A stretch of DNA of 64,000 bases from Exiguobacterium sp. J17977 (lineage in GTDB: Bacteria; Bacillota; Bacilli; Exiguobacteriales; Exiguobacteriaceae), in assembly GCF_018616375.1 (NCBI RefSeq), contig NZ_JAEQBB010000002.1:1-64000 (forward strand). Reading direction: 5' to 3'. The notes below the pieces were generated by a model that searched no databases, was not told the origin of the DNA, and saw nothing but the letters and a program-made list of their open reading frames with translations. Shown here one piece after another: positions 1 through 64,000 of the stretch (positions within the stretch are counted from its first letter, which is position 1; each line of letters opens with the position of its first letter). Both the position numbers and the translations under genes were made by a program.

Positions 1-25
1 AGAGCGCCTCGAGCACATGGAACAC

Positions 26-67
26 AAAAAAAGACGAACCAAATCGCGATGGGCGATTTGGTTCGTC
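26..67 (-). terminator. Intrinsic terminator of the DUF1643 gene
   Basis: A 15-bp perfect stem (33-47 with 53-67, loop 48-52) is followed on the minus strand by seven T residues (26-32). It lies 17 bases past the stop of the minus-strand gene ending at 84. Confidence 0.85.
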
Positions 68-83
68 AACAGCCTGAGACGAC

Positions 84-671
84 TCACTCGGAGTCGTCTT
101 GTTTCGTTTCTTTCACGATTCTAAATTTCGGTTTGACCGATTCGTTATTGAACGCCTCGAGCACGGTGTTCTCGTTGGCCATGCGAATCTGTTGCGGCTC
201 GCCTTTTGACGTCGTGCCGATACAGAACATATGGGCCTCGTGGTCGGCGAACAGCGCCTTATACGGAGTCGCATGGTGCATCAAGCGACCTGGCGAGCCC
301 CAGCCGACGATCACCATGCCACCGCTCGCCTCGACCTCATCGAGCGTTTCCTCCACGTAATGGAAGTTGACCTCGTCGAGCTGTGACTCGACGTACGGTA
401 GATTGTCATTGATGGCGAGCGTCGGGACGAGGCTAATGACGCGCATCTCACGGATTGGTTGCTTGAGATGGTTCCGCATGAGCATATAGGCCCGCTGCGT
501 GGTCGTACCGGACAAAAAGGCGTCGCTCATCCGGGGCGAATAAATGATGACGGCACAGATGACGCCGTCGACGACATCGGTGAACTCGTACGTTCGCATA
601 TATCGTTTCGTCTTGTCCTCATTGAAGACCGACTTGACGCGAATCGTCACTTCCTCGATATGGGTGTTCAT
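84..671 (-). CDS. DUF1643 family protein
   Basis: Cytosolic protein of 195 residues. The central block resembles DUF1643: a hydrophobic strand followed by YSPRMSD where the family has an NPS-type motif, then VGWGSPGR near residue 122 and a C-terminal CIGTTSKGEPQ strand. No biochemical function is established for the family, which is often found on accessory DNA. The ATG is preceded by GTGAGG at a good distance. It is followed by its own terminator, and the next minus-strand gene upstream is a lytic transglycosylase with a 34-base gap, so the two may be co-transcribed. The family call rests on motif likeness only. Confidence 0.65.
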   Translation of the reverse strand: MNTHIEEVTIRVKSVFNEDKTKRYMRTYEFTDVVDGVICAVIIYSPRMSDAFLSGTTTQRAYMLMRNHLKQPIREMRVISLVPTLAINDNLPYVESQLDEVNFHYVEETLDEVEASGGMVIVGWGSPGRLMHHATPYKALFADHEAHMFCIGTTSKGEPQQIRMANENTVLEAFNNESVKPKFRIVKETKQDDSE

Positions 672-705
672 AATGTTTCCTCACTTTTGTTCAAATAGTG
701 CCAGG

Positions 706-1398
706 TCAGACCCAGCCAGCGAACCATTCCAAATAGCGGATCGTATAGCGGGCGACTTGTTGCGTCGCCGAAGCCTTGTCTTCCGGTAAATAAGACACGT
801 CGGCCTGATATGACTCATAAAACGACATCACATCGTTGACATACTGCTCACTTCGGTTGTACTCGAAGATGGCGTTCCGAATCGAATCCGTCGAATCTGC
901 CGTCGTCCCACCGTGCTCGCTCAAATAATAAGCGGCCGCATGGGCCGAATCGACGAGACTGTGCGGGTCGGCCTGACCATCGTTGTTGCCGTCCCGTCCG
1001 AGACCGCCATACTGGTCGATGAGGGCGAGGTCTGTCAAATCGACCTCGTCCTCGGGCACGTCTCCTTTTTGATCGTCGGTATCGTACTGCCAACCGAGCC
1101 ACGTCCGCGGCATGAATTGGAACGGGCCGATCGCCCCGACCGATGAACGCATCGATGAGCTGTGCGAGAAAATCGTCTCGACGCGATGGACCGCGGCGAG
1201 GAGCCGCCAATCGACGTCGTAGGTTGCCGCTGCATCCTCATACACGTCGCGATGGACGGCCGGGATGCCATGATCCCCGTAATAGGCCCGGTAAAGGGCG
1301 TTGTTCACTTTATCATGTTGACCAAACCAGCCGATTGCGCCGAGGCACAGCACGATCACAAGCATAAGACCGGTCAGTCGCAAAATCAATCGTTTCAA
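706..1398 (-). CDS. Membrane-anchored lytic transglycosylase (SLT/lysozyme-like fold)
   Basis: Probably cleaves peptidoglycan glycan strands outside the membrane. About 230 residues: a basic start, one membrane segment (about 5-25), then a soluble domain with the putative catalytic Glu in HRVETIF, the GAIGPFQFMPRTW motif typical of SLT/lysozyme-like enzymes, and an Asp/Asn/Gly-rich insert (DGNNDGQAD) that resembles a calcium loop. The start is taken as TTG at 1398 because AGGAGGCGG sits 5-7 bases upstream. A longer in-frame reading to 1425 would place that ribosome binding site inside the gene. It lies upstream of the DUF1643 gene on the same strand. There is no peptidoglycan-binding repeat, so the membrane anchor alone positions it. 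Confidence 0.8.
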   Translation of the reverse strand: MKRLILRLTGLMLVIVLCLGAIGWFGQHDKVNNALYRAYYGDHGIPAVHRDVYEDAAATYDVDWRLLAAVHRVETIFSHSSSMRSSVGAIGPFQFMPRTWLGWQYDTDDQKGDVPEDEVDLTDLALIDQYGGLGRDGNNDGQADPHSLVDSAHAAAYYLSEHGGTTADSTDSIRNAIFEYNRSEQYVNDVMSFYESYQADVSYLPEDKASATQQVARYTIRYLEWFAGWV

Positions 1399-1476
1399 GA
1401 TTCCGCCTCCTAGCTTTCTAGACAATACCCGAATAGTGTAGCATATAGCTAACAGGAAGGACAGGAGTGGATATTC

Positions 1477-2175
1477 ATGCTCGAACAGACCGTCTTTACC
1501 ATCATTCTTGTGTATTTATTGATCATTCAGTTGTTCAACGCGCGGTTGATGAAACCGATGATCGAGACGCTCGGGCGAAGCCACGTGTACGATCAGACGA
1601 TCAAGTCGGCGTGGGGGCTCTGCCTGCTGTTGCTCGCCCTCGTCTTTTTGTTCCGGGTCCCGCCTGAAATGGTCGGACTTGGTTTCGCACCGGCGGAAGG
1701 GGATTTGCGCGCCTGGCAGTTCTTCTTTTTGACGAGCATTCTCATCTCCGTATTGATTGCGTTCTATTTACTCGTGAAAACGTCCCCGGGTTTGCGGCGC
1801 CGGTTACGGCCATATTATGAACTTGAGATTGAACGGCTGCTGTTGCCCCAGACGATTCAGGAGGCGAGAGCGTGGGGAGCCGTGTCTTGGACGGCCGGTG
1901 TGACCGAGGAGTTCATCTTTCGTGGCGTGCTGCTCTACACGGTCACCCTGTGGGTGGACGTCTCTTCCCCGATGCTCGCTTTGATCGGTGGAGCGTTATT
2001 CGGTTTGGCCCACGCTTATCAAGGTGTCCGAGGCATCCTCGTGACCGGTCTCGTCGGGTGGGGACTCGGTTATCTATACTTGGCGATGGGCGTCCTGTGG
2101 CCAGTGATGGTCGTACATGCCTTGCTCGACCTTATCGCTGGACCGATTCACGTCGTCGATTCAGAAACTGACTGA
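1477..2175 (+). CDS. CPBP family intramembrane glutamic protease
   Basis: Polytopic membrane protein of 232 residues with at least six hydrophobic segments. It carries the three CPBP (CAAX protease and bacteriocin-processing, Abi) motifs in order: EEFIFRG (EExxxR) near residue 145, FGLAHAYQG and a C-terminal HALLDL. These residues form the catalytic centre in Rce1-type proteases. Substrates of bacterial members are mostly unknown; some confer bacteriocin self-immunity. The ATG has CAGGAG nine bases upstream. The 3' end runs 44 bases into the convergent hydrolase gene, so the two transcripts are complementary at their ends. Confidence 0.85.
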   Translation: MLEQTVFTIILVYLLIIQLFNARLMKPMIETLGRSHVYDQTIKSAWGLCLLLLALVFLFRVPPEMVGLGFAPAEGDLRAWQFFFLTSILISVLIAFYLLVKTSPGLRRRLRPYYELEIERLLLPQTIQEARAWGAVSWTAGVTEEFIFRGVLLYTVTLWVDVSSPMLALIGGALFGLAHAYQGVRGILVTGLVGWGLGYLYLAMGVLWPVMVVHALLDLIAGPIHVVDSETD

Positions 2176-3031
2176 CGGCCGTCTCATAGGCGGGTTGGTC
2201 TTTCAAGATACAGTTCGTATGTTCCGCGCCGTGGATGAGGGCGATCTCATTTTTGCGATTGAGCGCATTCATCTCGACGGACATCCAGGTCGGCACGAAA
2301 TCGTCCTCTGTCCCATGGATGAACAAGACGGGCGCATCGATCGCCGCGAGCGCTCGTTTCGGTCGGACTTGGTGCATCCGGAATCCGGCCCGCGTCCAAA
2401 GGAAATAATTGATTCCCGGCAACAATAAATCACCAGGCAGGCGGTGCAGGACGTTCAACTGATGGCGCATGAGTTGTCTCATGTCATCGAACGGGCACTC
2501 GGCAATCAAAAAGTCGACATCGGTCAACGGACCGGCCTGTAAAATCGAGGCGGCGCCCATCGACACGCCATGCAGGCCGACCTCGGTGACGGACTCATTG
2601 GCCCGCAGCCAATCGACCCAATCCACGATGTCATGTTTCTCATGATAGCCGTATGAGGCGTATACACCCTCGGATTCACCGTGGGACCGCAAGTCGACGG
2701 CGAGCAGATTGTAGCCGAGGCGATGGAACATCGCCAAATGCGGGGCCATGAAGCTGTGGGACGCCGTATAGCCGTGTACGAAGACGATCCATTTCGATGA
2801 GCCTTCGTTTCGGTACACACGTCCATAGAGGCGGTATCCGTCTTGCGAGCGGAGCGAGACGTGCTCGAAAGGTACGTCGTGATAAAAGGATTGATCTTCC
2901 TTCGTATAGGGGGCCAACAGCATCTCGGGCGTCTTGCGTTTCCCTCGTGTCATGCGTTTGAACGCATAGTAGCTGATGGCATAATAGCCAGTGAATAATG
3001 TTGCGAGTCCAACCTTCCATCTCTTCTGCAT
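2132..3031 (-). CDS. Alpha/beta hydrolase (YqkD-like), membrane-anchored
   Basis: Predicted esterase or peptidase-like hydrolase of 299 residues. An N-terminal hydrophobic segment (about 7-22) may anchor it to the membrane. The alpha/beta fold shows the oxyanion-side HGYTASH, the nucleophile elbow GVSMGA (GxSxG), then HGTEDDFVP with the acid and GAEHTN with the catalytic His. The arrangement resembles Bacillus YqkD; the substrate is unknown. Start chosen at ATG 3031, which follows AAAGGAGCGG by five bases; an upstream in-frame start lacks such a site. The last 44 bases overlap the convergent CPBP gene. Confidence 0.8.
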   Translation of the reverse strand: MQKRWKVGLATLFTGYYAISYYAFKRMTRGKRKTPEMLLAPYTKEDQSFYHDVPFEHVSLRSQDGYRLYGRVYRNEGSSKWIVFVHGYTASHSFMAPHLAMFHRLGYNLLAVDLRSHGESEGVYASYGYHEKHDIVDWVDWLRANESVTEVGLHGVSMGAASILQAGPLTDVDFLIAECPFDDMRQLMRHQLNVLHRLPGDLLLPGINYFLWTRAGFRMHQVRPKRALAAIDAPVLFIHGTEDDFVPTWMSVEMNALNRKNEIALIHGAEHTNCILKDQPAYETAVSQFLNRRRESVQR

Positions 3032-3214
3032 ATGAACCGCTCCTTTCCTCATTATTGTACCCGAAAACACGTTCCCAATTCACGTGCCATGTGGGGCGGG
3101 GCGTGCTTTGCGTGACGGAACACCAGGTCTTACGTGTGACAAGCCAGATTGTGCCGAACGGAGTTGTCGCATAAGATGAGAGCGAACAGTCACCAAGTGG
3201 GAGGAAGCGAACCG

Positions 3215-3640
3215 ATGGAGCGACAGGCGATGTATCAGTTTTTACAAGCGTGTTTGACGGGACAGACGGACTATACGACAGATGGGGTGACGTTTTATCG
3301 CGCCCCGACGAGCGGGGAGCGGCAACATGGAATCGTCTTGGACGTATTGATTGACCGCTATTTATCTCGGCCTGGCCAGACGATTGAACTGTCGGTCCCG
3401 GACATCGCCGTCTCCATCGACGTGTCGGCGGACGAGATCGTCCGGTCCGTGCTCGCGCTCGCCCGTATCACGCTCGTCTCGCAACATATCGAGGAGAGAT
3501 TGATTCGTGTCGTCTCGGCGGGCATCGATGACGCGGGACGCTTGACGCTCGTCATTTGTTTCAACGCTTGGCTGACATATCATTTGGGACGTTTGTCGAG
3601 AGAGTGGCGCGAGTTGCCGGCTCAAGTGCATGTCATGTGA
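3215..3640 (+). CDS. Hypothetical protein, possible helix-turn-helix
   Basis: Not recognised. A 141-residue protein starting at ATG 3215, which has GGGAGG nine bases upstream; an upstream in-frame start has no ribosome binding site. The middle (about residues 45-75, with DIAVSIDVSADEIVRSVLAL) looks like a winged-helix or DnaD-like fold, where a helix reading VSxDEIxRSV could be a recognition helix. There is no signal peptide or membrane segment. It is monocistronic: a bidirectional terminator follows it and it converges with the ABC ATPase gene. A DNA-binding role is only a guess. Confidence 0.6.
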   Translation: MERQAMYQFLQACLTGQTDYTTDGVTFYRAPTSGERQHGIVLDVLIDRYLSRPGQTIELSVPDIAVSIDVSADEIVRSVLALARITLVSQHIEERLIRVVSAGIDDAGRLTLVICFNAWLTYHLGRLSREWRELPAQVHVM

Positions 3641-3660
3641 GACACCTTGAATGACAAATA

Positions 3661-3701
3661 AATAGGGAAGGCCGCGACGGGCGCGGTCTTCCCTATTTTT
3701 A
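3661..3701. terminator. Bidirectional terminator
   Basis: Stem 3661-3676 with 3682-3697 (one G·U pair) has T-rich flanks on both strands. It separates the convergent genes ending at 3640 (+) and 3699 (-). Confidence 0.85.
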
Positions 3702-4346
3702 ATGTCGGGGCGACGGTTGAAGTTTTCCGTCTTGAAGCAACAGCACCCGGTCACAGACGTCGAGCATGCGTTCGTCGTGAGTGATGACGACGACCCGCCG
3801 GCCGTGATGGCGCGCCTCGGCGACGAGCAACTCCATGACCCGGCGCCCGTTCTCGAAATCGAGGCTCGCCGTCGGTTCGTCGGCCAACAAGAGTCGAGGG
3901 CGATTGATGAGGGCACGGGCGACGGCGACGCGCTGCCGTTCGCCGCCCGACAAATGCTTCGGCAATTGATTGAGTCGATGACTCAGACCGAGGACGTCGA
4001 GCAGGCGGAGCGGATCTTGTTTAGATTCGCTCTCGGCCTGCACGAGCTCGAGTTGTTCCCGGACCGTCAAGTATGGGACGAGATGGGCCTGCTGAAACAC
4101 GAAGCCGATTTCATTCAATCGAAGCAAGCGTCGTTCTTCTTCACTCGCGGCGAGCAACTTTCGTCCCTCGAGCTCGATATGCCCAACATCAGGTCGTTTT
4201 AATAAACCAAGTATTTGGAGCAACGTGCTCTTTCCGCTCCCGCTCGGTCCGATGATGCCGATACATTCACCGGGCTCGACCTGTAAATCGATGCCACGCA
4301 AAATCGGTTGTCCGTCATACGTATGGCAAATATTCGTCAATTTCAT
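3699..4346 (-). CDS. ABC transporter ATP-binding protein, MacB/LolD type
   Basis: ATPase subunit of 215 residues energising the permease encoded just upstream. Walker A GPSGSGKST lies at 33-41, the signature is LSGGERQRVAVARAL, Walker B is LLLADEPTASLD and the switch His is in VVVITHD. The length and signature fit the MacB/LolD (FtsE-like) group, which works as a mechanotransmission or export ATPase. Its ATG overlaps the stop of the permease gene by four bases (ATGA), showing translational coupling. It is the last gene of a likely regulated unit with a response regulator and kinase upstream. Confidence 0.92.
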   Translation of the reverse strand: MKLTNICHTYDGQPILRGIDLQVEPGECIGIIGPSGSGKSTLLQILGLLKRPDVGHIELEGRKLLAASEEERRLLRLNEIGFVFQQAHLVPYLTVREQLELVQAESESKQDPLRLLDVLGLSHRLNQLPKHLSGGERQRVAVARALINRPRLLLADEPTASLDFENGRRVMELLVAEARHHGRRVVVITHDERMLDVCDRVLLLQDGKLQPSPRH

Positions 4347-5350
4347 TGTCCGATTCCTCCTAACGCGTCGGCGGCGTCAAGCCGGCGCAATTTCCAAAGT
4401 GGCAACAGCGTCCCGATGAGCGAGAGGATGGCCATAATCGCACCATATGCGAGCACGTTACCCAAGTCGAACCGGAACGGGATGGCGTCCGGCACGAACG
4501 TACCGGTGAACCCTGTCAGCACCGTCGCTAGCAGGCTCGCCGTGAGCACCGTGGCCATGACCTGGATGACGAGTGCCGTGCCGATGACGCGGGGATGAAT
4601 CCCGATTGCTTTCAAAATGCCGAGCTCCGGAAGCTTTTGGAGCGTCAACATATAAAAGAAAGCGGTCAAGATGAATGCACCGATGAACAGCAAGAAGCCG
4701 CGCATCATCGTGAACGTGCCTTGCTCCGCCGTATACCCGGGGACGGCCTCGACGACTTCCTGTTTCGTCATCGACGCGAGTGAGGTGTCAGCCTTCCCGA
4801 GCCAGGCCGAGACGTAGGCAGGCTGACCGCTTGCCGTCTGGAATGCTTCCCACGTATCCTGTGTTGCCCAGATGACCGGGGCGTGGCTATAACGTCCGTC
4901 CGTCGTCCCGACGATGGTGAATGCATATCCGGACGTAAAGTCGTGCACCGTGTCTCCAATCTCGACGTCACCGAGAAAACTCGGGTCGACGAGCACGTCG
5001 CCGACGGCGAGGTCAAGTTCGGGACCGATTGTGGAATTTTTCGGCAGTGTGAATAACGTGGCGTCCTGCTTCTTTGTTCCATGGACGAGCGTCATCGATT
5101 TGACGCCGAGCGGGGTGAGCGCATCGGGCGTCGGACGTTCGATGAACGAGCGAGTCAATTGCCCGTCGGCATCATCGGCCAGTTGAAACGACTCGACATC
5201 GAGTTCACGCAAAGTGGCCCCGTTATCGTAGGCCAGGCCGTCCGCGAGTCCGGTGATCAATGTCGACAATAAGACGATGAGCAGCGTGATTACAAAGATG
5301 AGCGAAAATTTTCGTTTTTGGCGCCACATCTCTTTCAATCCTAAGTTCAT
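4343..5350 (-). CDS. ABC transporter permease, MacB/FtsX type
   Basis: Permease of 335 residues with the FtsX/MacB layout: one N-terminal membrane segment (about 15-37), a roughly 190-residue extracellular domain, then three membrane segments in the C-terminal third. It should pair with the ATPase at 3699-4346, which overlaps its stop by four bases. Start chosen at ATG 5350, preceded by GAAGGAGGC and a run of seven T. That ribosome binding site is also the 3' arm of a terminator-like hairpin (5353-5383). The substrate could be a peptide, antibiotic or lipid; the sequence does not say. Confidence 0.88.
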   Translation of the reverse strand: MNLGLKEMWRQKRKFSLIFVITLLIVLLSTLITGLADGLAYDNGATLRELDVESFQLADDADGQLTRSFIERPTPDALTPLGVKSMTLVHGTKKQDATLFTLPKNSTIGPELDLAVGDVLVDPSFLGDVEIGDTVHDFTSGYAFTIVGTTDGRYSHAPVIWATQDTWEAFQTASGQPAYVSAWLGKADTSLASMTKQEVVEAVPGYTAEQGTFTMMRGFLLFIGAFILTAFFYMLTLQKLPELGILKAIGIHPRVIGTALVIQVMATVLTASLLATVLTGFTGTFVPDAIPFRFDLGNVLAYGAIMAILSLIGTLLPLWKLRRLDAADALGGIGQ

Positions 5351-5383
5351 AAAAAAAGCCTCCTTCATAGCGATGAAGGAAGC
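5351..5383 (-). terminator. Terminator-like hairpin containing the permease ribosome binding site
   Basis: On the minus strand GCTTCCTTCAT, loop CGCT, then ATGAAGGAGGC forms an 11-bp stem (one G·U) followed directly by seven T and the permease ATG. The 3' arm contains the Shine-Dalgarno sequence. It could end the response regulator-kinase transcript or act as an attenuator or occluder of permease translation. Confidence 0.7.
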
Positions 5384-5396
5384 ATAACCGACCGAG

Positions 5397-5413
5397 ATGA
5401 ACAGAATATGAAC
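5397..5413 (-). promoter_or_regulatory. Candidate response regulator box (direct repeat)
   Basis: Two copies of GTTCAT on the minus strand, separated by five bases, have an 11-base period. This is typical of OmpR/PhoB-type binding sites. They sit between the kinase stop and the permease, about 10 bases upstream of a possible -10 TATGCT, and no good -35 is visible, as expected of an activated promoter. Assignment to the neighbouring regulator is inferred. Confidence 0.45.
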
Positions 5414-5417
5414 AAGA

Positions 5418-6764
5418 CTACAGCGTGACGTAAAAGACGGTACCTGTTCCGAGCCGGGATTCGACCGTCAACGTGCCGCCGTGCAGATGGACGATATCTC
5501 GGGCGATGGCGAGTCCAAGCCCGGTACCTTGTCCGGACCTTGAGGCGTCGCCTTTATAAAACCGCTCGAACAGCCGTGCCTGGGTCGCTTCATCCATGCC
5601 GACGCCAACGTCCTGAATCGAGACGGTCGGGCGTTCGGCTTGAAACGCCTTGATGGTGATGAGGCCACCTTCTGCCGAAGCGTGAATCGCGTTCGTCAGC
5701 AGATTGGACCACACTTGTGCCAGCAAGAGTGGGTCGCCGTTCACGACGAGCGTCGAATCGAGTTCTGTGGCGACGGCAATGCCTTTCTCGTCGAGTTGGA
5801 ACGTGTGCCGGCGAATGACATCCTCAATCGATGCTCCGACATCGACCGGTGTCGTTAACGACACGTTGGCCTCGTCGAGCCTAGCGAGGAGCAGTAACTG
5901 TCTCGTCAGCTCGGACAGGCGCGCCGCCTCATCACGAATGATGGCGGCATGCGCCTTCGCCTCACCGTCGGTCGTCGCGACGAGTTCCGAGGCATAGCCT
6001 TTGATGGAAGTGAGCGGGGTCTGGAACTCATGGGAGACGCTCGAGACGAAACGTCTGCGCTCGCCTTCCGATTTTTCAAGCGAGTCGACCATATCGTTGA
6101 AGCGACGGGAGAGCGTGCCAATCTCATCGTTGCGCTCGAGTGGGAGGTCGTTCGGCCGTCCCCCGGACGCGACCGAATCGGTCGCAGCGGTCAACGTCCG
6201 CAACGGGCGGACGAGTTGACTCGTCGACAATGCGATCAAAATGAAGGCGAGCCCGGTCAACAAGGCGAAGAACAACCCGACGAATAAGTGCAGCTCGCGG
6301 ATTTGGGCACTCAGGTCGGGACGAATGAAGACGGCATCCTCACCATCGATGCTAAACCCGTACGTGTTGACGACCTCGTTGTCGAACAGTCCGAGCAAAA
6401 ACAAGTGGAACGGATAAGTGTGCATCCCGTCATAGGTTTCACCGGCCCGGACGGAGGCGACGATGTCGGTGTCGAGCCGCTCATCCCGAAACGCGCCGCC
6501 ATAACGTTCAATCGTATCGTCCGGTCGTACGACGAACAACTGATAGCCGGTCTGCGCGAGTAACATATAAAACGAGGACGTCTCGCCGTCGGTATGGGTC
6601 GCGAAGTAAGCTTTCGCGGCCTCGGCCGTCTGTTCGGTCTTGTCGCTATAGGACGGTTGCCACCACACGTAGTAGGCGACGTTGCTGACGAGGAGGGCGA
6701 TGGCGCCAGATAACAATAAAATCATGAACACGGTCAAGACGATCCGCGTGTAGAGTGTCTTCAT
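5418..6764 (-). CDS. Sensor histidine kinase
   Basis: Membrane-bound kinase of 448 residues: transmembrane segments at about 7-31 and 158-182 flank an extracellular sensor domain of roughly 125 residues; HAMP about 183-236; HisKA with phospho-acceptor His245 in SHEFQTP; then HATPase with N box NLLTNAIHAS, G1 DVGVGM and G2 GTGLGLAIA. It should phosphorylate the regulator encoded upstream, whose stop overlaps this ATG by four bases. The large extracellular domain argues against a BceS-type intramembrane sensor. The ABC genes downstream are the likely target or signal partner. Confidence 0.92.
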   Translation of the reverse strand: MKTLYTRIVLTVFMILLLSGAIALLVSNVAYYVWWQPSYSDKTEQTAEAAKAYFATHTDGETSSFYMLLAQTGYQLFVVRPDDTIERYGGAFRDERLDTDIVASVRAGETYDGMHTYPFHLFLLGLFDNEVVNTYGFSIDGEDAVFIRPDLSAQIRELHLFVGLFFALLTGLAFILIALSTSQLVRPLRTLTAATDSVASGGRPNDLPLERNDEIGTLSRRFNDMVDSLEKSEGERRRFVSSVSHEFQTPLTSIKGYASELVATTDGEAKAHAAIIRDEAARLSELTRQLLLLARLDEANVSLTTPVDVGASIEDVIRRHTFQLDEKGIAVATELDSTLVVNGDPLLLAQVWSNLLTNAIHASAEGGLITIKAFQAERPTVSIQDVGVGMDEATQARLFERFYKGDASRSGQGTGLGLAIARDIVHLHGGTLTVESRLGTGTVFYVTL

Positions 6765-7426
6765 AGGGTCACCTCGAGCGTATACCCGACGCCTCGCACC
6801 GTCCGAATCATGTTGCCTTCGTCACGGAGACGACCCCGCAAGCGCTTGATATGGACGTCAATCGTCCGATCATCGCCTTCAAACTCGAGGCCCCATACTT
6901 GTTCAATCAATTCATCTCGGGTGAACACGCGACCTGGAAAGGCGGCCAACTGATAGAGCAGCTCGAACTCTTTTTTCGGCAAGTGGATCGTCTCCTCATG
7001 AAGTTCGAGCCGGTAATCACGCAAGTCGAGTTTGAGCGGTCCGGCGGTGACGACCGTGGCCGCATTCTTGGCGTAACGTTTCGCAACGGCTTGAAGCCGG
7101 AACAGCAGTTCCTCCGGAATGAAAGGTTTCGTCATGTAATCGTCGGCCCCGTGCTCGAAACCGCTCCGTTTCTCCTCCCATTCCCCGAGGGCGGTCAACA
7201 GGATGACCGGGATATCCGTCATTCGTTTCAGTCGTGAACAGAGCGTTCGCCCGTCTTGACCCGGCAACAGGATATCGATGACGGCGGCATCGGCGGGCCG
7301 CTCTTCAAACAGTCGTTCGGCGACGGTTCCGTCTGTCGCCGTGGTGACGGTGTGGCCGGCCCGCCGCAGCGTCGTTTCAATCAGATGCAGGATGGCCAGG
7401 TCGTCCTCTACAATCAGTACGTGCAT
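6761..7426 (-). CDS. Response regulator, OmpR/PhoB family
   Basis: DNA-binding regulator of 221 residues. The receiver domain (1 to about 115) has the acidic pair ED at 7-9, phospho-acceptor Asp51 in VIDILLPG, the switch Thr in VILLTA and Lys in MTKPF. The C-terminal winged helix (about 128-221) ends with VWGLEFEGDDRTIDVHIKRLRGRL and the typical RTVRGVGYTL wing. It is first in a unit with the kinase (ATGA overlap) and probably controls the ABC transporter downstream through the GTTCAT repeats at 5397-5413. Confidence 0.93.
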   Translation of the reverse strand: MHVLIVEDDLAILHLIETTLRRAGHTVTTATDGTVAERLFEERPADAAVIDILLPGQDGRTLCSRLKRMTDIPVILLTALGEWEEKRSGFEHGADDYMTKPFIPEELLFRLQAVAKRYAKNAATVVTAGPLKLDLRDYRLELHEETIHLPKKEFELLYQLAAFPGRVFTRDELIEQVWGLEFEGDDRTIDVHIKRLRGRLRDEGNMIRTVRGVGYTLEVTL

Positions 7427-7455
7427 GACTCTCTTCCTTTCTCGTGAAGGACATC

Positions 7456-7487
7456 GAAAACAGGTGACCTGTGTCAGGTCACCTGGC
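7456..7487 (-). terminator. Probable terminator
   Basis: A perfect 11-bp stem (7461-7471 with 7475-7485) lies just past the stop of the minus-strand gene ending at 7490. Only four T residues follow on the minus strand, so termination may be partial and could read into the response regulator gene. Confidence 0.55.
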
Positions 7488-7489
7488 CG

Positions 7490-8380
7490 TTATGTCGCTT
7501 TAGTGAGTTCTTTGTGCAGCGCCCGGAGCGCCCGTAAGAAGGCGTCCTTGAAATACTTGTCTTCCTGGGCCTCGAGCGTCTCGAGCGCGGTCGTATCGCC
7601 GGCGCTCGCTTTGACGAGCAGGTTGACGACCGTTCCCCAGCGCTTGACGTGCTCGGGCTTCGGATGGTTCATCGCGACGGTCAACGTGAACCAATACGGT
7701 TGGTCCCGACGCTGTAATGTGGCAATCATCTGTTTGGCGGTCTGTGCTTCCGCCTCGGACGGCAGCGTGGCCGTGGCGAACCAGCCGAGCAGTCCGGCAC
7801 TCATCGCTTCGAGTCGCGCCTTGGCTTCTGGCTCAATCGGTTCGCGTCCAAACTCGGAGATATTGACGAAGACGAGACGGTCCTTACGGTCGAGGTGGGT
7901 GATCCATCCTTTGACCGTCTTGAGCTTGTCCTTGTCTTTCGACTGGGCTTTGACCGTGTAGCCGTTCAGTTTACCGATATAAATCCGGAACTGGCCGCGG
8001 TCGAGTTGCTTGTCGACTTTGAACTCGATGTCTTGGCCGACCGTGAACGGTTGGTTCTGTTTGTTGAGCGTCTCGCCTTTTTTCAGTTCGGGACGTCGGA
8101 CGATGTAGCGGAGTGCTTCTTGCTCGGTCTTGTCGTCGAGTGTCCAGAGGTTGTTCGGTGTGACATTCTTGAAGCGATGCCGGCGGACGAAAATGTATTG
8201 ATCGAGCGCCTCGACGGCGTCGCTGGCGGAATTTTTGCCGCTCAAATAATCGTCGGCGATATCGCGGAGCGTGATCGATTCGAGCCGGTCGATATGCCCG
8301 ACGTACGGGACGTGTCCGACGACGAACAGGGCGGTGGCGATCAACTCACTCTCGCGAGGGGTCAAAGGACGTTTGGCCAT
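7490..8380 (-). CDS. Hypothetical protein
   Basis: Not recognised. A 296-residue soluble protein, rich in Lys, Arg and Gln, with no signal peptide or membrane segment. The N-terminal 60 residues look helical; the middle (about 120-180, around TVGQDIEFKVDKQLDRGQFRIYIGKLNGYTVKA) looks like beta strands; the C-terminal third is helical. Start chosen at ATG 8380, which follows AAAGGAAGTG; a longer in-frame reading to 8401 would place that site inside the gene. It is monocistronic, upstream of the two-component genes on the same strand with a weak terminator between. Confidence 0.65.
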   Translation of the reverse strand: MAKRPLTPRESELIATALFVVGHVPYVGHIDRLESITLRDIADDYLSGKNSASDAVEALDQYIFVRRHRFKNVTPNNLWTLDDKTEQEALRYIVRRPELKKGETLNKQNQPFTVGQDIEFKVDKQLDRGQFRIYIGKLNGYTVKAQSKDKDKLKTVKGWITHLDRKDRLVFVNISEFGREPIEPEAKARLEAMSAGLLGWFATATLPSEAEAQTAKQMIATLQRRDQPYWFTLTVAMNHPKPEHVKRWGTVVNLLVKASAGDTTALETLEAQEDKYFKDAFLRALRALHKELTKAT

Positions 8381-8549
8381 GGTGCACTTCCTTTCTTGCA
8401 TTCATATGATTTAGTATACCAAAAACAAATTTCGTCATGTTGTATGAATCGACCAGATGGAAAATTTTACAGGCATACAGGATTTCATGGATTGATTGCG
8501 AATAATTGAATATGATAGAGCTATGCGGATGTTGAGATGAGGTGATGAG

Positions 8550-8957
8550 ATGAAGCTATCGATCGATCCGGGGGATTATGTCGTGTTGATTGAAATCAAC
8601 AAGGAAGTATTGAAATGTACGTCCCTCGATCAGGCCGACTATGTCGACCGAGACCGCTATGAACTGGTCGGCCGGATGAGTGAACGGCTCCCGGCCGAGG
8701 TGATCGTCCCTTCCATCATCGACTATATTCGGTTCGGTAGCGGATATATCGGCGATAATATCGTCTGGGACAAAGAGACGGAGTCGTTTTTCTGTCAACA
8801 GTTCGAGACGATTGACGGATCTCCGCTCGGAGAGGATCTCGACGGGTTCACGCCCGATCCGTATCGGACGGAACTGGCGCGTTATTATACGTATTTGACC
8901 ATCGGGAAGATTGTCGACTATGAGATGGATGAGCCCGACGAACCGAACTATTGGTGA
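8550..8957 (+). CDS. Hypothetical acidic protein
   Basis: Not recognised. A 135-residue, strongly acidic cytosolic protein (C-terminus DYEMDEPDEPNYW). It starts with a beta-like stretch, LSIDPGDYVVLIEINKEVLKC, and has a Trp/Tyr-rich middle. The ATG is preceded by GAGGTGATGAG. No partner is evident: the upstream gene is divergent, and the downstream subtilase starts 105 bases later without a clear terminator between, so co-transcription is possible. Confidence 0.65.
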   Translation: MKLSIDPGDYVVLIEINKEVLKCTSLDQADYVDRDRYELVGRMSERLPAEVIVPSIIDYIRFGSGYIGDNIVWDKETESFFCQQFETIDGSPLGEDLDGFTPDPYRTELARYYTYLTIGKIVDYEMDEPDEPNYW

Positions 8958-9062
8958 GCGTCGAAAAAATGTCGCAATCTATTTTTCGAAAAAAAGGGAA
9001 ATTGATTCCGTAATTTGAGATAATGGGGGCATCTTAGGAAGTTTGGAATGGAGCGGTAGGCG

Positions 9063-10517
9063 ATGAAAAAAATGATGCTTGTGGCGGCGCTCGCGCTGCT
9101 CGTGCCGACGTCGGTGGACGCGGCGAAACCGGTCGTGTTGGAGAAACATGGTTACGTCGTGGCCGAGCCGAGGGTCGGGAACCAATATTATATCAAGCAA
9201 ACGGGCACCGATCTGGCGTGGAACACAACACGTGGCGCTTCGGACATCGTGATCGCTTTAATCGACTCGTCGGCCGACCGGCGGCATAAAGAACTCTATA
9301 ATGTCCCACGTGTCGTCAATTCGATGAAAGGCCCATACAGCGTCGACTATCATGGGACGCATACGGCCGGCATCATGTCGGGCCGTCATAACAAGTTCGG
9401 GATGGCCGGACTTGCTCCGAACGTACGCTATCATTTTTATAACGTCTTCTACGGTAAGAACTCGGAGTACACGGATTCCTGGACCGTCGCCAAGGCGGTC
9501 GATACGGCCGTGGCGAAAGGGGCGGACATCATCAACCTGTCGCTCGGCGGGCAAGATTATGATCAAGTCCTCGCCGACTCGATTCGCCGGGCCCGGGCCA
9601 AAGGGGTCATCATCGTCGCTTCGGCCGGAAACGACGGGCAGAAGACCGTCTCGTTCCCGGCCAACATGAAGGAAGTCATCGCGGTCGGGGCGATTGACGC
9701 GAACCGTCGCGTCGCCGGCTTCAGCAACATGGCCGCTCAAGTCAAAGTCGTCGCACCTGGGGTGAACATCTTGTCGCTCGGCCTGAACAATGGGTTCGTC
9801 TATATGGACGGGACGTCGATGGCCGCGCCGATGGTGTCTTCGGGACTCGCGCTCGTCAAGTCGGTCAACCCGTTCTTGACACCGGCCGATATGGACGGCT
9901 TGATTCAAAAAATGCCACGGACGAGTGGCAAGACGTATACGGAGTTGAACACGAAACGGCTCCTCGATGCGACGCCGCGTCCCGTGACGCTCTCGGTACC
10001 GTCGACACTCAAGAGCCGGTACGTCAAAGAAGCGAAACTGACGGTCATGAAAAAACCGAATTTGAAAACGACGTACACGTTATATCAAGGCACACGTAAA
10101 GTGAAGACGCTCTCGGCAGGGAATTCGATGTTCTCGATGTATGCCGGCGGCGATTGGCTGCCGAGCGGCTCGTATAAGCTCCAAGCCGTCGTCACGGATG
10201 GAAAACATAAACGGACGGCCAGTCGTTCCTTCAAATACGTGAATCCCATCAAGCCGGCGGTCGCGGTCAAAGCGTCCGACGGAGGCACGTTCGAGTTGGC
10301 GACGACGCGAAAAGGGGTCGTCACTGTGCTCGATGCGAACAAAAAAGTCGTCTATGAGGCGCTCCATGTGCCAGGCAAGTTCCCGGTCCGGAGCGATACG
10401 AGCGCCGTGTACACGGTCGTTTTGAAACCGACCGACGTCTCTGAGAAAGTAGTGACGGTCAAGTATGCGCCGCAACCGGTCCAAGCCGAGACGGACAGTT
10501 CGGCGGAATCGACATAA
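9063..10517 (+). CDS. Secreted subtilisin-like serine protease (S8)
   Basis: Exported protease of 484 residues. Signal peptide about 1-20 (LLVPTSVDA-A). The catalytic domain starts soon after, with no long inhibitor propeptide: Asp68 in ALIDSS, His97 in YHGTHTAG, the oxyanion Asn in VASAGND and the catalytic Ser in DGTSMAAPM (about residue 260). The usual DTG/DSG is DSS here. Residues about 310-484 form a beta-rich C-terminal region with strands such as YTLYQGTRKVKTL and PSGSYKLQAVVTDGKHK, suggesting Ig-like domains. The ATG follows GGAGCGGTAGGCG. A terminator follows, shared with the convergent gene. Confidence 0.9.
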   Translation: MKKMMLVAALALLVPTSVDAAKPVVLEKHGYVVAEPRVGNQYYIKQTGTDLAWNTTRGASDIVIALIDSSADRRHKELYNVPRVVNSMKGPYSVDYHGTHTAGIMSGRHNKFGMAGLAPNVRYHFYNVFYGKNSEYTDSWTVAKAVDTAVAKGADIINLSLGGQDYDQVLADSIRRARAKGVIIVASAGNDGQKTVSFPANMKEVIAVGAIDANRRVAGFSNMAAQVKVVAPGVNILSLGLNNGFVYMDGTSMAAPMVSSGLALVKSVNPFLTPADMDGLIQKMPRTSGKTYTELNTKRLLDATPRPVTLSVPSTLKSRYVKEAKLTVMKKPNLKTTYTLYQGTRKVKTLSAGNSMFSMYAGGDWLPSGSYKLQAVVTDGKHKRTASRSFKYVNPIKPAVAVKASDGGTFELATTRKGVVTVLDANKKVVYEALHVPGKFPVRSDTSAVYTVVLKPTDVSEKVVTVKYAPQPVQAETDSSAEST

Positions 10518-10518
10518 A

Positions 10519-10552
10519 AAACACCCGGAGCCAGCGTTGGCTCCGGGTGTTG
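10519..10552. terminator. Terminator between convergent genes
   Basis: Stem arms AACACCCGGAGCCA and TGGCTCCGGGTGTT (10520-10551). The minus-strand side has a run of six T; the plus-strand side is weaker. Confidence 0.8.
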
Positions 10553-10554
10553 GT

Positions 10555-10959
10555 TTATGCTTTTGTGATGGCTTCACCGCTCCAACGAATGTTCGCTTCT
10601 AAGACGTTGCCGTTGTCGTCGATATGTTCAAAACTCAGTTTCCCGTCGACGATAATCTCACAGAGACCAACGCGCACATCCTCGCTCCATGCACGACGTG
10701 TCTGAGTCGACGCGTCGAACGTCGGAATCGATTCAGGAAAACGTTCCTGTAAGTGGGCCAAGTTATGATGGTCGAAGTGATACGGACGTTTGGACAGTTC
10801 ATTTGGTGCTTTGATGTCAAACGGCTCGAATCCTCGAACGAGTCGATTATTCCGGTAGAAGGCGAACACGCCGTTATTCGGGTGGAGCGCTTTAATGTCA
10901 TCGATTTCAATCACATAGGTCAGGCGTTGAATCCAACCGTTTTTTGCATCTTGACGCAT
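10555..10959 (-). CDS. Hypothetical protein
   Basis: Not recognised. A 134-residue soluble protein. It begins MRQDAKNGWIQRLTYVIEIDD and has beta-like stretches (GVFAFYRNNRLVRGFEPFDI, VGLCEIIVDGKLSFEHIDDNG) separated by a His-rich loop (YHFDHHNLAHL). The ATG at 10959 lies seven bases after AAGGAGGG; the TTG one codon upstream is too close to that site. It is monocistronic, with its 3' terminator shared with the subtilase. Confidence 0.6.
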   Translation of the reverse strand: MRQDAKNGWIQRLTYVIEIDDIKALHPNNGVFAFYRNNRLVRGFEPFDIKAPNELSKRPYHFDHHNLAHLQERFPESIPTFDASTQTRRAWSEDVRVGLCEIIVDGKLSFEHIDDNGNVLEANIRWSGEAITKA

Positions 10960-11035
10960 CAAAATCCCTCCTTGTTCAATGGAACACGCCTTATTTTAGC
11001 GCTGACGCCGATGAAAATCAAGTTCAGGTTCTCGG

Positions 11036-11064
11036 TTGTCATTTCACGGGTTATCCGCTACAAT
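11036..11064 (+). promoter_or_regulatory. SigmaA promoter of rnpB
   Basis: TTGTCA (11036-11041), a 17-base spacer and TACAAT (11059-11064) put transcription start near 11071, exactly at the predicted 5' end of RNase P RNA. Confidence 0.85.
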
Positions 11065-11071
11065 GGGTAAA

Positions 11072-11461
11072 GTGACTATGAGGTCTGGGCAATCGCGGGA
11101 CGCAAGTCTTGAGGAAAGTCCATGCTCGCACAGCCTGTGATGGCTGTAGTGATCGTGCTACACGAAAAGATAAGTGTAGGCAACGCAAGTTGACGGCAGA
11201 AGAAGCACCTAAGTCCTCGGATATGGTGCAAGCTTCTTGAAAGTGCCACAGTGACGGAGTCTGATCGGAAACGTTCAGAGTGGAACGAGGTAAACCCCAC
11301 GAGCGAGAAACCCAAACTATGGTAGGGGAACTTCCTGACTGGAACCGAACGGGACGGAAGGCGCCAATCGGCGCAGATAGATGATTGTCACTCCATCGTG
11401 CCAGGGAGACCGTTATGAGCACCGGAGTACAGAACATGGCTTACAGGGCAGCATAGTCTCT
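11072..11461 (+). ncRNA. rnpB: RNase P RNA, B type
   Basis: Catalytic RNA of ribonuclease P, which matures the 5' end of tRNA. The sequence contains the conserved blocks GAGGAAAGTCCATGCTCGCAC, GAAAGTGCCACAGTGACG, GTGGAACG.GGTAAACCCC.CGAGCGAGAAACCCAAA and AACATGGCTTACAG, all arranged as in Bacillus (type B). The terminal helix P1 is visible as GACTATG at 11074-11080 pairing with CATAGTC at 11452-11458. A consensus promoter lies directly upstream and a terminator at 11477-11511. As in Bacillus, ypsC follows. Confidence 0.97.
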
Positions 11462-11476
11462 CATTTAACATTGACC

Positions 11477-11511
11477 AGGAGTTCAAGCAATCCTACTTGA
11501 GCTCCTTTTTA
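11477..11511 (+). terminator. Terminator of rnpB
   Basis: Arms AGGAGTTCAAG and CTTGAGCTCCT (one G·U pair) are followed by a run of T. Confidence 0.85.
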
Positions 11512-11554
11512 CATGACCATTTTAGGAGTAACATTTATAGAAAGTAGGGATCTT

Positions 11555-12721
11555 ATGGCAAAACGAAAACTGATTGCCACCGCAGCGATGGGCATCGAAG
11601 CGCTCGTCGCCAAAGAAGTGCGTGACCTCGGCTACACGTGTGAGGTCGAGAACGGACGCGTCTATATCGACGCAGAAATGGAAGACATTCCACGTTTGAA
11701 CCTATGGCTCCGGACGGCAGACCGCGTCAAACTCGTCGTCGCCGAATTCAAGGCGACGACGTTCACGGAACTGTTCGACGGTGTCGTCGAACTGCCGTGG
11801 ACGGATCTCATGCCGTGGGATGCCCGCTTCATCGTCGACGGCCGTTCGGTCAAGTCGAAGTTGTTCTCAATCCGCGACTGTCAGAAAATCACGGAGAAGG
11901 CGATCGTCGATGCGATGCAACGCGGATACGATAAGCCGGGCGAGTGGCTCCCGAAGACGGGCGCCTACTATCCGATTGAAGTCGCCTTGTTGAAAGACGT
12001 GGCGACGATCACGATCGATACGTCAGGTGACGCGCTTCACCGTCGTGGCTACCGTGAGCTCCACTCACAGGCACCGCTCAAAGAGACGATGGCTGCGGCG
12101 ATGATTCAGCTGACGAATTGGAAGCCGGACATACCGTTCTACGACGTCTTCACCGGTTCAGGGACGCTCGCCATCGAGGCGGCGCTCATCGGCCGCAACA
12201 TCGCGCCTGGTCTCAACCGTGAGTTCTGCTCACAAGACTGGCCATGCGTGCCGAAGAAAGCCTGGTATGAGGCCATCAATGAAGCGAACGAAAAAGCCGA
12301 GTGGGACAAGCCGCTGAAGATCTACGGCATCGACCTCGACCCACGCATGGTCAAGCTCGCCAAGGATAACGCCGAGCTCGCCGACGTCCGTGACGCGATC
12401 ACGTTCGTTCACAGTGACGCGGCTGCCTTGAAGCCGAAAGAAGAGTACGGCGTCATCATCGGTAACCCGCCATACGGTGAACGGTTGCAGACCGAAGAAG
12501 AGATTATCGACCTGTACGAGCGGATCGGGCAACAGTTCGCCAAGTATCCGGGCTACAGCGTCTATATGTTGACGAGCTATGAGGACTTCGAGAAGGCGTA
12601 CGGCCGTCCGGCGACGAAACGCCGTAAGCTGTACAACGGGAATATCGAGACCCAGTACTACCAGTTCTTCGGTAAACGTCCGCCGAGACGTTCAGCTGAG
12701 CCGACTTCTGATACGAAATAA
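11555..12721 (+). CDS. ypsC: Class I SAM-dependent rRNA methyltransferase, YpsC/RlmL type
   Basis: Predicted 23S rRNA guanine-N2 methyltransferase of 388 residues, close to the length of Bacillus YpsC. An N-terminal THUMP/ferredoxin-like region (about 1-160) precedes a Rossmann methyltransferase domain with SAM motif I FYDVFTGSGTLAIEAAL, an acidic residue in YGIDLDPRM and the catalytic NPPY in VIIGNPPYGERL. The ATG at 11555 follows GTAGGGA and matches the family N-terminus (MAKRKLIATAAMGIEALVAKEV); an upstream in-frame start overlaps the terminator. The rnpB-ypsC order is conserved in Bacilli. Confidence 0.93.
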   Translation: MAKRKLIATAAMGIEALVAKEVRDLGYTCEVENGRVYIDAEMEDIPRLNLWLRTADRVKLVVAEFKATTFTELFDGVVELPWTDLMPWDARFIVDGRSVKSKLFSIRDCQKITEKAIVDAMQRGYDKPGEWLPKTGAYYPIEVALLKDVATITIDTSGDALHRRGYRELHSQAPLKETMAAAMIQLTNWKPDIPFYDVFTGSGTLAIEAALIGRNIAPGLNREFCSQDWPCVPKKAWYEAINEANEKAEWDKPLKIYGIDLDPRMVKLAKDNAELADVRDAITFVHSDAAALKPKEEYGVIIGNPPYGERLQTEEEIIDLYERIGQQFAKYPGYSVYMLTSYEDFEKAYGRPATKRRKLYNGNIETQYYQFFGKRPPRRSAEPTSDTK

Positions 12722-12796
12722 GTCTTCATTGCACAGACATTGCACACTTTTCTTTTGTGATGCCGAAGACATATGACAATTGCTCTTACGCGAAGT

Positions 12797-12834
12797 TAAA
12801 GACTGCAGACATAATATTGTCTGCAGTCTTTTTA
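12797..12834. terminator. Terminator after ypsC
   Basis: Arms AAGACTGCAGACA and TGTCTGCAGTCTT have a 6-base loop, then TTTTTAT. It is palindromic and could act on both strands. Confidence 0.85.
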
Positions 12835-12847
12835 TGCTTGAAGTAGT

Positions 12848-13040
12848 CTATAAGCCGATGGCGTGTTCTTTAAATGTGATTTTGGCTGTACTGCCGAGGA
12901 CAAACGGAGTTCCTGTTACTTTGGTGTACGTCTTTGTACTAGAACGAGTTTTATTAGATAAAATGGATGACGCCTCACGCCAAGTGATGGAGATAATTGC
13001 TTCATGCGAAATTAAATAAACAAACCGCCATGAAAGAGGT
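12848..13040 (-). pseudogene. Possible truncated coding remnant
   Basis: The minus strand reads open for about 60 codons, ending with KVTGTPFVLGSTAKITFKE and a TAG at 12848, but no start codon or ribosome binding site is visible in frame and the base composition is richer in A and T than its neighbours. It may be the tail of a lost gene or chance. The plus strand also has an open frame here, without a ribosome binding site. Confidence 0.2.
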
Positions 13041-13064
13041 TTGTGGCCCTAGAGAGATGTCTAG
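13021..13064 (-). terminator. Probable terminator of tetR
   Basis: On the minus strand a hairpin with arms GGCCCTAGA/TCTAGGGCC is followed by a weaker one, CAAACC/GGTTTG, which leads into TTTATTTAATTT. It lies about 65 bases past the tetR stop. Confidence 0.5.
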
Positions 13065-13128
13065 GGCCATTTTAGGTTACTGGCGTGAATCAGGTTTATC
13101 TGCCCGGTATTGGATGGTCGACAAGCCG

Positions 13129-13716
13129 TCATGTCAAATAGAGATGCAACATCGACTCGACCCATGTGAGATAATCGCCGTCATACACCAGGTTTTTGTT
13201 CGCAATCAACAATGCCATGCCATGGACCGTGCTCCACATGAGGATGGTCTTTTCTATATGGAGCGATTCCTCAATCGAGGCCGCGGTCAAATAGTTGACA
13301 GCGCTTCGGCGAAAGACGTTAAAGGCTGCGACCTTTGAATCGATGGACGAAGGGTCGACATCAATCGGTACGGCTTGATCGGAAGAGAAGATAAAGAATC
13401 GGTATTCTGGGTGCTCCACTAAAAACCGGACGTAGCGCACGCCCATCTCGACGATTTGTGCGGTTGGGTCGTCAGGATGTTCCTCGACGGCCTTGGACAA
13501 TGCGGAAGAAAACGATGTCCACACCGACTGTCCGATTTCATGAATCAGCTCATCTTTATTTTTAAAATGACGATAGGGGGCGGCGTGGCTGACGCCGCAC
13601 AGGTCCGCAACTTTGCGGATAGAGAAGCCCTCGATGCCATCCCGGTTCATGAGGGCAAGTCCCTGAGTGATCAAGTTTTGTTTGAGATCGCCGTGATGAT
13701 AAGGATTGTTTTGCAT
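13129..13716 (-). CDS. TetR/AcrR family repressor
   Basis: DNA-binding repressor of 195 residues. The N-terminal helix-turn-helix (about 9-55) shows YHHGDLKQNLI, SIRKVADLCGVSHAAPYRHFKNK, typical of TetR proteins with a WHG-type C-terminal domain. The C-terminal ligand-binding part is helical. The gene is divergent from an SDR gene, and the space between holds two 15-bp palindromes that fit a dimer of this protein, so it very likely represses both. The ligand is unknown; the SDR suggests an aldehyde, ketone or steroid-like compound. Confidence 0.88.
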   Translation of the reverse strand: MQNNPYHHGDLKQNLITQGLALMNRDGIEGFSIRKVADLCGVSHAAPYRHFKNKDELIHEIGQSVWTSFSSALSKAVEEHPDDPTAQIVEMGVRYVRFLVEHPEYRFFIFSSDQAVPIDVDPSSIDSKVAAFNVFRRSAVNYLTAASIEESLHIEKTILMWSTVHGMALLIANKNLVYDGDYLTWVESMLHLYLT

Positions 13717-13766
13717 AAAAGCCCTCTTTTCTCGTCATGTGATATATACCATTATAAAAGAAAAAT

Positions 13767-13781
13767 GTTGACGGTGTAAAC
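13767..13781. promoter_or_regulatory. Operator 1 (TetR palindrome)
   Basis: GTTGACGGTGTAAAC fits the pattern GTTnACnnTGTnAAC. It overlaps a -35 TTGACG (13768-13773, -10 TAAACT at 13791) for the SDR and, on the other strand, a -35 TTTACA spaced 18 bases from TATAAT for tetR. Confidence 0.6.
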
Positions 13782-13810
13782 ATATGGCCGTAAACTAGAC
13801 TTACATCAAT

Positions 13811-13825
13811 GTTTACACTGTCAAC
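13811..13825. promoter_or_regulatory. Operator 2 (TetR palindrome)
   Basis: GTTTACACTGTCAAC is the second copy of the same 15-bp pattern, centred 44 bases (about four helical turns) from operator 1 and just upstream of the SDR ribosome binding site. Confidence 0.6.
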
Positions 13826-13847
13826 TTAGCCGTAAGGAGTGAACAGC

Positions 13848-14630
13848 ATGAACGAAACCGCGTTAATTACAGGCGCTTCGAGCGGTATCGGGCTCGAATT
13901 CGCGCACATTCTCGCAAAGCAAGGATATAATTTGGTATTGGTGGCCAGACGTCAGCATTTGTTGGATCGGTTGAAACGACAGTTGGAGTCAGAGTACCCG
14001 ATTACGGTCAAGACCGTCGCCTTGGATTTGTCACGGCCGGAAAGTGCGGAATCCTTATTTACGCTCACCTCGATGAACGCTATTCAAATCGACCTGCTCG
14101 TCAATAATGCGGGATTCGGAGATTATGGTGATTTCATCGAGACGGACGTACAAAAGAATTATGAGATGTTGCAAGTGAACATCGTCTCCCTGACAGCGTT
14201 GACCCGTCTGTATGCCCCGGCCATGGTCGAGCGTCAGCGAGGCGGGATGATTAATTTGGCGTCAATCGTCGCGTTTCAACCAGGTCCGTTGATGGCCGTC
14301 TATTATGCGTCGAAGGCGTACGTGCTCTCGTTCACGGAGGCGCTGGCATCGGAGCTCGTCGGGTCGGGGGTAAAAGTGACGGCGCTCTGTCCGGGTCCGA
14401 CCGATACGGGATTTGCAGATGTCACTGGTCTAGAGAAATCAGTGCTGTTTCAACGGTTCCAACCCGTTCCGGCAAAGAAAGTGGCGGAATTCGGCTATCG
14501 TTCATGGGAACGGGGCAAGGTGGTCGCGATTTATGGGCTGCCAAACAAGTCGCTCGTCTTCGGAGAGCGCTTCTTGCCGCGTGGCGTCACCTCGAACTTG
14601 ATGAAGTGGATGCAAAAGAAAGCCGTTTGA
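13848..14630 (+). CDS. Short-chain dehydrogenase/reductase (SDR)
   Basis: NAD(P)-dependent oxidoreductase of 260 residues with the classical SDR motifs: cofactor loop TGASSGIG near the N-terminus, NNAG, catalytic Ser in LASIVAF and Tyr/Lys in YYASK. The shape (a C-terminal tail with LMKWMQKKAV) resembles the YqjQ/DltE-like SDR group, whose substrates are mostly unknown. Start taken at ATG 13848, eight bases from AAGGAG; a GTG three codons earlier is too close. It is divergent from tetR and shares its operators. A strong terminator follows. Confidence 0.88.
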   Translation: MNETALITGASSGIGLEFAHILAKQGYNLVLVARRQHLLDRLKRQLESEYPITVKTVALDLSRPESAESLFTLTSMNAIQIDLLVNNAGFGDYGDFIETDVQKNYEMLQVNIVSLTALTRLYAPAMVERQRGGMINLASIVAFQPGPLMAVYYASKAYVLSFTEALASELVGSGVKVTALCPGPTDTGFADVTGLEKSVLFQRFQPVPAKKVAEFGYRSWERGKVVAIYGLPNKSLVFGERFLPRGVTSNLMKWMQKKAV

Positions 14631-14644
14631 CATAGTCACGTAAA

Positions 14645-14692
14645 CAGCAGATCCTCCCTGTCTACACGCAGGGAGGATCTGCTGTTTTTACA
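14645..14692. terminator. Terminator after the SDR gene
   Basis: A perfect 16-bp stem (CAGCAGATCCTCCCTG and its complement) with an 8-base loop, then TTTTT. It also serves the convergent kinase-like gene. Confidence 0.9.
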
Positions 14693-14718
14693 ATGAGTAG
14701 GGAATGATTACTTAAGCT

Positions 14719-15576
14719 CTACACTCGGAAATCGTGCTGGAGTGTCCATGCCAAGCGCTTGACCCATTCCGTTTTCACTTCCGATGACGAGGTGCGGATG
14801 AGGTTCAAAATGACTAAGATCCGATAGAGTGCGTACGCCTTCAGTTCATCGGAAGTAATGTTGATCGGGTTGTGAGCAAGGTAGGTCGCAAGAAACGCCG
14901 CATTCAACGTGCCGGAGACAGGCGGATAATGAAATGCAGTGAACCAACAGCACCAGGCCACGTCCATCCTCGGATCGGCCCATTCCGCCCACTCCCAGTC
15001 GAGGACGGTTACTTCTCCTATGTCGGTGTAGAGTACGTTATGAATTCCGAAATCACCGTGCGTGAGCACCATGTCTCGTTCAGCCGTGAGCGGCAAGCGG
15101 TCGATGAGCCGGCGAGATGCGTCGCTCAACTCCTCCGGCACGAAGTCCAAACCAAAATCGAGCGTCGAGGAATTAAACACAAGTATGCCGCAATCTTCAC
15201 CCGTGAAGGCGACCGAATGGATGTCGGCGGCCAGACAGACGGCCAGGTCCTCATACATCGGCATGGCCCGTCCCAATCCGTCTGTCTCTAGGATCGCTTG
15301 CCCGCTCTTCCCGTCCTTATAATCCATGACGACGAGACGTTCGTTGCCGATGTGCAGCTGATCGTGAACGCGGGGGGCGACTTTATGGTCGAGCAAGCTC
15401 AAACTATTCATTTCGTTAACCAAGTGTGGATTTCGCTCGCTCGCGATTTTTACGACCAGCGGGGGCGACGTCCCTTCGAGTTTGAACACATCGTTCGAAT
15501 AGCCTCCTTGAAGTCGGACGGCAGTGAACGGGCCATACAAATTTGATAAACGATGCGTCATCGCATCCTGTAACAC
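14719..15576 (-). CDS. Aminoglycoside phosphotransferase (APH)-like kinase
   Basis: Protein of about 285 residues with the APH/choline-kinase fold: N-lobe Lys in LVVKIAS, the Brenner motif LTHGDFGIHNVL with the catalytic Asp, and VLDWEWAEWADPRMD with the metal-binding Asp. The substrate may be a small alcohol, amino sugar or drug; resistance is not implied by sequence alone. Start is uncertain: GTG at 15576 or ATG at 15561, neither with a strong ribosome binding site. It stands alone between a divergent VOC gene and a shared terminator. Confidence 0.8.
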   Translation of the reverse strand: MLQDAMTHRLSNLYGPFTAVRLQGGYSNDVFKLEGTSPPLVVKIASERNPHLVNEMNSLSLLDHKVAPRVHDQLHIGNERLVVMDYKDGKSGQAILETDGLGRAMPMYEDLAVCLAADIHSVAFTGEDCGILVFNSSTLDFGLDFVPEELSDASRRLIDRLPLTAERDMVLTHGDFGIHNVLYTDIGEVTVLDWEWAEWADPRMDVAWCCWFTAFHYPPVSGTLNAAFLATYLAHNPINITSDELKAYALYRILVILNLIRTSSSEVKTEWVKRLAWTLQHDFRV

Positions 15577-15697
15577 ATCACATCACTCACTTTCCTAAAC
15601 ATCGTGTATCGTTCATCCATTCAAGTGATTTTGAAATACATTTCCATATATAAGGATTATACTCATAATATGGTTAAGATAGGGAGATGAACTACAG

Positions 15698-16180
15698 ATG
15701 ATAACAGGTATATATGAAGCACACTTGCCGGTCAGTGATTTGACAGTGTCGATTCCGTTTTATGAAAAACTCGGAATGAAGCTGGCCTTCCAAAACGAGC
15801 GCTTGGCGTTTTTATGGATTATCGAAGGAGAGAGCTGGCTCGGTTTGTGGGAGAGCGATCGCGTCGAGATGCCGTACCATCCTTCGATTCGTCACGTGGC
15901 GTTTCGAATCGACCCCGACAGCCTGGAAACGGTGAAGGAGTGGCTCGATGAACGGAACATCGAAGTCCGGACCGCCTTCAAGATGACACCGGCAGAGCAG
16001 CCGTTGGTCCTGCCGAACTTCCCGCACGCACATGCCGCCATCTATTTCGACGATCCGGACGGGAATTCGCTCGAACTGATCGCGTTTCTTGAGACGGACC
16101 CGACCGCTGCGTTTCAAATGATGTCATTCGAGGACTGGTCAGAACGGAAGCGGATGCAAGGGTCACAACATACTGGATGA
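15698..16180 (+). CDS. VOC family protein (glyoxalase/bleomycin resistance fold)
   Basis: A 160-residue protein with paired beta-alpha-beta-beta-beta modules: YEAHLPVSDLTVSIPFYEKLGM at the N-terminus and AAIYFDDPDGNSLELIAF near residue 125, the usual C-terminal metal-binding strand. Members are isomerases, dioxygenases or antibiotic-binding proteins; the reaction cannot be told from sequence. The ATG follows AGGGAGATGAACTACAG. Its stop lies 14 bases before the NUDIX start, so the two are co-transcribed. Confidence 0.82.
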   Translation: MITGIYEAHLPVSDLTVSIPFYEKLGMKLAFQNERLAFLWIIEGESWLGLWESDRVEMPYHPSIRHVAFRIDPDSLETVKEWLDERNIEVRTAFKMTPAEQPLVLPNFPHAHAAIYFDDPDGNSLELIAFLETDPTAAFQMMSFEDWSERKRMQGSQHTG

Positions 16181-16194
16181 GGCAGGGGGGGGCG

Positions 16195-16680
16195 ATGTAC
16201 CGGTATACGTTATGTCTATTGAAGTCACAGAATGAAGTCTTGCTGTTGAATCGTGAGAAGCCGCCAGCGATGGGGCTATGGAACGGCGTAGGTGGGAAAA
16301 TCGAGTCGGGTGAGACGGTTGAGGCGTCGGTCTGTCGAGAAGTATTCGAGGAGACCGGGTATGAGATTGAGCATCCACTGTATAAAGGGGAGGTCATCCT
16401 AGGCGGAGAACAGCAGGTCGGGATGCATCTGTTCGTCGTTGAGGTGGATAAACGTGAGACGGATGGCACCGCGTTCAAGACGCGAGAAGGGATTTTGGAA
16501 TGGAAGCGAATCGACTGGGTGTTGCATCCCGACAATATGGGAATCGTCAGCAATTTGAAGCTGTATTTACAGCCGATGCTAGACCATCCTATGCCTCGAC
16601 GCCATACGTTCCGTTACGCGGGGCATGAACTGTTGACGTACACGCACGACGAGATAGATGAAGCTTCAAATATCGTATAA
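16195..16680 (+). CDS. NUDIX hydrolase, MutT-like
   Basis: Predicted nucleoside-diphosphate-X hydrolase of 161 residues. The NUDIX box is complete: GGKIESGETVEASV then CREVFEETGYEI (G-x5-E-x7-RE-x2-EE-x-G). The N-terminus MYRYTLCLL and the LWNGVGGKIESGE context resemble 8-oxo-dGTP diphosphatases (MutT/YtkD-like). ATG 16195 is preferred because of the GGGGGG stretch upstream; an ATG at 16177 that overlaps the VOC stop has no ribosome binding site. It is second in a two-gene unit and is followed by a bidirectional terminator. Confidence 0.82.
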   Translation: MYRYTLCLLKSQNEVLLLNREKPPAMGLWNGVGGKIESGETVEASVCREVFEETGYEIEHPLYKGEVILGGEQQVGMHLFVVEVDKRETDGTAFKTREGILEWKRIDWVLHPDNMGIVSNLKLYLQPMLDHPMPRRHTFRYAGHELLTYTHDEIDEASNIV

Positions 16681-16724
16681 AAAACGAGATGGATGGCCAC
16701 GCCGGCCAACCATCTCGTTTTTGA
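16679..16724. terminator. Bidirectional terminator
   Basis: Arms AAACGAGATGG.TGGCC and GGCCAACCATCTCGTTT with a 5-base loop and T runs on both strands separate the convergent NUDIX and nuclease genes. Confidence 0.85.
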
Positions 16725-16737
16725 TTTAAGTATGATG

Positions 16738-17604
16738 TCACTCGCCGACCATCCCGTCGCCATCGTTATCACGCATGTGCGGATAGAGCCAATGGTCGCT
16801 CGTGATCGGCATGGTGAAGCCGGCGTCCTTTGCCTCTTGAATCGTCACTTGACCGTTGCCGTTCGTATCGACGCGCGTGACGTCACCGCTTGCCTCGGTG
16901 GCTGATGGTGCGCTCTCCGTCAGTCCAAGTTCTTCATTCACCTCGTCCGGGTTGACGTTGTCGAACGAATCGGTAACGACGTTTCCTTTGACCGTGTATG
17001 TGTACTCATAGTGTGACGGGATATGAGTATTCGTATCCGGATATGTGATGATTGCCTCGAAGTCGGTCGCGCCGCCTGCACTCCGAATCACGCTCTCCAT
17101 ATACGCCTGGTCGCCGTGGCGATTGAGCGTGCTGTTTTGCGGCGTGATGTTGAACGCGTTCGAGACGCCACCGAGCGAATCGGCGATGACGTGCCCTTCG
17201 TCGAGGTCGCGGTGTTCGACACCGGGCACTTTCGCCTCGTCAGCGTAGTAGCGACCATCCGACGTCACGTCTTCTCGGTCGTCATCTTGCAACACAATCT
17301 CTTCCGCAATCACTTTCACGAGTTGACCGTGCTCGTTCGTGAACGCCCAATACTCGCGTTCCCCGTATCCGATATCGACGACGACATTATTCTCGCGTTC
17401 ACCTGACAAATCTCCACCATCGACTTCAATCATGTCATAGCCGGCGAAGCGGTCATCTGTCTGCGGTTCGGTCGGTGACGTCGCCTCGACGCTGGACTGT
17501 GCTGGGCTGTCCGTCACCGTGGTGGTCACGGTTTCCTCACTCGTACAACCTGTCAATAGCAGAATCGAGAGCGGTAATACCAAATAAGTCATGTTTCGTT
17601 TCAT
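16738..17604 (-). CDS. DNA/RNA non-specific endonuclease lipoprotein
   Basis: Surface-anchored nuclease of 288 residues. The signal ends in a lipobox LLLTGC (Cys about 19), so the mature protein is lipid-linked. A low-complexity Thr/Ser/Pro linker follows, then a nuclease domain resembling Endonuclease_NS_2, with the metal/catalytic stretch HRDLDEGHVIADSLGG and NITPQNSTLN. The C-terminus has two acidic Asp-rich loops, DTNGNGQVTIQEA and DNDGDGMVGE, resembling an EF-hand or Excalibur calcium-binding domain. ATG 17604 follows GGAGGAG. Likely roles are external DNA degradation, nutrient scavenging or DNA uptake. Confidence 0.82.
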   Translation of the reverse strand: MKRNMTYLVLPLSILLLTGCTSEETVTTTVTDSPAQSSVEATSPTEPQTDDRFAGYDMIEVDGGDLSGERENNVVVDIGYGEREYWAFTNEHGQLVKVIAEEIVLQDDDREDVTSDGRYYADEAKVPGVEHRDLDEGHVIADSLGGVSNAFNITPQNSTLNRHGDQAYMESVIRSAGGATDFEAIITYPDTNTHIPSHYEYTYTVKGNVVTDSFDNVNPDEVNEELGLTESAPSATEASGDVTRVDTNGNGQVTIQEAKDAGFTMPITSDHWLYPHMRDNDGDGMVGE

Positions 17605-17861
17605 TATGTAGTCTCCTCCGTGTGATGCAACCTTATTCATTTTAGGAATCTTCGACACGATTGACAAGCAATCGGATTGCGACGTGTTTCGGTCGTGCTT
17701 CTTATAAACGAGCCAGACATTGTCATGATTCGATGACGCGCCTTGCTTAGAACTAGTGGTACAATGGGTGGGAGCGGTCCGGCGGTCGAGCGGGTTGTGG
17801 CGTTTCAATCGTTTCGTTTCAGGCTATACATACGTATACATCGCTTGAGAGGAGACGTGTC

Positions 17862-18044
17862 ATGCAGACATATACCATTGAATATGCGTTCCAGGACAAA
17901 GAACAGACGACGCGGACGTGTGAGGTCGTACTCGACCGGACGCCCGATTTGAATGATAATCAGCAATTGGCCGATCTGTATCAAATCGTGTCAGATGCGA
18001 TTCGTAAGCCGATCACCAGTTTTGAAATCGTAGCGGTCCATTAA
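17862..18044 (+). CDS. Small hypothetical protein
   Basis: Not recognised. A 60-residue acidic cytosolic protein (MQTYTIEYAFQDKEQTT...), possibly a beta-beta-alpha fold. The ATG has GAGAGGAG eight bases upstream, which makes translation credible. A weak hairpin follows, then the Gfo/Idh/MocA gene 68 bases downstream on the same strand. Confidence 0.6.
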   Translation: MQTYTIEYAFQDKEQTTRTCEVVLDRTPDLNDNQQLADLYQIVSDAIRKPITSFEIVAVH

Positions 18045-18053
18045 ACGAATCTT

Positions 18054-18083
18054 TGACCCCGGGCGCACGCCTTGGGGTTTTGT
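18054..18083 (+). terminator. Weak terminator
   Basis: ACCCC and GGGGT arms around an imperfect loop are followed by TTTTGTT, between the small gene and the oxidoreductase. Confidence 0.4.
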
Positions 18084-18112
18084 TCAGTCTAAGGAAGAGG
18101 AGAGATGTATAC

Positions 18113-19018
18113 ATGAAGATTGTCGTTGTTGGGTTAGGGGACGTCGCGAAAAAGGCGTATTTGCCGGTCTATGCCGGTTTAGAAGGGGTCGACGTCTATC
18201 TCGTCTCGAGGGACGAGGCGAAAGCGGGTCAACTCGTCGAGAAGTATCGTTTTGCCGGTCAGTATGCATCGCTCGAAGACGTCCCGTTCGAGACGATAGA
18301 TGGCGCATTGATTCACTCGACGACAGCGGTCCATGCCGATCAAGTCGGTTATGTGCTCGCGCAAGGTGTTCCTGTCTTCATCGATAAGCCGGTCACGTTC
18401 ATGCTCGAGGACACGGAGCGGCTCGTACGCCTCGCTGCCGAGCAGGGCGTCGAGCTCGTCACCGGGTTCAACCGCCGTTTCGCGACGGCGACGGCTGCCT
18501 TGAAAGAAGTGTCCGACCCGAATCTGATTTTGATTCAAAAGAATCGGACGTATCAACCGGCGACGTTGCGTGAGTTCATCATCGAGGACTTCGTCCACGT
18601 CGTCGATACGCTCCGCTATTTGACCGGGCTCGCGCCGGTCGAGAATCTGGCCGTACGGACGCGCCATGAGGGCGAGACGTTGAAACAGCTCCAGATTCAA
18701 TTCACGGCCGGAGGGATTGAAGCGGTCGGCATCATGAACCGGGACAACGGTTGTACGGAAGAAGTGATGGAAGTGATGTCCCCTCGTCTGAAGCGGGTAT
18801 CGCGCGACGTCGAGCGGGTGTATGATTTCACCCGTGACGGCATGCTCGAGCGGGCGCTGAATCCGTGGGAGTCGAACCTGTCGCGCCGGGGCTTCACGAC
18901 CATGCTCGACGAGTTTCTGAAGCTCCTCGTCGGCGAACCGAACAATTCGGTGCGGGCAGAGGACAGTTTGACGACACACGCCCTCTGTGAACGCATACTC
19001 GAACAGGCTTCGCGTTGA
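18113..19018 (+). CDS. Gfo/Idh/MocA family oxidoreductase
   Basis: NAD(P)-dependent oxidoreductase of 301 residues. The N-terminal Rossmann fold begins IVVVGLGDVAKKAYLP, and the family DKPVTF motif (EKP-type, with the conserved Lys) lies near residue 90. The C-terminal substrate domain has the His-containing EDFVHVVDTLRYL. Substrates are usually sugars or inositols; none can be assigned. ATG 18113 follows GAGGAG by ten bases and matches the family N-terminus. The symporter gene downstream starts 59 bases later. Confidence 0.87.
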   Translation: MKIVVVGLGDVAKKAYLPVYAGLEGVDVYLVSRDEAKAGQLVEKYRFAGQYASLEDVPFETIDGALIHSTTAVHADQVGYVLAQGVPVFIDKPVTFMLEDTERLVRLAAEQGVELVTGFNRRFATATAALKEVSDPNLILIQKNRTYQPATLREFIIEDFVHVVDTLRYLTGLAPVENLAVRTRHEGETLKQLQIQFTAGGIEAVGIMNRDNGCTEEVMEVMSPRLKRVSRDVERVYDFTRDGMLERALNPWESNLSRRGFTTMLDEFLKLLVGEPNNSVRAEDSLTTHALCERILEQASR

Positions 19019-19077
19019 CCGTGTCGTTTCTGCGGTCCGTCGAGCGGGTATTAACTCCGTAAAAGGAGGGGATGCGC

Positions 19078-20496
19078 ATGGACATTCGTGAGCTCGTCAT
19101 GCAGGTGAACGACCTGTTATGGACGTATGTACTCATTTTTGTCTTGATTGCCGGAGGATTGTATTTCACCATCCGGATGGGATTCGTCCAGTTCCGCATG
19201 TTGCCCGAGATGTTCAAGTTGCTGTTCGTCAAAGGGATCAAACACGAGAAAGGGCAAGTATCGTCGTTCCAGGCGTTCGCCATCGGAACGGCCGCTCGGG
19301 TCGGCACGGGGAATATCGCCGGCGTCTCGACGGCCATCGCACTCGGTGGACCGGGGGCCGTTTTCTGGATGTGGCTCATCGCCTTGATTGGTTCGGCTTC
19401 CGCCTTCGTCGAGAGCACGCTCGCCCAGGTGTATAAAGTGCACGACGGCAAGGCGTGGCGCGGTGGACCGGCCTACTATATCGAGCGGGCGCTCGGTCAG
19501 CGGTGGCTCGGCATCGTATTCGCGATTTTAATCACGTTCGCGTTCGGTTTCGCGTTCAACTCGGTACAGGCCAATACGATCGCTTTATCGGTCAACAACG
19601 TCTTCGAGGTCGATACGCTTTGGGTCGGTATCGTCTTGGCCATCGTGACGGCCATCGTCATCTTCGGCGGGATTCGCTCGATTTCAACGTTGTCAGGAAT
19701 CATCGTCCCGATCATGGCTGGCGGCTATATCTTGCTCGCCTTATGGGTCGTACTCACGAATCTAGAGGCCGTCCCGGCCGTCTTCTCGGCCATCTTCTCA
19801 GAAGGGATCCTCGGATTCCGACAACTGCTCGGCGGTGCGGTCGGTGCGGCCGTCCTGCAAGGGATTCGTCGCGGTTTGTTCTCGAACGAGGCGGGGATGG
19901 GGTCGGCTCCGAATGCGGCCGCGACCGCAGAGGTCAGCCACCCGGTCAAACAAGGCTTGATTCAATCGCTCAGCGTATTCGTCGATACGCTCTTTATCTG
20001 TACGGCGACGGCGATGATCGTCCTGATTTCGGGCGTGCCGGGGTCAGAGGACTTCCAAGGCATCGAGTTGGCGCAAGAGGCGCTCTTGACGGAGATCGGG
20101 CCGCTCGCGACGACGCTCATGACAATCGCCATCTTATTGTTCGCGTTCAGTTCGATTTTGGCGAATTACTATTACGGAGAAACGAATATCGAGTTCATCT
20201 CTGAACGAAAAGTGTATCTGGTCATCTACCGAATCGCCGTCGTCGGCATGGTCTTGTTCGGTTCGGTCCGATCGGCGGGGTTAGTCTGGTCGATTGCCGA
20301 TATCTTTATGGGCTTGATGGCACTCGTCAATATGTATGCCATCTTCCGGCTCAGCAAAGTTGCCAAAGCGCTGCTCGACGATTATGTGGCACAGAAGCGG
20401 GCCGGACGTGATCCGGTGTTCAATCGTGATGATGTGGATTTACCTGGTAAAGAACATGTCGAGGCGTGGGAAGCGAAACGAGAGAACATCAGTTAA
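19078..20496 (+). CDS. Sodium:alanine/glycine symporter (AGCS family)
   Basis: Inner membrane transporter of 472 residues with about ten hydrophobic segments. The AGCS family pattern is clear: TIRMGFVQFRM after the first segment, GTGNIAGVSTAIALGGPGAVFWMWLIALIG, the KAWRGGPAYYIERALG loop and LFSNEAGMGSAPNAAA. It imports alanine or glycine with Na+. ATG 19078 is preferred over the ATG two codons earlier because AAGGAGG is eight bases from it. A terminator follows at 20513-20550. Confidence 0.92.
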   Translation: MDIRELVMQVNDLLWTYVLIFVLIAGGLYFTIRMGFVQFRMLPEMFKLLFVKGIKHEKGQVSSFQAFAIGTAARVGTGNIAGVSTAIALGGPGAVFWMWLIALIGSASAFVESTLAQVYKVHDGKAWRGGPAYYIERALGQRWLGIVFAILITFAFGFAFNSVQANTIALSVNNVFEVDTLWVGIVLAIVTAIVIFGGIRSISTLSGIIVPIMAGGYILLALWVVLTNLEAVPAVFSAIFSEGILGFRQLLGGAVGAAVLQGIRRGLFSNEAGMGSAPNAAATAEVSHPVKQGLIQSLSVFVDTLFICTATAMIVLISGVPGSEDFQGIELAQEALLTEIGPLATTLMTIAILLFAFSSILANYYYGETNIEFISERKVYLVIYRIAVVGMVLFGSVRSAGLVWSIADIFMGLMALVNMYAIFRLSKVAKALLDDYVAQKRAGRDPVFNRDDVDLPGKEHVEAWEAKRENIS

Positions 20497-20512
20497 GATC
20501 GGGGCAAGAATC

Positions 20513-20550
20513 GGACGCATCGTTCCATTCTTGCCTTTCGTTTATAGTTA
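20513..20550 (+). terminator. Terminator after the alanine symporter
   Basis: GGCAAGAAT and ATTCTTGCC arms with a 15-base loop, then TTTCGTTT. Confidence 0.7.
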
Positions 20551-20604
20551 TTTTTATTTCAAATACCGTATTCGTTTAATAAATTACAGAAAGAAGTGCA
20601 CGAT

Positions 20605-21426
20605 ATGATACAACCATTCCTTCATACATTCAAACGTTTTTTTGCCGAACGATTCTTCGACCAAGCCGCCATGTTGGCCTATTATTTCATCTTATCGACG
20701 TTCCCGTTTTTACTGTTCGTGCTCGGGATTGTCGGGTGGCTGCCGTTCTCGAGCGGGGATGTGATTTCCGCGCTCGCCCTGGTCATGCCTGAAGCCAGCT
20801 ATCGCTTGCTGGAAGGAAACATCGAGGCGATTTTTGATGATTCTCGGTTGCGCATCGCCTCACTCAGCATCTTGCCGGCGCTTTGGATCTCATCGATGGC
20901 GGTTCAATCGCTCGTCCGATCGCTCAATGATGCCTATCGTCTGATTCGGAACAAGGCGTTCTGGCGGGGCGTGTTGCAAGACATCGCCGTGACGCTCGCA
21001 CTTATGTTCGTCTTGCCGTTCTCGCTACTGATCCCGGTCATCGAGACCGCGCTTCGGGAGTTGGCGACGCATATCATCTTCATCGACGACATCGTCGAAC
21101 GCTATGCGCAAATCTGGTTCTATTTCCGCTGGGTCGTCGGTACGCTCGTCCTATTCAGCGTCTTCTTGCTCGTTTATAAGTGGTTGCCGAGCCATCGCGG
21201 CACGTTCCGCGACAGTTGGGCCGGGGCGGCATTTGCCACCATCGGCATCTTGACAGTTTCGAACGTGTTCAGCTACTATTCACAGTATGCAAACTATGAA
21301 CAGTTTTACGGTCAACTCGGTGCCTTTATCATCTTGCTGATCTGGTTCTATTTGGCGGCCTCGGTCATCCTGCTCGGGGGACTGTTGAACGCCACGCTTA
21401 TCGAACGAAAAGAAATATCCGGTTGA
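20605..21426 (+). CDS. YihY/BrkB-like inner membrane protein
   Basis: Polytopic membrane protein of 273 residues from the YihY (old name BrkB/UPF0761) family. The N-terminal FFAERFFDQAAMLAYYFILSTFPFLLF and the C-terminal YGQLGAFIILLIWFYLAASVILLGGLLNA are characteristic, with about six membrane segments. Its molecular function is not established, although the gene was once annotated as RNase BN in error. The ATG at 20605 is about eight bases from AAAGAAG; a GTG three codons earlier is also possible. It is monocistronic. Confidence 0.87.
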   Translation: MIQPFLHTFKRFFAERFFDQAAMLAYYFILSTFPFLLFVLGIVGWLPFSSGDVISALALVMPEASYRLLEGNIEAIFDDSRLRIASLSILPALWISSMAVQSLVRSLNDAYRLIRNKAFWRGVLQDIAVTLALMFVLPFSLLIPVIETALRELATHIIFIDDIVERYAQIWFYFRWVVGTLVLFSVFLLVYKWLPSHRGTFRDSWAGAAFATIGILTVSNVFSYYSQYANYEQFYGQLGAFIILLIWFYLAASVILLGGLLNATLIERKEISG

Positions 21427-21505
21427 CGTGTAAATGCTTGTTATCATTCTTTGATTCAGGGAATGATACGGTTAAGGTCACATCTTTTAATCGGAGGTGG
21501 GAAAC

Positions 21506-22060
21506 ATGGATATGCAACGGCTCGTACACAATCGTCGTTTCATCGATCAAACATTGTTTTACCTCGCCTTACAATTATGGAAGTGGGTTATGTTACTACC
21601 GGTCTTGTTTTATCTAGACGTTTCGATGAGCAGTGCCCCGTTTTCCCAATATGTGATGGTCAGTCTGTTGCTGTATGTGGCGTTTCGTGTCATGCAGTAC
21701 GTGATTGCCAGCCGGGCTTCGTTGATGGAGTTACTTGAATTCGGCTATGCGGTCCTGTCGCTCGTCCTCGTCTTCTCCTTACTGCTTGAAGTCTCTGCCT
21801 CGCCAGGAGCCATCGCCTTTGTGCTCGGCGTGTTCTTGGTCCATCCTTCGCTCGCCTTGCACCATTACCGTGACTTCACAGAGCGGAAGTGGTTGAACAA
21901 ACAGTTCCAACTGTTCAGTCCGATGCTTCGAAAAGGTGAGATTCCGGTTCATGTGCTCGTGTTGACAGAGGATGAGATTATCATCACGGCAGAGAGTGGG
22001 AAAGAGTACACGTATCGGCATATCTACTGGGGCGGCTTCTATATCGAAAATGTCTCATGA
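21506..22060 (+). CDS. Hypothetical membrane protein
   Basis: Not recognised. A 184-residue protein with four hydrophobic segments (about 20-38, 48-66, 76-96, 98-116) and a cytosolic C-terminus of about 70 residues that reads VHVLVLTEDEIIITAESGKEYTYRHIYWGGFYIE, like a small beta domain (YcxB- or PH-like). ATG 21506 is eight bases from CGGAGG. A second small membrane protein follows 14 bases downstream and is surely co-transcribed. Confidence 0.7.
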   Translation: MDMQRLVHNRRFIDQTLFYLALQLWKWVMLLPVLFYLDVSMSSAPFSQYVMVSLLLYVAFRVMQYVIASRASLMELLEFGYAVLSLVLVFSLLLEVSASPGAIAFVLGVFLVHPSLALHHYRDFTERKWLNKQFQLFSPMLRKGEIPVHVLVLTEDEIIITAESGKEYTYRHIYWGGFYIENVS

Positions 22061-22074
22061 AGGTGGTCTAATCA

Positions 22075-22368
22075 TTGAATAGTGTGATAGTGATGGTATT
22101 TTGGGTAGTAACGTTTATTGTATTCTTTAAAGGGGCGTTCGATATGTGGCGCGAATGGCGTGCCACGAAACAGCGCTCGGTCCTATATTTCTTTATCGTC
22201 TTGTTGCTCACTTGGTTCTGGTTCAACCCTTACCAGCTGACGGCGCTCCATCCGTTCGTCTTGATGGCGTACTATTGGAACCGGAACCGTCGGATGCGCA
22301 ACGCGATGCTCGTGCTCGTCCTTGTCCCGTTCTTCATTCAACTCTGGTTCATGGCGAGAGCAATGTGA
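22075..22368 (+). CDS. Small hypothetical membrane protein
   Basis: Not recognised. A 97-residue protein with three hydrophobic segments (about 4-20, 38-52, 78-94) and a basic middle loop (WREWRATKQRS, NRNRRMRN). It starts at TTG 22075, eight bases from AAGGTGG, and lies 14 bases after the previous membrane protein gene, so the pair forms a small operon ended by the terminator at 22379. Confidence 0.7.
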   Translation: MNSVIVMVFWVVTFIVFFKGAFDMWREWRATKQRSVLYFFIVLLLTWFWFNPYQLTALHPFVLMAYYWNRNRRMRNAMLVLVLVPFFIQLWFMARAM

Positions 22369-22378
22369 TTTAGTCAGA

Positions 22379-22404
22379 CCGCAGACAAAATGTCTGCGGT
22401 TTTT
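22379..22404 (+). terminator. Terminator of the membrane protein operon
   Basis: Arms CCGCAGACA and TGTCTGCGG with a 3-base loop, then five T. Confidence 0.9.
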
Positions 22405-22419
22405 GCTGTTAGGCGCATC

Positions 22420-22452
22420 AAAAAAACGCGAGCCAATGGCCCGCGTTTTTGA
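22420..22452 (-). terminator. Terminator of putP
   Basis: On the minus strand ACGCGGGCC, loop ATT and GGCTCGCGT (with a mismatch) are followed by TTTTTT, just past the putP stop. Confidence 0.8.
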
Positions 22453-22458
22453 TTGATG

Positions 22459-23940
22459 TTATTCTTTTTTCGCAACGGCGAGTTCAGCTTCCATTTCACT
22501 GAATTCACGGTTGATGCGTTTCTGCTCACGTTGGCTCGTGAACGTACTGACGAGCACGATGGCAAGCATACTGAGGAAGAAGCCTGGTACCATCTCATAG
22601 ATGACCGTCGAGAGTCCAGTCACGATCCAAACGATGACCGTGATGGCACCGACGAGGATACCGGCGAGTGCACCTTGGCGTGTCATCTTGTTCCAGTAGA
22701 GCGACAAGAGAATCGCTGGACCGAACGCTGAACCGAATCCGGCCCAGGCATAACCGACAAGCGTCAAAATCGTGTTCGACGGGCTGAGCGACATAAGTGT
22801 CGCGACAAGACCGACTGTCAAGACACCGATTCGACCGGCGAGGACCATCGTCTTCTCACTGGCATCTTTATTGAAGAACTTGCGATAGAAGTCTTCTGTC
22901 AATGCCGATGATGTCACGAGAAGCTGTGACGATACCGTCGACATGACCGCTGCCAAGATTGCAGCGAGCAAGAATCCAGTGATGAACGGGTGGAACAACA
23001 CTTCTGAGAAGCGGATGAACACTGTCTCTGGGTCAGCGAGAGGATTCCCTTGACCACGGAAATAGGCGATCCCGACAAGTCCGGTCATGACAGCACCGAT
23101 GATTGAGACTGTCATCCAGCCCATACCGATGCGGCGTGCCGTCTTCAATGATTTCACATCACGAATCGCCATAAAGCGGACAATAATGTGTGGCTGACCG
23201 AAGTAACCGAGTCCCCAAGCGAGGAGGCCGATAATTCCGAGCGTTGTCGTTCCTTCAAACAGGTCGAACAATTCAGTATTGATTGTTGAAGCCGTATCGA
23301 CGGCGTTCGATACACCACCGACGTCCGTCAAGGCAACGACAGGGACGAGGACGAGGGCGAGGAACATGATGACACCTTGCGCAAAGTCCGTCCAACTGAC
23401 GGCTGTGAAACCGCCGAAGAGCGTGTAGAGTGCGACGACGCTAATCGTCACGATGACACCTGTCTGATAGTCGAGCCCGAATGAGCTTTCAAACAACTTC
23501 CCACCAGAGACGAGTCCGGCTGACGTATAGAACGTGAAGAAGATGATGATGACGGATGCAGACAGGATCCGTAGCCAGTTCGAGTGATCTCGGAACCGAT
23601 TCTCTAAAAAGTCAGGAATCGTGATCGAGTCATTTGCCATCTCAGTGAAGACACGTAGACGGGGAGCGACTAACAAGTAGTTCAAGTAAGCTCCGATGAC
23701 CAATCCAACGGCTAACCAAATCGCTGATAATCCCGTGGCATACATTGCGCCCGGAAGTCCCATTAACATCCAACCACTCATATCCGAAGCCCCGGCTGAC
23801 ATGGCGGTAACACCTGGCCCCATCTTGCGGCCACCTAACATATAATCTGATGAATCGGTCGTCCGTTTATAAGCGACGTATCCGATGAGGAGCATCATCA
23901 CGAGGTAAAGCGCGATAGATACCCATTCTTGCCATAACAT
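22459..23940 (-). CDS. putP: Sodium/proline symporter
   Basis: Na+-coupled proline importer of 493 residues from the SSS family, with about 13 membrane segments. Family hallmarks include SDYMLGGRKMGPGVTAMSAGASDMSGWMLMG at the N-terminus, the GGFTAVSWTDFAQGVIMF segment and GLGYFGQPHIIVRFMAI. It resembles both PutP (catabolic) and OpuE (osmoprotective) of Bacillus. The absence of put catabolic genes nearby leaves the role open. The ATG follows AGGAGG by seven bases. A promoter and a palindrome lie upstream. Confidence 0.92.
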   Translation of the reverse strand: MLWQEWVSIALYLVMMLLIGYVAYKRTTDSSDYMLGGRKMGPGVTAMSAGASDMSGWMLMGLPGAMYATGLSAIWLAVGLVIGAYLNYLLVAPRLRVFTEMANDSITIPDFLENRFRDHSNWLRILSASVIIIFFTFYTSAGLVSGGKLFESSFGLDYQTGVIVTISVVALYTLFGGFTAVSWTDFAQGVIMFLALVLVPVVALTDVGGVSNAVDTASTINTELFDLFEGTTTLGIIGLLAWGLGYFGQPHIIVRFMAIRDVKSLKTARRIGMGWMTVSIIGAVMTGLVGIAYFRGQGNPLADPETVFIRFSEVLFHPFITGFLLAAILAAVMSTVSSQLLVTSSALTEDFYRKFFNKDASEKTMVLAGRIGVLTVGLVATLMSLSPSNTILTLVGYAWAGFGSAFGPAILLSLYWNKMTRQGALAGILVGAITVIVWIVTGLSTVIYEMVPGFFLSMLAIVLVSTFTSQREQKRINREFSEMEAELAVAKKE

Positions 23941-23964
23941 TTGATTACCTCCTGTTTGCTTTCA

Positions 23965-23994
23965 ATTATGTCGATTACATCAATCACGGTTCAA
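23965..23994 (-). promoter_or_regulatory. Likely sigmaA promoter of putP
   Basis: On the minus strand TTGAAC (23989-23994), an 18-base spacer and CATAAT (23965-23970). The start of transcription would be near 23958, just upstream of the ribosome binding site. Confidence 0.55.
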
Positions 23995-23997
23995 TCA

Positions 23998-24014
23998 TGT
24001 GTGAGTCTCACACA
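23998..24014. promoter_or_regulatory. Perfect 17-bp palindrome upstream of the putP promoter
   Basis: TGTGTGAG-T-CTCACACA is a perfect 8-1-8 inverted repeat located immediately upstream of the -35 hexamer. That position suits an activator or repressor site; the binding protein is unknown. Confidence 0.5.
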
Positions 24015-24249
24015 AATGAGTCAAACTTGAATGACTAGGCGAACTTGTGACTAACCATAACGGACCTCAGAAATCATTGCAAACTGTCATCTTTTCATTA
24101 AAACGGCTCTAAACCGCATTGTATCAACGGATGAGCCCAATATTTTTCATGATTAAAGTTTAAATATTCAGACAATTAGTTATATATGTGACACTTCTGT
24201 GTCATCTGTTTGTCACATAACTTGCAAGTTTTTACGATTTTGAGCGCAA

Positions 24250-24285
24250 ACGACCGCTTCTCCCTGTACAGGGAGAAGCGGTCGT
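24250..24285 (-). terminator. Terminator-like perfect palindrome
   Basis: A perfect 36-bp palindrome (arms ACGACCGCTTCTCCCTG and complement) lies 12 bases past the carboxypeptidase stop. The minus-strand T tract is poor (TTTG), so termination may need help from Rho or NusA. Confidence 0.7.
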
Positions 24286-24296
24286 GATTGACTGAA

Positions 24297-25313
24297 TCAC
24301 TCGGTGGTGAGATTGAACGCGATTTCCTCGACCGATCGCATCGTCGGGAACGTCTGTCCCGATTTGGCCTGCATCGTCACCAGGGCGTATTGTTTCCCGT
24401 CCCGCTCCATCAAGAACACCATCGTATAGCCCGATTCATCGGTATAACCCGTCTTCGTGGCTGTGACGAGTTTCGAGTAATGGATGCTCCGCTCGTTGAC
24501 GGCCGACCCGAGATGATACCACCAGCGTCGTTTCTGGTTTCCGGTTGCATCTTCAAACTTCGCCTCATACTCATACGTCCCGGCAATCTCGACGAGCTCG
24601 GGATACGTGCCGAACGCATACGTGATGCGGGCCATATCGAGCGCGGTCGTATAATGGTCGGGGTCCGAGTAGCCATGGGCATTCCGGAACTGGGTCCCGG
24701 TCAGCCCGAGGACTTGGGCGCGTGCGTTCATCAAGTCGACGAACTCATTCGTCGAGCCGCTCACGTATTCGGCCAAACTGTTTGCCGCGTCATTTCCTGA
24801 TTCGAGCAATGTCGCATACAGGGCCTGGCGAACGGTCAAGCGGTCACCGACCGCGAGATGGACGATATGGCTGTCCCAAGGAATGTCCAACGTTGATTTT
24901 TTGACGAGGACCACGTTTTGATCGAGTTCCTTCTCGGCGACGGCTTTCTCATAAGCGAGAAGCGCGGTCATCAGCTTGGTCGTACTGGCCGGGAAGACGC
25001 GGTCGGTACCGTTCTTGTCAATCAACACCTGCCCATCCGTCAAATTGACGAACGCCATCGACCCGACGAGCAGATCGGCCGTGTCAGACGACACGAGTGG
25101 TTGAGTCGTCCATGATTTGATTGGAATCTCGGGGAACGACGGCCCTTGTTCGACCGGCACGGTGGCCGCGGACGACTTGGCTACTTTTGGTTCTGTTTCT
25201 TGTTTGAAGCCGATCAATGCGGGGATAATGGCGAGTAGCCCGATCATGGCGAGGCCGACAAAAAGTCGCCTCATGATGTACGTATTTCTTCGGTGTCTGC
25301 GGTTTCGTTTCAC
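24297..25313 (-). CDS. D-alanyl-D-alanine carboxypeptidase (peptidase S11)
   Basis: Penicillin-binding protein of 338 residues that trims the terminal D-Ala from peptidoglycan stem peptides. It has an N-terminal membrane segment (about 16-34) after a very basic leader, then the three active-site motifs: STTK in PASTTKLMTALL, SGN in LLESGNDAANSL and KTG in ATKTGYTDESGY. There is no obvious C-terminal amphipathic anchor, so the N-terminal segment is probably the anchor, unlike DacA. It resembles the DacF/DacC-like S11 group. GTG start at 25313 with AAGGAG ten bases upstream. Confidence 0.9.
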   Translation of the reverse strand: MKRNRRHRRNTYIMRRLFVGLAMIGLLAIIPALIGFKQETEPKVAKSSAATVPVEQGPSFPEIPIKSWTTQPLVSSDTADLLVGSMAFVNLTDGQVLIDKNGTDRVFPASTTKLMTALLAYEKAVAEKELDQNVVLVKKSTLDIPWDSHIVHLAVGDRLTVRQALYATLLESGNDAANSLAEYVSGSTNEFVDLMNARAQVLGLTGTQFRNAHGYSDPDHYTTALDMARITYAFGTYPELVEIAGTYEYEAKFEDATGNQKRRWWYHLGSAVNERSIHYSKLVTATKTGYTDESGYTMVFLMERDGKQYALVTMQAKSGQTFPTMRSVEEIAFNLTTE

Positions 25314-25475
25314 TAGATAATCGCTCCTTCATTGTTTACTTTTCTACCATAATGGATGAGGCCTCCTGAAATCGTCTTCAAAATCAAGAATCAGGTCAAT
25401 AATTGAGGCGTATGAAATGAATTGGAAGGGGTATACACAGTAACAGACACTTAACTTACTGAAGGAGGTACGTTT

Positions 25476-27008
25476 ATGCATCGTCATCCATTCACCAATT
25501 CAATTTGGCGTCAGCACAATGTAGCGACACCTTATCCACGACTCGAGAGCTCGGTCTCTTGTGACATCGTCGTCATCGGGGCAGGCATCGCTGGACTCGT
25601 CACGGCATATGAGCTACAGCAACGTGGCAAACAAGTCGTCTTGCTCGAAGCGGCCGAGATAGGCCGGGGGACGACCGGCCACACGACTGCGAAATGTTCC
25701 GTTCAGCATGGGGCCATCTACTCCAAATTGATTCGGACGTTCAATCAAGAGACGGCGCGCCGCTACTACGAGTTCAACGAGCAGGGACTCGCGTATTTGC
25801 GGCACCAGGTCGAAGACGGGTTCGACATCGATTTCGAGACGAAAGATTCCTACTTATACTCGATCGACGGATCGAGTCAACTCGTCGCCGAGCGCGAGGC
25901 ATATGCACAACTTGAGCTACCGGGTGGAGACGCGACCGAGGAAGTGAAGGCGGTCCTCCCGTTCGAGGTCAAACAAGCGGTCGTCATTCGCGGTCAGGCC
26001 CAGATGCATCCGGTCAAATACTTACATGAGCTCGCCAACCGTTTCGTTGCGGCCGGCGGGAGACTGCACGAGAAGACACGGGCGACCGAGATCAGTTCGG
26101 GGCCGCGTCCGATCGTCACAACGTCGACAGGTCGACGGGTTCAGGCGAATCAGGTCGTGGTCGCCACGCATTATCCATTCAATGACATCCGCGGGCTATA
26201 TTTTTCGAAGTTCGAGGTCGAGCGCTCCTATATCGTCGCCTGTGAGACGGTACAGCCCGTTCCGGACGGCATGTATTTAAGTGTGGATCAACCGAGCCGG
26301 TCGTTCCGGACGTTCAAGGAAGGTGACAAGACGTACATGCTCGTCGGAGGCGAAGGGCACTTGAGCGGGCACGTCACCGAGACCCGCTCGCGCTATGACC
26401 GCCTGGACCGCTTCGCCCATGACACCTTCGGGACTAAGAAGGCGAGTTTCCGTTGGTCGTCCCAAGACTTGATCACGTTGGACCATCTTCCGTACGTCGG
26501 GCAGATGTTCAGCCGTGAGCCGGACGTGTTCGTCGCCACCGGCTTTGCCAAATGGGGGATGACGAACGGAATCGCCGCCGGACTGTTGCTGGCCGACCGT
26601 TTGACCGGACAGCCGAATCGATTCAACGACTTGTTGGACCCGCAACGTTCAAAATTGAAACCGGCCGATGTCGGGCAGTTTTTGAAGACGAACGTCGACA
26701 CGGCCGTCCAATTCGTGAAAGGATCACTGGAACGACCAGGCTCGCTTGACGACTTGCAACTCGATGAGGGCGGTATCGTCCAAGTCGACGGCAAGAAGGT
26801 CGGCGCGTACCGCGACCTCGACAACGAGTGCCATCTCGTCTCGACGCGTTGTACCCATATGGGATGTACCGTCAATTGGAACGATGCGGAACGTTCATGG
26901 GATTGTCCGTGTCACGGTTCACGGTTCGACACGAAAGGAAACGTGTTGGAAGGACCGGCGACACAACCGCTCGCCTATGAGCGGAAAACCGATGCACCGA
27001 AACAATAG
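25476..27008 (+). CDS. yhfW: FAD-dependent oxidoreductase with C-terminal Rieske domain (YhfW-like)
   Basis: A 510-residue fusion, close to Bacillus YhfW in length and order. Residues about 28-375 form a DAO/GlpO-like FAD domain with the dinucleotide motif VVIGAGIAGLVTAYELQQRG. Residues about 420-505 form a Rieske [2Fe-2S] domain with CTHMGC and CPCHGS ligands. The substrate of this family is unknown; an amine or amino acid is plausible. ATG follows GAAGGAGG. Gene after it is the M32 carboxypeptidase with 66 bases between. Confidence 0.88.
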   Translation: MHRHPFTNSIWRQHNVATPYPRLESSVSCDIVVIGAGIAGLVTAYELQQRGKQVVLLEAAEIGRGTTGHTTAKCSVQHGAIYSKLIRTFNQETARRYYEFNEQGLAYLRHQVEDGFDIDFETKDSYLYSIDGSSQLVAEREAYAQLELPGGDATEEVKAVLPFEVKQAVVIRGQAQMHPVKYLHELANRFVAAGGRLHEKTRATEISSGPRPIVTTSTGRRVQANQVVVATHYPFNDIRGLYFSKFEVERSYIVACETVQPVPDGMYLSVDQPSRSFRTFKEGDKTYMLVGGEGHLSGHVTETRSRYDRLDRFAHDTFGTKKASFRWSSQDLITLDHLPYVGQMFSREPDVFVATGFAKWGMTNGIAAGLLLADRLTGQPNRFNDLLDPQRSKLKPADVGQFLKTNVDTAVQFVKGSLERPGSLDDLQLDEGGIVQVDGKKVGAYRDLDNECHLVSTRCTHMGCTVNWNDAERSWDCPCHGSRFDTKGNVLEGPATQPLAYERKTDAPKQ

Positions 27009-27074
27009 GCAACGCGCGTCGACTGTATTAAAGTAAAGAAGTAACGATATAACTGTCATAGGGGTGGAATCAGA

Positions 27075-28541
27075 ATGGAACTAACAAAGCAGTGGCGTGA
27101 CCATTTCAAACAATTGCGTGCCTTCGACGAGGCGATCTCTTTACTATATTGGGACATGCGCACCCAGATGCCGGAACAGTCGGCACCGCTCCGGGCCGAG
27201 ACGATCGGGTATCTGTCGACCGAAGCGTTCAAACGCCAGACGAGCGAACCGTTCAAGGCGCTATTGGCCGAGATGGCCGAGACGGAAGACTTGACGCCAA
27301 TCGAATTGCGTTCGGTGGCGGTCGCCAAGACCCAATATGAACGGAATGCCAAAATCCCGTCTTCGGAATATCAGGCGTATGTGACGCTCGTCTCTGAGGC
27401 CGAGACGGCGTGGGAGAAAGCGAAGGACCAGAACGACTGGCACATGTTCGCCCCGTATCTCGAGAAGATCATCGGATTTCAGCGGAAGTTCGCCGATTAT
27501 TTCGGCTACGAGTCGCATCCGTATGATGCGCTCCTTTACGATTACGAGCCAGGGATGACCGTCGACCAGCTCGATGAATTGTTCCGGACGTTGCGCGACG
27601 AACTCGTCCCGCTTATCCGTCAACTGCCTGAACCGGTCCAAGGGCTCGACTGGTCGATGGACAAGGCCGTCCAGCAACGCCTGTGCGAGGACTGGATGCG
27701 TGTCGTCGACTATGATTTGACGCGCGGCCGTCTCGATGCAACCGTGCATCCGTTCGAGATCACAATCAACCGCCGTGATGTGCGCATCACGACGAAATAT
27801 GATGAGACCGATTTCCGCAACGCCTTGTTCGGTACGATGCACGAGGCCGGTCATGCGACGTACGAACAGCAAATCGACTCGGACCTCGACGAACTCGGAC
27901 TCGGGGGCGGTGCCTCGATGGGCATCCACGAGTCGCAATCCCTCTTCTTTGAAAACTTTGTCGGACGGAGCGAGGCGTTTTTGAAGAGCGTCTATCCGCG
28001 CCTTCAATCCGAGCATCCGCAGTTGCAGGACGTGGACTTTGAGACGTTCTATGCCGGCGTGAACGAGGCGAAACCGTCGCTCATCCGGATCGAGGCGGAC
28101 GAACTGACGTACAGCCTGCATATCATCATCCGCTATGAGCTCGAAAAAAAACTCATCCAAGGTGATTTGTCAGTCGACGAGTTGCCAGCGGCTTGGAACG
28201 CGCTCTATAAGGAATATCTCGGTGTCGATGTGCCGAGTGACGCGAAAGGCGTCCTGCAAGACGTCCACTGGGCCGGCGGGTCGTTCGGCTACTTCCCGAG
28301 CTATGCCCTCGGTCTGATTTACGCCGCTCAATTGACGGAATCACTCCGGAACGAGCTTCCTGACTTCGAGACGCTCGTCAGTACGGGCACGTTCGGTCCA
28401 ATCAAACAGTGGCTCGAGGACAACGTCCACCGTCACGGGAAAGCGCTGACGCCGAACGAACTTATCAAGCAAGTGACCGGAGAGGACATCTCGGTCCGCC
28501 CGCTCATCCGCTATTTGACGAACAAATACAAAACGAACTGA
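27075..28541 (+). CDS. ypwA: Carboxypeptidase Taq, peptidase M32 (YpwA-like)
   Basis: Zinc metallocarboxypeptidase of 488 residues. The zinc motif HEAGH lies in FGTMHEAGHATYEQ (about residues 255-268), followed by the third-ligand region GIHESQSLFFENFVG and the conserved ESQS Glu. The C-terminal GYFPSYALGLIYAAQ is typical of the family. It removes C-terminal residues from peptides with broad specificity. ATG preceded by AGGGGTGG. GDPD gene follows after 11 bases, so both are likely one transcript. Confidence 0.92.
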   Translation: MELTKQWRDHFKQLRAFDEAISLLYWDMRTQMPEQSAPLRAETIGYLSTEAFKRQTSEPFKALLAEMAETEDLTPIELRSVAVAKTQYERNAKIPSSEYQAYVTLVSEAETAWEKAKDQNDWHMFAPYLEKIIGFQRKFADYFGYESHPYDALLYDYEPGMTVDQLDELFRTLRDELVPLIRQLPEPVQGLDWSMDKAVQQRLCEDWMRVVDYDLTRGRLDATVHPFEITINRRDVRITTKYDETDFRNALFGTMHEAGHATYEQQIDSDLDELGLGGGASMGIHESQSLFFENFVGRSEAFLKSVYPRLQSEHPQLQDVDFETFYAGVNEAKPSLIRIEADELTYSLHIIIRYELEKKLIQGDLSVDELPAAWNALYKEYLGVDVPSDAKGVLQDVHWAGGSFGYFPSYALGLIYAAQLTESLRNELPDFETLVSTGTFGPIKQWLEDNVHRHGKALTPNELIKQVTGEDISVRPLIRYLTNKYKTN

Positions 28542-28552
28542 GGCGAAAACCA

Positions 28553-29266
28553 ATGAAACTTTTCGCGCACCGAGGGGTGATGGCCCATCATCCGGAGAAT
28601 ACGATGACGGCATTCCGGGCAGCGCTCGAAGCACAAAGCGATGGGATTGAGGCGGACGTTCACATGACAAAGGACGGGAAGCTCGTCCTCATTCACGACG
28701 AGACGATCAATCGGACGACAGATGGGCGTGGACGTGTCGCCGATATGACGTTATCGGAGCTGCGAGGCTATAATGCAGGTGTCACGTTCGCTGTCCAAGA
28801 ACAGATACCGACGCTAGATGAACTGATCGATTTGTGCCGGGGGACATCGATGGTCCTCAATCTCGAGATCAAAACGGATATCGAGCGGTATCCCGGTATT
28901 GAACAACTCTTGCTTGACACCATTCGAAATCAGCGTGTTCCCGTTGGACAAGTCATGTTCTCTTCTTTTAACCATTCGACGCTCCAGCGTCTGAATCAAT
29001 TGGCTCCAGAAATTGAGTGTGCCGTATTGTTGGCCCAACCGCTCTATGACCTTGTCGCATATTGCAAGAAGGTAGGCGCGAACGCCGTTCATCCGAATGT
29101 CCTCACGATGACGGATACAGAAATTCTTCATCTTCAGGACGAAGGTCTGTCGGTGCGTCCGTATACCGTTAAAACAGTCCACGATCTAGAGCGCTTCACT
29201 CAACTCGGGGTCGACGCGGTGTTCGTGAATGACATCGACTGGGCAAAAGCACATTTAACCCCGTAA
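28553..29266 (+). CDS. Glycerophosphodiester phosphodiesterase
   Basis: Cytosolic GDPD enzyme of 237 residues without a signal peptide. It hydrolyses glycerophosphodiesters to glycerol 3-phosphate and an alcohol. Motifs: FAHRGVMAHHPENTMTAF at the N-terminus with the catalytic His and the metal Glu, EADVHMTKDGKLVLIHD with the metal ligands and second His, and LEIKTD. It begins 11 bases after the M32 stop with a weak GAGG site, so it is probably translationally helped by the upstream gene. The stop overlaps a terminator. Confidence 0.9.
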   Translation: MKLFAHRGVMAHHPENTMTAFRAALEAQSDGIEADVHMTKDGKLVLIHDETINRTTDGRGRVADMTLSELRGYNAGVTFAVQEQIPTLDELIDLCRGTSMVLNLEIKTDIERYPGIEQLLLDTIRNQRVPVGQVMFSSFNHSTLQRLNQLAPEIECAVLLAQPLYDLVAYCKKVGANAVHPNVLTMTDTEILHLQDEGLSVRPYTVKTVHDLERFTQLGVDAVFVNDIDWAKAHLTP

Positions 29267-29289
29267 CGTTACGCGTTACGGGGTTTTTA
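29259..29289 (+). terminator. Terminator of the ypwA-GDPD unit
   Basis: CCCCGTAACG and CGTTACGGGG arms, then TTTTTA; the 5' arm overlaps the GDPD stop codon. Confidence 0.9.
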
Positions 29290-29519
29290 AACAATAGGGA
29301 AGGGGAAGTGTGGTTAATGTAAAGAAAACGGTTTCTTGTAAATGTGCTGAACGACATATTAAGAGCACACCGTCGTCTTTACGCCGTTGCTCCGTTGTCT
29401 TAAATTTAAGATGTCACCAGCTACATAGCAATCAGATGTAGCACACATTGCAGCACCGCATCAAACTTGTTGTATGCAGTCAATCGGTCAACCCAAGCAG
29501 AAAAAGGAGGAAATTTCAC

Positions 29520-30317
29520 ATGAAGAAATTGATGTCTTTACTTGGTACACTCGCTTTGGCGTTCGCACTCATCGTGCCGGTCAGTGCAGATGGACACGAG
29601 AACGCAATGGTACGTGTACTCCACGCTTCACCTGACGCACCAGCGGTAGACGTGTACGTCAACGGTGAAGTCGCGGTCGAAGGCGCAGAGTTCAAAGCGC
29701 TCACAGACTACTTGACTCTCCCGGCTGGGGATTACAACGTGGAAATCAAGCCAGCTGGTGATGCAGAGACGGTCGTCGTTGCGGCAGACCTCTCAATCGA
29801 AGCAGGCAAATTCTACACAGCGGCAGCAATCGGTCAACTTGAAAACATCGAGATCGCAGCAATGGAAGACGATGCGAACTTTGAAGATGGAAAATCAAAA
29901 GTCCGTGTCGCTCACTTCGCACCTGACGCACCGGCAGTCGATGTCGCTCCTAAAGGTGGCGACCCACTCTTCTCGAACCTCGAGTTCAAAGCAGTGAGTG
30001 ACTACGGTACACTCGACGCTGGCACGTATGACCTCGAAGTCCGTCCGGCTGGAGCGACTGACGTCGTGAAGGCGCTTGACGGTGTCGCTCTCGAAGGTGG
30101 TAAAAACTACACGGCGTTCGCTATCGGACTCCTTGAAGGCGAACCAGCGTTTGAAGTCCTCCTCGCAGCAGACGGAGGGGAAATGGCTGGAGCACCTGAC
30201 ACAGGTCAAGGTGGTCTCGCTCAGACAGCATCGATGAACTGGTTGCTCGCAGCAGCGGTTCTTGGTGCAGCAGCAGCTGGCTTCTACGTCTTTCGTCGTC
30301 AGAAGCAAGACGCTTAA
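29520..30317 (+). CDS. DUF4397 cell-wall protein with APDTG sorting signal
   Basis: Surface protein of 265 residues. Signal peptide about 1-23 (VPVSADG). Two DUF4397 repeats follow, starting VRVLHASPDAPAVDVYVNG (about 31) and VRVAHFAPDAPAVDVAPKGG (about 127), each predicted to be a small beta-sandwich. The C-terminus has APDTG, a hydrophobic stretch and RRQKQDA, a complete sorting signal, so the protein should be linked to the wall by a sortase. The sortase gene overlaps its 3' end, which strongly suggests an enzyme-substrate pair. ATG follows AAAGGAGG. Codons are strongly biased (GCA, GAA, CTC), hinting at high expression. Confidence 0.88.
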   Translation: MKKLMSLLGTLALAFALIVPVSADGHENAMVRVLHASPDAPAVDVYVNGEVAVEGAEFKALTDYLTLPAGDYNVEIKPAGDAETVVVAADLSIEAGKFYTAAAIGQLENIEIAAMEDDANFEDGKSKVRVAHFAPDAPAVDVAPKGGDPLFSNLEFKAVSDYGTLDAGTYDLEVRPAGATDVVKALDGVALEGGKNYTAFAIGLLEGEPAFEVLLAADGGEMAGAPDTGQGGLAQTASMNWLLAAAVLGAAAAGFYVFRRQKQDA

Positions 30318-30903
30318 GCTACTCTTCATCGGAACGTTATCGTTCCTCATGATTGCACCGGGCGCAGACGCACCGGACGCGGACGCGAAATTGACGACCG
30401 TCGGCTTCGCCGAACCGCTCGTCCTAGCAGCGACCGAGATCGATCGACAGTCATTCCGTACCGACACGTTTATCCCGAAACGACTGAAGATTCCGTCAAT
30501 TGATGTCAACGCGGTCATCCAACCGGTCGGGAAAGACCGACTCGACCGGATGGATACCCCGACCGAGACGGATGAGGTCGGCTGGTATCGGTACGGAGCG
30601 AAAGCAGGGGCGACCGGAAACGTGGTCCTATCTGGTCATCTCGATGACCTCAGTGGTCCGGCCATCTTCGCGAACCTTGGCGAATTACGCCTCGGAGAAT
30701 CGGTGACGCTCCAGCGTGGCAAAAAGGCAATCGCGTATGAGGTCGTCTCCGTCGAACGGTATCGGCTCGAAGACGTCCCGCTCGCCTCGATTTTTGCGGC
30801 GACCCAGGCGGAACGGCTCCAGCTGATCACTTGTGCGGGTCCTTATGACCCCGAGTACGGATACCGAGACCGAATCGTCGTCACGGCGATCGCCAAGACT
30901 TGA
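30262..30903 (+). CDS. Sortase, class F-like
   Basis: Transpeptidase of up to 213 residues. The N-terminus has a hydrophobic export or anchor segment (KLLFIGTLSFLMIAPGADA), followed by the sortase beta-barrel: catalytic His in VVLSGHLDD, Cys in LITCAG and Arg in YGYRDRIVV. The compact domain and DEVGWYRYGAKAG context fit class F. The start is uncertain: TTG 30262 (or GTG 30265) lies inside the preceding gene and has no clear ribosome binding site, so coupling to that gene is likely. It probably anchors the overlapping DUF4397 protein. Confidence 0.85.
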   Translation: MVQQQLASTSFVVRSKTLKLLFIGTLSFLMIAPGADAPDADAKLTTVGFAEPLVLAATEIDRQSFRTDTFIPKRLKIPSIDVNAVIQPVGKDRLDRMDTPTETDEVGWYRYGAKAGATGNVVLSGHLDDLSGPAIFANLGELRLGESVTLQRGKKAIAYEVVSVERYRLEDVPLASIFAATQAERLQLITCAGPYDPEYGYRDRIVVTAIAKT

Positions 30904-30909
30904 ATCAAG

Positions 30910-30948
30910 AAAAACCCCGAGTGCGGCTGGACCGCCCTCGGGGTTTTA
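30910..30948 (+). terminator. Terminator of the DUF4397-sortase operon
   Basis: AAAACCCCGAG.GCGG and CCGC.CTCGGGGTTTT arms with a short loop. Confidence 0.88.
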
Positions 30949-30965
30949 CGTCGTGACGGGGCGAA

Positions 30966-31005
30966 ACAAAAAACGACCAGGCCGCGATAATCGGCCCAGT
31001 CGTTC
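30966..31005 (-). terminator. Terminator of the marR gene
   Basis: On the minus strand AACGACTGGGCCG and CGGCCTGGTCGTT form a stem with a bulge, then TTTTT. Confidence 0.8.
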
Positions 31006-31449
31006 TTATGCGTCCATTCGGTCAAGCAGTTTTGACAGAAGAATCAATTCGTCATCTGAGAAATCAGTGAACACGTCCATCAAATACTCGATTTTCATGT
31101 CTTCAAGTGTCTCGAACAAGGCACGGCCTTCTTCAGTCGCTTGCAATTCAACGACACGACGATCACGTTCGCTGCGTTCACGGGAAATCAACCCTTTTTT
31201 CGTGAGTTCATCCGCGAGAGCGGTAATCATCGAAGCCGAGAATTGGAACTCGTTCGATAGAGCCGAGGCGATTTGAGGACTGTTTTGACAAAGCGAGCGA
31301 AGGATGAAAAATTCGTTTCGCGTCAAGTATTGTGAGAACATCGACCGGAGGTTCTTTTTCACTCCGCGATAGTTCATGCGAATCCCTCGCTCAGCATCGG
31401 CGACGAGCTGGCGGCGGGATGCTGTTTGTACAGGTGTTGTCATCCTCAA
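31006..31449 (-). CDS. MarR family transcriptional regulator
   Basis: Winged-helix regulator of about 147 residues. The DNA-binding core is TRNEFFILRSLCQNSPQIASALSNEF, QFSASMITALADELTKKGLISRERSERDRRVVELQATEEG, the usual recognition helix and wing with the conserved DRR. N- and C-terminal helices form the dimer. Start is either TTG 31449 (five bases from AGGAGG) or ATG 31443 (eleven bases). The divergent or nearby target is not clear: the RelA-like gene upstream is on the same strand, and the sortase operon converges. The ligand is unknown. Confidence 0.88.
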   Translation of the reverse strand: MRMTTPVQTASRRQLVADAERGIRMNYRGVKKNLRSMFSQYLTRNEFFILRSLCQNSPQIASALSNEFQFSASMITALADELTKKGLISRERSERDRRVVELQATEEGRALFETLEDMKIEYLMDVFTDFSDDELILLSKLLDRMDA

Positions 31450-31534
31450 GAGTACCTCCTACATAAAATATCATTATTTGCATATATTTCAGAACATAAA
31501 AACATTCTACAACAAAAACATGAAGTCTGTAAAG

Positions 31535-32593
31535 TTATGATGGCTCTTCTCGGGTACGAAGTTCTTGGATGACCTCATCGTAATGCTTCAAATCCGGATA
31601 GAAGCGTCGGAAGAAGAATTCAATCTGCTGGTCATCCCCTTCTGCGAGCAATTTCGCGAGGACGGCGTAGACGACACCCATCCCTTGTCGGGGCAGGAGG
31701 GACGATGGCAACAGCGTCGCACATTGGACGGCCCGATTGAAGTAGAGGTCGAGCGTGTCACTCAAATCTTGGAACGTTCGAATCTCCGCGTAATGGAACA
31801 TGCGCGTCAGTTCAATGATTGTCGACAGGTCGGTGTCGAGTAGCCAATCGCTCTGGAAGATGGCGTTGTCGAGCTTCTCAACGGTGACGTCATTGGCGAT
31901 ATAGTAGTTCAAGTTATCCCGGGTGATACTCACCTTATCCGGCGATTCGACGATCCGCTCGACGGTCTCTTGCTCGAACGTCCGCAACTGCTTGCGGATA
32001 TTGACGAACTCGGAGTCGGCAATCTCGAGGAGCCCCGCTACGCGGCTGAAGCTGCGCTTAATCTCCGGTGGCACGGCGTTCGGATTCTTATAACCGAGGT
32101 CATGCTCGATCTCGGCCCATGCGTGCTGCAAGATGGACCGGACTTGAATCTCGGCCTCTTTGTCTTCATAGCGGCGATACTCCCCGAGGGCGAGCCGCGT
32201 GTCGCTCAAGCCGACGACGTAATGGACCGACAAATACCCGAACTCGTTCGGGTCGAGCAACGTGGATTTATCGATTGACTGTTCGCGGTCGATCCGGAAC
32301 TCGTCCTCGAGGATTTGGGCCACGGCTCGCACATCGTCGTGGAAATAGGTCACGATCCGGATTCCCGCCAAATCTTGGACGTCCCGCAACGACCGGTATT
32401 GATATGGCTTGCGGGACAGCTTGGCATATAGGCTCTCCGCTTCCTTGGCCCGGGCGACGATTGAATGGAACTGGATGCCGGCGTCGTTCAACAGCTCGCT
32501 GAGGAGTAACTTCAGCTTGGCGGCGAACGCCTCGTAATCTTCCTTCTCGTTCATATAGTCGAGCATGATCGTGTTCATATCCTGTCTCGGCAT
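31535..32593 (-). CDS. Single-domain RelA/SpoT (p)ppGpp synthetase-like protein
   Basis: A 352-residue protein with a RelA/SpoT synthetase domain (about 15-190) and no HD hydrolase, TGS or ACT part. The ATP/G-loop pattern R-x-K-x3-S-x3-K-x2-RK is present in VARAKEAESLYAKLSRK; DVQDLAGIRIVTYF carries the Mg2+ Asp, followed by FGYLSVHYVV and EIQVRSILQHAWAEIEHDLGYK with the catalytic Glu. A C-terminal part of about 150 residues has no recognised domain. Bacillus small alarmone synthetases (YjbM, YwaC) are near 210 residues, so this is a longer class. ATG 32593 is eight bases from AAGGAG. Confidence 0.85.
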   Translation of the reverse strand: MPRQDMNTIMLDYMNEKEDYEAFAAKLKLLLSELLNDAGIQFHSIVARAKEAESLYAKLSRKPYQYRSLRDVQDLAGIRIVTYFHDDVRAVAQILEDEFRIDREQSIDKSTLLDPNEFGYLSVHYVVGLSDTRLALGEYRRYEDKEAEIQVRSILQHAWAEIEHDLGYKNPNAVPPEIKRSFSRVAGLLEIADSEFVNIRKQLRTFEQETVERIVESPDKVSITRDNLNYYIANDVTVEKLDNAIFQSDWLLDTDLSTIIELTRMFHYAEIRTFQDLSDTLDLYFNRAVQCATLLPSSLLPRQGMGVVYAVLAKLLAEGDDQQIEFFFRRFYPDLKHYDEVIQELRTREEPS

Positions 32594-32705
32594 CAACATC
32601 ACTCCTTGTCTCATTATATGTAGTATAGCATCAAAGAAATCGCTGTCGCATCTGTCGTCTGTGCCTGTGATACAATACGGTTTGGAACGGGAAGGGGTGT
32701 CATAT

Positions 32706-32933
32706 GTGAAAGTGAGCCACACGTTAAAATCAACCGAGCGCGAGAAGCTCGAGATTGTCGCCGGGTTGTTGCAACAGGCAGGCTATCGGTCTGGAAAAAT
32801 CGACTGGCAGACCGGCATCAATATCGTTCGGATTAGTCGCGAAGAGGTGTCGTCTGAATCGGATGAACGGGCCCGCATCCAAGGCATCGTCGACCATTTC
32901 GGGATCGAGGATTGGATCGCGACGTTTTCTTGA
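32706..32933 (+). CDS. Small hypothetical protein
   Basis: Not recognised. A 75-residue soluble protein (VKVSHTLKSTEREKLEIVAGLLQQAGY...). The pattern of helix, turn and two short strands with a final amphipathic helix (ARIQGIVDHFGIEDWIATFS) looks like a small compact domain. GTG start with GGAAGGGG seven bases upstream. It is divergent from the RelA/SpoT-like gene and is followed at some distance by the stress protein gene. Confidence 0.55.
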   Translation: MKVSHTLKSTEREKLEIVAGLLQQAGYRSGKIDWQTGINIVRISREEVSSESDERARIQGIVDHFGIEDWIATFS

Positions 32934-33036
32934 ACCCCTCTTTTTCAAATCGCTGAGTGAAATGGGTTTTGTGACTCATTTTTCGGGAATAGTATATTAT
33001 TCGATTTTAGATCAGCGGACGTTTAGGAGGATGAAT

Positions 33037-33360
33037 ATGTTAGAAACAAGAATCGTGCGGGATATGACCTCGGTCGACCATGAAGTGAACGGGATGGTGT
33101 CAGGAGGATGTGTCAACGAGCACATTTACTTATTTGCGAGAGATGAAGAATTAACGGTGCGGCTTGCCGCAGAGGCGGGGGTGCAACCATACCGCATCAC
33201 CGAAAAAGGGCTGTGGGAGTCACTCATGTCGAAGTTCACGAAAAATTCGGACGACCGCATCGAGCAGCTTGAAAGCCTCGGTCTGACGAAAGAGATGGTT
33301 GAATCGCTCGAAGGGGAGATTCAGGCCGGGAAAATCGTCCTCGTCTGCGACAAGTCATAA
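33037..33360 (+). CDS. General stress protein 17M-like (YflT domain)
   Basis: A 107-residue cytosolic protein. The hydrophobic EHIYLFARDEELTVRLAAEAGVQPYRI strand-helix unit and the C-terminal DDRIEQLESLGLTKEMVESLEGEIQAGKIVLVCDK resemble the YflT/GSP17M family, in which a GKIVLLV-type final strand is typical. Such proteins are sigmaB-dependent stress proteins of unknown mechanism. ATG 33037 is six bases from AGGAGG; an ATG two codons earlier touches that site. A strong terminator follows. Confidence 0.65.
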   Translation: MLETRIVRDMTSVDHEVNGMVSGGCVNEHIYLFARDEELTVRLAAEAGVQPYRITEKGLWESLMSKFTKNSDDRIEQLESLGLTKEMVESLEGEIQAGKIVLVCDKS

Positions 33361-33398
33361 AAAGAGCCGGAACTGACCTCGTCAGTTCCGGCTCTTTT
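33360..33398. terminator. Bidirectional terminator
   Basis: AAAGAGCCGGAACTGA and TCAGTTCCGGCTCTTTT arms with a 5-base loop separate the convergent stress protein and reductase genes. Confidence 0.9.
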
Positions 33399-33400
33399 CG

Positions 33401-34438
33401 TTATTTCGTCTCGTAATAGGCGTTCACGATCCGGCGCAGCGAGCGCTCGTTCAAATCGAGCGGTTTGAACCCTGCGTCCTGCAATAGACGTTTCGTGTTG
33501 GCGTCGTCGAACGCGATATCTCGGTTCAAGTAAGGGTTGAACACTTTCACCATCTCGTTGAACGTCTGCTCGGCTTGGCTGAGCGAAGACGTCGCGGTTT
33601 CCGTGATTTTCAAGTGCGGGAATGCAAGTGCTTGCTTCATATAGTCGAGCATGGTCACATTGCGCGGCGGCGCATCGTTCGTCACGTTATAGATGGTGTC
33701 GGGTTTGGCGTGTTCGATGGCGGCGAGGAGCACGTCAGCCACATAATCGACCGGGACGAGGTTCGACGTGCCGGTCTCAGACCCGAGGAGACGGATTGGT
33801 CCATCCGGTGCCCCGCGGCGCTCAAGGCGGCGCTTGAACACTTCGAGCGCGCGCATATAGCCATACATCGTGAACTTCGAGTCGGCCTCACCGGTCTTCG
33901 AGTCGCCGACGATGATGGCGGGACGGAAAATTGAGACATCGAGGTGGTCTCGTTCCGCCCAGACAGCCTGTTCAGCGTGCGCCTTGCTCTCCTCGTACGG
34001 GTTATGGAACGTCTGGTCGGTCGCATACAGCGTCTCATCACCGATCTCACGCGCTCCGAGCGTGTACGCGGTGCTGACGTGGAAGAAGCGAGGGCAATGC
34101 AGCGTCTTCGCGAGCGCGAGTGCTTGTCTCGTCCCGGTCAAATTCGTCTCGAACAGTTCCTCCCGGAGTTCCTCATCGAATTTGACGAGGGCCGCCATAT
34201 GGAGCACCAAGTCGAACGAACGGTCATGGTCGATGATGAACCGCTCGTCCGCTCCGAGGAACGGGGCCGTCAAATCCCCGGCCAAGACAGTGATGGAGCG
34301 GAGTTCGTCCCGTGAGAACATCGCCTCCACTTTCTCAGGTGTGCGGGCGAGGACGCACAACGTATGTCCACGATGAATCAGCTCGCGGGCGAGCCGTCCT
34401 CCTAAAAATCCGGTCGCACCGGTCATAAAAATATTCAC
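33401..34438 (-). CDS. Extended SDR / NAD-binding_4 reductase
   Basis: NAD(P)-dependent protein of 345 residues. The N-terminal MTGATGFLGGRLARELIHRG loop binds the cofactor, VLHMAALVKFD follows and the catalytic pair is in NPYEESKAHAE (YxxxK). The layout resembles the thioester-reductase/male-sterility branch of extended SDRs and also nucleoside-diphosphate-sugar epimerases, so the substrate could be an acyl or a sugar nucleotide. There is no carrier-protein domain. ATG at 34438 preceded by GAGAGGAAGAACGCTG. It is monocistronic and shares a terminator with the convergent gene. Confidence 0.82.
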   Translation of the reverse strand: MNIFMTGATGFLGGRLARELIHRGHTLCVLARTPEKVEAMFSRDELRSITVLAGDLTAPFLGADERFIIDHDRSFDLVLHMAALVKFDEELREELFETNLTGTRQALALAKTLHCPRFFHVSTAYTLGAREIGDETLYATDQTFHNPYEESKAHAEQAVWAERDHLDVSIFRPAIIVGDSKTGEADSKFTMYGYMRALEVFKRRLERRGAPDGPIRLLGSETGTSNLVPVDYVADVLLAAIEHAKPDTIYNVTNDAPPRNVTMLDYMKQALAFPHLKITETATSSLSQAEQTFNEMVKVFNPYLNRDIAFDDANTKRLLQDAGFKPLDLNERSLRRIVNAYYETK

Positions 34439-34549
34439 AGCGTTCTTCCTCTCTTTTCAGTCTCTCCCCATCATAACAAGCGACGGCGGAATGAGCCACT
34501 TTCAACCAAAAGAATAAAATTAGGGGTTTAACAATTTTTAAAGTCGGTT

Positions 34550-34630
34550 ATGACTTAAGGAGAAGCGTACGCAAGGTACGTCATGACAGTGTTGATCTGT
34601 CAAATAACTTAAGTGAGGTTTTTTAGAATC
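34550..34630 (+). promoter_or_regulatory. Candidate structured leader of glnA
   Basis: The 5' leader has two copies of ACTTAAG (near 34552 and 34611; palindromic CTTAAG, so they may also pair) enclosing two small hairpins: CGTAC/GTACG and TGACAG/CTGTCA. A short reading frame (ATGACAGTG..., 8 codons ending TAA) preceded by AAGG sits inside. TTTTTT follows the second copy, just before the glnA start. This could be an attenuator, but may be chance. Confidence 0.3.
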
Positions 34631-35926
34631 ATGGCTAATCTATTCGGAACAGACAAGGATGGCAACAGGAAGAAGCAAGAAGAGATTGAAAAAACGGTTC
34701 AGGAGAAAGGGATCACCCAAATCCACATGTATTTCTCCGACGTGCTTGGAGACTTGAAGCTACTGACTCTCTCTGCAAAATTGTTGCCGGAAGTCTTTGA
34801 AGGGAAGACGATGTTTGACGGTTCATCCATCGCCGGTTTTTCTTCCATCAAAAACTCGGACCTATTCTTGAGACCGGATTTAGATCGTCCACGTTACGAG
34901 CAGGACGGGGACGAGAGCATTCTCGCCTTCTTCTGTGACGTCTGCACACCGGACGGCGAACGTTACGAGTTCGACCCGCGCAACGTCTTGAAGGATGCCC
35001 TCGAGCGGGCTGCACGTGACGGCTACTCGATTTTCGTCGGCGCCGAGCCGGAATTCTTCATCTTCGACGAGAATGGTGAGTTTTACGATGAGGCCGGTTA
35101 CTTCTCGACACGCTCAGAAGACAAAGGGTATGAGGTTCGCCAACATATCGCCAACCGTTTGAGCGAGGTCGGCTTCAACATCGAGGCGGTCCACCACGAA
35201 GTCGCACCGGCCCAACACGAGATCGGCATCAAATATGATGACGCGCTCCACACGGCCGACAACATCCAGTTCTTTAAAGAGATCGTGCAATTGGCTGCCC
35301 AAGAGAAAGGTGCAAAAGTGTCATTCTTGCCGAAACCGCTCCGTGACGTGAACGGTTCGGGGATGCACCTCAATATCTCGGTCTGGAAGAACGATAAGGA
35401 CGGCAAGCCGACGGTGAACGCGTTCGAAGAGCCGGCGTCGGATTATGGTCTATCGCTCACGGCTCGTCACTTCATCGAAGGGATTTTAAAGCATGCCCGT
35501 GCGACGGCCATCTTTACGAACCCGCTCCCAGAGTCGTATGAACGTCTTGTGCCAGGTTTCGAGGCACCGGTCAACATCTGTTGGAGCCCATCGAACCGCA
35601 GTTCGATGATTCGTATCCCGGCGTCACGCGGAAGCGCGACACGCGTCGAGGTCCGTAACCCAGACCCGAGTGCGAACCCGTACTTCGCGCTCGCGGCCTT
35701 GATTTATGCCGGACTCGAGGGCATCGAGCAACAGCTCGAGCCGTCGGCACCGAACGAGGACGACTTGTTCGAGTACTCGGCGAAGCAGATCGAGAGCCAA
35801 GGCATCTCATCGCTCCCGGCGACGTTCCATGAGTCGATTCAATCGCTCAAGTCAGACCGGTTCCATGATTACTTCAACCACGACTTGATCGACCGCTACT
35901 TGTCGCTCATCCAAGTCCGTAAATAA
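34631..35926 (+). CDS. glnA: Glutamine synthetase type I
   Basis: ATP-dependent ligase forming glutamine from glutamate and ammonia; 431 residues, within the usual range for the Firmicute GSI-alpha type (about 444). Motifs: TMFDGSSIAGFSSIKNSDL, metal-binding EPEFFIF and HHEVAPAQHEIGIKYDDAL, NGSGMHLNISVW (catalytic His), NRSSMIRIPASRGSATRVEVRNPDPSANPY. There is no adjacent glnR, unlike Bacillus, so this may be a second or differently regulated enzyme. Start ATG 34631 with GTGAGG about 12 bases upstream, an unusually long spacing. Confidence 0.95.
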   Translation: MANLFGTDKDGNRKKQEEIEKTVQEKGITQIHMYFSDVLGDLKLLTLSAKLLPEVFEGKTMFDGSSIAGFSSIKNSDLFLRPDLDRPRYEQDGDESILAFFCDVCTPDGERYEFDPRNVLKDALERAARDGYSIFVGAEPEFFIFDENGEFYDEAGYFSTRSEDKGYEVRQHIANRLSEVGFNIEAVHHEVAPAQHEIGIKYDDALHTADNIQFFKEIVQLAAQEKGAKVSFLPKPLRDVNGSGMHLNISVWKNDKDGKPTVNAFEEPASDYGLSLTARHFIEGILKHARATAIFTNPLPESYERLVPGFEAPVNICWSPSNRSSMIRIPASRGSATRVEVRNPDPSANPYFALAALIYAGLEGIEQQLEPSAPNEDDLFEYSAKQIESQGISSLPATFHESIQSLKSDRFHDYFNHDLIDRYLSLIQVRK

Positions 35927-35937
35927 GCACAGCGCAC

Positions 35938-35972
35938 AAAAGCCCATTCCTCGTCCGAGGAATGGGCTTTTA
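35938..35972. terminator. Bidirectional terminator
   Basis: AAAAGCCCATTCCTCG and CGAGGAATGGGCTTTT arms with loop TCC lie between convergent glnA and the peptide transporter. Confidence 0.92.
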
Positions 35973-35975
35973 CGC

Positions 35976-37469
35976 TTAATGGATGCCGCGCATATACTTT
36001 TTGATGACCGGGGCGAGAGCGAACAAAATCATACTGAGTACGATCGCTGCTCCACCGATAATCCCGAAGTAGAGCATCTCGTTCTCTGGTGAGTAGAATC
36101 GGACGAGCTGGGCGTTAATCCCTTGCGCCGCCGCGTTCGACAAGAACCAGAGCGACATCGTCTGGGCCGAGAAAGCGGCTGGGGCGAGTTTCGTCGTCGC
36201 CGACAGCCCGACCGGCGACAGGCTGAGCTCACCGAGGACGACGATGAAGTAACTGAGCACGAGCCAGAGCGGGTTGACGAGCGTGTCCGGGCCACCGAAG
36301 TAGGCCGGGAGCAAGATCACCAAGAAACTGAGTCCTGCGAACAAAATCCCGAAGGCGAACTTCGTCGGGATGCTCGGCTCACGGTCACCGAGACGGACCC
36401 AGAGCCATGCGAACACTGGAGCGAGCATGATGATGAACAACGGGTTGAGCGATTGGAACCAGGCCGGTGACAACGTGAACCCTAAAAATTCAAGGTCGGT
36501 CCGCTGATCGGCGTAGTTGGCGAGAATCGTCGCGCCTTGCTCTTGAATCGCCCAGAACATGACCGAGGCGATGAAGAGCGGGATGTAGGCGATAATCCGT
36601 GACCGCTCGACTTCCGTCGTTTTCGGGCTGCGATACATGACGATGAAATAAATCGTCGGAATCGCGATCCCGAACACACCGACGAGACCGATGAACGTGT
36701 TGATCGTGAACAATCCTTGTGGAATCAAGACGGCCAACAGACCACCGATAAGGACGACCGCGATCGTCGTATACTTGATCGCGTTTTTCTTTTCAGACGG
36801 AGTCAACGGGTTCGGCACGTATGAACCGGCGAGACCGAGGTTCTGTTTCTTCGTGACCATGAAGACGACGAGACCGATGAACATCCCGACCGCGGCGAGC
36901 GCGAAGCCCCAATGGAAGCCGTAACTCTTTTGGACTCCACCGACAATCAACGGCGAAATGAAGGCACCGAGGTTGATTCCCATATAGAAGATACTGAACC
37001 CGGCGTCACGACGACGGTCCGTCTCATTGTAAAGATCACCGACGATGCTCGAGACGTTCGGTTTCAAGAGACCGGTCCCGATGACGATCAACGCCATCGA
37101 GATGAACAAGAACGTCAGGCTGCCGGGAATCGACAGCACGATATGACCGAGCATGATGAACACACCGCCGAAGAAGACGGCACGGGACGTCCCGAACACA
37201 CGGTCAGCGAGCCATCCCCCGATGACCCCCGACATGTAGACGAGTGCGCCATACACTGACATGATGGACAAGGCGACGTTCTGGTCGAGACCGAGACCGC
37301 CGTCTGATACCTCGTAATACATGTAGAAGACGAGGATGGCACGCATGCCGTAATACGAGAACCGTTCCCAAAACTCCGTGAAGAATAGCGTGAACAACCC
37401 TTTAGGCTGTCCGAAAAAACCTTTTTGCGGCACGCTGTCCACAATTTTCTGTTTATCGATCCTTTCCAT
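35976..37469 (-). CDS. dtpT: Proton-dependent di/tripeptide transporter (POT/PTR)
   Basis: Inner membrane H+ symporter of 497 residues with about 14 membrane segments. The POT signatures are present: FFTEFWERFSYYGMRAILVFYMYY (ExxERFxYY near residue 35), GGWLADRVFGTSRAVFFGG and FSIFYMGINLGAFISPLIVG (PTR2-type). It takes up di- and tripeptides as nutrients. ATG follows AAGGAGGG. It is monocistronic, with a terminator shared with glnA. The closest described relatives by pattern are Lactococcus/Staphylococcus DtpT-like transporters. Confidence 0.92.
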   Translation of the reverse strand: MERIDKQKIVDSVPQKGFFGQPKGLFTLFFTEFWERFSYYGMRAILVFYMYYEVSDGGLGLDQNVALSIMSVYGALVYMSGVIGGWLADRVFGTSRAVFFGGVFIMLGHIVLSIPGSLTFLFISMALIVIGTGLLKPNVSSIVGDLYNETDRRRDAGFSIFYMGINLGAFISPLIVGGVQKSYGFHWGFALAAVGMFIGLVVFMVTKKQNLGLAGSYVPNPLTPSEKKNAIKYTTIAVVLIGGLLAVLIPQGLFTINTFIGLVGVFGIAIPTIYFIVMYRSPKTTEVERSRIIAYIPLFIASVMFWAIQEQGATILANYADQRTDLEFLGFTLSPAWFQSLNPLFIIMLAPVFAWLWVRLGDREPSIPTKFAFGILFAGLSFLVILLPAYFGGPDTLVNPLWLVLSYFIVVLGELSLSPVGLSATTKLAPAAFSAQTMSLWFLSNAAAQGINAQLVRFYSPENEMLYFGIIGGAAIVLSMILFALAPVIKKYMRGIH

Positions 37470-37572
37470 GAAAGATCCCTCCTTAACCGTATTATCATAA
37501 AAAGAATCATTATGTTTGTAAAGAATAATAGAAGCAAATATTCAAAATTTAATGAACTTGAAACGAAATAAA

Positions 37573-37608
37573 AAATCACACTAAACGACTAGGTTCAGTG
37601 TGATTTAT
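37573..37608 (-). terminator. Terminator of the MFS gene
   Basis: On the minus strand AATCACACTGAAC and its complement form a stem, then TTTTTATTT. Confidence 0.85.
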
Positions 37609-37613
37609 ATGGG

Positions 37614-38858
37614 TCATGCCGTCTTCTGTTTCGCCTCGGCCGCACTGACGCGACGTCCGAGCTGCCAGTAGATGAGGCCTGACACACAGCTGGCCGCCCC
37701 GACGAGAATCAAGGCGATATGGCCGGCCCGCTGGTCGAAGAACAGGCTGGCCATGATTGGAGCCGTCACCCCGCCGATCAACCATTGGATACTGGCGGCC
37801 CCGTTGTAGGCACCGCGCATATTCTCCGGAGCAATCAAGGCGATGAACGTCTGTTGGACCGGGGACATGATCATCTCACCGAGCGTATAGAATGCGTACA
37901 CCGCGAGCAAGACGCTGACGAGGATGAGGTACGGTGTCCCGAGGGAGTAGAGGAGACGCGGCATGACCGCGATCAAGATCATGCCGATCCCAAAGATGGT
38001 CGCCCCGGCGAGCATGACGTTGCCGAACGGTTTACGTCCGAGCTTCGAGGCGATCGGGAACTGGAACAATACGACCATGATGCCGTTCAAGGCAAGCATG
38101 TAGGCGAACGGGTTCTCCCGGTCGGTGAACGACGGCATCGACTCTCGCAAGAACAGGGGCAGCATGCTCTCGATGAGCGAGAAGCCCATCGAGATGAATA
38201 CGCCGGCGAAGATGAAGACGAGGAACACCTTGTCGTTATAGAACACCCGTAGCACGTCCCGGTTCGACGGTGTGTCGGCCTCGGTCGTCTCCGGGAGCGA
38301 CTCCCGGATGTAACGACCGAGCACGAGCGCATACAAGACGAAGACGAGCGCGGCCGAGTAGAAGATATACTGCCGGTCGATGAAGAGGACGGCGCTGCCG
38401 AGGAGCGGTCCGAGCGCAGCCCCGATGTTATGGCCCATTCGCAACAGGCCGAACGCCTCGTTCATCTGTTCCGGTTCGGTCACGTCGGCCACCATCGCGC
38501 TCGCGGCCGGATGGAACAATGAGTTCGTCAAGCCGAGCATGGCGTTCAAGAGGAGAAGCGGCCAGAATGTCTCGGCGAAGGCGAAGCCGACGAGGGCGAG
38601 CGCATCGCCGAGGATGGCGATCATCATGATTGGTTTGCGGCCGTACAGGTCCGCGAGCCGTCCGCCGACAACCGAACCGATCAGGGCCATGATCGGCCCG
38701 GTCGCCATGATGACCCCGACCTGGATATAACTGTCGAGTTTGTCGCTGTAATAGAGGACAAGAAACGGCGCAATCATGAACATCATGACGCCGGTAATCG
38801 TCTCCCCGAGGAAGCGGATCCAAATATTGCGATCGAGTCGTTTAAGTGATTGAATCAT
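37614..38858 (-). CDS. Major facilitator superfamily efflux transporter
   Basis: Drug/H+ antiporter-like protein of 414 residues with 12 membrane segments. The MFS loop 2-3 motif is GRLADLYGRKPIMM (about 70-83), with a second copy-like KLGRKPFGNVM in the middle. The closest patterns are MdtG/YttB-type multidrug pumps; the substrate is unknown. ATG 38858 is six bases from AGGTG. It is preceded by a 24-codon leader peptide gene and a transcription terminator (38887-38927), which suggests induction by an inhibitor that stalls ribosomes, as for known resistance genes. Confidence 0.88.
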   Translation of the reverse strand: MIQSLKRLDRNIWIRFLGETITGVMMFMIAPFLVLYYSDKLDSYIQVGVIMATGPIMALIGSVVGGRLADLYGRKPIMMIAILGDALALVGFAFAETFWPLLLLNAMLGLTNSLFHPAASAMVADVTEPEQMNEAFGLLRMGHNIGAALGPLLGSAVLFIDRQYIFYSAALVFVLYALVLGRYIRESLPETTEADTPSNRDVLRVFYNDKVFLVFIFAGVFISMGFSLIESMLPLFLRESMPSFTDRENPFAYMLALNGIMVVLFQFPIASKLGRKPFGNVMLAGATIFGIGMILIAVMPRLLYSLGTPYLILVSVLLAVYAFYTLGEMIMSPVQQTFIALIAPENMRGAYNGAASIQWLIGGVTAPIMASLFFDQRAGHIALILVGAASCVSGLIYWQLGRRVSAAEAKQKTA

Positions 38859-38886
38859 TAAGTTCACCTGCTTTAATTATTGGAAT

Positions 38887-38927
38887 GAAAAAAGGGACGC
38901 AGCATGCACAAAGGCATACGCGTCCCT
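38887..38927 (-). terminator. Attenuator terminator in the MFS leader
   Basis: On the minus strand AGGGACGC (38920-38927) pairs with GCGTCCCT (38893-38900), with an inner ATGC/GCAT pair, then six T. It lies between the leader peptide and the MFS start, so read-through must be regulated. Confidence 0.85.
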
Positions 38928-38939
38928 ACAATCTTAGAC

Positions 38940-38994
38940 ATGCCTCGGAAGGCAGGCGAACGTCACGGATTCAAATCACGGAGAGGCGCCTGCC
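38940..38994 (-). promoter_or_regulatory. Alternative pairings of the MFS leader RNA
   Basis: Visible pairs on the minus-strand RNA: leader Shine-Dalgarno GGAGAGG (39043-39049) with CCUCUCC (38980-38986); GGCAGGCG (38987-38994) with CGCCUGCC (38951-38958); the local hairpin UGCCU-UCCG-AGGCA; and AGGCAU (near 38940-38945) with AUGCCU in the terminator loop (38912-38917). Several exclude one another, as in erm-type attenuators. Confidence 0.6.
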
Positions 38995-39037
38995 GGTCAA
39001 TATGGACTTGGACGTGCGAGTATTGAATGACTGACAT
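38963..39037 (-). CDS. Leader peptide of the MFS transporter
   Basis: A 24-residue peptide, MSVIQYSHVQVHIDRQAP then LRDLNP, starting at ATG 39037 with a strong AAAGGAGAGG five bases upstream and ending at TGA 38963. Such strong translation signals in front of a terminator and an efflux gene fit ribosome-mediated attenuation: a drug-stalled ribosome would change pairing of the downstream RNA so the terminator does not form. No RLR or IFVI arrest motif known from erm leaders is present. The stall site and the inducing compound are unknown. Confidence 0.65.
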   Translation of the reverse strand: MSVIQYSHVQVHIDRQAPLRDLNP

Positions 39038-39078
39038 CGGTACCTCTCCTTTCTGCATTGGACTGTCTTCTCTTCAAG

Positions 39079-39106
39079 ATTATGATATTTCTGTGAAATG
39101 TGTCAA
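39079..39106 (-). promoter_or_regulatory. SigmaA promoter of the MFS leader
   Basis: On the minus strand TTGACA (39101-39106), a 16-base spacer and CATAAT (39079-39084). Transcription would start near 39072, about 35 bases ahead of the leader peptide. Confidence 0.7.
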
Positions 39107-39123
39107 CCTAAATCGTCAATGTG

Positions 39124-40224
39124 TCATAACAATTCATTCAAATTCTTGCGACTGAGCCGGTAGTCAATCAAGCGCGAGAACACGACTTGAATCATCGCCG
39201 TGACAGGCACGCTGATGAACATCCCGACGAGGCCGAACAAGCTGCCGCCGATGATGATTGACGTGATGACCCAGAACGGCGTGATGCCGACGCTGTCGCC
39301 GAGAATCTTCGGTCCGAGCCAGAGCCCGTCGAATTGTTGCAACAAGAAGATGAACAAGAGGACGAGCAGCGCCGTGAACGGGTCATAGAAGTAGGTGATG
39401 ATGAACGCCGGAATCATCCCGAGCAGCGGCCCGACATATGGGATGAAGTTCAAGACGCCGACGATGACGCCGAGGAGAAGCGCGTAGGGCGCCCCGATAA
39501 TCAACAGACCGGCGACGGCCAGCACCCCGATGATGAGGCAGTCGAGCGACTTTCCGATGATATAGCGTTTGAAGATATAATCCATCTCTTGGAAGATGTC
39601 GATCGTCGTCTTGGCCGATGCGACCGGGAACATCGCATACAACAGTCGCTTGAACATTCGGGCGAAGACCTCTTTGTCTTTCAATAGATAGATCGAGATG
39701 ACGATCCCGATCAAGAAGTTGATAAGCGTCATCGTGAAGCTCGACACGTAACTGACCGACGATAAGACGGCCGTCTCGACCCAGCCCGAGTAACGCTCCT
39801 CGAACCGGCTGAAATCGATGGCCTGGGCGACCGTCGCATTATACTCTTTCAAGTATGTGTTCAGCTGCGACAGAAACCCGTCAATCTGACGGATGTAGGA
39901 CGGAAGCTCCTCGATGAGCGAGGCGAGACTCGAATAGATGCGTGGGAACAGCGTCACCGCGGAGATGACGAGAATCCCAATGAAGACGACATAGACGATG
40001 AGCAAGCCTTGATATCGTTTTAGATGAAACCGTTCTTCTATATAGGACAGGACGGTATTCAGGAGCAGCGCGATGGCGATTCCCATAATAATCGGCGTCA
40101 GCAACTGGAACGTATATTGCATCACCCGCGAAATCGTATCCGGTTCGCTGATGACCTTCCAGAGGACGAGCAAGATCAGGCCGATCACGCTCAACTTCCA
40201 AATCAATTGACGGTTTAGTTCCAA
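39124..40224 (-). CDS. AI-2E family transporter
   Basis: Inner membrane protein of 366 residues with about eight hydrophobic segments and the family features: LLNTVLSYIEERFHLKRYQ, a soluble amphipathic middle region (EELPSYIRQIDGFLSQLNTYL) and LNFIPYVGPLLGMIPA near residue 245. Members are proposed to export autoinducer-2 or to exchange Na+(Li+)/H+; function cannot be chosen from sequence. It starts at TTG 40224 with GAGGGG eight bases upstream. The MFS leader lies immediately downstream on the same strand without a visible terminator between, so some read-through is possible. Confidence 0.87.
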   Translation of the reverse strand: MELNRQLIWKLSVIGLILLVLWKVISEPDTISRVMQYTFQLLTPIIMGIAIALLLNTVLSYIEERFHLKRYQGLLIVYVVFIGILVISAVTLFPRIYSSLASLIEELPSYIRQIDGFLSQLNTYLKEYNATVAQAIDFSRFEERYSGWVETAVLSSVSYVSSFTMTLINFLIGIVISIYLLKDKEVFARMFKRLLYAMFPVASAKTTIDIFQEMDYIFKRYIIGKSLDCLIIGVLAVAGLLIIGAPYALLLGVIVGVLNFIPYVGPLLGMIPAFIITYFYDPFTALLVLLFIFLLQQFDGLWLGPKILGDSVGITPFWVITSIIIGGSLFGLVGMFISVPVTAMIQVVFSRLIDYRLSRKNLNELL

Positions 40225-40259
40225 TGGTCCATCCCCTCATGTTTTAAATTTTGTAGAAT

Positions 40260-40290
40260 AACGTTCACTTTTACTATGAACGTTTTTTTA
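40260..40290 (+). terminator. Orphan plus-strand terminator-like hairpin
   Basis: AACGTTCA and TGAACGTT arms with a 9-base loop, then TTTTTTT. It lies in front of the divergent AI-2E gene, where no plus-strand gene precedes it. It might end an antisense transcript. Confidence 0.5.
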
Positions 40291-40328
40291 TCGGGATTCA
40301 AGAGGGCATGCTCATTTTCAAAAAAGGA

Positions 40329-40357
40329 TTGACAAGATTGGTAACGTTTGGTTAACT
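40329..40357 (+). promoter_or_regulatory. Possible promoter of the SAM-controlled aminotransferase unit
   Basis: TTGACA (40329-40334), a 17-base spacer and TTAACT (40352-40357). The -35 is perfect and the -10 weak. Start would be near 40364, upstream of the riboswitch. Confidence 0.5.
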
Positions 40358-40396
40358 AAGTGACATATTACAAAAAGACAAATCGCATATAAAACA

Positions 40397-40499
40397 CTTT
40401 CTATCAAGAGAAGCGGAGGGACTGGCCCGATGAAGCTTCAGCAACAGATTGTTCCAATACTGTGCTAATTCCAGCAAGGTGACCTTGAGAGATGGAAAG
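40397..40499 (+). ncRNA. SAM-I (S-box) riboswitch, first copy
   Basis: S-adenosylmethionine-sensing leader with the hallmark AGCGGAGGGACTGGCCCGATGAAGC, CAGCAAC, GTGCTAATTCCAGC and GAGAGATGGAAAG segments. P1 pairs CTTTCTATC (40397-40405) with GATGGAAAG (40491-40499). A terminator (40528-40558) follows, so bound SAM should stop transcription of the aminotransferase/dehydrogenase pair. Confidence 0.95.
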
Positions 40500-40527
40500 G
40501 TGGTTGTTTGAATACGTCCGTATCTCG

Positions 40528-40558
40528 ACACCCCTTTCCGCGGAAAGGGGTGTTTTTT
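40528..40558 (+). terminator. Riboswitch expression-platform terminator
   Basis: A perfect palindrome with arms ACACCCCTTTCC and GGAAAGGGGTGT is followed by TTTTT, located between the first SAM-I aptamer and the aminotransferase start. Confidence 0.92.
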
Positions 40559-40575
40559 GCATAGGAGGACTATTC

Positions 40576-41751
40576 ATGACAGACAGACGCTCACACTTAC
40601 TAAAAACGTTACCGCCCCAACATTTCGTCGGACTCGCGAACGAGGTCGCCGAACTCGAACAGGCCGGCCGCGACATCATCCGACTCGGGCAAGGGACGCC
40701 CGACCTGCCGACGCCTGAGCCGATCTGCGACGCGCTCCAGACAGCGCTCCTTGATGCATCGACCCATCAATACGGTCCGTTCCGCGGTCAGGCCCGTCTG
40801 AAGCAAGCGGTGGCGACGTTCTATTTGAACGAGTACGGGGTTGAACTCGACGCCGAGACAGAAGTCGCGATTCTCATCGGTTCCAAGTCCGGACTGATCA
40901 CGTTGCCGCAATGCGTGCTCGAACCTGGCGATGGCATCTTGTTGCCGAATCCCGGTTATCCCGATTATATCTCGGGGGCCCGTCTCGCCGGTGCGGTCGT
41001 CCGTGACCTCGTCCTCCGGGAAGAGAACGGGTTCTTGCCCGACTATGAGACACTCGACACGGAAGGCGCGCGACTCATGTATTTGAACTATCCGAGCAAT
41101 CCGACCGGGGCCGTCGCCTCACCCGCCTTCTTTGATGATACCGTCCGTTTCGCACAGGAGCGGGACTTGATGGTCGTCCATGACTTCGCTTACGGCAGCA
41201 TCGGGTTCGATGGCCATGTCCCGCCGAGTTTCCTGCAGGCGGAAGGGGCGAAAGAAGTCGGCATCGAGGTATATACGATGTCGAAAGCGTTCAATATGTC
41301 CGGTTGGCGCGTCGCCTTCGCCGTCGGGAACGCGGACATCATCGAGGCAATCAACACGTATCAGGACCATGTCCACGTCAGCGTATTCTCGGCCATCCAG
41401 GCGGCGGCCGTCGCCGCACTCGAGGCGCCCCGCACCATTCGCGATGACTTGGCACGACTTTACGAGGCACGTCGCGATCGCCTCATCGACGGATTGAACC
41501 GGGCCGGCTGGGCCGTCGAACCGCCGGAGGGCTCGTTCTTCGTCTGGGCGAAAGTGCCCGAGGGCGATGCCAAATCGTTCTCGCGGAAACTGTTGCATGA
41601 AGCCGGTGTCGCCGTCACCCCGGGCTATTTCTTCGGTTCGGAAGGGAACGGCTACGTCCGCTTCGGTCTCGTCTCACCAGAACCGAAGATTGATGAGGCC
41701 GTCGAACGGATCGAGCGGTTGTTCGCCGCCTATGAGGAGGTGCGCGCATGA
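40576..41751 (+). CDS. mtnE: Class I aminotransferase, methionine-salvage type (MtnE/YkrV-like)
   Basis: PLP-dependent aminotransferase of 391 residues. Substrate-recognition stretch IIRLGQGTPDLPTPEPI, cofactor region NYPSNPTGAVAS, DFAYGSIGFDG, the PLP Lys in YTMSKAFNMSGWRVAFAVGN and the Arg in YVRFGLVSPE. It most resembles Bacillus YkrV (MtnE), which converts 2-oxo-4-methylthiobutyrate to methionine. Control by a SAM-I riboswitch supports a sulfur role. No other mtn gene is nearby. ATG 40576 follows AGGAGG. Its stop overlaps the next ATG by four bases. Confidence 0.82.
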   Translation: MTDRRSHLLKTLPPQHFVGLANEVAELEQAGRDIIRLGQGTPDLPTPEPICDALQTALLDASTHQYGPFRGQARLKQAVATFYLNEYGVELDAETEVAILIGSKSGLITLPQCVLEPGDGILLPNPGYPDYISGARLAGAVVRDLVLREENGFLPDYETLDTEGARLMYLNYPSNPTGAVASPAFFDDTVRFAQERDLMVVHDFAYGSIGFDGHVPPSFLQAEGAKEVGIEVYTMSKAFNMSGWRVAFAVGNADIIEAINTYQDHVHVSVFSAIQAAAVAALEAPRTIRDDLARLYEARRDRLIDGLNRAGWAVEPPEGSFFVWAKVPEGDAKSFSRKLLHEAGVAVTPGYFFGSEGNGYVRFGLVSPEPKIDEAVERIERLFAAYEEVRA

Positions 41752-42764
41752 TTCGTCAGGCCGTGCTCGAATATGACCACGCCGATGACGCGCTCGATCG
41801 TCTCGAAGACTTGATTGATGGCCGGCGCGTCCACGTCCTGCACGGTGAGAACGGATATGGCATCGTCCGGGAAATCGATCCGGGAATCGCGGACTATCCG
41901 GCGACAGCGTTCCGCGGAGAGTGCACGGACTCGGAAGTCGAGCGGCTCGAACTGTTTGACGCGGATGTGTTGATCGCCATCGGCGGCGGCAAGCTCGTCG
42001 ATACGGCCAAACTCGTCGCCTATCAACGGAACGTCCCGCTCATCGTCATCCCGACGCTCGCCTCGAACTGTGCCGCGTTCACGCCCCTCAGCGTCGTCTA
42101 CCAGGAAGACGGGAGCTACGACCGCTACGACTTGTTCCGCGTCGTCATCGAGCGGGTCATCGTCGACTCACGCGTCATCAGACGCTCCCCATACGAGTAC
42201 TTCCGGGCCGGTGTCATCGACACGGTCGCAAAGTTTTATGAGGCCCGCTATTTGAGCGGGGACAGCTCGATGGATGCCGGCATCAACACCGGGCTCGCCT
42301 TGGCCGAAGAATGCGGTCGTCTCGTCGAACTCGATTTGAGCAAAACGGCCTTCGAGTCATATAGCGATGACGTCCGCTTCGCGGTCGATCACGTGCTCGC
42401 CATCGGCGGTGCTGTCGGAGGCTTTGGTGACGCCGGGACACGGGTCGCCGTGGGCCATGCGGTCCATAACGCGCTCAGCCGGTTCGCGTCGACACATGCG
42501 TTCTTGCATGGAGACAAGGTCGGCTTTGGACTGATCGTCCAGGAGCGGTTGCGTCGCTCGCCCGATGCCCCGTATTTGGAGGCTTGGTTAAAACGGTTCG
42601 GTGCCCCGACGACACTCGCGGCGCTCGGGGTCGAATCTGAGCATATCCCGGTTCTCGTCGACTCCGTCATGACGGAGACCGAGCTGCAACAATTGCCGGC
42701 ACCGCTCGATAAAGATTTTCTGAAAATAATTTTTGAAAATTTACAATTATCTATTTACAATTAA
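41748..42764 (+). CDS. Iron-containing alcohol/hydroxycarboxylate dehydrogenase-like protein
   Basis: Metal-dependent NAD(P) oxidoreductase of 338 residues from the GldA/Fe-ADH superfamily. The cofactor loop IAIGGGKLVDTAKLVA and PTLASNCAAFTPLSVVY are followed by metal-ligand regions: Asp in FRAGVIDTVAKFYEA, His in VGHAVHNALS and His in FLHGDKVGFG. ATGA overlap with the aminotransferase shows one operon under SAM control. In E. coli the related ybdH (hcxA, a hydroxycarboxylate dehydrogenase) is next to the methionine aminotransferase ybdL, so a role in reducing 2-oxo acids such as 2-oxo-4-methylthiobutyrate is inferred. Confidence 0.75.
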   Translation: MIRQAVLEYDHADDALDRLEDLIDGRRVHVLHGENGYGIVREIDPGIADYPATAFRGECTDSEVERLELFDADVLIAIGGGKLVDTAKLVAYQRNVPLIVIPTLASNCAAFTPLSVVYQEDGSYDRYDLFRVVIERVIVDSRVIRRSPYEYFRAGVIDTVAKFYEARYLSGDSSMDAGINTGLALAEECGRLVELDLSKTAFESYSDDVRFAVDHVLAIGGAVGGFGDAGTRVAVGHAVHNALSRFASTHAFLHGDKVGFGLIVQERLRRSPDAPYLEAWLKRFGAPTTLAALGVESEHIPVLVDSVMTETELQQLPAPLDKDFLKIIFENLQLSIYN

Positions 42765-42805
42765 ACCAATTAAAAGTAAGATGATAACAACTTAATAGAC
42801 CGATT

Positions 42806-42908
42806 GCTTATCAAGAGTGGTGGAGGGACTGGCCCTGTGAAACCCGGCAACCAGATCGTAATGATCATGGTGCTAATTCCAACAGACGAAATCGTCTGGG
42901 AGATGAGC
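42806..42908 (+). ncRNA. SAM-I (S-box) riboswitch, second copy
   Basis: The canonical S-box core GTGGTGGAGGGACTGGCCC, GAAACCCGGCAACC, GGTGCTAATTCCAAC and GGGAGATGAGC is present. P1 pairs GCTTATC (42806-42812) with GATGAGC (42902-42908). It precedes metQNI and is followed by a terminator, so high SAM should shut off methionine uptake. Confidence 0.97.
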
Positions 42909-42930
42909 GTGTCCGACTTTGACTTGTCGT

Positions 42931-42966
42931 GCCCGCCACTCTGAATGAGTAGCGGGCTTTCATTTT
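42931..42966 (+). terminator. Riboswitch terminator upstream of metQ
   Basis: GCCCGC.ACTC and GAGT.GCGGGC arms are followed by TTTCATTTT, between the aptamer and the metQ ribosome binding site. Confidence 0.85.
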
Positions 42967-42981
42967 GGAGGAGGAAAACAC

Positions 42982-43803
42982 ATGAACATCAAACAGAAAA
43001 CAGTACTTGCAGGAACATCACTACTCGCCGCCATCGCACTATCGGCATGCGGACAATCGGACGCGAGCGAGGCGCTCAGCACGGAGGCGCTCACGATCGG
43101 CGTCACGGGTGGGCCGCACCAACAGATTGCCGAGAAAGTGAAAGAACTCGCGGCCGAGGACGGACTCGAGCTCGATATCAAAGTGTTCAACGACTACAAT
43201 ACGCCGAACACAGCGCTCGCCGAGGGCAGCCTAGACGTCAACAGCTATCAGACGCTCTCATTCCTCGAACTGCAAAAAGCCGATAAAGACTATAAAATCG
43301 ACGACGTGTTCAAGACCGTCGCCTTCCCGATGGGTCTCTACTCAGAGAAGTTGACGGACATTAAAGATTTAAAAGAAGGCGACAAGGTCGCTGTCCCGAA
43401 CGACCCGGCGAACGAGTTGCGGGCGCTACGTCTGTATGAGACAGCGGGACTCATCACGCTGAAGGAGGGCTTGACGGACAAGGCGACGAAACGCGATATC
43501 GCCGAGAACCCGCTCAACCTTGAATTCATCGAGCTCGAGGCGTCGCAGCTCCCGACCCAGCTCCCGGAAGTCGCGCTCGCGGCCATCAACACGAATTTCG
43601 CGATGGGTGCCGGCCTGTCCATCAACGAGGACGCTTTGTTCCACGAGGACACGGTCGACAACCCGTATCCGAACTACGTCGTCGTCCGCACCGACAACAA
43701 GGATGACGAAGTCGTCGCCACGCTCAAATCGTACTATCACTCGGACGAGGTCCGGACGTTCATCGAAGAGACGTTCGACGGCTCGATCGTCCCGGCGTTT
43801 TAA
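42982..43803 (+). CDS. metQ: Methionine ABC transporter substrate-binding lipoprotein
   Basis: Extracellular lipoprotein of 273 residues that captures methionine. The signal ends in lipobox ALSAC (Cys23). The NlpA/MetQ fold is visible: LTIGVTGGPHQQIAEKVKELA, KVFNDYNTPNTALAEGSLDVNSYQ, FPMGLYSEKL and KVAVPNDPANELRALRLYETAGLITL. ATG follows GGAGGAGG. First gene of metQ-metN-metI under a SAM-I riboswitch. The order differs from Bacillus, where metN comes first. Confidence 0.95.
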   Translation: MNIKQKTVLAGTSLLAAIALSACGQSDASEALSTEALTIGVTGGPHQQIAEKVKELAAEDGLELDIKVFNDYNTPNTALAEGSLDVNSYQTLSFLELQKADKDYKIDDVFKTVAFPMGLYSEKLTDIKDLKEGDKVAVPNDPANELRALRLYETAGLITLKEGLTDKATKRDIAENPLNLEFIELEASQLPTQLPEVALAAINTNFAMGAGLSINEDALFHEDTVDNPYPNYVVVRTDNKDDEVVATLKSYYHSDEVRTFIEETFDGSIVPAF

Positions 43804-43812
43804 GGAGGGCCT

Positions 43813-44847
43813 ATGATCGCACTTAAAGGCATCACGAAGACGTTCACGGTAAATAAAAGTGCCGTCACCGCACTCGACGACGTCTCGCTCACCATCGAGA
43901 AAGGCGAGATCTTCGGTATCATCGGGCGAAGCGGGGCCGGCAAGAGCACGCTCATCCGTATGATCAACCTGCTCGAACGCCCGACGTCGGGCCAGGTCGA
44001 AATCGAAGGACAGGACATCACGAGACTCGACAAACGAGGGCTCTCGAAGCTGCGTCATCGCATCGGGATGATTTTCCAACATTACAACCTGCTGAAGACG
44101 GCGACCGTCGAAGAGAACGTCGCCATCCCGCTCCGTCTCGAGGGGCTTGATAAGCGCACGATCCGTGAGCGTGTCGAAAAGTATCTCGACATCGTCGGAT
44201 TGACGGACCATCGGAAACATTACCCGGAGCAATTGTCGGGCGGACAGAAGCAACGTGTCGCCATCGCCCGCGCCCTCGCACACGAACCGGACATCCTGCT
44301 CAGCGACGAGGCGACGAGCGCGCTCGACCCGGAGACGACCGAGTCGATTCTCGACCTGTTGCTCGACATCAATCGCGAGCTCGGGCTGACGATTTTCTTG
44401 ATCACACACGAGATGGAAGTCATCGAGCGCATCTGTGACCGGGTCGCCGTCATCGAGGCCGGCCGGATCATCGAGGAAGGGGATGTGCTCGACGTGTTCT
44501 CGGACCCGCAGCATGCGACGACGCGCAAATTCTTGAAAACGAACCTCGATGTCCCAAAAGAGGTCGTCGACGAATTGAGCACGCACGGGACGCTCGTCAA
44601 CTTGTCGTTCATCGGCCATCAAAGTGAACAGGCCGTGCTCGCCCAATTGACGAAACGGTTCGGCTTACTGCCGAACATCATCGGGGGCGGCATCAAAAAG
44701 TTGAAAGGTGGTCTCGTCGGTAATCTGCTCGTCCATTTGGACGGCGATGAGGCCCAGACCGACCAAGCCGTCCGTTTCTTAGAGGCGAGCGGTGTGAAAG
44801 TGAAGGAGGTGACGAACCATGCTTCAGTTTTGGGAAAATTGGGGTGA
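43813..44847 (+). CDS. metN: Methionine ABC transporter ATP-binding protein
   Basis: ATPase of 344 residues driving methionine import. Walker A GRSGAGKST, signature LSGGQKQRVAIARAL, Walker B ILLSDEATSALD and the switch His in FLITHE. After residue about 250 comes the NIL domain (LVNLSFIGHQSEQAVLAQL to the end), which in E. coli MetN binds methionine and inhibits transport. ATG follows AGGAGGG. The last 29 bases overlap the metI start, so the two are translationally coupled. Confidence 0.96.
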   Translation: MIALKGITKTFTVNKSAVTALDDVSLTIEKGEIFGIIGRSGAGKSTLIRMINLLERPTSGQVEIEGQDITRLDKRGLSKLRHRIGMIFQHYNLLKTATVEENVAIPLRLEGLDKRTIRERVEKYLDIVGLTDHRKHYPEQLSGGQKQRVAIARALAHEPDILLSDEATSALDPETTESILDLLLDINRELGLTIFLITHEMEVIERICDRVAVIEAGRIIEEGDVLDVFSDPQHATTRKFLKTNLDVPKEVVDELSTHGTLVNLSFIGHQSEQAVLAQLTKRFGLLPNIIGGGIKKLKGGLVGNLLVHLDGDEAQTDQAVRFLEASGVKVKEVTNHASVLGKLG

Positions 44848-45481
44848 CTTGATTTGGACGGGGACGATTCAGACGCTCACGATGACCGGCATCGCGCTCG
44901 TCATCTCGACGTTGATCGGACTGCCGCTCGGGACGCTGCTCGTCTTGACGCGACCGAACGGCCGGCTCGCCAACCGTTATTTCTACGGCATCTTATCGAG
45001 TGTCATCAACGTCGTCCGTTCGATCCCGTTCATCATCCTCTTGTTCTTCATCCTCCCGTTCACCCGCTTCATCATGGGAACGACGATCGGCGTCCAAGGC
45101 GTGCTGTTACCGCTAATCGTGTTCACGGCCCCGTATATCGCGCGACTCATGGAGTCGGCGCTGCTCGAGGTCGACCGCGGCGTCGTCGAGGCGTATGAGG
45201 CGATGGGCATCTCGACCCGGAAAATCATCTGGTACGTATTGATTCGGGAGGCCCGCTCCTCGATTGTGCTCGGTTTGACGATCGCGACGATCGGTTTGAT
45301 CGGGGCGACCGCGATGGCCGGACTCGTCGGGGCCGGTGGACTCGGCGATATCGCCTATCAGTACGGGCATCTCCGCTTCGAGCCGGAGGTCATGTATGTG
45401 ACCATCTTCGTCTTGATTCTGCTCGTCCAATCGATTCAGTCATTCGGCAACCGCTTGGCGGCCCGGCTCAAGAAGGCATAA
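44819..45481 (+). CDS. metI: Methionine ABC transporter permease
   Basis: Permease of 220 residues with five membrane segments (MetI/MetP type). The EAA loop that contacts MetN is VVEAYEAMGISTRKIIWYV followed by IREARSSIVLG. The N-terminus reads IWTGTIQTLTMTGIALVISTLIG. ATG 44819 sits within the metN 3' end, with a full AAGGAGGTGA site nine bases upstream. It is the last gene of the unit, followed by a terminator shared with the convergent Spx-like gene. Confidence 0.95.
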   Translation: MLQFWENWGDLIWTGTIQTLTMTGIALVISTLIGLPLGTLLVLTRPNGRLANRYFYGILSSVINVVRSIPFIILLFFILPFTRFIMGTTIGVQGVLLPLIVFTAPYIARLMESALLEVDRGVVEAYEAMGISTRKIIWYVLIREARSSIVLGLTIATIGLIGATAMAGLVGAGGLGDIAYQYGHLRFEPEVMYVTIFVLILLVQSIQSFGNRLAARLKKA

Positions 45482-45483
45482 CA

Positions 45484-45512
45484 AAAAGAGCTCTGCTTCG
45501 GCAGGGCTCTTA
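45484..45512. terminator. Terminator between metI and the Spx-like gene
   Basis: AAGAGCTCTGC, loop TTCG, GCAGGGCTCTT; the minus strand carries five T beyond. It overlaps the stop of the Spx-like gene by three bases. Confidence 0.85.
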
Positions 45513-45905
45513 CTTGTTGTCGAGCAATCGTTTCAATTCGGCGATGCGGTCATGGCGCGGGATGAATGTGCGAATCTCTTTCTCGCTGAACCCGATTTGA
45601 ATCCGATTATCATCGACAACGATCGGACTCTTCAAAATCTGGGGATGCGATGCCACGAAGCTGTACAGCTCACGGAGCGACATCTCGTCAAGTTGATCCG
45701 CCGCTTGTTTGTACACACTCTTTTGGACGGACAACAGGTCGGTCGTCCCGTTCTCGGTGAGGCGGAGCATGTCTTTGAACTCGTTGAACGACATCCCTTG
45801 GTCCGTCAATTTCTTCTCGATGAACGGGATATTCTGTTCACGTAACCAATCGAGCGTCTTACGGGAAGAACTGCAGCTTGTATGTGTGAATACGGTGACC
45901 GTCAC
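45510..45905 (-). CDS. Spx/ArsC-family regulator with CxxS in place of CxxC
   Basis: A 131-residue thioredoxin-like protein, exactly the length of Bacillus Spx. The N-terminal motif is THTSCSSSRKTLDWL where Spx/MgsR have CTSCRK, so the redox CxxC is CxxS. The C-terminal SPIVVDDNRIQIGFSEKEIRTFIPR closely follows the Spx pattern for RNA polymerase alpha-subunit binding. It may be a redox-insensitive Spx paralogue or an arsenate-reductase-like protein. GTG at 45905 is preferred because it gives the family N-terminus and lies eleven bases from AAAGGAG; an upstream GTG is too close. Confidence 0.8.
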   Translation of the reverse strand: MTVTVFTHTSCSSSRKTLDWLREQNIPFIEKKLTDQGMSFNEFKDMLRLTENGTTDLLSVQKSVYKQAADQLDEMSLRELYSFVASHPQILKSPIVVDDNRIQIGFSEKEIRTFIPRHDRIAELKRLLDNK

Positions 45906-46067
45906 GGCAACCACTTCTCCTTTACGTAAGGTTGGACTTCTTTATCTTCTCTCATCCATACGTAATGGACGTCGAATATGTTTCAAATCACATATACTTT
46001 TTTCACGATTTGTTGATCCTCAGTTCGGGTACATGACGAGAGAGACTACAATCGAGGAGGGATTTAC

Positions 46068-46451
46068 ATGTTTGATTATACGGTCAAGACCGATCAGACG
46101 GTCGAAGCGGTCGTCGAGAAGCTGAAAACGACGCTCAAAGAAGAAGAGTTCGGGGTGCTCTGGGACTTCAATTTGAGTGAGACGCTCGAAGAGAAAGGCC
46201 AGCCAATTGAGGGGGACTATCGTATCCTCGAGGTATGCAATCCGAAAGAGGCGAAGAAAGTCATCACGGCGCACCGAGAAGGCGGGTATTTCCTCCCATG
46301 TAAGCTTGCCGTGTTCACAAAGGACGGGGCGACCCATGTCGGGATGCCGAAGCCGACGAAACTGATCGAACTGATTGAGGATGAATCGCTTCAAACTGTG
46401 GCCCGTGACGTCGAGACGCGATTGACGCGTGCGATTGATCAAGCCGTCTAA
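46068..46451 (+). CDS. DUF302 domain protein
   Basis: A 127-residue cytosolic protein that matches DUF302 over its whole length: YTVKTDQTVEAVVEKLKTTLKEEEFGVLWDFNLSETLEEKG, then YRILEVCNPKEAKKVI, and LPCKLAVFTKDGATHVGMPKPT. The conserved C-N-P and LPC-type residues have been suggested to bind metal or haem, but no function is proven. ATG is eight bases from GAGGAGG. It is monocistronic, with a terminator just downstream. Confidence 0.88.
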   Translation: MFDYTVKTDQTVEAVVEKLKTTLKEEEFGVLWDFNLSETLEEKGQPIEGDYRILEVCNPKEAKKVITAHREGGYFLPCKLAVFTKDGATHVGMPKPTKLIELIEDESLQTVARDVETRLTRAIDQAV

Positions 46452-46463
46452 TTGATACACGTA

Positions 46464-46492
46464 TCCCGTCCATGAAAGTGGACGGGTTTTTC
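46464..46492 (+). terminator. Terminator of the DUF302 gene
   Basis: CCCGTCCA and TGGACGGG arms with a 6-base loop, then five T. Confidence 0.9.
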
Positions 46493-46556
46493 GTATTCCC
46501 ACCTAAAGTCATATAATGGTAAAATTGGTACAAACAGATGGTAAGGGGCGGATGTT

Positions 46557-47849
46557 TTGAGAAAGTTAGTCGGTTTACTTGTGTTATCCACCGGGTTATT
46601 GGTCGGATGCAGGGAGGAAAAGCCAGACGTCGTCAACTTGTCGTACGTCAACGCACATTGGACTGTCAGTAAGTATTCACTCGAACAACCTGAGGAGATT
46701 GAGGCGGTCGGTGAGACGCTACAGGCCTGTACCGGGAAATTGACGACTGAATTGAAGGGAGACTTGACGGTTTACGATACGGTCATTGCGAATTGCCATC
46801 CGATGACAGACACCGGCGAAGAGTATGCGTATAAAGCGGTGACCTACATAAAAGGGGATGAGCATTATGTGCTTTGTCGTGACGTGCTCTCGGAACGCTT
46901 TCAAGCCGAGGTCATCGATGCGTTCCCTCACTTCGTCAATACTGAGAAAGGGAACCACATACAGCGAATCCCGTTCATCGAACCTGCTGGTGAGAGCGCC
47001 GAAGCAACATTCCTCGATGCGGATGAATTAATGGATCCGAGTAATGCTGTCGAACCTTTTCTTGATACCCTCGTCACGTTCACACCGGCCGTCCACGGCG
47101 AGATGGAATTGACGATTGGAGATCGACCGGTCCAATTTCCGTTGGTGATGTTCGACCCGACGATGGCGCATATGGACGAGATTAAAGTCGCAATCGGATA
47201 TCATCCTGAAGAACAGAAACCATATGTGTTGATGAAGCTCGCGGACATGTTTTTCTCGGTGAGTCCGATAGATGAAATCGTCGACCCGTTGAATGGGGAA
47301 CGGTTATATGAGGAGTTGACAGTTAAACGCCTGCCGCTCCAATCGGAACTGTTGCCCGACAAGTCCTATCCACTGTACGAGTTCAATTATACCCGTGAAG
47401 GAAAGCCGGTGACCGAGATGGTGACCATCACATATCGTGCCAAGGAACTGTTGACGACTTCCGAACAAAAGGCGCTCAAGGACAATCCGGACGAGCAGTA
47501 TATGCCGACTGTGAGCGGTCCACTGATTTACCTACACGAGAAACCGTTCAACAACGAATCGATTTTGACGTATCCGACCGTGTTGCGTGCGTCTGGGAAC
47601 GAGATGGACGACCTGATTCAAGCAATCGACGGCGCTGAGCCGACCAACCGCTCGGGCGATGCAGGGGAGTATCCGTACCTCACAATCGTCGACGGGCTTA
47701 AAGGTCAAGAATTTGAGGTGACATATAAACAGCGCTCGAAGAAGCTGGACGTTTACGTGACCGACCGAGTGACTGAGGAGACGTACAAACTGACGAGCGA
47801 AGGGGCTGAGACATTCTTGTCCTATTTCCCTGATTTGAAGAAGAAATGA
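46557..47849 (+). CDS. Hypothetical lipoprotein, tandem paralogue 1
   Basis: A 430-residue lipoprotein: signal peptide with lipobox LLVGC (Cys18), then a beta-rich acidic domain without known relatives. It shares layout and C-terminal sequence with the next gene (YLTIVDGLKGQEFEVTYKQ and RSKKLDVYVTD versus YLTLLRGNLGQQFEVSYQQ and RSKKVDVYVKD; both end with EGAETF-like). TTG start with AAGGGGCG about seven bases upstream. It overlaps the next reading frame by four bases and so is part of an operon of three lipoproteins. Confidence 0.75.
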   Translation: MRKLVGLLVLSTGLLVGCREEKPDVVNLSYVNAHWTVSKYSLEQPEEIEAVGETLQACTGKLTTELKGDLTVYDTVIANCHPMTDTGEEYAYKAVTYIKGDEHYVLCRDVLSERFQAEVIDAFPHFVNTEKGNHIQRIPFIEPAGESAEATFLDADELMDPSNAVEPFLDTLVTFTPAVHGEMELTIGDRPVQFPLVMFDPTMAHMDEIKVAIGYHPEEQKPYVLMKLADMFFSVSPIDEIVDPLNGERLYEELTVKRLPLQSELLPDKSYPLYEFNYTREGKPVTEMVTITYRAKELLTTSEQKALKDNPDEQYMPTVSGPLIYLHEKPFNNESILTYPTVLRASGNEMDDLIQAIDGAEPTNRSGDAGEYPYLTIVDGLKGQEFEVTYKQRSKKLDVYVTDRVTEETYKLTSEGAETFLSYFPDLKKK

Positions 47850-47860
47850 GTGGCTTGAAC

Positions 47861-49117
47861 ATGAAGAAACGAACGCTAATGACATTGTCACTGTTGTGGT
47901 TGACGGCAGGCTGCTCGGAAGATATTGACGTCGTCCGTTATGGTCATATCGAGGAACATTGGCAGGCCGAGCGGGTTACGATGAACAGTCAGGAGCCTGT
48001 AGTGGATGCCGAACCAATCTTGAACCAATGTGAAGACGGTGAACCCCTGTCCGAACTGAATGGAGAGACGTTTTCCGTGCTTGGAATGGCGTATGCGACC
48101 CGGGCCCCGCTTATGAATGATGACTATTATGGATATAGTTTTAATGAAGTGACCTATGTCGAGGGGGATACAATCTATGCGCTCTGTAAATCAGACCGGA
48201 TGGACGGGATGGAAGGGTATCGGGCCGTCGAGCTTGCAGAAAGACCTGCCTACTTGAAAGACGAGGTCGGAACTGAAATGTCTGCTCTTCCGACCGTCTA
48301 TATCGCGACCGAGAATGAACGGGCTGCGTTACATAAGCCGGACGCCTTCTATGACAATGGACAAGACATCGAACCGTATCCGGTCACACTTATGAGGATT
48401 TCGCCTGGATTTAGTGGCACGGTCGAGATTGGGATTGGAGAAGGGGGCTACTTTACCCCATCTTTCCACTTTTTGCCGAACCTTAGACCGTCCGATGTGT
48501 TTATCGCATTAGGACGAGATAAGGCCACGAACATGCCTCATCTGCTCCAGTCTTATGGTGGAGACAAGGCTCGCTATTCCTCCTCCATTTTACAAGATGC
48601 CGATTTGCTCAACGGGGCTGACAGTTTAACCTTCCGTCGAATCCATAACGGTGGCACGATGGAACCGATGACAGCCTATCCGCTATATGACGTCACGATT
48701 GACGTGGACGGACAAAACGTAACAAAAACCGTGTCGATGCGCTATCGAACGAGCCCTCTCTTGACCGATTCTGCAGATCAAGACGAGATAGCGGTCGCTT
48801 ACCTCCATCAGTATCCGTATCACCGGGAAGTCCCGCTCCCTTACCCTGATGCTGTGAACGTGAGCGGCAAAGCATATAACCAGTTGGTCGAAGCCATCGA
48901 GACCGCGCGCCCGTCGACGAAGAGTGGTGAAATGAATGACTATAAGTATTTGACGCTGTTGCGTGGGAATCTCGGTCAACAGTTCGAAGTCAGTTATCAG
49001 CAACGGTCGAAAAAAGTCGATGTCTATGTGAAGGACGTGAAGACCGGGAAAGTGTTCAAACTGTCGAGCGCCGGGGCGGAGACGTTCCAACAGCTGTTCC
49101 CGCAGGCGTTCGAATGA
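47861..49117 (+). CDS. Hypothetical lipoprotein, tandem paralogue 2
   Basis: A 418-residue lipoprotein with lipobox LTAGC (Cys18). It is clearly a duplicate of the preceding gene, with matching Cys positions in the mature N-terminus (ILNQCEDG against LQACTGKL) and a conserved C-terminal block (QRSKKVDVYVKDVKTG...SSAGAETFQQLFP). The function is unknown; both may bind a shared partner at the membrane. Start taken at ATG 47861, which gives a standard signal peptide; ATG 47846, overlapping the previous stop as ATGA, is also possible. Confidence 0.75.
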   Translation: MKKRTLMTLSLLWLTAGCSEDIDVVRYGHIEEHWQAERVTMNSQEPVVDAEPILNQCEDGEPLSELNGETFSVLGMAYATRAPLMNDDYYGYSFNEVTYVEGDTIYALCKSDRMDGMEGYRAVELAERPAYLKDEVGTEMSALPTVYIATENERAALHKPDAFYDNGQDIEPYPVTLMRISPGFSGTVEIGIGEGGYFTPSFHFLPNLRPSDVFIALGRDKATNMPHLLQSYGGDKARYSSSILQDADLLNGADSLTFRRIHNGGTMEPMTAYPLYDVTIDVDGQNVTKTVSMRYRTSPLLTDSADQDEIAVAYLHQYPYHREVPLPYPDAVNVSGKAYNQLVEAIETARPSTKSGEMNDYKYLTLLRGNLGQQFEVSYQQRSKKVDVYVKDVKTGKVFKLSSAGAETFQQLFPQAFE

Positions 49118-49151
49118 ATGGATTGGACGTAAATCGAGGAGGGATGCCCCG

Positions 49152-49556
49152 TTGAAACGCATGTTGTCAGGATGTGTCATCTGTATGGGACTGCTTCTTG
49201 GCGGTTGTGCCGGTAGCGAGGAAGACTTGGATCCGTCTCGCATCGACTATCAGACGTTAAACACGGATGGTGCCTATGGACCGATACGCATCATTACCGA
49301 CGCTGAGACGATTACTCAGCTTGATCGAACGACGGATGAGGTTGAATGGGAAGACCAACCCGTTCCAATCGAGCGGGACCCGGATGTGAGAGCGACGTTC
49401 GTCTATACGCCGGACGATGCGCCCGAGCGTTCGCTCGACTTCGGAATCTGGTACGAAGAACAGATGATGGGTGGCATCAATCCAAAGGATAGCCGCGGTG
49501 AACTTAACGCCGCACAAGTCACGTTGTTGCAAGCCATCTTCGATCAATCGAAATGA
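49152..49556 (+). CDS. Small hypothetical lipoprotein
   Basis: A 134-residue protein with lipobox LLGGC (Cys19) and a short acidic beta-type domain (IDYQTLNTDGAYGPIRIITDAETITQLDR). It has no recognised relatives. Its N-terminal domain pattern (a Thr/Asp-rich strand pair, then ATFVYTPDDAPERSLDFGIWYE) differs from the two larger neighbours, although it is probably in the same operon, 34 bases downstream. TTG start with GAGGAGGGATG upstream. A terminator follows. Confidence 0.7.
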   Translation: MKRMLSGCVICMGLLLGGCAGSEEDLDPSRIDYQTLNTDGAYGPIRIITDAETITQLDRTTDEVEWEDQPVPIERDPDVRATFVYTPDDAPERSLDFGIWYEEQMMGGINPKDSRGELNAAQVTLLQAIFDQSK

Positions 49557-49559
49557 TTG

Positions 49560-49589
49560 AGGGCCCGTGCCTGGCACGAGCCCTTTTGT
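49560..49589 (+). terminator. Terminator of the lipoprotein operon
   Basis: GGGCCCGTGC and GCACGAGCCC arms (one mismatch) with a 3-base loop, then TTTTG. Confidence 0.8.
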
Positions 49590-49758
49590 TTATGGTCTCA
49601 TCGAGAATGACTGGAAAACACTTCAAATTCAAGATATTGACTCGATTTCAAAAACTGATGCTATTCAGGATTTTTCGCACAAGGTACACTAGAATTCCGC
49701 TACATTACAGGAAGAAAGCACTACAGGAAATCGAGAAAAGAAGGTAGGAATAATCGGA

Positions 49759-50664
49759 ATGAAACTGACAACAACCGCTAGCCTCTCATCCCCTGACGTG
49801 CTCCGCGCCCTCGAAGCCAACGTGGCGATGATACGATTCGACCGTCAACGACGCGTCGTCGATGTGAACGACCTTTTCGCCAAGGCGATGAAATATAAAC
49901 GTGATGAAATGATTGGGATGCACCATCACTTGTTCTGCACACCAAGTTTCGTCAGCAGCCCCGACTATCAAGCGTTTTGGAACAAGCTGTTCGACGGATT
50001 CAGTTCGGCCGACAAAATCGAACGGATTGACGCCCGAGGTGACTCGATTTGGCTCGAGGCGACGTATATGCCAATTTATGAACAAGACGAGGTCGTCGGT
50101 GTCGTAAAAATCGCCTCCGACATCACGAGTCGCCAACAAACGATTGAGGAATATGCGCGCTCGTTTCGTGACATGGCCGATAACCTTGACGACCGGGCCC
50201 GTCGTGGCATGGAGGAGAGTCAACAGCTGAAGCAGACGATCGAACGGCTCGACGCGGACTCGAATCAGAACTTGAAGATGCTTGCGAACTTGCAGGAGCA
50301 GGCAGCCGAGATCACGAAAATCGCCAGTACGATTAAAGAGATTGCCGCCCAAACGAACCTGTTGTCACTCAACGCCGCCATCGAGGCCGCGCGGGCAGGG
50401 GAGCACGGACTCGGTTTCAATGTCGTCGCGACCGAGGTCCGGAACTTGTCACGTCTCGTCGAACGCGCCGTCATCGAAGTGCGTGCGAACACGGACGGGA
50501 TGAACAAAGAACTCGTCTCGATCGTCGACGGTGTCACTCGCTCCAGTGCAGACATCCAAGAGAGTGTGCGCATCATGGAACAGACGCTCGAGCGGTTCGC
50601 ACATATCGAACAGTCGGCCGAATCACTGAACGGCACGGCCGAGCGGTTCACGTCCGCCATCTAA
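49759..50664 (+). CDS. Soluble PAS-domain methyl-accepting chemotaxis protein
   Basis: Cytosolic chemoreceptor of 301 residues without membrane segments or HAMP. An N-terminal PAS domain (about 12-120; MIRFDRQRRVVDVNDLFAKAMKYKRDEMIGMHH, IWLEATYMPIYE) is followed by a short coiled-coil and the MCP signalling tip IKEIAAQTNLLSLNAAIEAARAGEHGLGFNVVATEVRNLSRL. The helical arms are much shorter than in classical receptors. It may sense oxygen, redox or a small ligand and act on CheA/CheW. The PAS domain has no clear haem or flavin signature. The start ATG has a modest TAGGA site. Confidence 0.85.
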   Translation: MKLTTTASLSSPDVLRALEANVAMIRFDRQRRVVDVNDLFAKAMKYKRDEMIGMHHHLFCTPSFVSSPDYQAFWNKLFDGFSSADKIERIDARGDSIWLEATYMPIYEQDEVVGVVKIASDITSRQQTIEEYARSFRDMADNLDDRARRGMEESQQLKQTIERLDADSNQNLKMLANLQEQAAEITKIASTIKEIAAQTNLLSLNAAIEAARAGEHGLGFNVVATEVRNLSRLVERAVIEVRANTDGMNKELVSIVDGVTRSSADIQESVRIMEQTLERFAHIEQSAESLNGTAERFTSAI

Positions 50665-50716
50665 AAAACCAATCGGACATGCCCCGTGAGAAGGGCACGT
50701 TCAATTGGTTTTTTTG
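50662..50716. terminator. Bidirectional terminator
   Basis: AAAACCAAT and ATTGGTTTT arms with an inner TGCCC/GGGCA pair and T runs on both strands lie between the chemoreceptor and the YgjP-like gene. Confidence 0.85.
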
Positions 50717-51357
50717 ATTTGCAGTGTATGGCCATACTGTTTCAACCAGGCCATCGCGCCGGTGACATCAGGATAGACTGATGCGAGCGTCGACCAGAAC
50801 GCTTTCGAGTGGTCGAAATGGACGAGATGGGCCCATTCGTGGGCGATGACGTAATCCATTACTTCTTTTGGAGCGAGCATGAGCCGGACGTTGATGGAAA
50901 TCGTACCGGTCGAACTGCACGACCCCCAGCGCGTCTTTTGATGGCCGATGCGAATCCGGTTCGCCTTCACGCCGAGCATACGTTCATAATGGGGCGCACG
51001 CGTCGTGACATAAGTGAGAGCCCGTTCGCGAAGCCAGGCCTCGTACGCTTCCCGAAGTGATGACTCGTCCCACGTAGCGGGACAGTGAAAGTTTTCACCG
51101 TCGAAGCGGAACGTCGTCTCGGAATCACATTTGATGAGCAAGAACGTCTCCCCATGAAGAAGCAGTCTGTCATCGGGCAAGACGTCACGCTTAGGTAGTG
51201 CCGCGAGGCGTTCCGCGATCCAGCCGGCATGATTCGATAAAATCGTCTCGACGACCCGGTTCGGGAGTCGCGCCGGAATCCGCAGCTCGATGCCGTCCGG
51301 TGTCACGAAAAAGGCTGCTCGTTTCCGGCGTTTATGGCGGATGACGGTCACGGTCAT
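50701..51357 (-). CDS. YgjP-like metal-dependent hydrolase (M48/DUF45-like)
   Basis: Predicted zinc metalloprotein of 218 residues. The N-terminal half is a beta domain (RAAFFVTPDGIELRIPARLP). The C-terminal half has the family motif TRWGSCSSTGTISINVRLMLAP, then HEWAHLVHFDHSKAFW (HExxH, third His downstream). The YgjP/WLM group is proposed to be proteases or pyrophosphatases; the substrate is unknown. ATG 51357 follows AAGGAGGTGAA, and the longer in-frame reading to 51417 lacks such a site. The gene is divergent from the PatB-like lyase. Confidence 0.85.
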   Translation of the reverse strand: MTVTVIRHKRRKRAAFFVTPDGIELRIPARLPNRVVETILSNHAGWIAERLAALPKRDVLPDDRLLLHGETFLLIKCDSETTFRFDGENFHCPATWDESSLREAYEAWLRERALTYVTTRAPHYERMLGVKANRIRIGHQKTRWGSCSSTGTISINVRLMLAPKEVMDYVIAHEWAHLVHFDHSKAFWSTLASVYPDVTGAMAWLKQYGHTLQIKKTN

Positions 51358-51473
51358 CGGGTTCACCTCCTTGAAGTATCTTGGTCGATTATAGCCGACA
51401 CGCCCCGAATCTGCCATCGTTTTGCGGACTCATGCGCTCGTTTTTTGTTACAGTAGATGTAGGAGGGATGAAC

Positions 51474-52646
51474 ATGAAATCAATCTTACATCAATCGCTT
51501 GACCGGACGGGAACGGATTCAGTGAAATGGGACGGTCTCGACAGATGGTTCCATTTGAAAGAGGACGTCTTGCCGCTCTGGGTCGCAGACATCGATATTC
51601 GCACAGCGCCGTCCATCTCAGAGGCGCTCACGGCACGGGCAGCGACAGGGGAGTTCGGGTATACGCTGTTCTCGAGAGACGCGCAAGCCGCCGTGAGTTC
51701 ATGGTACGACCGCCGTCACAAGCTCAAGGTCGATGCCAATCACGTACTGTTCTCGAACGGCGTCGTGCCTGGATTGACACACATCGTCGAGGCGTTGACC
51801 GAGGAAGGAGACGGAATCGTCATCCAATCGCCCGTCTACCCGCCGTTTCATGAACTCGTGACCGGGTTGAAACGGGAGTTGCTCGATGCCCCGCTCCGTC
51901 AAACTGATGGCCGCTACGAGATGGACTTTGATGCGCTTGAGACGCAGATGCGCAAGGCGAAGCTGTTCTTGCTCTGCTCGCCGCATAACCCGGTCGGACG
52001 GGTATGGACCGAGGCCGAGCTGAAGCAAGTTGTCGAACTGGCGCGTCGCCATGACGTCATCCTCGTCGCGGATGAGATTCATGCCGACTTGACTTATCCG
52101 TCACAACGACACACCGCTCTCAACCGCCTCGATGACGATGTCATCACGGTGAGTGCCCCATCGAAGGCGTTCAATATCGCCGGGTTGTTCGCATCGTATA
52201 TCATCTGTCCGGACGATGCGATGCGCAAGCGGATCATCCAAGTACAGAACAAACACCATGTGCTGCCGACACCGTTCGCGAACACGGCCATCACCGCCGC
52301 CTATGCGGACCCGCGGGCCGAGCGTTGGCTCGACCAGTTGACGGCCGAACTCGAGGAGCAGGCGAGTTACCTCGTCGAGCGGTTCCAGGAAGAATTGCCC
52401 CAATTGAAGACGTTCCTGCCTGAGGCGAGTTATCTCCTTTGGATCGACTTCGCGGCGCTCAACTTAGAACCGGAAGCGCGAAAGAAGTGGCTGCATGAGG
52501 ACGTCCGCCTGTTCTTGTCGCCAGGTCGCCCGTTCGGCGAGTCGGGCCAGACGTTCGAACGAATCAATTTCGGGACGTCCCGCGCCATTCTCGACGAGGC
52601 GTTCAAACGTCTCCGTGAACATGCTGACGGAAAGGCGTTTGTATGA
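51474..52646 (+). CDS. patB: PatB/MalY-type C-S lyase (cystathionine beta-lyase-like aminotransferase)
   Basis: PLP enzyme of 390 residues. Family hallmarks: SVKWDG at the start, LPLWVADIDI (MalY/PatB-specific), PVYPPFHE, CSPHNPVGRVW, ADEIHADL and the PLP Lys in SAPSKAFNIAGL. PatB cleaves C-S bonds of cystathionine or cysteine conjugates, producing pyruvate and a thiol, and so joins the sulfur theme around metQNI, although it is 6 kb away. No riboswitch precedes it. ATG 51474 is seven bases from AGGAGG. Confidence 0.88.
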   Translation: MKSILHQSLDRTGTDSVKWDGLDRWFHLKEDVLPLWVADIDIRTAPSISEALTARAATGEFGYTLFSRDAQAAVSSWYDRRHKLKVDANHVLFSNGVVPGLTHIVEALTEEGDGIVIQSPVYPPFHELVTGLKRELLDAPLRQTDGRYEMDFDALETQMRKAKLFLLCSPHNPVGRVWTEAELKQVVELARRHDVILVADEIHADLTYPSQRHTALNRLDDDVITVSAPSKAFNIAGLFASYIICPDDAMRKRIIQVQNKHHVLPTPFANTAITAAYADPRAERWLDQLTAELEEQASYLVERFQEELPQLKTFLPEASYLLWIDFAALNLEPEARKKWLHEDVRLFLSPGRPFGESGQTFERINFGTSRAILDEAFKRLREHADGKAFV

Positions 52647-52716
52647 ATCAAGAAACGGGAAAAATTTCACAATGAGCCACACGAGAACGATGGCCACGGA
52701 AAGCGAGTGAATGTGA

Positions 52717-53928
52717 ATGGAGACGATCAATTGGAAAAAGAAGATGGAGGAACAACTGAGGCGTAGCGGATTCACGTTACAAGTCGAGAACATGGCCAAC
52801 CTCGGTCTGACGGAGATTCATGCGTCATCATCCCCATTGATCTCGTATCCGCTCCGGATTCGCCTGTACGTCCGCATGGGGTGGCTCATGTGCACGGTCG
52901 ATGCGACATCGGTCGACCGGAACGAGGACCATCCGCTGTTCGAACGGATGATTGCCGCCGTGTTCGAGCGCATCGTCCGACACTTGTATCACGCCTATGA
53001 CTTCCATGTCTTGACGTATATCGGCAATACCGGCAACTATATCGCACCGAAAGAATCAGAGACGGGAGAAATCGTGCGCTTGCTCGCGCAACTGTGGACC
53101 GACCGCTCCTATCTGCACCTCGAGACGTATGAAGAGTATCCGGCCCTATATGTGACACCACCTTGGGCGCACCAAGCCTACGCGTTCGAAAGCACCGAGG
53201 ACGAATGGATTATCTATGCGGGCCGGAGCGGCCGTCCGGCGACGGACTATCGCGCCGACGGGACCGAGCTCAAACCGCATCGACTGGCCGAAGGGGACCT
53301 GTTCTTCCCGGTGCATCGCATCAAAAAGGACCGCGGCACGCTCGCGCTCGCCGAATGGATACGGCTTGAGCGTCGCGAGGTCGAGGATTTCATGCTCGCC
53401 TTCATGAAGACGATTCAGAAATTCGACCCTGCCTTCGGCTATTCATGGGGTGGGACAGATACGTTTTTCCACGGGGTTCCGGTTGAGCCGTATGCACAAG
53501 TGCTCCGGCTCGAGAGCGGAAAACGGCGCTACCGGGTCATGAACAATTCGGCCAAGCGGCTGTTCGCCGTCGCGAACGACCCGCTTGAATGTTTGAAGGA
53601 AGTGGAGCAGACGCTCCGGACGGTCCGTTTGCCGGAGCAACGGGTCTCCTCGCTCGGCCAGCTCGTGATGGGCATTTGGCAGCAGTTCGAGCCCGATGAA
53701 TCGACCTATATCCAGGAAGTCGCCTATCGCGGCATTTCCCAGTTCCAAATCGAAGAAAAGATTGGCCATGCGTTGGCGAACCGCCAACGCGTCCGCTGGG
53801 TCGAGAAGTCCGACCCGCACCAATCCATCATCGAGTTCGCCCATCTTCGGATTTCATTCCCAAAACGACCACCCGGTATCGTCACCGTCGAGCCGGTTGA
53901 ATCTTCCTATGAGAGAGGTGCCCTATGA
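52717..53928 (+). CDS. Hypothetical protein
   Basis: Not recognised. A 403-residue cytosolic protein rich in aromatic residues (WAHQAYAFESTEDEWIIYAG, PAFGYSWGGTDTFFHGVPVEPYAQ). It has no signal peptide, membrane segment or known catalytic motif. Secondary structure looks mixed, with a helical C-terminal region (SSLGQLVMGIWQQFEPDES). Its stop overlaps the start of the next gene by four bases (ATGA), so the two proteins are probably partners. The ribosome binding site is weak (GCGAGTG). GC content resembles the neighbours. Confidence 0.7.
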   Translation: METINWKKKMEEQLRRSGFTLQVENMANLGLTEIHASSSPLISYPLRIRLYVRMGWLMCTVDATSVDRNEDHPLFERMIAAVFERIVRHLYHAYDFHVLTYIGNTGNYIAPKESETGEIVRLLAQLWTDRSYLHLETYEEYPALYVTPPWAHQAYAFESTEDEWIIYAGRSGRPATDYRADGTELKPHRLAEGDLFFPVHRIKKDRGTLALAEWIRLERREVEDFMLAFMKTIQKFDPAFGYSWGGTDTFFHGVPVEPYAQVLRLESGKRRYRVMNNSAKRLFAVANDPLECLKEVEQTLRTVRLPEQRVSSLGQLVMGIWQQFEPDESTYIQEVAYRGISQFQIEEKIGHALANRQRVRWVEKSDPHQSIIEFAHLRISFPKRPPGIVTVEPVESSYERGAL

Positions 53929-55070
53929 GAATCGTCGACGCACGTGCCATGTCAATCAGCCATGAGGATTTAATCGCCGTCACCGAGACGTCCGTCTACT
54001 ATCGGGAGAAGACTGGCGAGACGAGTTTCTCGATTTATCGTTATGATGAAGAGGATGGTGCCGTCACACCGATCAGTCATCGTGTCTATGAAGACTACGG
54101 CATCTCGAAGCTGTTCGTCAGTGATGCCCGCGTCTATTTCTTGAACGAAACGCCAGACCGGACCGGTGTCGTCCGCACGGAGTTGATTGCGTTCGACTAC
54201 CGCTCCGGACAAGAGGATGTGCTGGCGACGTTCGAGAAACGCGGCAACAGCACGCTCTATTGGGTGCTCGCGGACCGTTACTTCCTCTTCTTGACGAGTT
54301 TTGGCGATACCGACGAGGCTTGGTTGTATGATGCGGAGACGGCGTTCCAAGAGCGGGTCCGCGACGAGCGGCTCGTCGGCCATGCCGGCAAGTTCCGTGA
54401 GCTCTATCTGTTCTCGACCGAACTCGATGGCGTGCCATACGTCGTCTGTAACGCCCGCTTGGATGAGTTTGCCTATTATGAGGCACTCGAGGACGGACGG
54501 GTCTCTCCGGACGATGCAATCGACCATTCGGAGGCGATTCTAATCTGTTCGCTCGATGAGGCGGTCGAGGCGATTCGGTCCCGTCAAGACGAGATCCCGT
54601 TCGAGGACTTGATCCGTCTGCATGGGGAAGGGGACACGGTCCAATACTTGGGTGAACGGGACAAGCGTCTCCGGTTCTCGACATTCGTCGACGAGGCGAA
54701 CGAGGAGACGATTTATGAGCTGACCGCTCCGGACGTACTCCGTGAAGTGGCTGTCGTCGACTGGGGTGCCTATGAACCGCTTGACTTCACCTACGATGAT
54801 GTCGGCTCGACGATTTTCATCAAGGTCGAAGAATCGGCGGACCACACCGAACTGATTGACGCGACGACCGGGGCCCGTTTCCTCGACACGGCGCCGTTCG
54901 AGCGCGTGCTCGCCTCGAACTATTTCATCCATGAGTCGGCGGATGAGAGTGGTGGTGGTGGGGGCGTGAGCGTCTTCAATCTCGAGACGAACGAGCGACA
55001 AATGTTCGAGGACGCCTATTACACGGTGCTCGATGAGACGATTGTCATCCTTTCGACAAAGCAGTTATAA
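53925..55070 (+). CDS. Hypothetical acidic protein, possible beta-propeller
   Basis: Not recognised. A 381-residue, strongly acidic cytosolic protein made almost wholly of predicted beta strands in repeating units, such as SVYYREKTGETSFSIYRYDEED, RVYFLNETPDRTGVVRTELIAFDYRSG, RYFLFLTSFGDTDEAWLYDAET and YLFSTELDGVPYVVCNA. The spacing suits a WD- or Kelch-like propeller without canonical motifs. There is no signal peptide. It overlaps the previous gene by four bases. Terminator follows at 55073. Confidence 0.7.
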   Translation: MRIVDARAMSISHEDLIAVTETSVYYREKTGETSFSIYRYDEEDGAVTPISHRVYEDYGISKLFVSDARVYFLNETPDRTGVVRTELIAFDYRSGQEDVLATFEKRGNSTLYWVLADRYFLFLTSFGDTDEAWLYDAETAFQERVRDERLVGHAGKFRELYLFSTELDGVPYVVCNARLDEFAYYEALEDGRVSPDDAIDHSEAILICSLDEAVEAIRSRQDEIPFEDLIRLHGEGDTVQYLGERDKRLRFSTFVDEANEETIYELTAPDVLREVAVVDWGAYEPLDFTYDDVGSTIFIKVEESADHTELIDATTGARFLDTAPFERVLASNYFIHESADESGGGGGVSVFNLETNERQMFEDAYYTVLDETIVILSTKQL

Positions 55071-55072
55071 CG

Positions 55073-55114
55073 AAAACACCTGAACCAATCATCGCGATCG
55101 GTTCAGGTGTTTTA
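55073..55114. terminator. Terminator of the two-gene unknown operon
   Basis: AAAACACCTGAACC and GGTTCAGGTGTTTT arms with an imperfect loop; runs of four A and T on either side. The dif-like repeat starts five bases later. Confidence 0.88.
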
Positions 55115-55118
55115 TATA

Positions 55119-55146
55119 GGTTTACATAATAAGTTATCGTAAACCT
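55119..55146. repeat. dif-like site, left copy
   Basis: A 28-bp site. Its GGTTTACATAA arm is the complement of the XerD-side arm TTATGTAAAC of Bacillus dif, then a 6-base core TAAGTT, then ATCGTAAACCT. The outer ten bases are also a perfect inverted repeat (ATAGGTTTAC at 55116, GTAAACCTAT at 55139). It overlaps the last codons and the stop of the recombinase gene. The first 19 bases are identical to the copy at 57424, in the same orientation. Confidence 0.7.
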
Positions 55147-56144
55147 ATCATGGCTTGTTTTTTCTTCTCGTCGCCGATATGGGCATATACTTGTGTCGTC
55201 GCCACCGATTCGTGACCGAGCAGCTGTTGAATCGTCAGCACGTCAATCCCACTCATAGCGAGCCGGGAGGCGAACGTATGCCGGAGTTTATGCGGCGTGA
55301 CCTGTTTATGCGTCAAGAACGGCAAATACGGTTTCAAACGGTCGATGTGTCCCTTCAACGTGTGTTGCACCGTCCGCACCGAGATGCGCTTGCCTCGCTC
55401 CGATTGGAACAGCGGACCTGACCCGTGACGTCGAAAGGTGTCGAGGAGCGGCTCGAGCGGGGAGGCGATTGGGATGACCCGTTCCTTGTTGCCTTTCCCG
55501 ATGACGCGAATCGTTCCGCTTTCGCGGTCGATATCGTTCCAATCGAGACCGACGAGTTCCGAGACACGCATGCCGGTCAAACCGAGCAGTTGAATCATCA
55601 AGAAATCACGGTCTCGATTGCGCTCGTACCAGCTCGCCTCGCGGTCGGACATACCGACGTTGCTGCGGACGAGCGTCGAGAAGTCGAGCCACTCCTGCTC
55701 CGTCAAATAGACCGGGTTGCGTTTGGCACGCTTCGGCCGCTCGACCGCCTGGAACGGGTTGTGGGCCGTAACGCCCGTCTCAATCAAATGGTTGAACAGC
55801 GATTGCATCGTGGACAATTTACGGTTGATGACGCTCGGGGCGTTATCGAGCTCGAGTGCGAGATACGTCGCGTACGCCTCGGCCCCCGCGTGATCAAACT
55901 CGACGAACGAGTCAATCTCGACCGTCGAAGGGTCGACCTCAGATGCGCTGGCGGCCTCGACCCAGCGGAAAAAATCTAGAAAGTCATACAGATAGCGCTG
56001 CGCGGTCTGTTCGGAATAGTGTTTGGCGGCCAGGTGGTTCAAGAAACGCTGGATGAAGCTCGGCATGCGCTCGTAGCCGCTCAAGTTAAAACGTTTCGTC
56101 GCAACCTTCGTCGGCGCCTGTCCGAGTTGGCGAAATATACTCAA
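55134..56144 (-). CDS. Tyrosine recombinase, Xer-like
   Basis: Site-specific recombinase of 336 residues. The N-terminal SAM-like core-binding domain (about 27-145; IQRFLNHLAAKHYSEQTAQRYLYDFLDFFRWV) precedes the catalytic domain with Arg in GLTGMRVSELVGL, Lys in GKGNKERVIP, HKLRHTFAS, LGHES and the nucleophile Tyr in TTQVYAHIG. It is longer than XerC/XerD (about 300) because of an N-terminal extension and an insert near residue 160-185, and resembles XerS-type or integrase-type enzymes. Its 3' end overlaps a dif-like site, and a second site lies beyond the GGDEF gene, suggesting these are its targets. Confidence 0.85.
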   Translation of the reverse strand: MSIFRQLGQAPTKVATKRFNLSGYERMPSFIQRFLNHLAAKHYSEQTAQRYLYDFLDFFRWVEAASASEVDPSTVEIDSFVEFDHAGAEAYATYLALELDNAPSVINRKLSTMQSLFNHLIETGVTAHNPFQAVERPKRAKRNPVYLTEQEWLDFSTLVRSNVGMSDREASWYERNRDRDFLMIQLLGLTGMRVSELVGLDWNDIDRESGTIRVIGKGNKERVIPIASPLEPLLDTFRRHGSGPLFQSERGKRISVRTVQHTLKGHIDRLKPYLPFLTHKQVTPHKLRHTFASRLAMSGIDVLTIQQLLGHESVATTQVYAHIGDEKKKQAMIGLR

Positions 56145-56159
56145 AAGATCTCTCCTTGC

Positions 56160-57215
56160 TTACTGATGGATTGACGTGACGATCCGGTCCTTGCCTTCCT
56201 GTTTGCCGGCCCGGAGCCGGTCGTCCGCCTCTTTGACGAGCGTGTCGACGGCCTCGAAACCGGTCCGTGTCGTGACGCCGAACGTCATCGTGACACTGAG
56301 CCGACGGCCGTCATAAATCGTCTCGAGTGCTTTGATGCGTTGCCGCAAGCGCTCAACCGTCTCCATGGCCTCGGTCGCGGACTGGTCCGTCAAGAAGATG
56401 AGGAACTCCTCGCCGCCCCAGCGGATGGCGATTCCGTCGGTTCGGGTTAATGCGGAGGCGACTTGTTTGAGCACGAGGTCACCGCAGTCGTGCCCGTGTT
56501 GCTCGTTGAACACCTTGAAGTGGTCGATGTCTCCTAGCGCGACGGCGTATGGCCGACCGCTGATGACGGCCTCGCGAATCCCGTCTTCGACCAACCGATA
56601 ACCGGTCGTCCGATTATACAAACCGGTCAGCCCGTCCCGTGAGGCGAGCGTGTGTAACCGTTCGTTCGTCCGCTCGAGTTCGGACGTCACCTCGACGACG
56701 GACCCTTCGAAGATGAACGACAGACCGGCAATCAAGGCGATCGTCGACAAGAGGCAAAAGAGGCCCAAGATTTGCTCGAACGATGGCGTGAGCGGTTGCG
56801 TCCCTGTCGTCACATTCACGTATAGGAAACCGTAGATGGTCATGGCGAGCATCGTCGAGGCGACCCGGATGGACCGACTGACGTTCGGCATGAAGAACAC
56901 GCCATAGGCGACCATGATGATGAAATAGTGGACGTTCGCACCCCAACCGAGCACGACCGTCGAGATGATGGCGTTATAGACAACCTCGACGAACAGGCCG
57001 ACAAAGAACGCCCGATAATATCGTTTATGTACAAAATAAAAGGATAGCGTGTAATAGAGAACACTGAGTAGATTCGACCAGGCGAGTACCGTGACATCGA
57101 GTTGCCAAAACGTGATCAAGAACACGACGTGGATGAGCCAAGCGAGCGCGTTCCCGTAAAAAGTGATGCGGTAATTGTATAGTGTACCGCGACGTTCCTC
57201 ATAGGCAGTTCCCAC
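56160..57215 (-). CDS. Membrane-bound GGDEF diguanylate cyclase
   Basis: Cyclic di-GMP synthase of 351 residues. Six hydrophobic segments (about 20-185) form an N-terminal membrane sensor, followed by a coiled-coil linker (VVEVTSELERTNERLHTLASRDG) and a GGDEF domain with active site RWGGEEF, plus DIDHFKVFNEQHGHDCGD for Mg2+ and GTP. The inhibitory RxxD site before GGEEF is degenerate (RTDG), so feedback control may be lost. GTG 57215 is seven bases from AGGAGG. It lies upstream of the recombinase on the same strand with 15 bases between, so one transcript is likely. Confidence 0.88.
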   Translation of the reverse strand: MGTAYEERRGTLYNYRITFYGNALAWLIHVVFLITFWQLDVTVLAWSNLLSVLYYTLSFYFVHKRYYRAFFVGLFVEVVYNAIISTVVLGWGANVHYFIIMVAYGVFFMPNVSRSIRVASTMLAMTIYGFLYVNVTTGTQPLTPSFEQILGLFCLLSTIALIAGLSFIFEGSVVEVTSELERTNERLHTLASRDGLTGLYNRTTGYRLVEDGIREAVISGRPYAVALGDIDHFKVFNEQHGHDCGDLVLKQVASALTRTDGIAIRWGGEEFLIFLTDQSATEAMETVERLRQRIKALETIYDGRRLSVTMTFGVTTRTGFEAVDTLVKEADDRLRAGKQEGKDRIVTSIHQ

Positions 57216-57324
57216 GCGAACACCTCCTGACTCTAAGTATACCGAACTGACATCGATTTGCCCATGGGCGTTCGAGAATCGAGTCAATCGTGTCCTTGCG
57301 AACGCTTTAAATGCGTACATATAA

Positions 57325-57350
57325 TTGCGTGAAATAGATATTTCACGCAA
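57325..57350. promoter_or_regulatory. 26-bp palindrome upstream of the GGDEF gene
   Basis: TTGCGTGAAATA, GA, TATTTCACGCAA: perfect 12-bp arms with a 2-base centre. No T tract follows, so it is more likely an operator than a terminator. It lies 110 bases upstream of the GGDEF start, within its likely promoter region. Confidence 0.5.
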
Positions 57351-57423
57351 CGTTCGTTCGCACTGCATTTTCATCCGAGACACACATCGACCTGAGAACC
57401 GGAGAAAAAACGTCATATAATAT

Positions 57424-57451
57424 GGTTTACATAATAAGTTATGGTGAACCA
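57424..57451. repeat. dif-like site, right copy
   Basis: It has the same GGTTTACATAA arm and TAAGTT core as the left copy, but ATGGTGAACCA in the other arm (differences at positions 20, 23 and 28). Same orientation as the copy at 55119, 2305 bases away. Confidence 0.7.
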
Positions 57452-57509
57452 ATTGATTTGTTTTAAAAATTTGAAAGAGTTACAGTTGTATGATAAAAGA
57501 AAATAAAGC

Positions 57510-57539
57510 TTGAAACGGTGATTCAGGTAAAGGTACACT
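57510..57539 (+). promoter_or_regulatory. Likely promoter of yneT
   Basis: TTGAAA (57510-57515), an 18-base spacer and TACACT (57534-57539). Start would be near 57546, shortly before the GGGGG ribosome binding site. Confidence 0.55.
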
Positions 57540-57568
57540 GAGAACGTAAACAAAAGGGGGATTTCAGG

Positions 57569-57973
57569 ATGGACGATCAACGTTTGAAACAATGGCTCAC
57601 CGAGGCGAAGACGATCGCTGTCGTCGGCGTGTCAGCGAACCCGAACAAGACCGCGAACCAAATCGCGGACTATTTGATTCTGCAAGGTTACACAGTCATC
57701 CCTGTCAATCCGACGCTCGAGACGTGGAACGGACGCAAAGTCTATCCGACGGTCGAGAGCATCCCGGGGCGCGTCGATATCGTCGACGTCTTCCGACGCA
57801 ATGAGTATTTGGCCGGCGTGGCCGAAGATGCCGTCCGACATGGGGATGTCGGTCTCGTCTTTAACCAGCTCGGGCTCACCAGCCCGGACGCCGAGCGGAT
57901 CGCTCGCGATGCCGGACTCGACTACATCGAAAATCGATGCATCTATGTCGAGCACGCCCGCCTTCTCGGTTAA
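57569..57973 (+). CDS. yneT: CoA-binding protein (YneT-like)
   Basis: A 134-residue protein with a Rossmann-like CoA-binding fold (as in succinyl-CoA synthetase alpha): TIAVVGVSANPNKTANQIADYLILQGYTVIPVNPT, then YPTVESIPGRVDIVDVFRR and the C-terminal ENRCIYVEHARL. Function is unknown. In Bacillus yneT directly precedes parE and parC, as here, which supports both the call and a terminus-proximal location. ATG follows GGGGGAT. A terminator lies between it and parE. Confidence 0.9.
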   Translation: MDDQRLKQWLTEAKTIAVVGVSANPNKTANQIADYLILQGYTVIPVNPTLETWNGRKVYPTVESIPGRVDIVDVFRRNEYLAGVAEDAVRHGDVGLVFNQLGLTSPDAERIARDAGLDYIENRCIYVEHARLLG

Positions 57974-58004
57974 GACCTACCTCCTTGGTAGGTCTCCTTT
58001 TTTT
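57974..58004 (+). terminator. Terminator after yneT
   Basis: GACCTACC and GGTAGGTC arms with a 5-base loop, then TCCTTTTTTT. Confidence 0.9.
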
Positions 58005-58102
58005 CACGAGCCCAGCTCGCGGAGGGAGGCTTGCCAGAATTTAAAAACAGCTATACAATAGGTAAGAAAAACGAACGTGTGTTCGAAATTGAGGTGACGA
58101 AG

Positions 58103-60070
58103 ATGTCAACAGACTTATTTAACTACAATGAAGACGCCATCCAGGTGCTCGAAGGACTGACTGCCGTCCGGAAACGTCCGGGGATGTACATCGGTTCGAC
58201 CGACCATCGCGGCTTGCACCATCTCGTCTATGAGATCGTCGATAACGCAATCGATGAGGCGCTCGCCGGATTCGGTGGCCAAATCGATGTGACCATCCAT
58301 AAAGATGACGCCATCACGGTACGAGACCACGGGCGTGGGATGCCGACGGGGATGCACGCCTCCGGGAAACCGACGCCAGAGGTCATCTTCACGGTCCTTC
58401 ACGCCGGCGGTAAGTTCGGCCAAGGCGGCTACAAGACGTCAGGTGGACTCCACGGGGTCGGCGCCTCGGTCGTGAACGCACTCTCGAGCAAGGTCCTCGT
58501 GACGATTTATCGCGACGGCAAAGTGTTCGAGCAGACGTTTGCCGACGGCGGGATCCCGCAGACGACGCTCCTCGAGACCGGAAAGACGCGTCAGACAGGG
58601 ACGAGCGTCTACTTCAAACCGGACGCCTCGATCTTCTCGACGACGACATACAACTACGACACGCTTGCCGAACGGCTCCGTGAATCAGCCTTCCTATTAA
58701 AAGGATTGACGATCACGCTGACGGACGAGCGCTCTGGAAAAGAAGAGACGTTCCATTACGAGGAAGGGATTGCCGAGTTCGTCCAATATTTGAACGACGA
58801 CAAGGCAACGCTTCATCCGATCGTCTACTTCGAAGGGACGGAGAACGATATCGAGCTCGAGCTCGCCTTCCAGTTCACGGACGCCTATTCCGAGAACGTC
58901 CTCTCGTTCGTCAACAACGTCCGGACACGTGATGGCGGTACGCACGAGGTCGGCGCCAAGACGGCGATGACCCGCATCGTGAACGAGTACGCCCGTAAGA
59001 ACGGATTGTTGAAGGAAAAAGACAAGAACCTCGACGGCGGAGACGTCCGTGAAGGCTTGACGCTCATCGTCTCGGTACGGATCCCGGAAGAGTTCCTCCA
59101 ATTCGAGGGGCAGACGAAGTCGAAACTCGGCTCGCCGGAGGCCCGCACGAGCGCCGATGGTGTCATGGCCAAACAACTGACGATCTTCCTCGAGGAGAAT
59201 CCGCAGATGGCGACGATGCTCATCAAGAAGGCGATTCGTGCCGCCCAGGCCCGCGAAGCCGCCCGGAAAGCCCGGGAAGAGGCTCGCAACGGCAAGAAGA
59301 AGAAACGTTCGAGCATCTTGAACGGGAAACTGACTCCGGCGACGTCTAAGAACGCCGCCAAGAACGAACTGTTCCTCGTCGAGGGTGACTCGGCCGGCGG
59401 TTCGGCCAAACAGGGCCGTGACCGGACGTTCCAGGCCATCCTGCCGCTGCGCGGGAAGGTCATCAACTCGGAGAAGTCGAAACTCCAGGACATCATGAAG
59501 AACGAGGAGATCAACACGATCATCCACGCGATCGGGGCCGGGGTCGGCCACGACTTCGACCTCGAGGACTGCAACTTCGACAAAATCATCATCATGACCG
59601 ATGCCGATACGGACGGGGCCCACATCCAAGTGCTCTTGTTGACGTTCTTCTTCCGTTATATGCGCCCGCTCGTCGAGGCCGGCAAAGTGTTCGTCGCCTT
59701 GCCACCGCTCTATCGGATTTCGAAAGGGAAAGGCAAGTCGGAACAGTTCGAGTATGCTTGGGACGAAGAGGCGCTCGAGAAGCTCGTCAAAGTGTATAAG
59801 AAGGGCTATATCCTCCAACGCTACAAAGGTCTCGGTGAGATGAACGCCGACCAGCTGTGGGAGACGACGATGAACCCGGACACACGGACGCTCATCCGTG
59901 TCACGGTCGACGACGCTGCCGTCGCCGACAAGCGTGTCTCGGTGCTCATGGGAGACAATGTCGCCCATCGCCGTGAGTGGATCGAGGAGAACGTCGCCTT
60001 CGGCCTCCAGGAAGATGATTCGATCATCGCCAATGAACACGTGACTAAAGCGATTGAGGAAGTGATGTAA
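58103..60070 (+). CDS. parE: DNA topoisomerase IV subunit B
   Basis: ATPase subunit of topoisomerase IV, 655 residues, which with ParC decatenates replicated chromosomes. The GHKL ATPase has [22 protein letters not shown] and [15 protein letters not shown]; the transducer domain follows, then TOPRIM with [15 protein letters not shown] and DADTDGAH, and RYKGLGEMN at the end. ATG 58103 is preceded by GAGGTGA; an upstream in-frame region is not family-like. parC follows after two bases. The EGDSAGG region shows no known quinolone-resistance change. Confidence 0.97.
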
Positions 60071-60072
60071 CG

Positions 60073-62478
60073 ATGTCGACGATTCAACACATTTTAAACT
60101 TGTCGCTCGAACAGGTCGTCGGTGACCGCTTCGGGCGTTACTCGAAATATATCATCCAGGACCGGGCCCTCCCGGACGCGCGCGACGGCCTCAAACCCGT
60201 TCAGCGCCGCATCCTGTATGCGATGCACCATGAAGGTAACACGAACGAGAAACCGTACCGCAAATCGGCCAAGACGGTCGGGAACGTCATCGGTAACTAT
60301 CACCCGCACGGTGACAGTTCCGTCTATGAGGCGATGGTACGCCTGTCGCAGGACTGGAAGTTGCGTTACCCGCTCATCGACATGCACGGGAACAACGGCT
60401 CGATGGATGGCGACTCGGCTGCCGCGATGCGGTATACCGAGGCTCGTCTGTCGAAGATTGCCGGTGTCATGCTGACGTCGATCTCGAAGAACACGGTCGA
60501 CTATACGCCGAACTTCGACGATTCGACCGAGGAGCCGCTCGTCTTGCCGTCACTCCTCCCGAACCTGCTCATGAACGGGACGACGGGGATCTCTGCCGGT
60601 TATGCGACCGAGATTCCGCCTCACAACTTGACCGAGGTGCTCAACCTCGCCATCGCTCGCTTGAAGGGCGAGGTCGAGACGACGAATGACGCGTTCCGTT
60701 ATATGCAAGGACCTGACTTCCCGTCTGGCGGGATCGTCATGGGCAAAGACGGTATTTTGAAGGCGTTCGAGACCGGCAAAGGCAAGGTCATCATCCGTGC
60801 CAAATCGGTCATCGAGCCGCTCAAGGGAGGTCGTGAACAGATCACGATCACCGAGCTTCCATATGAGGTGAACAAGGCGAACCTCGTCAAGAAGATGGAA
60901 GAGCTCCGTCTCGACCGTAAAGTCGAAGGTGTCGCTGAAGTCCGTGACGAGACCGACCGGACCGGCGTCCGTGTAGTCATCGAGTTGAAGAAGGAAGCCG
61001 ATGCGGAAGGTGTGCTCCATTTCTTCTTGAAGCATACCGACCTGCAACTCGCCTATAACTACAACATGGTCGCCATCGTCAACCGGACACCGAAACAGAT
61101 GGGCCTGTTGCCGATCATCGACGCATACTTGAAGCATGTCGAAGAAGTCGTCACCCGACGCACGACGTTCGAACTCGACCAGGCGAAGAAACGCGCCGAA
61201 ATCGTCGACGCGCTCGAACAGGCCATCTCGGTCTTGGACGAGACGCTCGAACTCATCCGGTCGGCCAAAGACAAGTCCGAGGCGAAGCAGAAGCTCATGG
61301 AGCGGTTCTCGTTCTCGGACCGCCAAGCCGAAGCGGTCGTCATGCTCCAACTCTACCGGTTGACGAACACGGATATCGTCGAGCTCCAGAAAGAGGCGAA
61401 GGCACTCCAGAAAGAAATCACCCGCCTCGCCAACATCTTGAACGTCGACGCCACGAAACGGAAGCTCATCTCGAAAGAGTTGACGGCGCTCCGTGACGAG
61501 TTCGGCGACGCGCGGCGCTCGGTCATCGAGTCCGAGGTCGAAGAGTTGAAACTGAAGACCGAAGTCATGATCGCCGTCGAAGAGACGATGGTGTTCGTCA
61601 GTCGTGACGGGTACGTCAAACGCTCATCGATGCGATCGTATGGCGCCTCGAGCGACGATATGCCGGACATGAAGCAGAAAGACCGTCCTGTCCTCGTCAC
61701 TCAGGCGATGACGACGGATCACTTGCTTGTCTGGACGAACAAAGGCAGCTACTTGCTCATCCCGGTCCATCAGATTCCGGAGTCTAAATGGAAGGACGCC
61801 GGACAACATGTCGCCAACCTCGTGCCGATCGAAGGCGAACAAGTCGTCTCGGCCGATGTCGTCTCGACGTTCGACACCGACGCGCACTGTCTGTTCGTGA
61901 CGCGTGAAGGGATGGTCAAACGGACGCCGCTCCGTGACTATGACGCCCAACGCAAGTCGAAGGCGCTCATGGCGCTCAAGCTGAAAGGCGACGACGAGGT
62001 CGTCTTTGCGGGCATCAGTGACGGGCCAGGCCAACTGTTCCTCGTCTCCGAGCGCGGTTACGGCCTCTGGTTCAAAGAAGATGACGTGCCGGTCGTCGGC
62101 CAGCGGGCCGCCGGTGTCAAAGCGATGAACTTGAAGGATGGGGACATGGTCGCCGATGCCTTCGCCTTCTTCACACCGCCACTGTTCGTCCTCGTGACGC
62201 AACGTGGAGCGGTCAAGAAGATGAAGCTCGAGGACCAGTTCGACTGCACGAACCGTAATTTGCGCGGGACGATGCTCATCCGCGAAGTCAAATCGAAACC
62301 GCACCAGATTCGTCGTGTGCTCCCGGTCCATGACGATGAGACGCTCCACATCATCGGGAAAGAGAAAGCGAAGACGGTCAAGACGAAGCAATTGACGCTT
62401 CTAGACCGCTACGCTAATGGCTCGTTCGTGTTTGATGAAGAGACGTTCGGAGAGATTGAGGACGTGTACCTCGATTAA
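60073..62478 (+). CDS. parC: DNA topoisomerase IV subunit A
   Basis: DNA breakage-reunion subunit of 801 residues. The winged helix contains the resistance-determining stretch HPHGDSSVYEAMVRL (Ser and Glu as in sensitive strains), and the catalytic Tyr is in AMRYTEARLS (about 119). A coiled-coil follows and the C-terminal beta-pinwheel (about 495-800) lacks the gyrase QRRGG box, separating it from GyrA. ATG 60073 is two bases past the parE stop, with GGAAGTGATG in the parE end as ribosome binding site. A terminator follows. Confidence 0.97.
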   Translation: MSTIQHILNLSLEQVVGDRFGRYSKYIIQDRALPDARDGLKPVQRRILYAMHHEGNTNEKPYRKSAKTVGNVIGNYHPHGDSSVYEAMVRLSQDWKLRYPLIDMHGNNGSMDGDSAAAMRYTEARLSKIAGVMLTSISKNTVDYTPNFDDSTEEPLVLPSLLPNLLMNGTTGISAGYATEIPPHNLTEVLNLAIARLKGEVETTNDAFRYMQGPDFPSGGIVMGKDGILKAFETGKGKVIIRAKSVIEPLKGGREQITITELPYEVNKANLVKKMEELRLDRKVEGVAEVRDETDRTGVRVVIELKKEADAEGVLHFFLKHTDLQLAYNYNMVAIVNRTPKQMGLLPIIDAYLKHVEEVVTRRTTFELDQAKKRAEIVDALEQAISVLDETLELIRSAKDKSEAKQKLMERFSFSDRQAEAVVMLQLYRLTNTDIVELQKEAKALQKEITRLANILNVDATKRKLISKELTALRDEFGDARRSVIESEVEELKLKTEVMIAVEETMVFVSRDGYVKRSSMRSYGASSDDMPDMKQKDRPVLVTQAMTTDHLLVWTNKGSYLLIPVHQIPESKWKDAGQHVANLVPIEGEQVVSADVVSTFDTDAHCLFVTREGMVKRTPLRDYDAQRKSKALMALKLKGDDEVVFAGISDGPGQLFLVSERGYGLWFKEDDVPVVGQRAAGVKAMNLKDGDMVADAFAFFTPPLFVLVTQRGAVKKMKLEDQFDCTNRNLRGTMLIREVKSKPHQIRRVLPVHDDETLHIIGKEKAKTVKTKQLTLLDRYANGSFVFDEETFGEIEDVYLD

Positions 62479-62484
62479 CGTATG

Positions 62485-62519
62485 AACCCCTGTACAACAG
62501 ACGTTGTGCAGGGGTTTTT
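62485..62519 (+). terminator. Terminator of parEC
   Basis: AACCCCTGTACAAC and GTTGTGCAGGGGTT arms (one mismatch), then TTTTT. Confidence 0.9.
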
Positions 62520-62578
62520 GGTTTCGGTATACTAGAGGGAATAGACGAAAGTGAATCCACGAACGAGGAGATCATTCC

Positions 62579-63244
62579 ATGCACGATTTGCTGAACGACC
62601 CACACATGAACAATTATCCGGAATTTCGCACGTTTTGTGAATTGAAGCGTCGAGGATTACGAAAACAGGCACTTGCCGCCATGGCGCCGTTTCTTAAAAC
62701 GGTGGAGACATGGAGTTTTGAACAACGACAGGAATTCGTTTCCTGGCTATACACGCATGACGAATCGTCCGACCCAGATGACTCCTATAATATATTCGTG
62801 TATTCGCTCGTAACGAAGGTGCTACAACCGACCCTCCATGAGTGGAAGCAGCGTTTTCCGAATGACCCTCGTCCTTATCGCTGGCTACAAGAGTATGAAC
62901 AGGCATTCGCACTCGGTGGGCTATCCGAACAGATTGCAGTCCAAGCGCTCATGGATCAAAAAATATTTTCACTTTGGTTCGCATTTCATCACATTAACGA
63001 AAATCTCTATCTCAGTGAGGTTGATGAGGACAGAGAGATCATTTTAGAAGCGAGGAAGCTGAACCAGTCCGTACTGAGTGAAGAGAAGCAAGCGGAATAT
63101 GAGGCAGAACTTAGATACTATGGCGACTTGCTGGCGGATTGGGTGGCTTACACTCATGCGGATTCGGAGAATGAGAGTTTTCTCGACTGGTGTGAGCGGT
63201 ACGAACGAAATTACCCGTTCACGGAAAGCTATTATTATGAGTAG
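62579..63244 (+). CDS. Hypothetical helical protein
   Basis: Not recognised. A 221-residue soluble, acidic, almost wholly helical protein rich in Trp, Tyr and Leu (FCELKRRGLRKQALAAMAPFL, PNDPRPYRWLQEYEQAFALGG). The regular helix pairs suggest a TPR-like or HEAT-like scaffold. There is no membrane segment. The ATG has GAGGAG nine bases upstream. It stands alone between the parEC terminator and its own terminator, with promoter TTTCGGTATACTAGAGG nearby. Confidence 0.65.
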   Translation: MHDLLNDPHMNNYPEFRTFCELKRRGLRKQALAAMAPFLKTVETWSFEQRQEFVSWLYTHDESSDPDDSYNIFVYSLVTKVLQPTLHEWKQRFPNDPRPYRWLQEYEQAFALGGLSEQIAVQALMDQKIFSLWFAFHHINENLYLSEVDEDREIILEARKLNQSVLSEEKQAEYEAELRYYGDLLADWVAYTHADSENESFLDWCERYERNYPFTESYYYE

Positions 63245-63250
63245 TAAACC

Positions 63251-63277
63251 AAAAGACGCTCGAAGCGTCTTTTTTTA
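63251..63277. terminator. Terminator of the helical protein gene
   Basis: AGACGCT and AGCGTCT arms with a 3-base loop, then TTTTTTT. Confidence 0.8.
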
Positions 63278-63285
63278 ATTGCATT

Positions 63286-63792
63286 TTAAATGTCAGCCTC
63301 CATCAGATAGCGCTCCAAATCGGCCTGTTGGCGCAAATGATGCCGGGTATGCATCTCGATGAGGTCGTACCATTCCTGTGCGTTCAGCCAGCCAAAACCG
63401 CCATGCCGGGCTTTGACGTCACGGTTCGCCGAGCGGACGAGCGGTTCAAGCCGACTCAGGCGCGCGGACAACTCATCGAGTCGTCGCTCGAGCGTCTCAC
63501 GCTTGTCCGTATTGTTCGGGGGCTGATTCATCTCGTCAGGTAAGCGGATTTTAATCGGAGGGAACCCGCCGGCTTGAAACAATCGCTCACCGAACTCGGT
63601 CTTCCCGCGCGGTTGTTCTTCCTGTGAGGCGAGACACCGTTCAATCTCGTCTGCATATTCCTCGGCCACTACGATGATATGGTCGTACATCTGTCCGATT
63701 GACCAGATGTCTGCCGCTGCCTGATAGCGCAACTGCCGTTCGGTATAGCTGTCCAAGTCTTCCTTGAACTGGGATAACACTGCGATCGACAT
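63286..63792 (-). CDS. DinB-like protein
   Basis: A four-helix bundle protein of 168 residues from the DinB/YfiT superfamily. Metal-binding His positions are visible in IWSIGQMYDHIIVVAEEY (first His) and in WYDLIEMHTRHHLRQQADLERYL (second cluster). Some relatives are thiol-dependent (bacillithiol) transferases, others DNA-damage-induced proteins without known action. ATG is eight bases from AAAGGAGG. It is convergent with the helical protein gene. Confidence 0.8.
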   Translation of the reverse strand: MSIAVLSQFKEDLDSYTERQLRYQAAADIWSIGQMYDHIIVVAEEYADEIERCLASQEEQPRGKTEFGERLFQAGGFPPIKIRLPDEMNQPPNNTDKRETLERRLDELSARLSRLEPLVRSANRDVKARHGGFGWLNAQEWYDLIEMHTRHHLRQQADLERYLMEADI

Positions 63793-63934
63793 ATCGTTCC
63801 TCCTTTGACCACTGTTCTCGTATCAGTATATCACGGGGAGGATCGGTACTTTCTCATGGGAGCGGGTATTGCTAAAAGGAACAAGCCCATCGTATGGCGA
63901 ATGGGGTAAGAGGATAAATGATGGGGGGATCACT

Positions 63935-64000
63935 ATGTCTCAATGGCTCGACTGGGCCAAACGGCTCCAGGCGCTGGCACAGGCCGGCTTGACGTTTACG
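63935..64000 (+). CDS. NUDIX hydrolase with N-terminal helical domain (partial)
   Basis: Runs off the end of the window. The first 22 residues, MSQWLDWAKRLQALAQAGLTFT, match the N-terminal domain found on ADP-ribose/nucleotide-type NUDIX hydrolases (WxxWAxxLQAxAQxGLxY). ATG 63935 has GGGGGG eight bases upstream. The NUDIX box would lie beyond the window. Confidence 0.7.
   Translation, partial: MSQWLDWAKRLQALAQAGLTFT

Follow-up and report, generated by a model that had tools for sequence, protein, structure and literature searches.

What does a recombinase gene do when it lies between two dif-like sites, next to the genes for topoisomerase IV? Such a locus is found in Exiguobacterium sp. J17977, within the 64,000-nucleotide stretch of contig NZ_JAEQBB010000002.1 analysed here (hereafter the window; the genome is G000). 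An earlier note on the window had described two dif-like sites, a recombinase gene and a GGDEF (diguanylate cyclase) gene, all of which are real and were correctly placed (Table 1). It had offered two explanations: a small mobile element integrated at dif, with the two sites as attL and attR, or a XerS/difSL-like single-recombinase system. The locus was compared with its counterparts in the family Exiguobacteriaceae, which comprises the window's genus (g1) and a second genus (g2), and with other Bacilli.

Table 1. Features of the recombinase locus, its surroundings and the related plasmid copies (window positions unless another contig or locus is named).
Feature	Position	Strand	Remarks
Site 1, 27-bp dif-like quasi-palindrome, GGTTTACATAATAAGTTATCGTAAACC	55119..55145	.	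Overlaps xerX stop codon
xerX (working name), Xer-type tyrosine recombinase, 336 aa	55134..56144	-	TTG start; stop codon within site 1
GGDEF (diguanylate cyclase) gene	56160..57215	-	15 bp upstream of xerX, same strand
26-bp palindrome, TTGCGTGAAATA-GA-TATTTCACGCAA	57325..57350	.	Single copy in G000; near site 2, upstream of the xerX operon
Site 2, 27-bp dif-like quasi-palindrome, GGTTTACATAATAAGTTATGGTGAACC	57424..57450	.	Direct repeat of site 1 in G000
yneT-like CoA-binding protein	57569..57973	+	CoA-binding domain; flank at the site-2 side
parE and parC (topoisomerase IV)	58031..62478	+	Named from their translations; between the xerX locus and the classical-type dif
Classical-type dif of G000	contig 65817-65844		1.8 kb past the window end, 10.7 kb from site 1
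Asymmetric palindromes	L135:2758-2783, L136:2669-2694, L177:1872-1897		Small plasmid-like Exiguobacterium contigs
Asymmetric palindromes	L178:4721-4746, L179:3075-3100, L180:3623-3648		Small plasmid-like Exiguobacterium contigs

The product of xerX matches the Pfam model of the phage integrase catalytic domain (PF00589, Phage_integrase) with 125 bits, and its residues R193, K217, H285, R288, H311 and Y320 are invariant in a 15-row alignment; with this catalytic domain and the R-K-H-R-H-Y set, it is a Xer-type tyrosine recombinase. It scores below the curated cut-offs for XerS (147.9 against 267 bits), XerC (190 against 335 bits) and XerD (175 against 330 bits), and in a recombinase tree, which flags long branches, the XerS rows form a supported group separate from XerX. 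Values of dN/dS for xerX are 0.042, 0.047 and 0.104 in three g1 pairs, the fourth of the four pairs being saturated. Purifying selection and the invariant catalytic residues together suggest that the enzyme is active.

XerX belongs to the family as a whole. It is present in 19/19 g1 genomes, the window's included, with relatives at 75–97% identity (97% in G008), and the g2 proteins are 56–59% identical to that of the window. At E<=1e-55, a sample of the class contains the recombinase in 27 of 299 genomes, all 27 from this family (14 g1, 13 g2), and in none of the 272 other Bacilli. The earlier note had proposed counting xerC and xerD homologues, and a XerD-model search of 38 family genomes (19 g1, 19 g2) and four Paenibacillus supplies the count: all 38 family genomes encode XerX (164–190 bits with this model), a XerD above its cut-off, and a second, XerC-like protein at 256–281 bits. 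In G000 the XerC-like protein is encoded downstream of a gene read as trmFO and itself remains below the XerC cut-off (303 against 335 bits).

The natural unit of each site is a 27-bp quasi-palindrome, which refines the 28-bp repeat described before; within the window, sites 1 and 2 differ at two positions over these 27 bp and at a third in base 28. Read in the sense of the recombinase gene, they are GGTTTACGATAA-CTTA-TTATGTAAACC and GGTTCACCATAA-CTTA-TTATGTAAACC, with near-symmetric arms, one of which has an extra base. The 18-bp part common to both, searched with up to 3 mismatches, is matched twice in the window, against 0.01 matches expected from shuffles. Across the whole 2.94-Mb genome, a looser site pattern finds just sites 1 and 2 at 0–1 mismatches, together with 28 weaker matches at 2–3 mismatches, which is about the control level, and a second site pattern likewise matches just these two.

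Relatives were compared at 33 loci (19 g1 and 14 g2), the core being defined as the bases between ATAA and TTATGT, four in g1 and five in g2; the site-2 row of locus L039 was six bases out of register in the script, and its core read by eye, TTATG, still differs from the site-1 core TTATA. Two sites flank xerX in 33/33 loci, with or without a GGDEF gene between them: at one end, site 1 abuts the stop of the recombinase gene or overlaps it; at the other, upstream, site 2 precedes the gene or operon. A site pattern with up to 2 mismatches has exactly two matches, both at the xerX locus, in 18/19 g1 genomes, and G004 (g1) has a third, weak one. Site 2 is a direct repeat of site 1 in 12 of the 19 g1 loci and is inverted in the other 7 and in all 14 g2 loci (21/33 overall). 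The core identity pointed out in the window holds there and is uncommon among the relatives, since the two cores differ in 28 of the 33 loci and are the same in 5: four of the 19 g1 loci, all direct and the window's genome among them, and one of the 14 g2 loci. In 29/33 loci the pair is inverted, mismatched in its cores, or both.

The reading as a dif-integrated mobile element fails on these grounds: xerX is fixed in the 38 family genomes, the GGDEF gene is not, mismatched cores and inverted sites do not fit attL and attR, and dif itself lies across parEC. The empty site that was to prove insertion was not seen, because all 38 family genomes searched carry the recombinase. IMEX also have two dif-like sites around a short segment; the xerX locus differs from them in encoding its own recombinase, in its position away from dif, in the prevalence of inverted or core-mismatched pairs and in the lack of any empty site among the relatives, although the pair in the window does have the identical cores expected of an IMEX. 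Two loci deserve mention for their flanks. In G007 (L009:1-1440) an insertion sequence, IS3-like by reading, directly adjoins site 1 and replaces part of the terminator; an insertion at site 2 of G006, where the flank differs, was considered and ruled out, as the yneT-, parE- and parC-like genes follow normally.

The GGDEF gene most plausibly begins at GTG 57215, which is likelier than TTG 57452. Its short distance from xerX and shared strand indicate that the two genes are probably one operon; the protein carries a GGEEF motif, and its N-terminal half looks hydrophobic by eye. An in-frame GG[DE]EF motif is present in 18/19 g1 loci (the exact motif being absent from L014 of G018) and in 0/13 g2 loci, whose site 2 is near the start of the recombinase gene; this distribution makes the GGDEF gene an operon passenger in one genus, which would have joined the xerX operon in g1 or been lost in g2. 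On the site-2 side, an exact yneT-like start motif stands at the expected place in 26/32 loci, the remaining six having no exact motif. In g2, upstream of xerX (L035–L047), site 2 is flanked on either side by a conserved unit containing CTCAGTTGCA that hardly varies among 13 loci.

The locus lies near the replication terminus. The GC skew, whose switch position the earlier note had asked to check, changes sign near it in G007 and G005, with both coarse and fine skew; the cumulative maximum is 23–24 kb away in these two genomes and 10 kb away in E. sibiricum, and a second terminus estimate, from the strand polarity of short words, peaks 12–24 kb from the locus and so comes no closer than GC skew does. 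On the far side of parEC lies a classical-type dif, (T/A)(T/C)(T/C)A(C/T/G)TGATAA-TATATG-TTATGTWAACT, found in 8/9 genomes with DNA that reaches the expected place, 6–11 kb from the xerX locus (G000, G007, G005, G006, E. sibiricum and g2 loci L120, L130 and L133; about 6 kb in g2); in G323 none was seen in the stretch read, which ends about where the site is expected. An XerCD pair presumably uses this site. Where fine data exist, in three genomes, this dif is 14 to 17 kb from the skew maximum; skew by itself therefore cannot pick between dif and the xerX locus. Searches with Bacillus XerC-arm patterns had left Exiguobacterium without a classical dif, a result overturned by the site across parEC: these patterns missed it because its XerC-side arm has diverged to ..TGATAA, and their sensitivity is moderate, as with up to 1 mismatch they find dif-type sites with TATATA-like cores in 15/38 other Bacilli.

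Other Xer-type sites were encountered as well. Sites near CTTCCNATAA-N6-ATATGTWAAC occur in L248, L249, L250, L251, L252, L253, L263, L264 and L266, many of them on smaller contigs, and in L243 and L265 of another family; G017 has two such sites 1.8 kb apart, 5–6 kb from xerX. They bring to mind the pdif sites of Acinetobacter. In G021 (L272:570-597), a dif-like GGTTTACATAA-ATAATG-TTATGTTAACT is separated by about 0.9 kb from a XerS gene, with another Xer-like gene some 30 kb off.

The third element of the locus, the palindrome, is identical in 19/19 g1 loci within a region that otherwise drifts, and its differences in 13/13 g2 loci are confined to the two central bases; a further g2 genome, G323, has TTGCGTGAAAT-GATA-ATTTCACGCAA, and in G221 (g2, L045:2574-2599) the centre is flipped, AACT for AGTT. 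With up to 2 mismatches it is found in 38/38 family genomes and in 0/360 other Bacilli sampled. Scanning named genomes for exact matches gave 27 stretches, 23 from Exiguobacterium and four from Paenibacillus; in the latter, the palindrome is just ahead of a recombinase gene that has one or two dif-like sites after it (AGTTAACATAA-CTATAA-TTATGTTAACT beside the recombinase of P. luteus). At 3.10 of 6.29 Mb, the palindrome locus of P. castaneae stands about 138 kb off the skew maximum in the stretch read. These four genomes (G398–G401) encode XerD and a XerX-like protein, with near-palindromic dif-like sites beside the XerX-like gene, and with the XerD model show nothing scoring from 192 to 321 bits, the interval occupied by the Exiguobacterium XerC-like proteins. 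In the tree, whose deep support is weak (78/80) and whose long branches are flagged, the Paenibacillus recombinases stand apart from Exiguobacterium XerX, joining instead three Paenibacillaceae-type proteins without the palindrome. The palindrome thus accompanies recombinases of two lineages; a single clade of Exiguobacterium and Paenibacillus recombinases is not rejected (p-AU 0.106).

An asymmetric form of the palindrome is carried by six small plasmid-like contigs of four genomes. In 6/6 of these, [GC]TTTGTGAAA starts exactly 62 bp before it, with diverged sequence between the two, and the module runs in the order [GC]TTTGTGAAA, terminator-like stretch, asymmetric palindrome; seven non-chromosomal contigs had matched the palindrome pattern, and L181, with a different-looking match, was left out of the 62-bp check. 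BLAST against 72,556 plasmids found the module in five records, all from Exiguobacterium, one of which covers 42% of the query. Resolution site and replication element are both possible roles for the module. A literature text search with two 10-base parts of the palindrome gave nothing relevant by title among the matches listed. It is conceivable, if doubtful, that TTGCGTGAAATA-NN-TATTTCACGCAA represents a second kind of resolution site at the terminus, in addition to dif, kept at one per chromosome with identical arms in most Exiguobacterium and some Paenibacillus; the third Xer recombinase would act on it or synapse it, together with the flanking dif-like sites, and small plasmids would borrow the asymmetric form, along with a helper motif at the fixed 62-bp distance, for monomerisation.

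The explanation tentatively favoured here, at somewhat less than an even chance, is that the locus is a vertically inherited, chromosomally fixed Xer module near the terminus, consisting of XerX, two cognate dif-like sites and the palindrome, and providing a second, terminus-bound resolution. Its starting points (the presence and conservation of the module, its place near the skew switch, the architecture of its sites and the dif-type site nearby) are read directly from the genomes compared; the mechanism is a proposal built on them. XerX alone would bind both arms of sites 1 and 2. It would exchange site 1 with site 1 and site 2 with site 2 between sister chromosomes, like with like because the two cores usually differ, and so would not excise its own gene; the role would be a second resolution of dimers or catenanes, bound to the terminus. 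What most strongly ties the sites to XerX is a change of spacing in lockstep: both are one core base shorter in 19/19 g1 genomes than in g2, while the spacing of dif is 11-6-11 in four g1 and four g2 genomes and has not changed between the genera. Sites 1 and 2 thus co-vary with each other and not with dif, and seem to follow XerX. If there is recombination, the core mismatches are the strongest sign that it pairs sister copies rather than the two sites with each other. Several points tell against this model. XerD could bind the sites, as their right arm is the XerD arm of dif; with a classical-type dif 6–11 kb away, another system for resolving dimers is not needed; and the proximity of xerX to the terminus may be mere proximity to dif. 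Free recombination between the sites ought to allow xerX to be deleted in the four g1 genomes with identical direct cores, and the role of the palindrome falls outside the model's account.

A rather unlikely alternative is that the locus is a domesticated relic, in which an ancient element carried xerX, with its attachment sites, to the vicinity of dif before the two genera separated and the sites now serve only as operators or loops that control the xerX operon. This would account for sites on both sides of xerX and for the loss of core identity in 28/33 loci, and the terminus and dif have been described as favouring DNA mobility (in the part of PMC2731167 drawn on here). It fits less well with the signs of an active enzyme, namely the invariant catalytic residues and purifying selection, with the two-arm architecture kept at both sites (albeit with a weak left arm at site 2 in g2), and with the lack of an empty site or excised form in the loci read.

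Two further alternatives are improbable. The first divides the sites between two proteins, XerX on the left arm and XerD on the right (TTATGTWAAC), so that XerX has replaced XerC at both sites and XerC–XerD serve dif. The right arm is indeed the same as the XerD arm of dif, opening with TTATGT, and forms the better conserved half, while the left arm is variable, above all in site 2 of g2; moreover, the four Paenibacillus with such sites have XerD and the XerX-like protein and nothing between 192 and 321 bits. However, in g1 the left arms nearly mirror the right arm, which points to a single protein binding both, and the spacing changed in the g1 sites and not in dif, although the same XerD would act at both.

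The second of these, to which we give an equally small chance, has XerX recombine at the palindrome, which would be a true second dif, and assigns sites 1 and 2 to the XerCD type. The palindrome has one chromosomal copy per genome, non-coding and near the terminus, with symmetric arms around a variable centre and different neighbours in Paenibacillus; the asymmetric copies of the plasmid-like contigs, with their 62-bp spacing, are what could be expected of resolution sites that borrow a host recombinase, and the dif of Legionella likewise has uninterrupted arms, of 10 and 12 bp (as given in an excerpt of PMC9765430). Yet a position upstream of a promoter also suits an operator, the recombinases beside the same palindrome do not group (with the weak support and long branches mentioned, and one clade at p-AU 0.106), and the co-variation of spacing points to sites 1 and 2.

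Comparison with described systems (XerS, XerH, XerA and XerL; in the portions consulted of PMC5357621, PMC3025954, PMC9765430 and PMC2731167) places the favoured module beside XerS/difSL of streptococci and lactococci, which also combines a recombinase longer than XerC/D with a terminus site that has an extra base in one arm (PMC5357621, in part). What stands of the earlier comparison with XerS/difSL is a gene adjacent to sites that are putatively its own, near the skew switch, with near-symmetric arms and the extra base; what does not is that XerS/difSL is a sole system with one site, whereas XerX has two, falls below the XerS cut-off and shares its genomes with XerC- and XerD-like proteins (38/38) and a dif-type site (8/9). 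With XerCD/dif, the XerX sites share the right arm TTATGTWAAC, a length of 27–28 bp and a place near the terminus; they differ in that the dif-type site is separate, 6–11 kb off, and in the spacing of the g1 sites. A XerCD pair and a XerS occur in one genome in Lactobacillus helveticus DPC 4571, the extra recombinase near the skew switch, but this is one strain and a possible intermediate, with no site for its XerS in the part of PMC3025954 used here, whereas XerX is found in all 38 family genomes and has candidate sites. XerL/dif of Legionellales resembles XerX in having a single recombinase, a palindromic terminus site and a related plasmid site; in L. pneumophila, xerL lies >400 kb from dif and XerCD was not found (both points from a portion of PMC9765430). 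No mention of Exiguobacterium is found in the main text of PMC3025954 or in the full texts searched of PMC5357621, PMC9765430 and PMC2731167, and among the literature matches listed that name Exiguobacterium or Paenibacillus, none concerns the xerX locus by title.

Single-recombinase systems are usually read as replacements of XerCD. If the favoured explanation is true, a third Xer recombinase and its two sites have been kept within about 11 kb of dif since the split of the two genera, so that two Xer systems can coexist, which poses the question of what the second one is for. The palindrome connects small plasmids with the chromosome terminus in two families, and it offers a short, well-defined DNA target.
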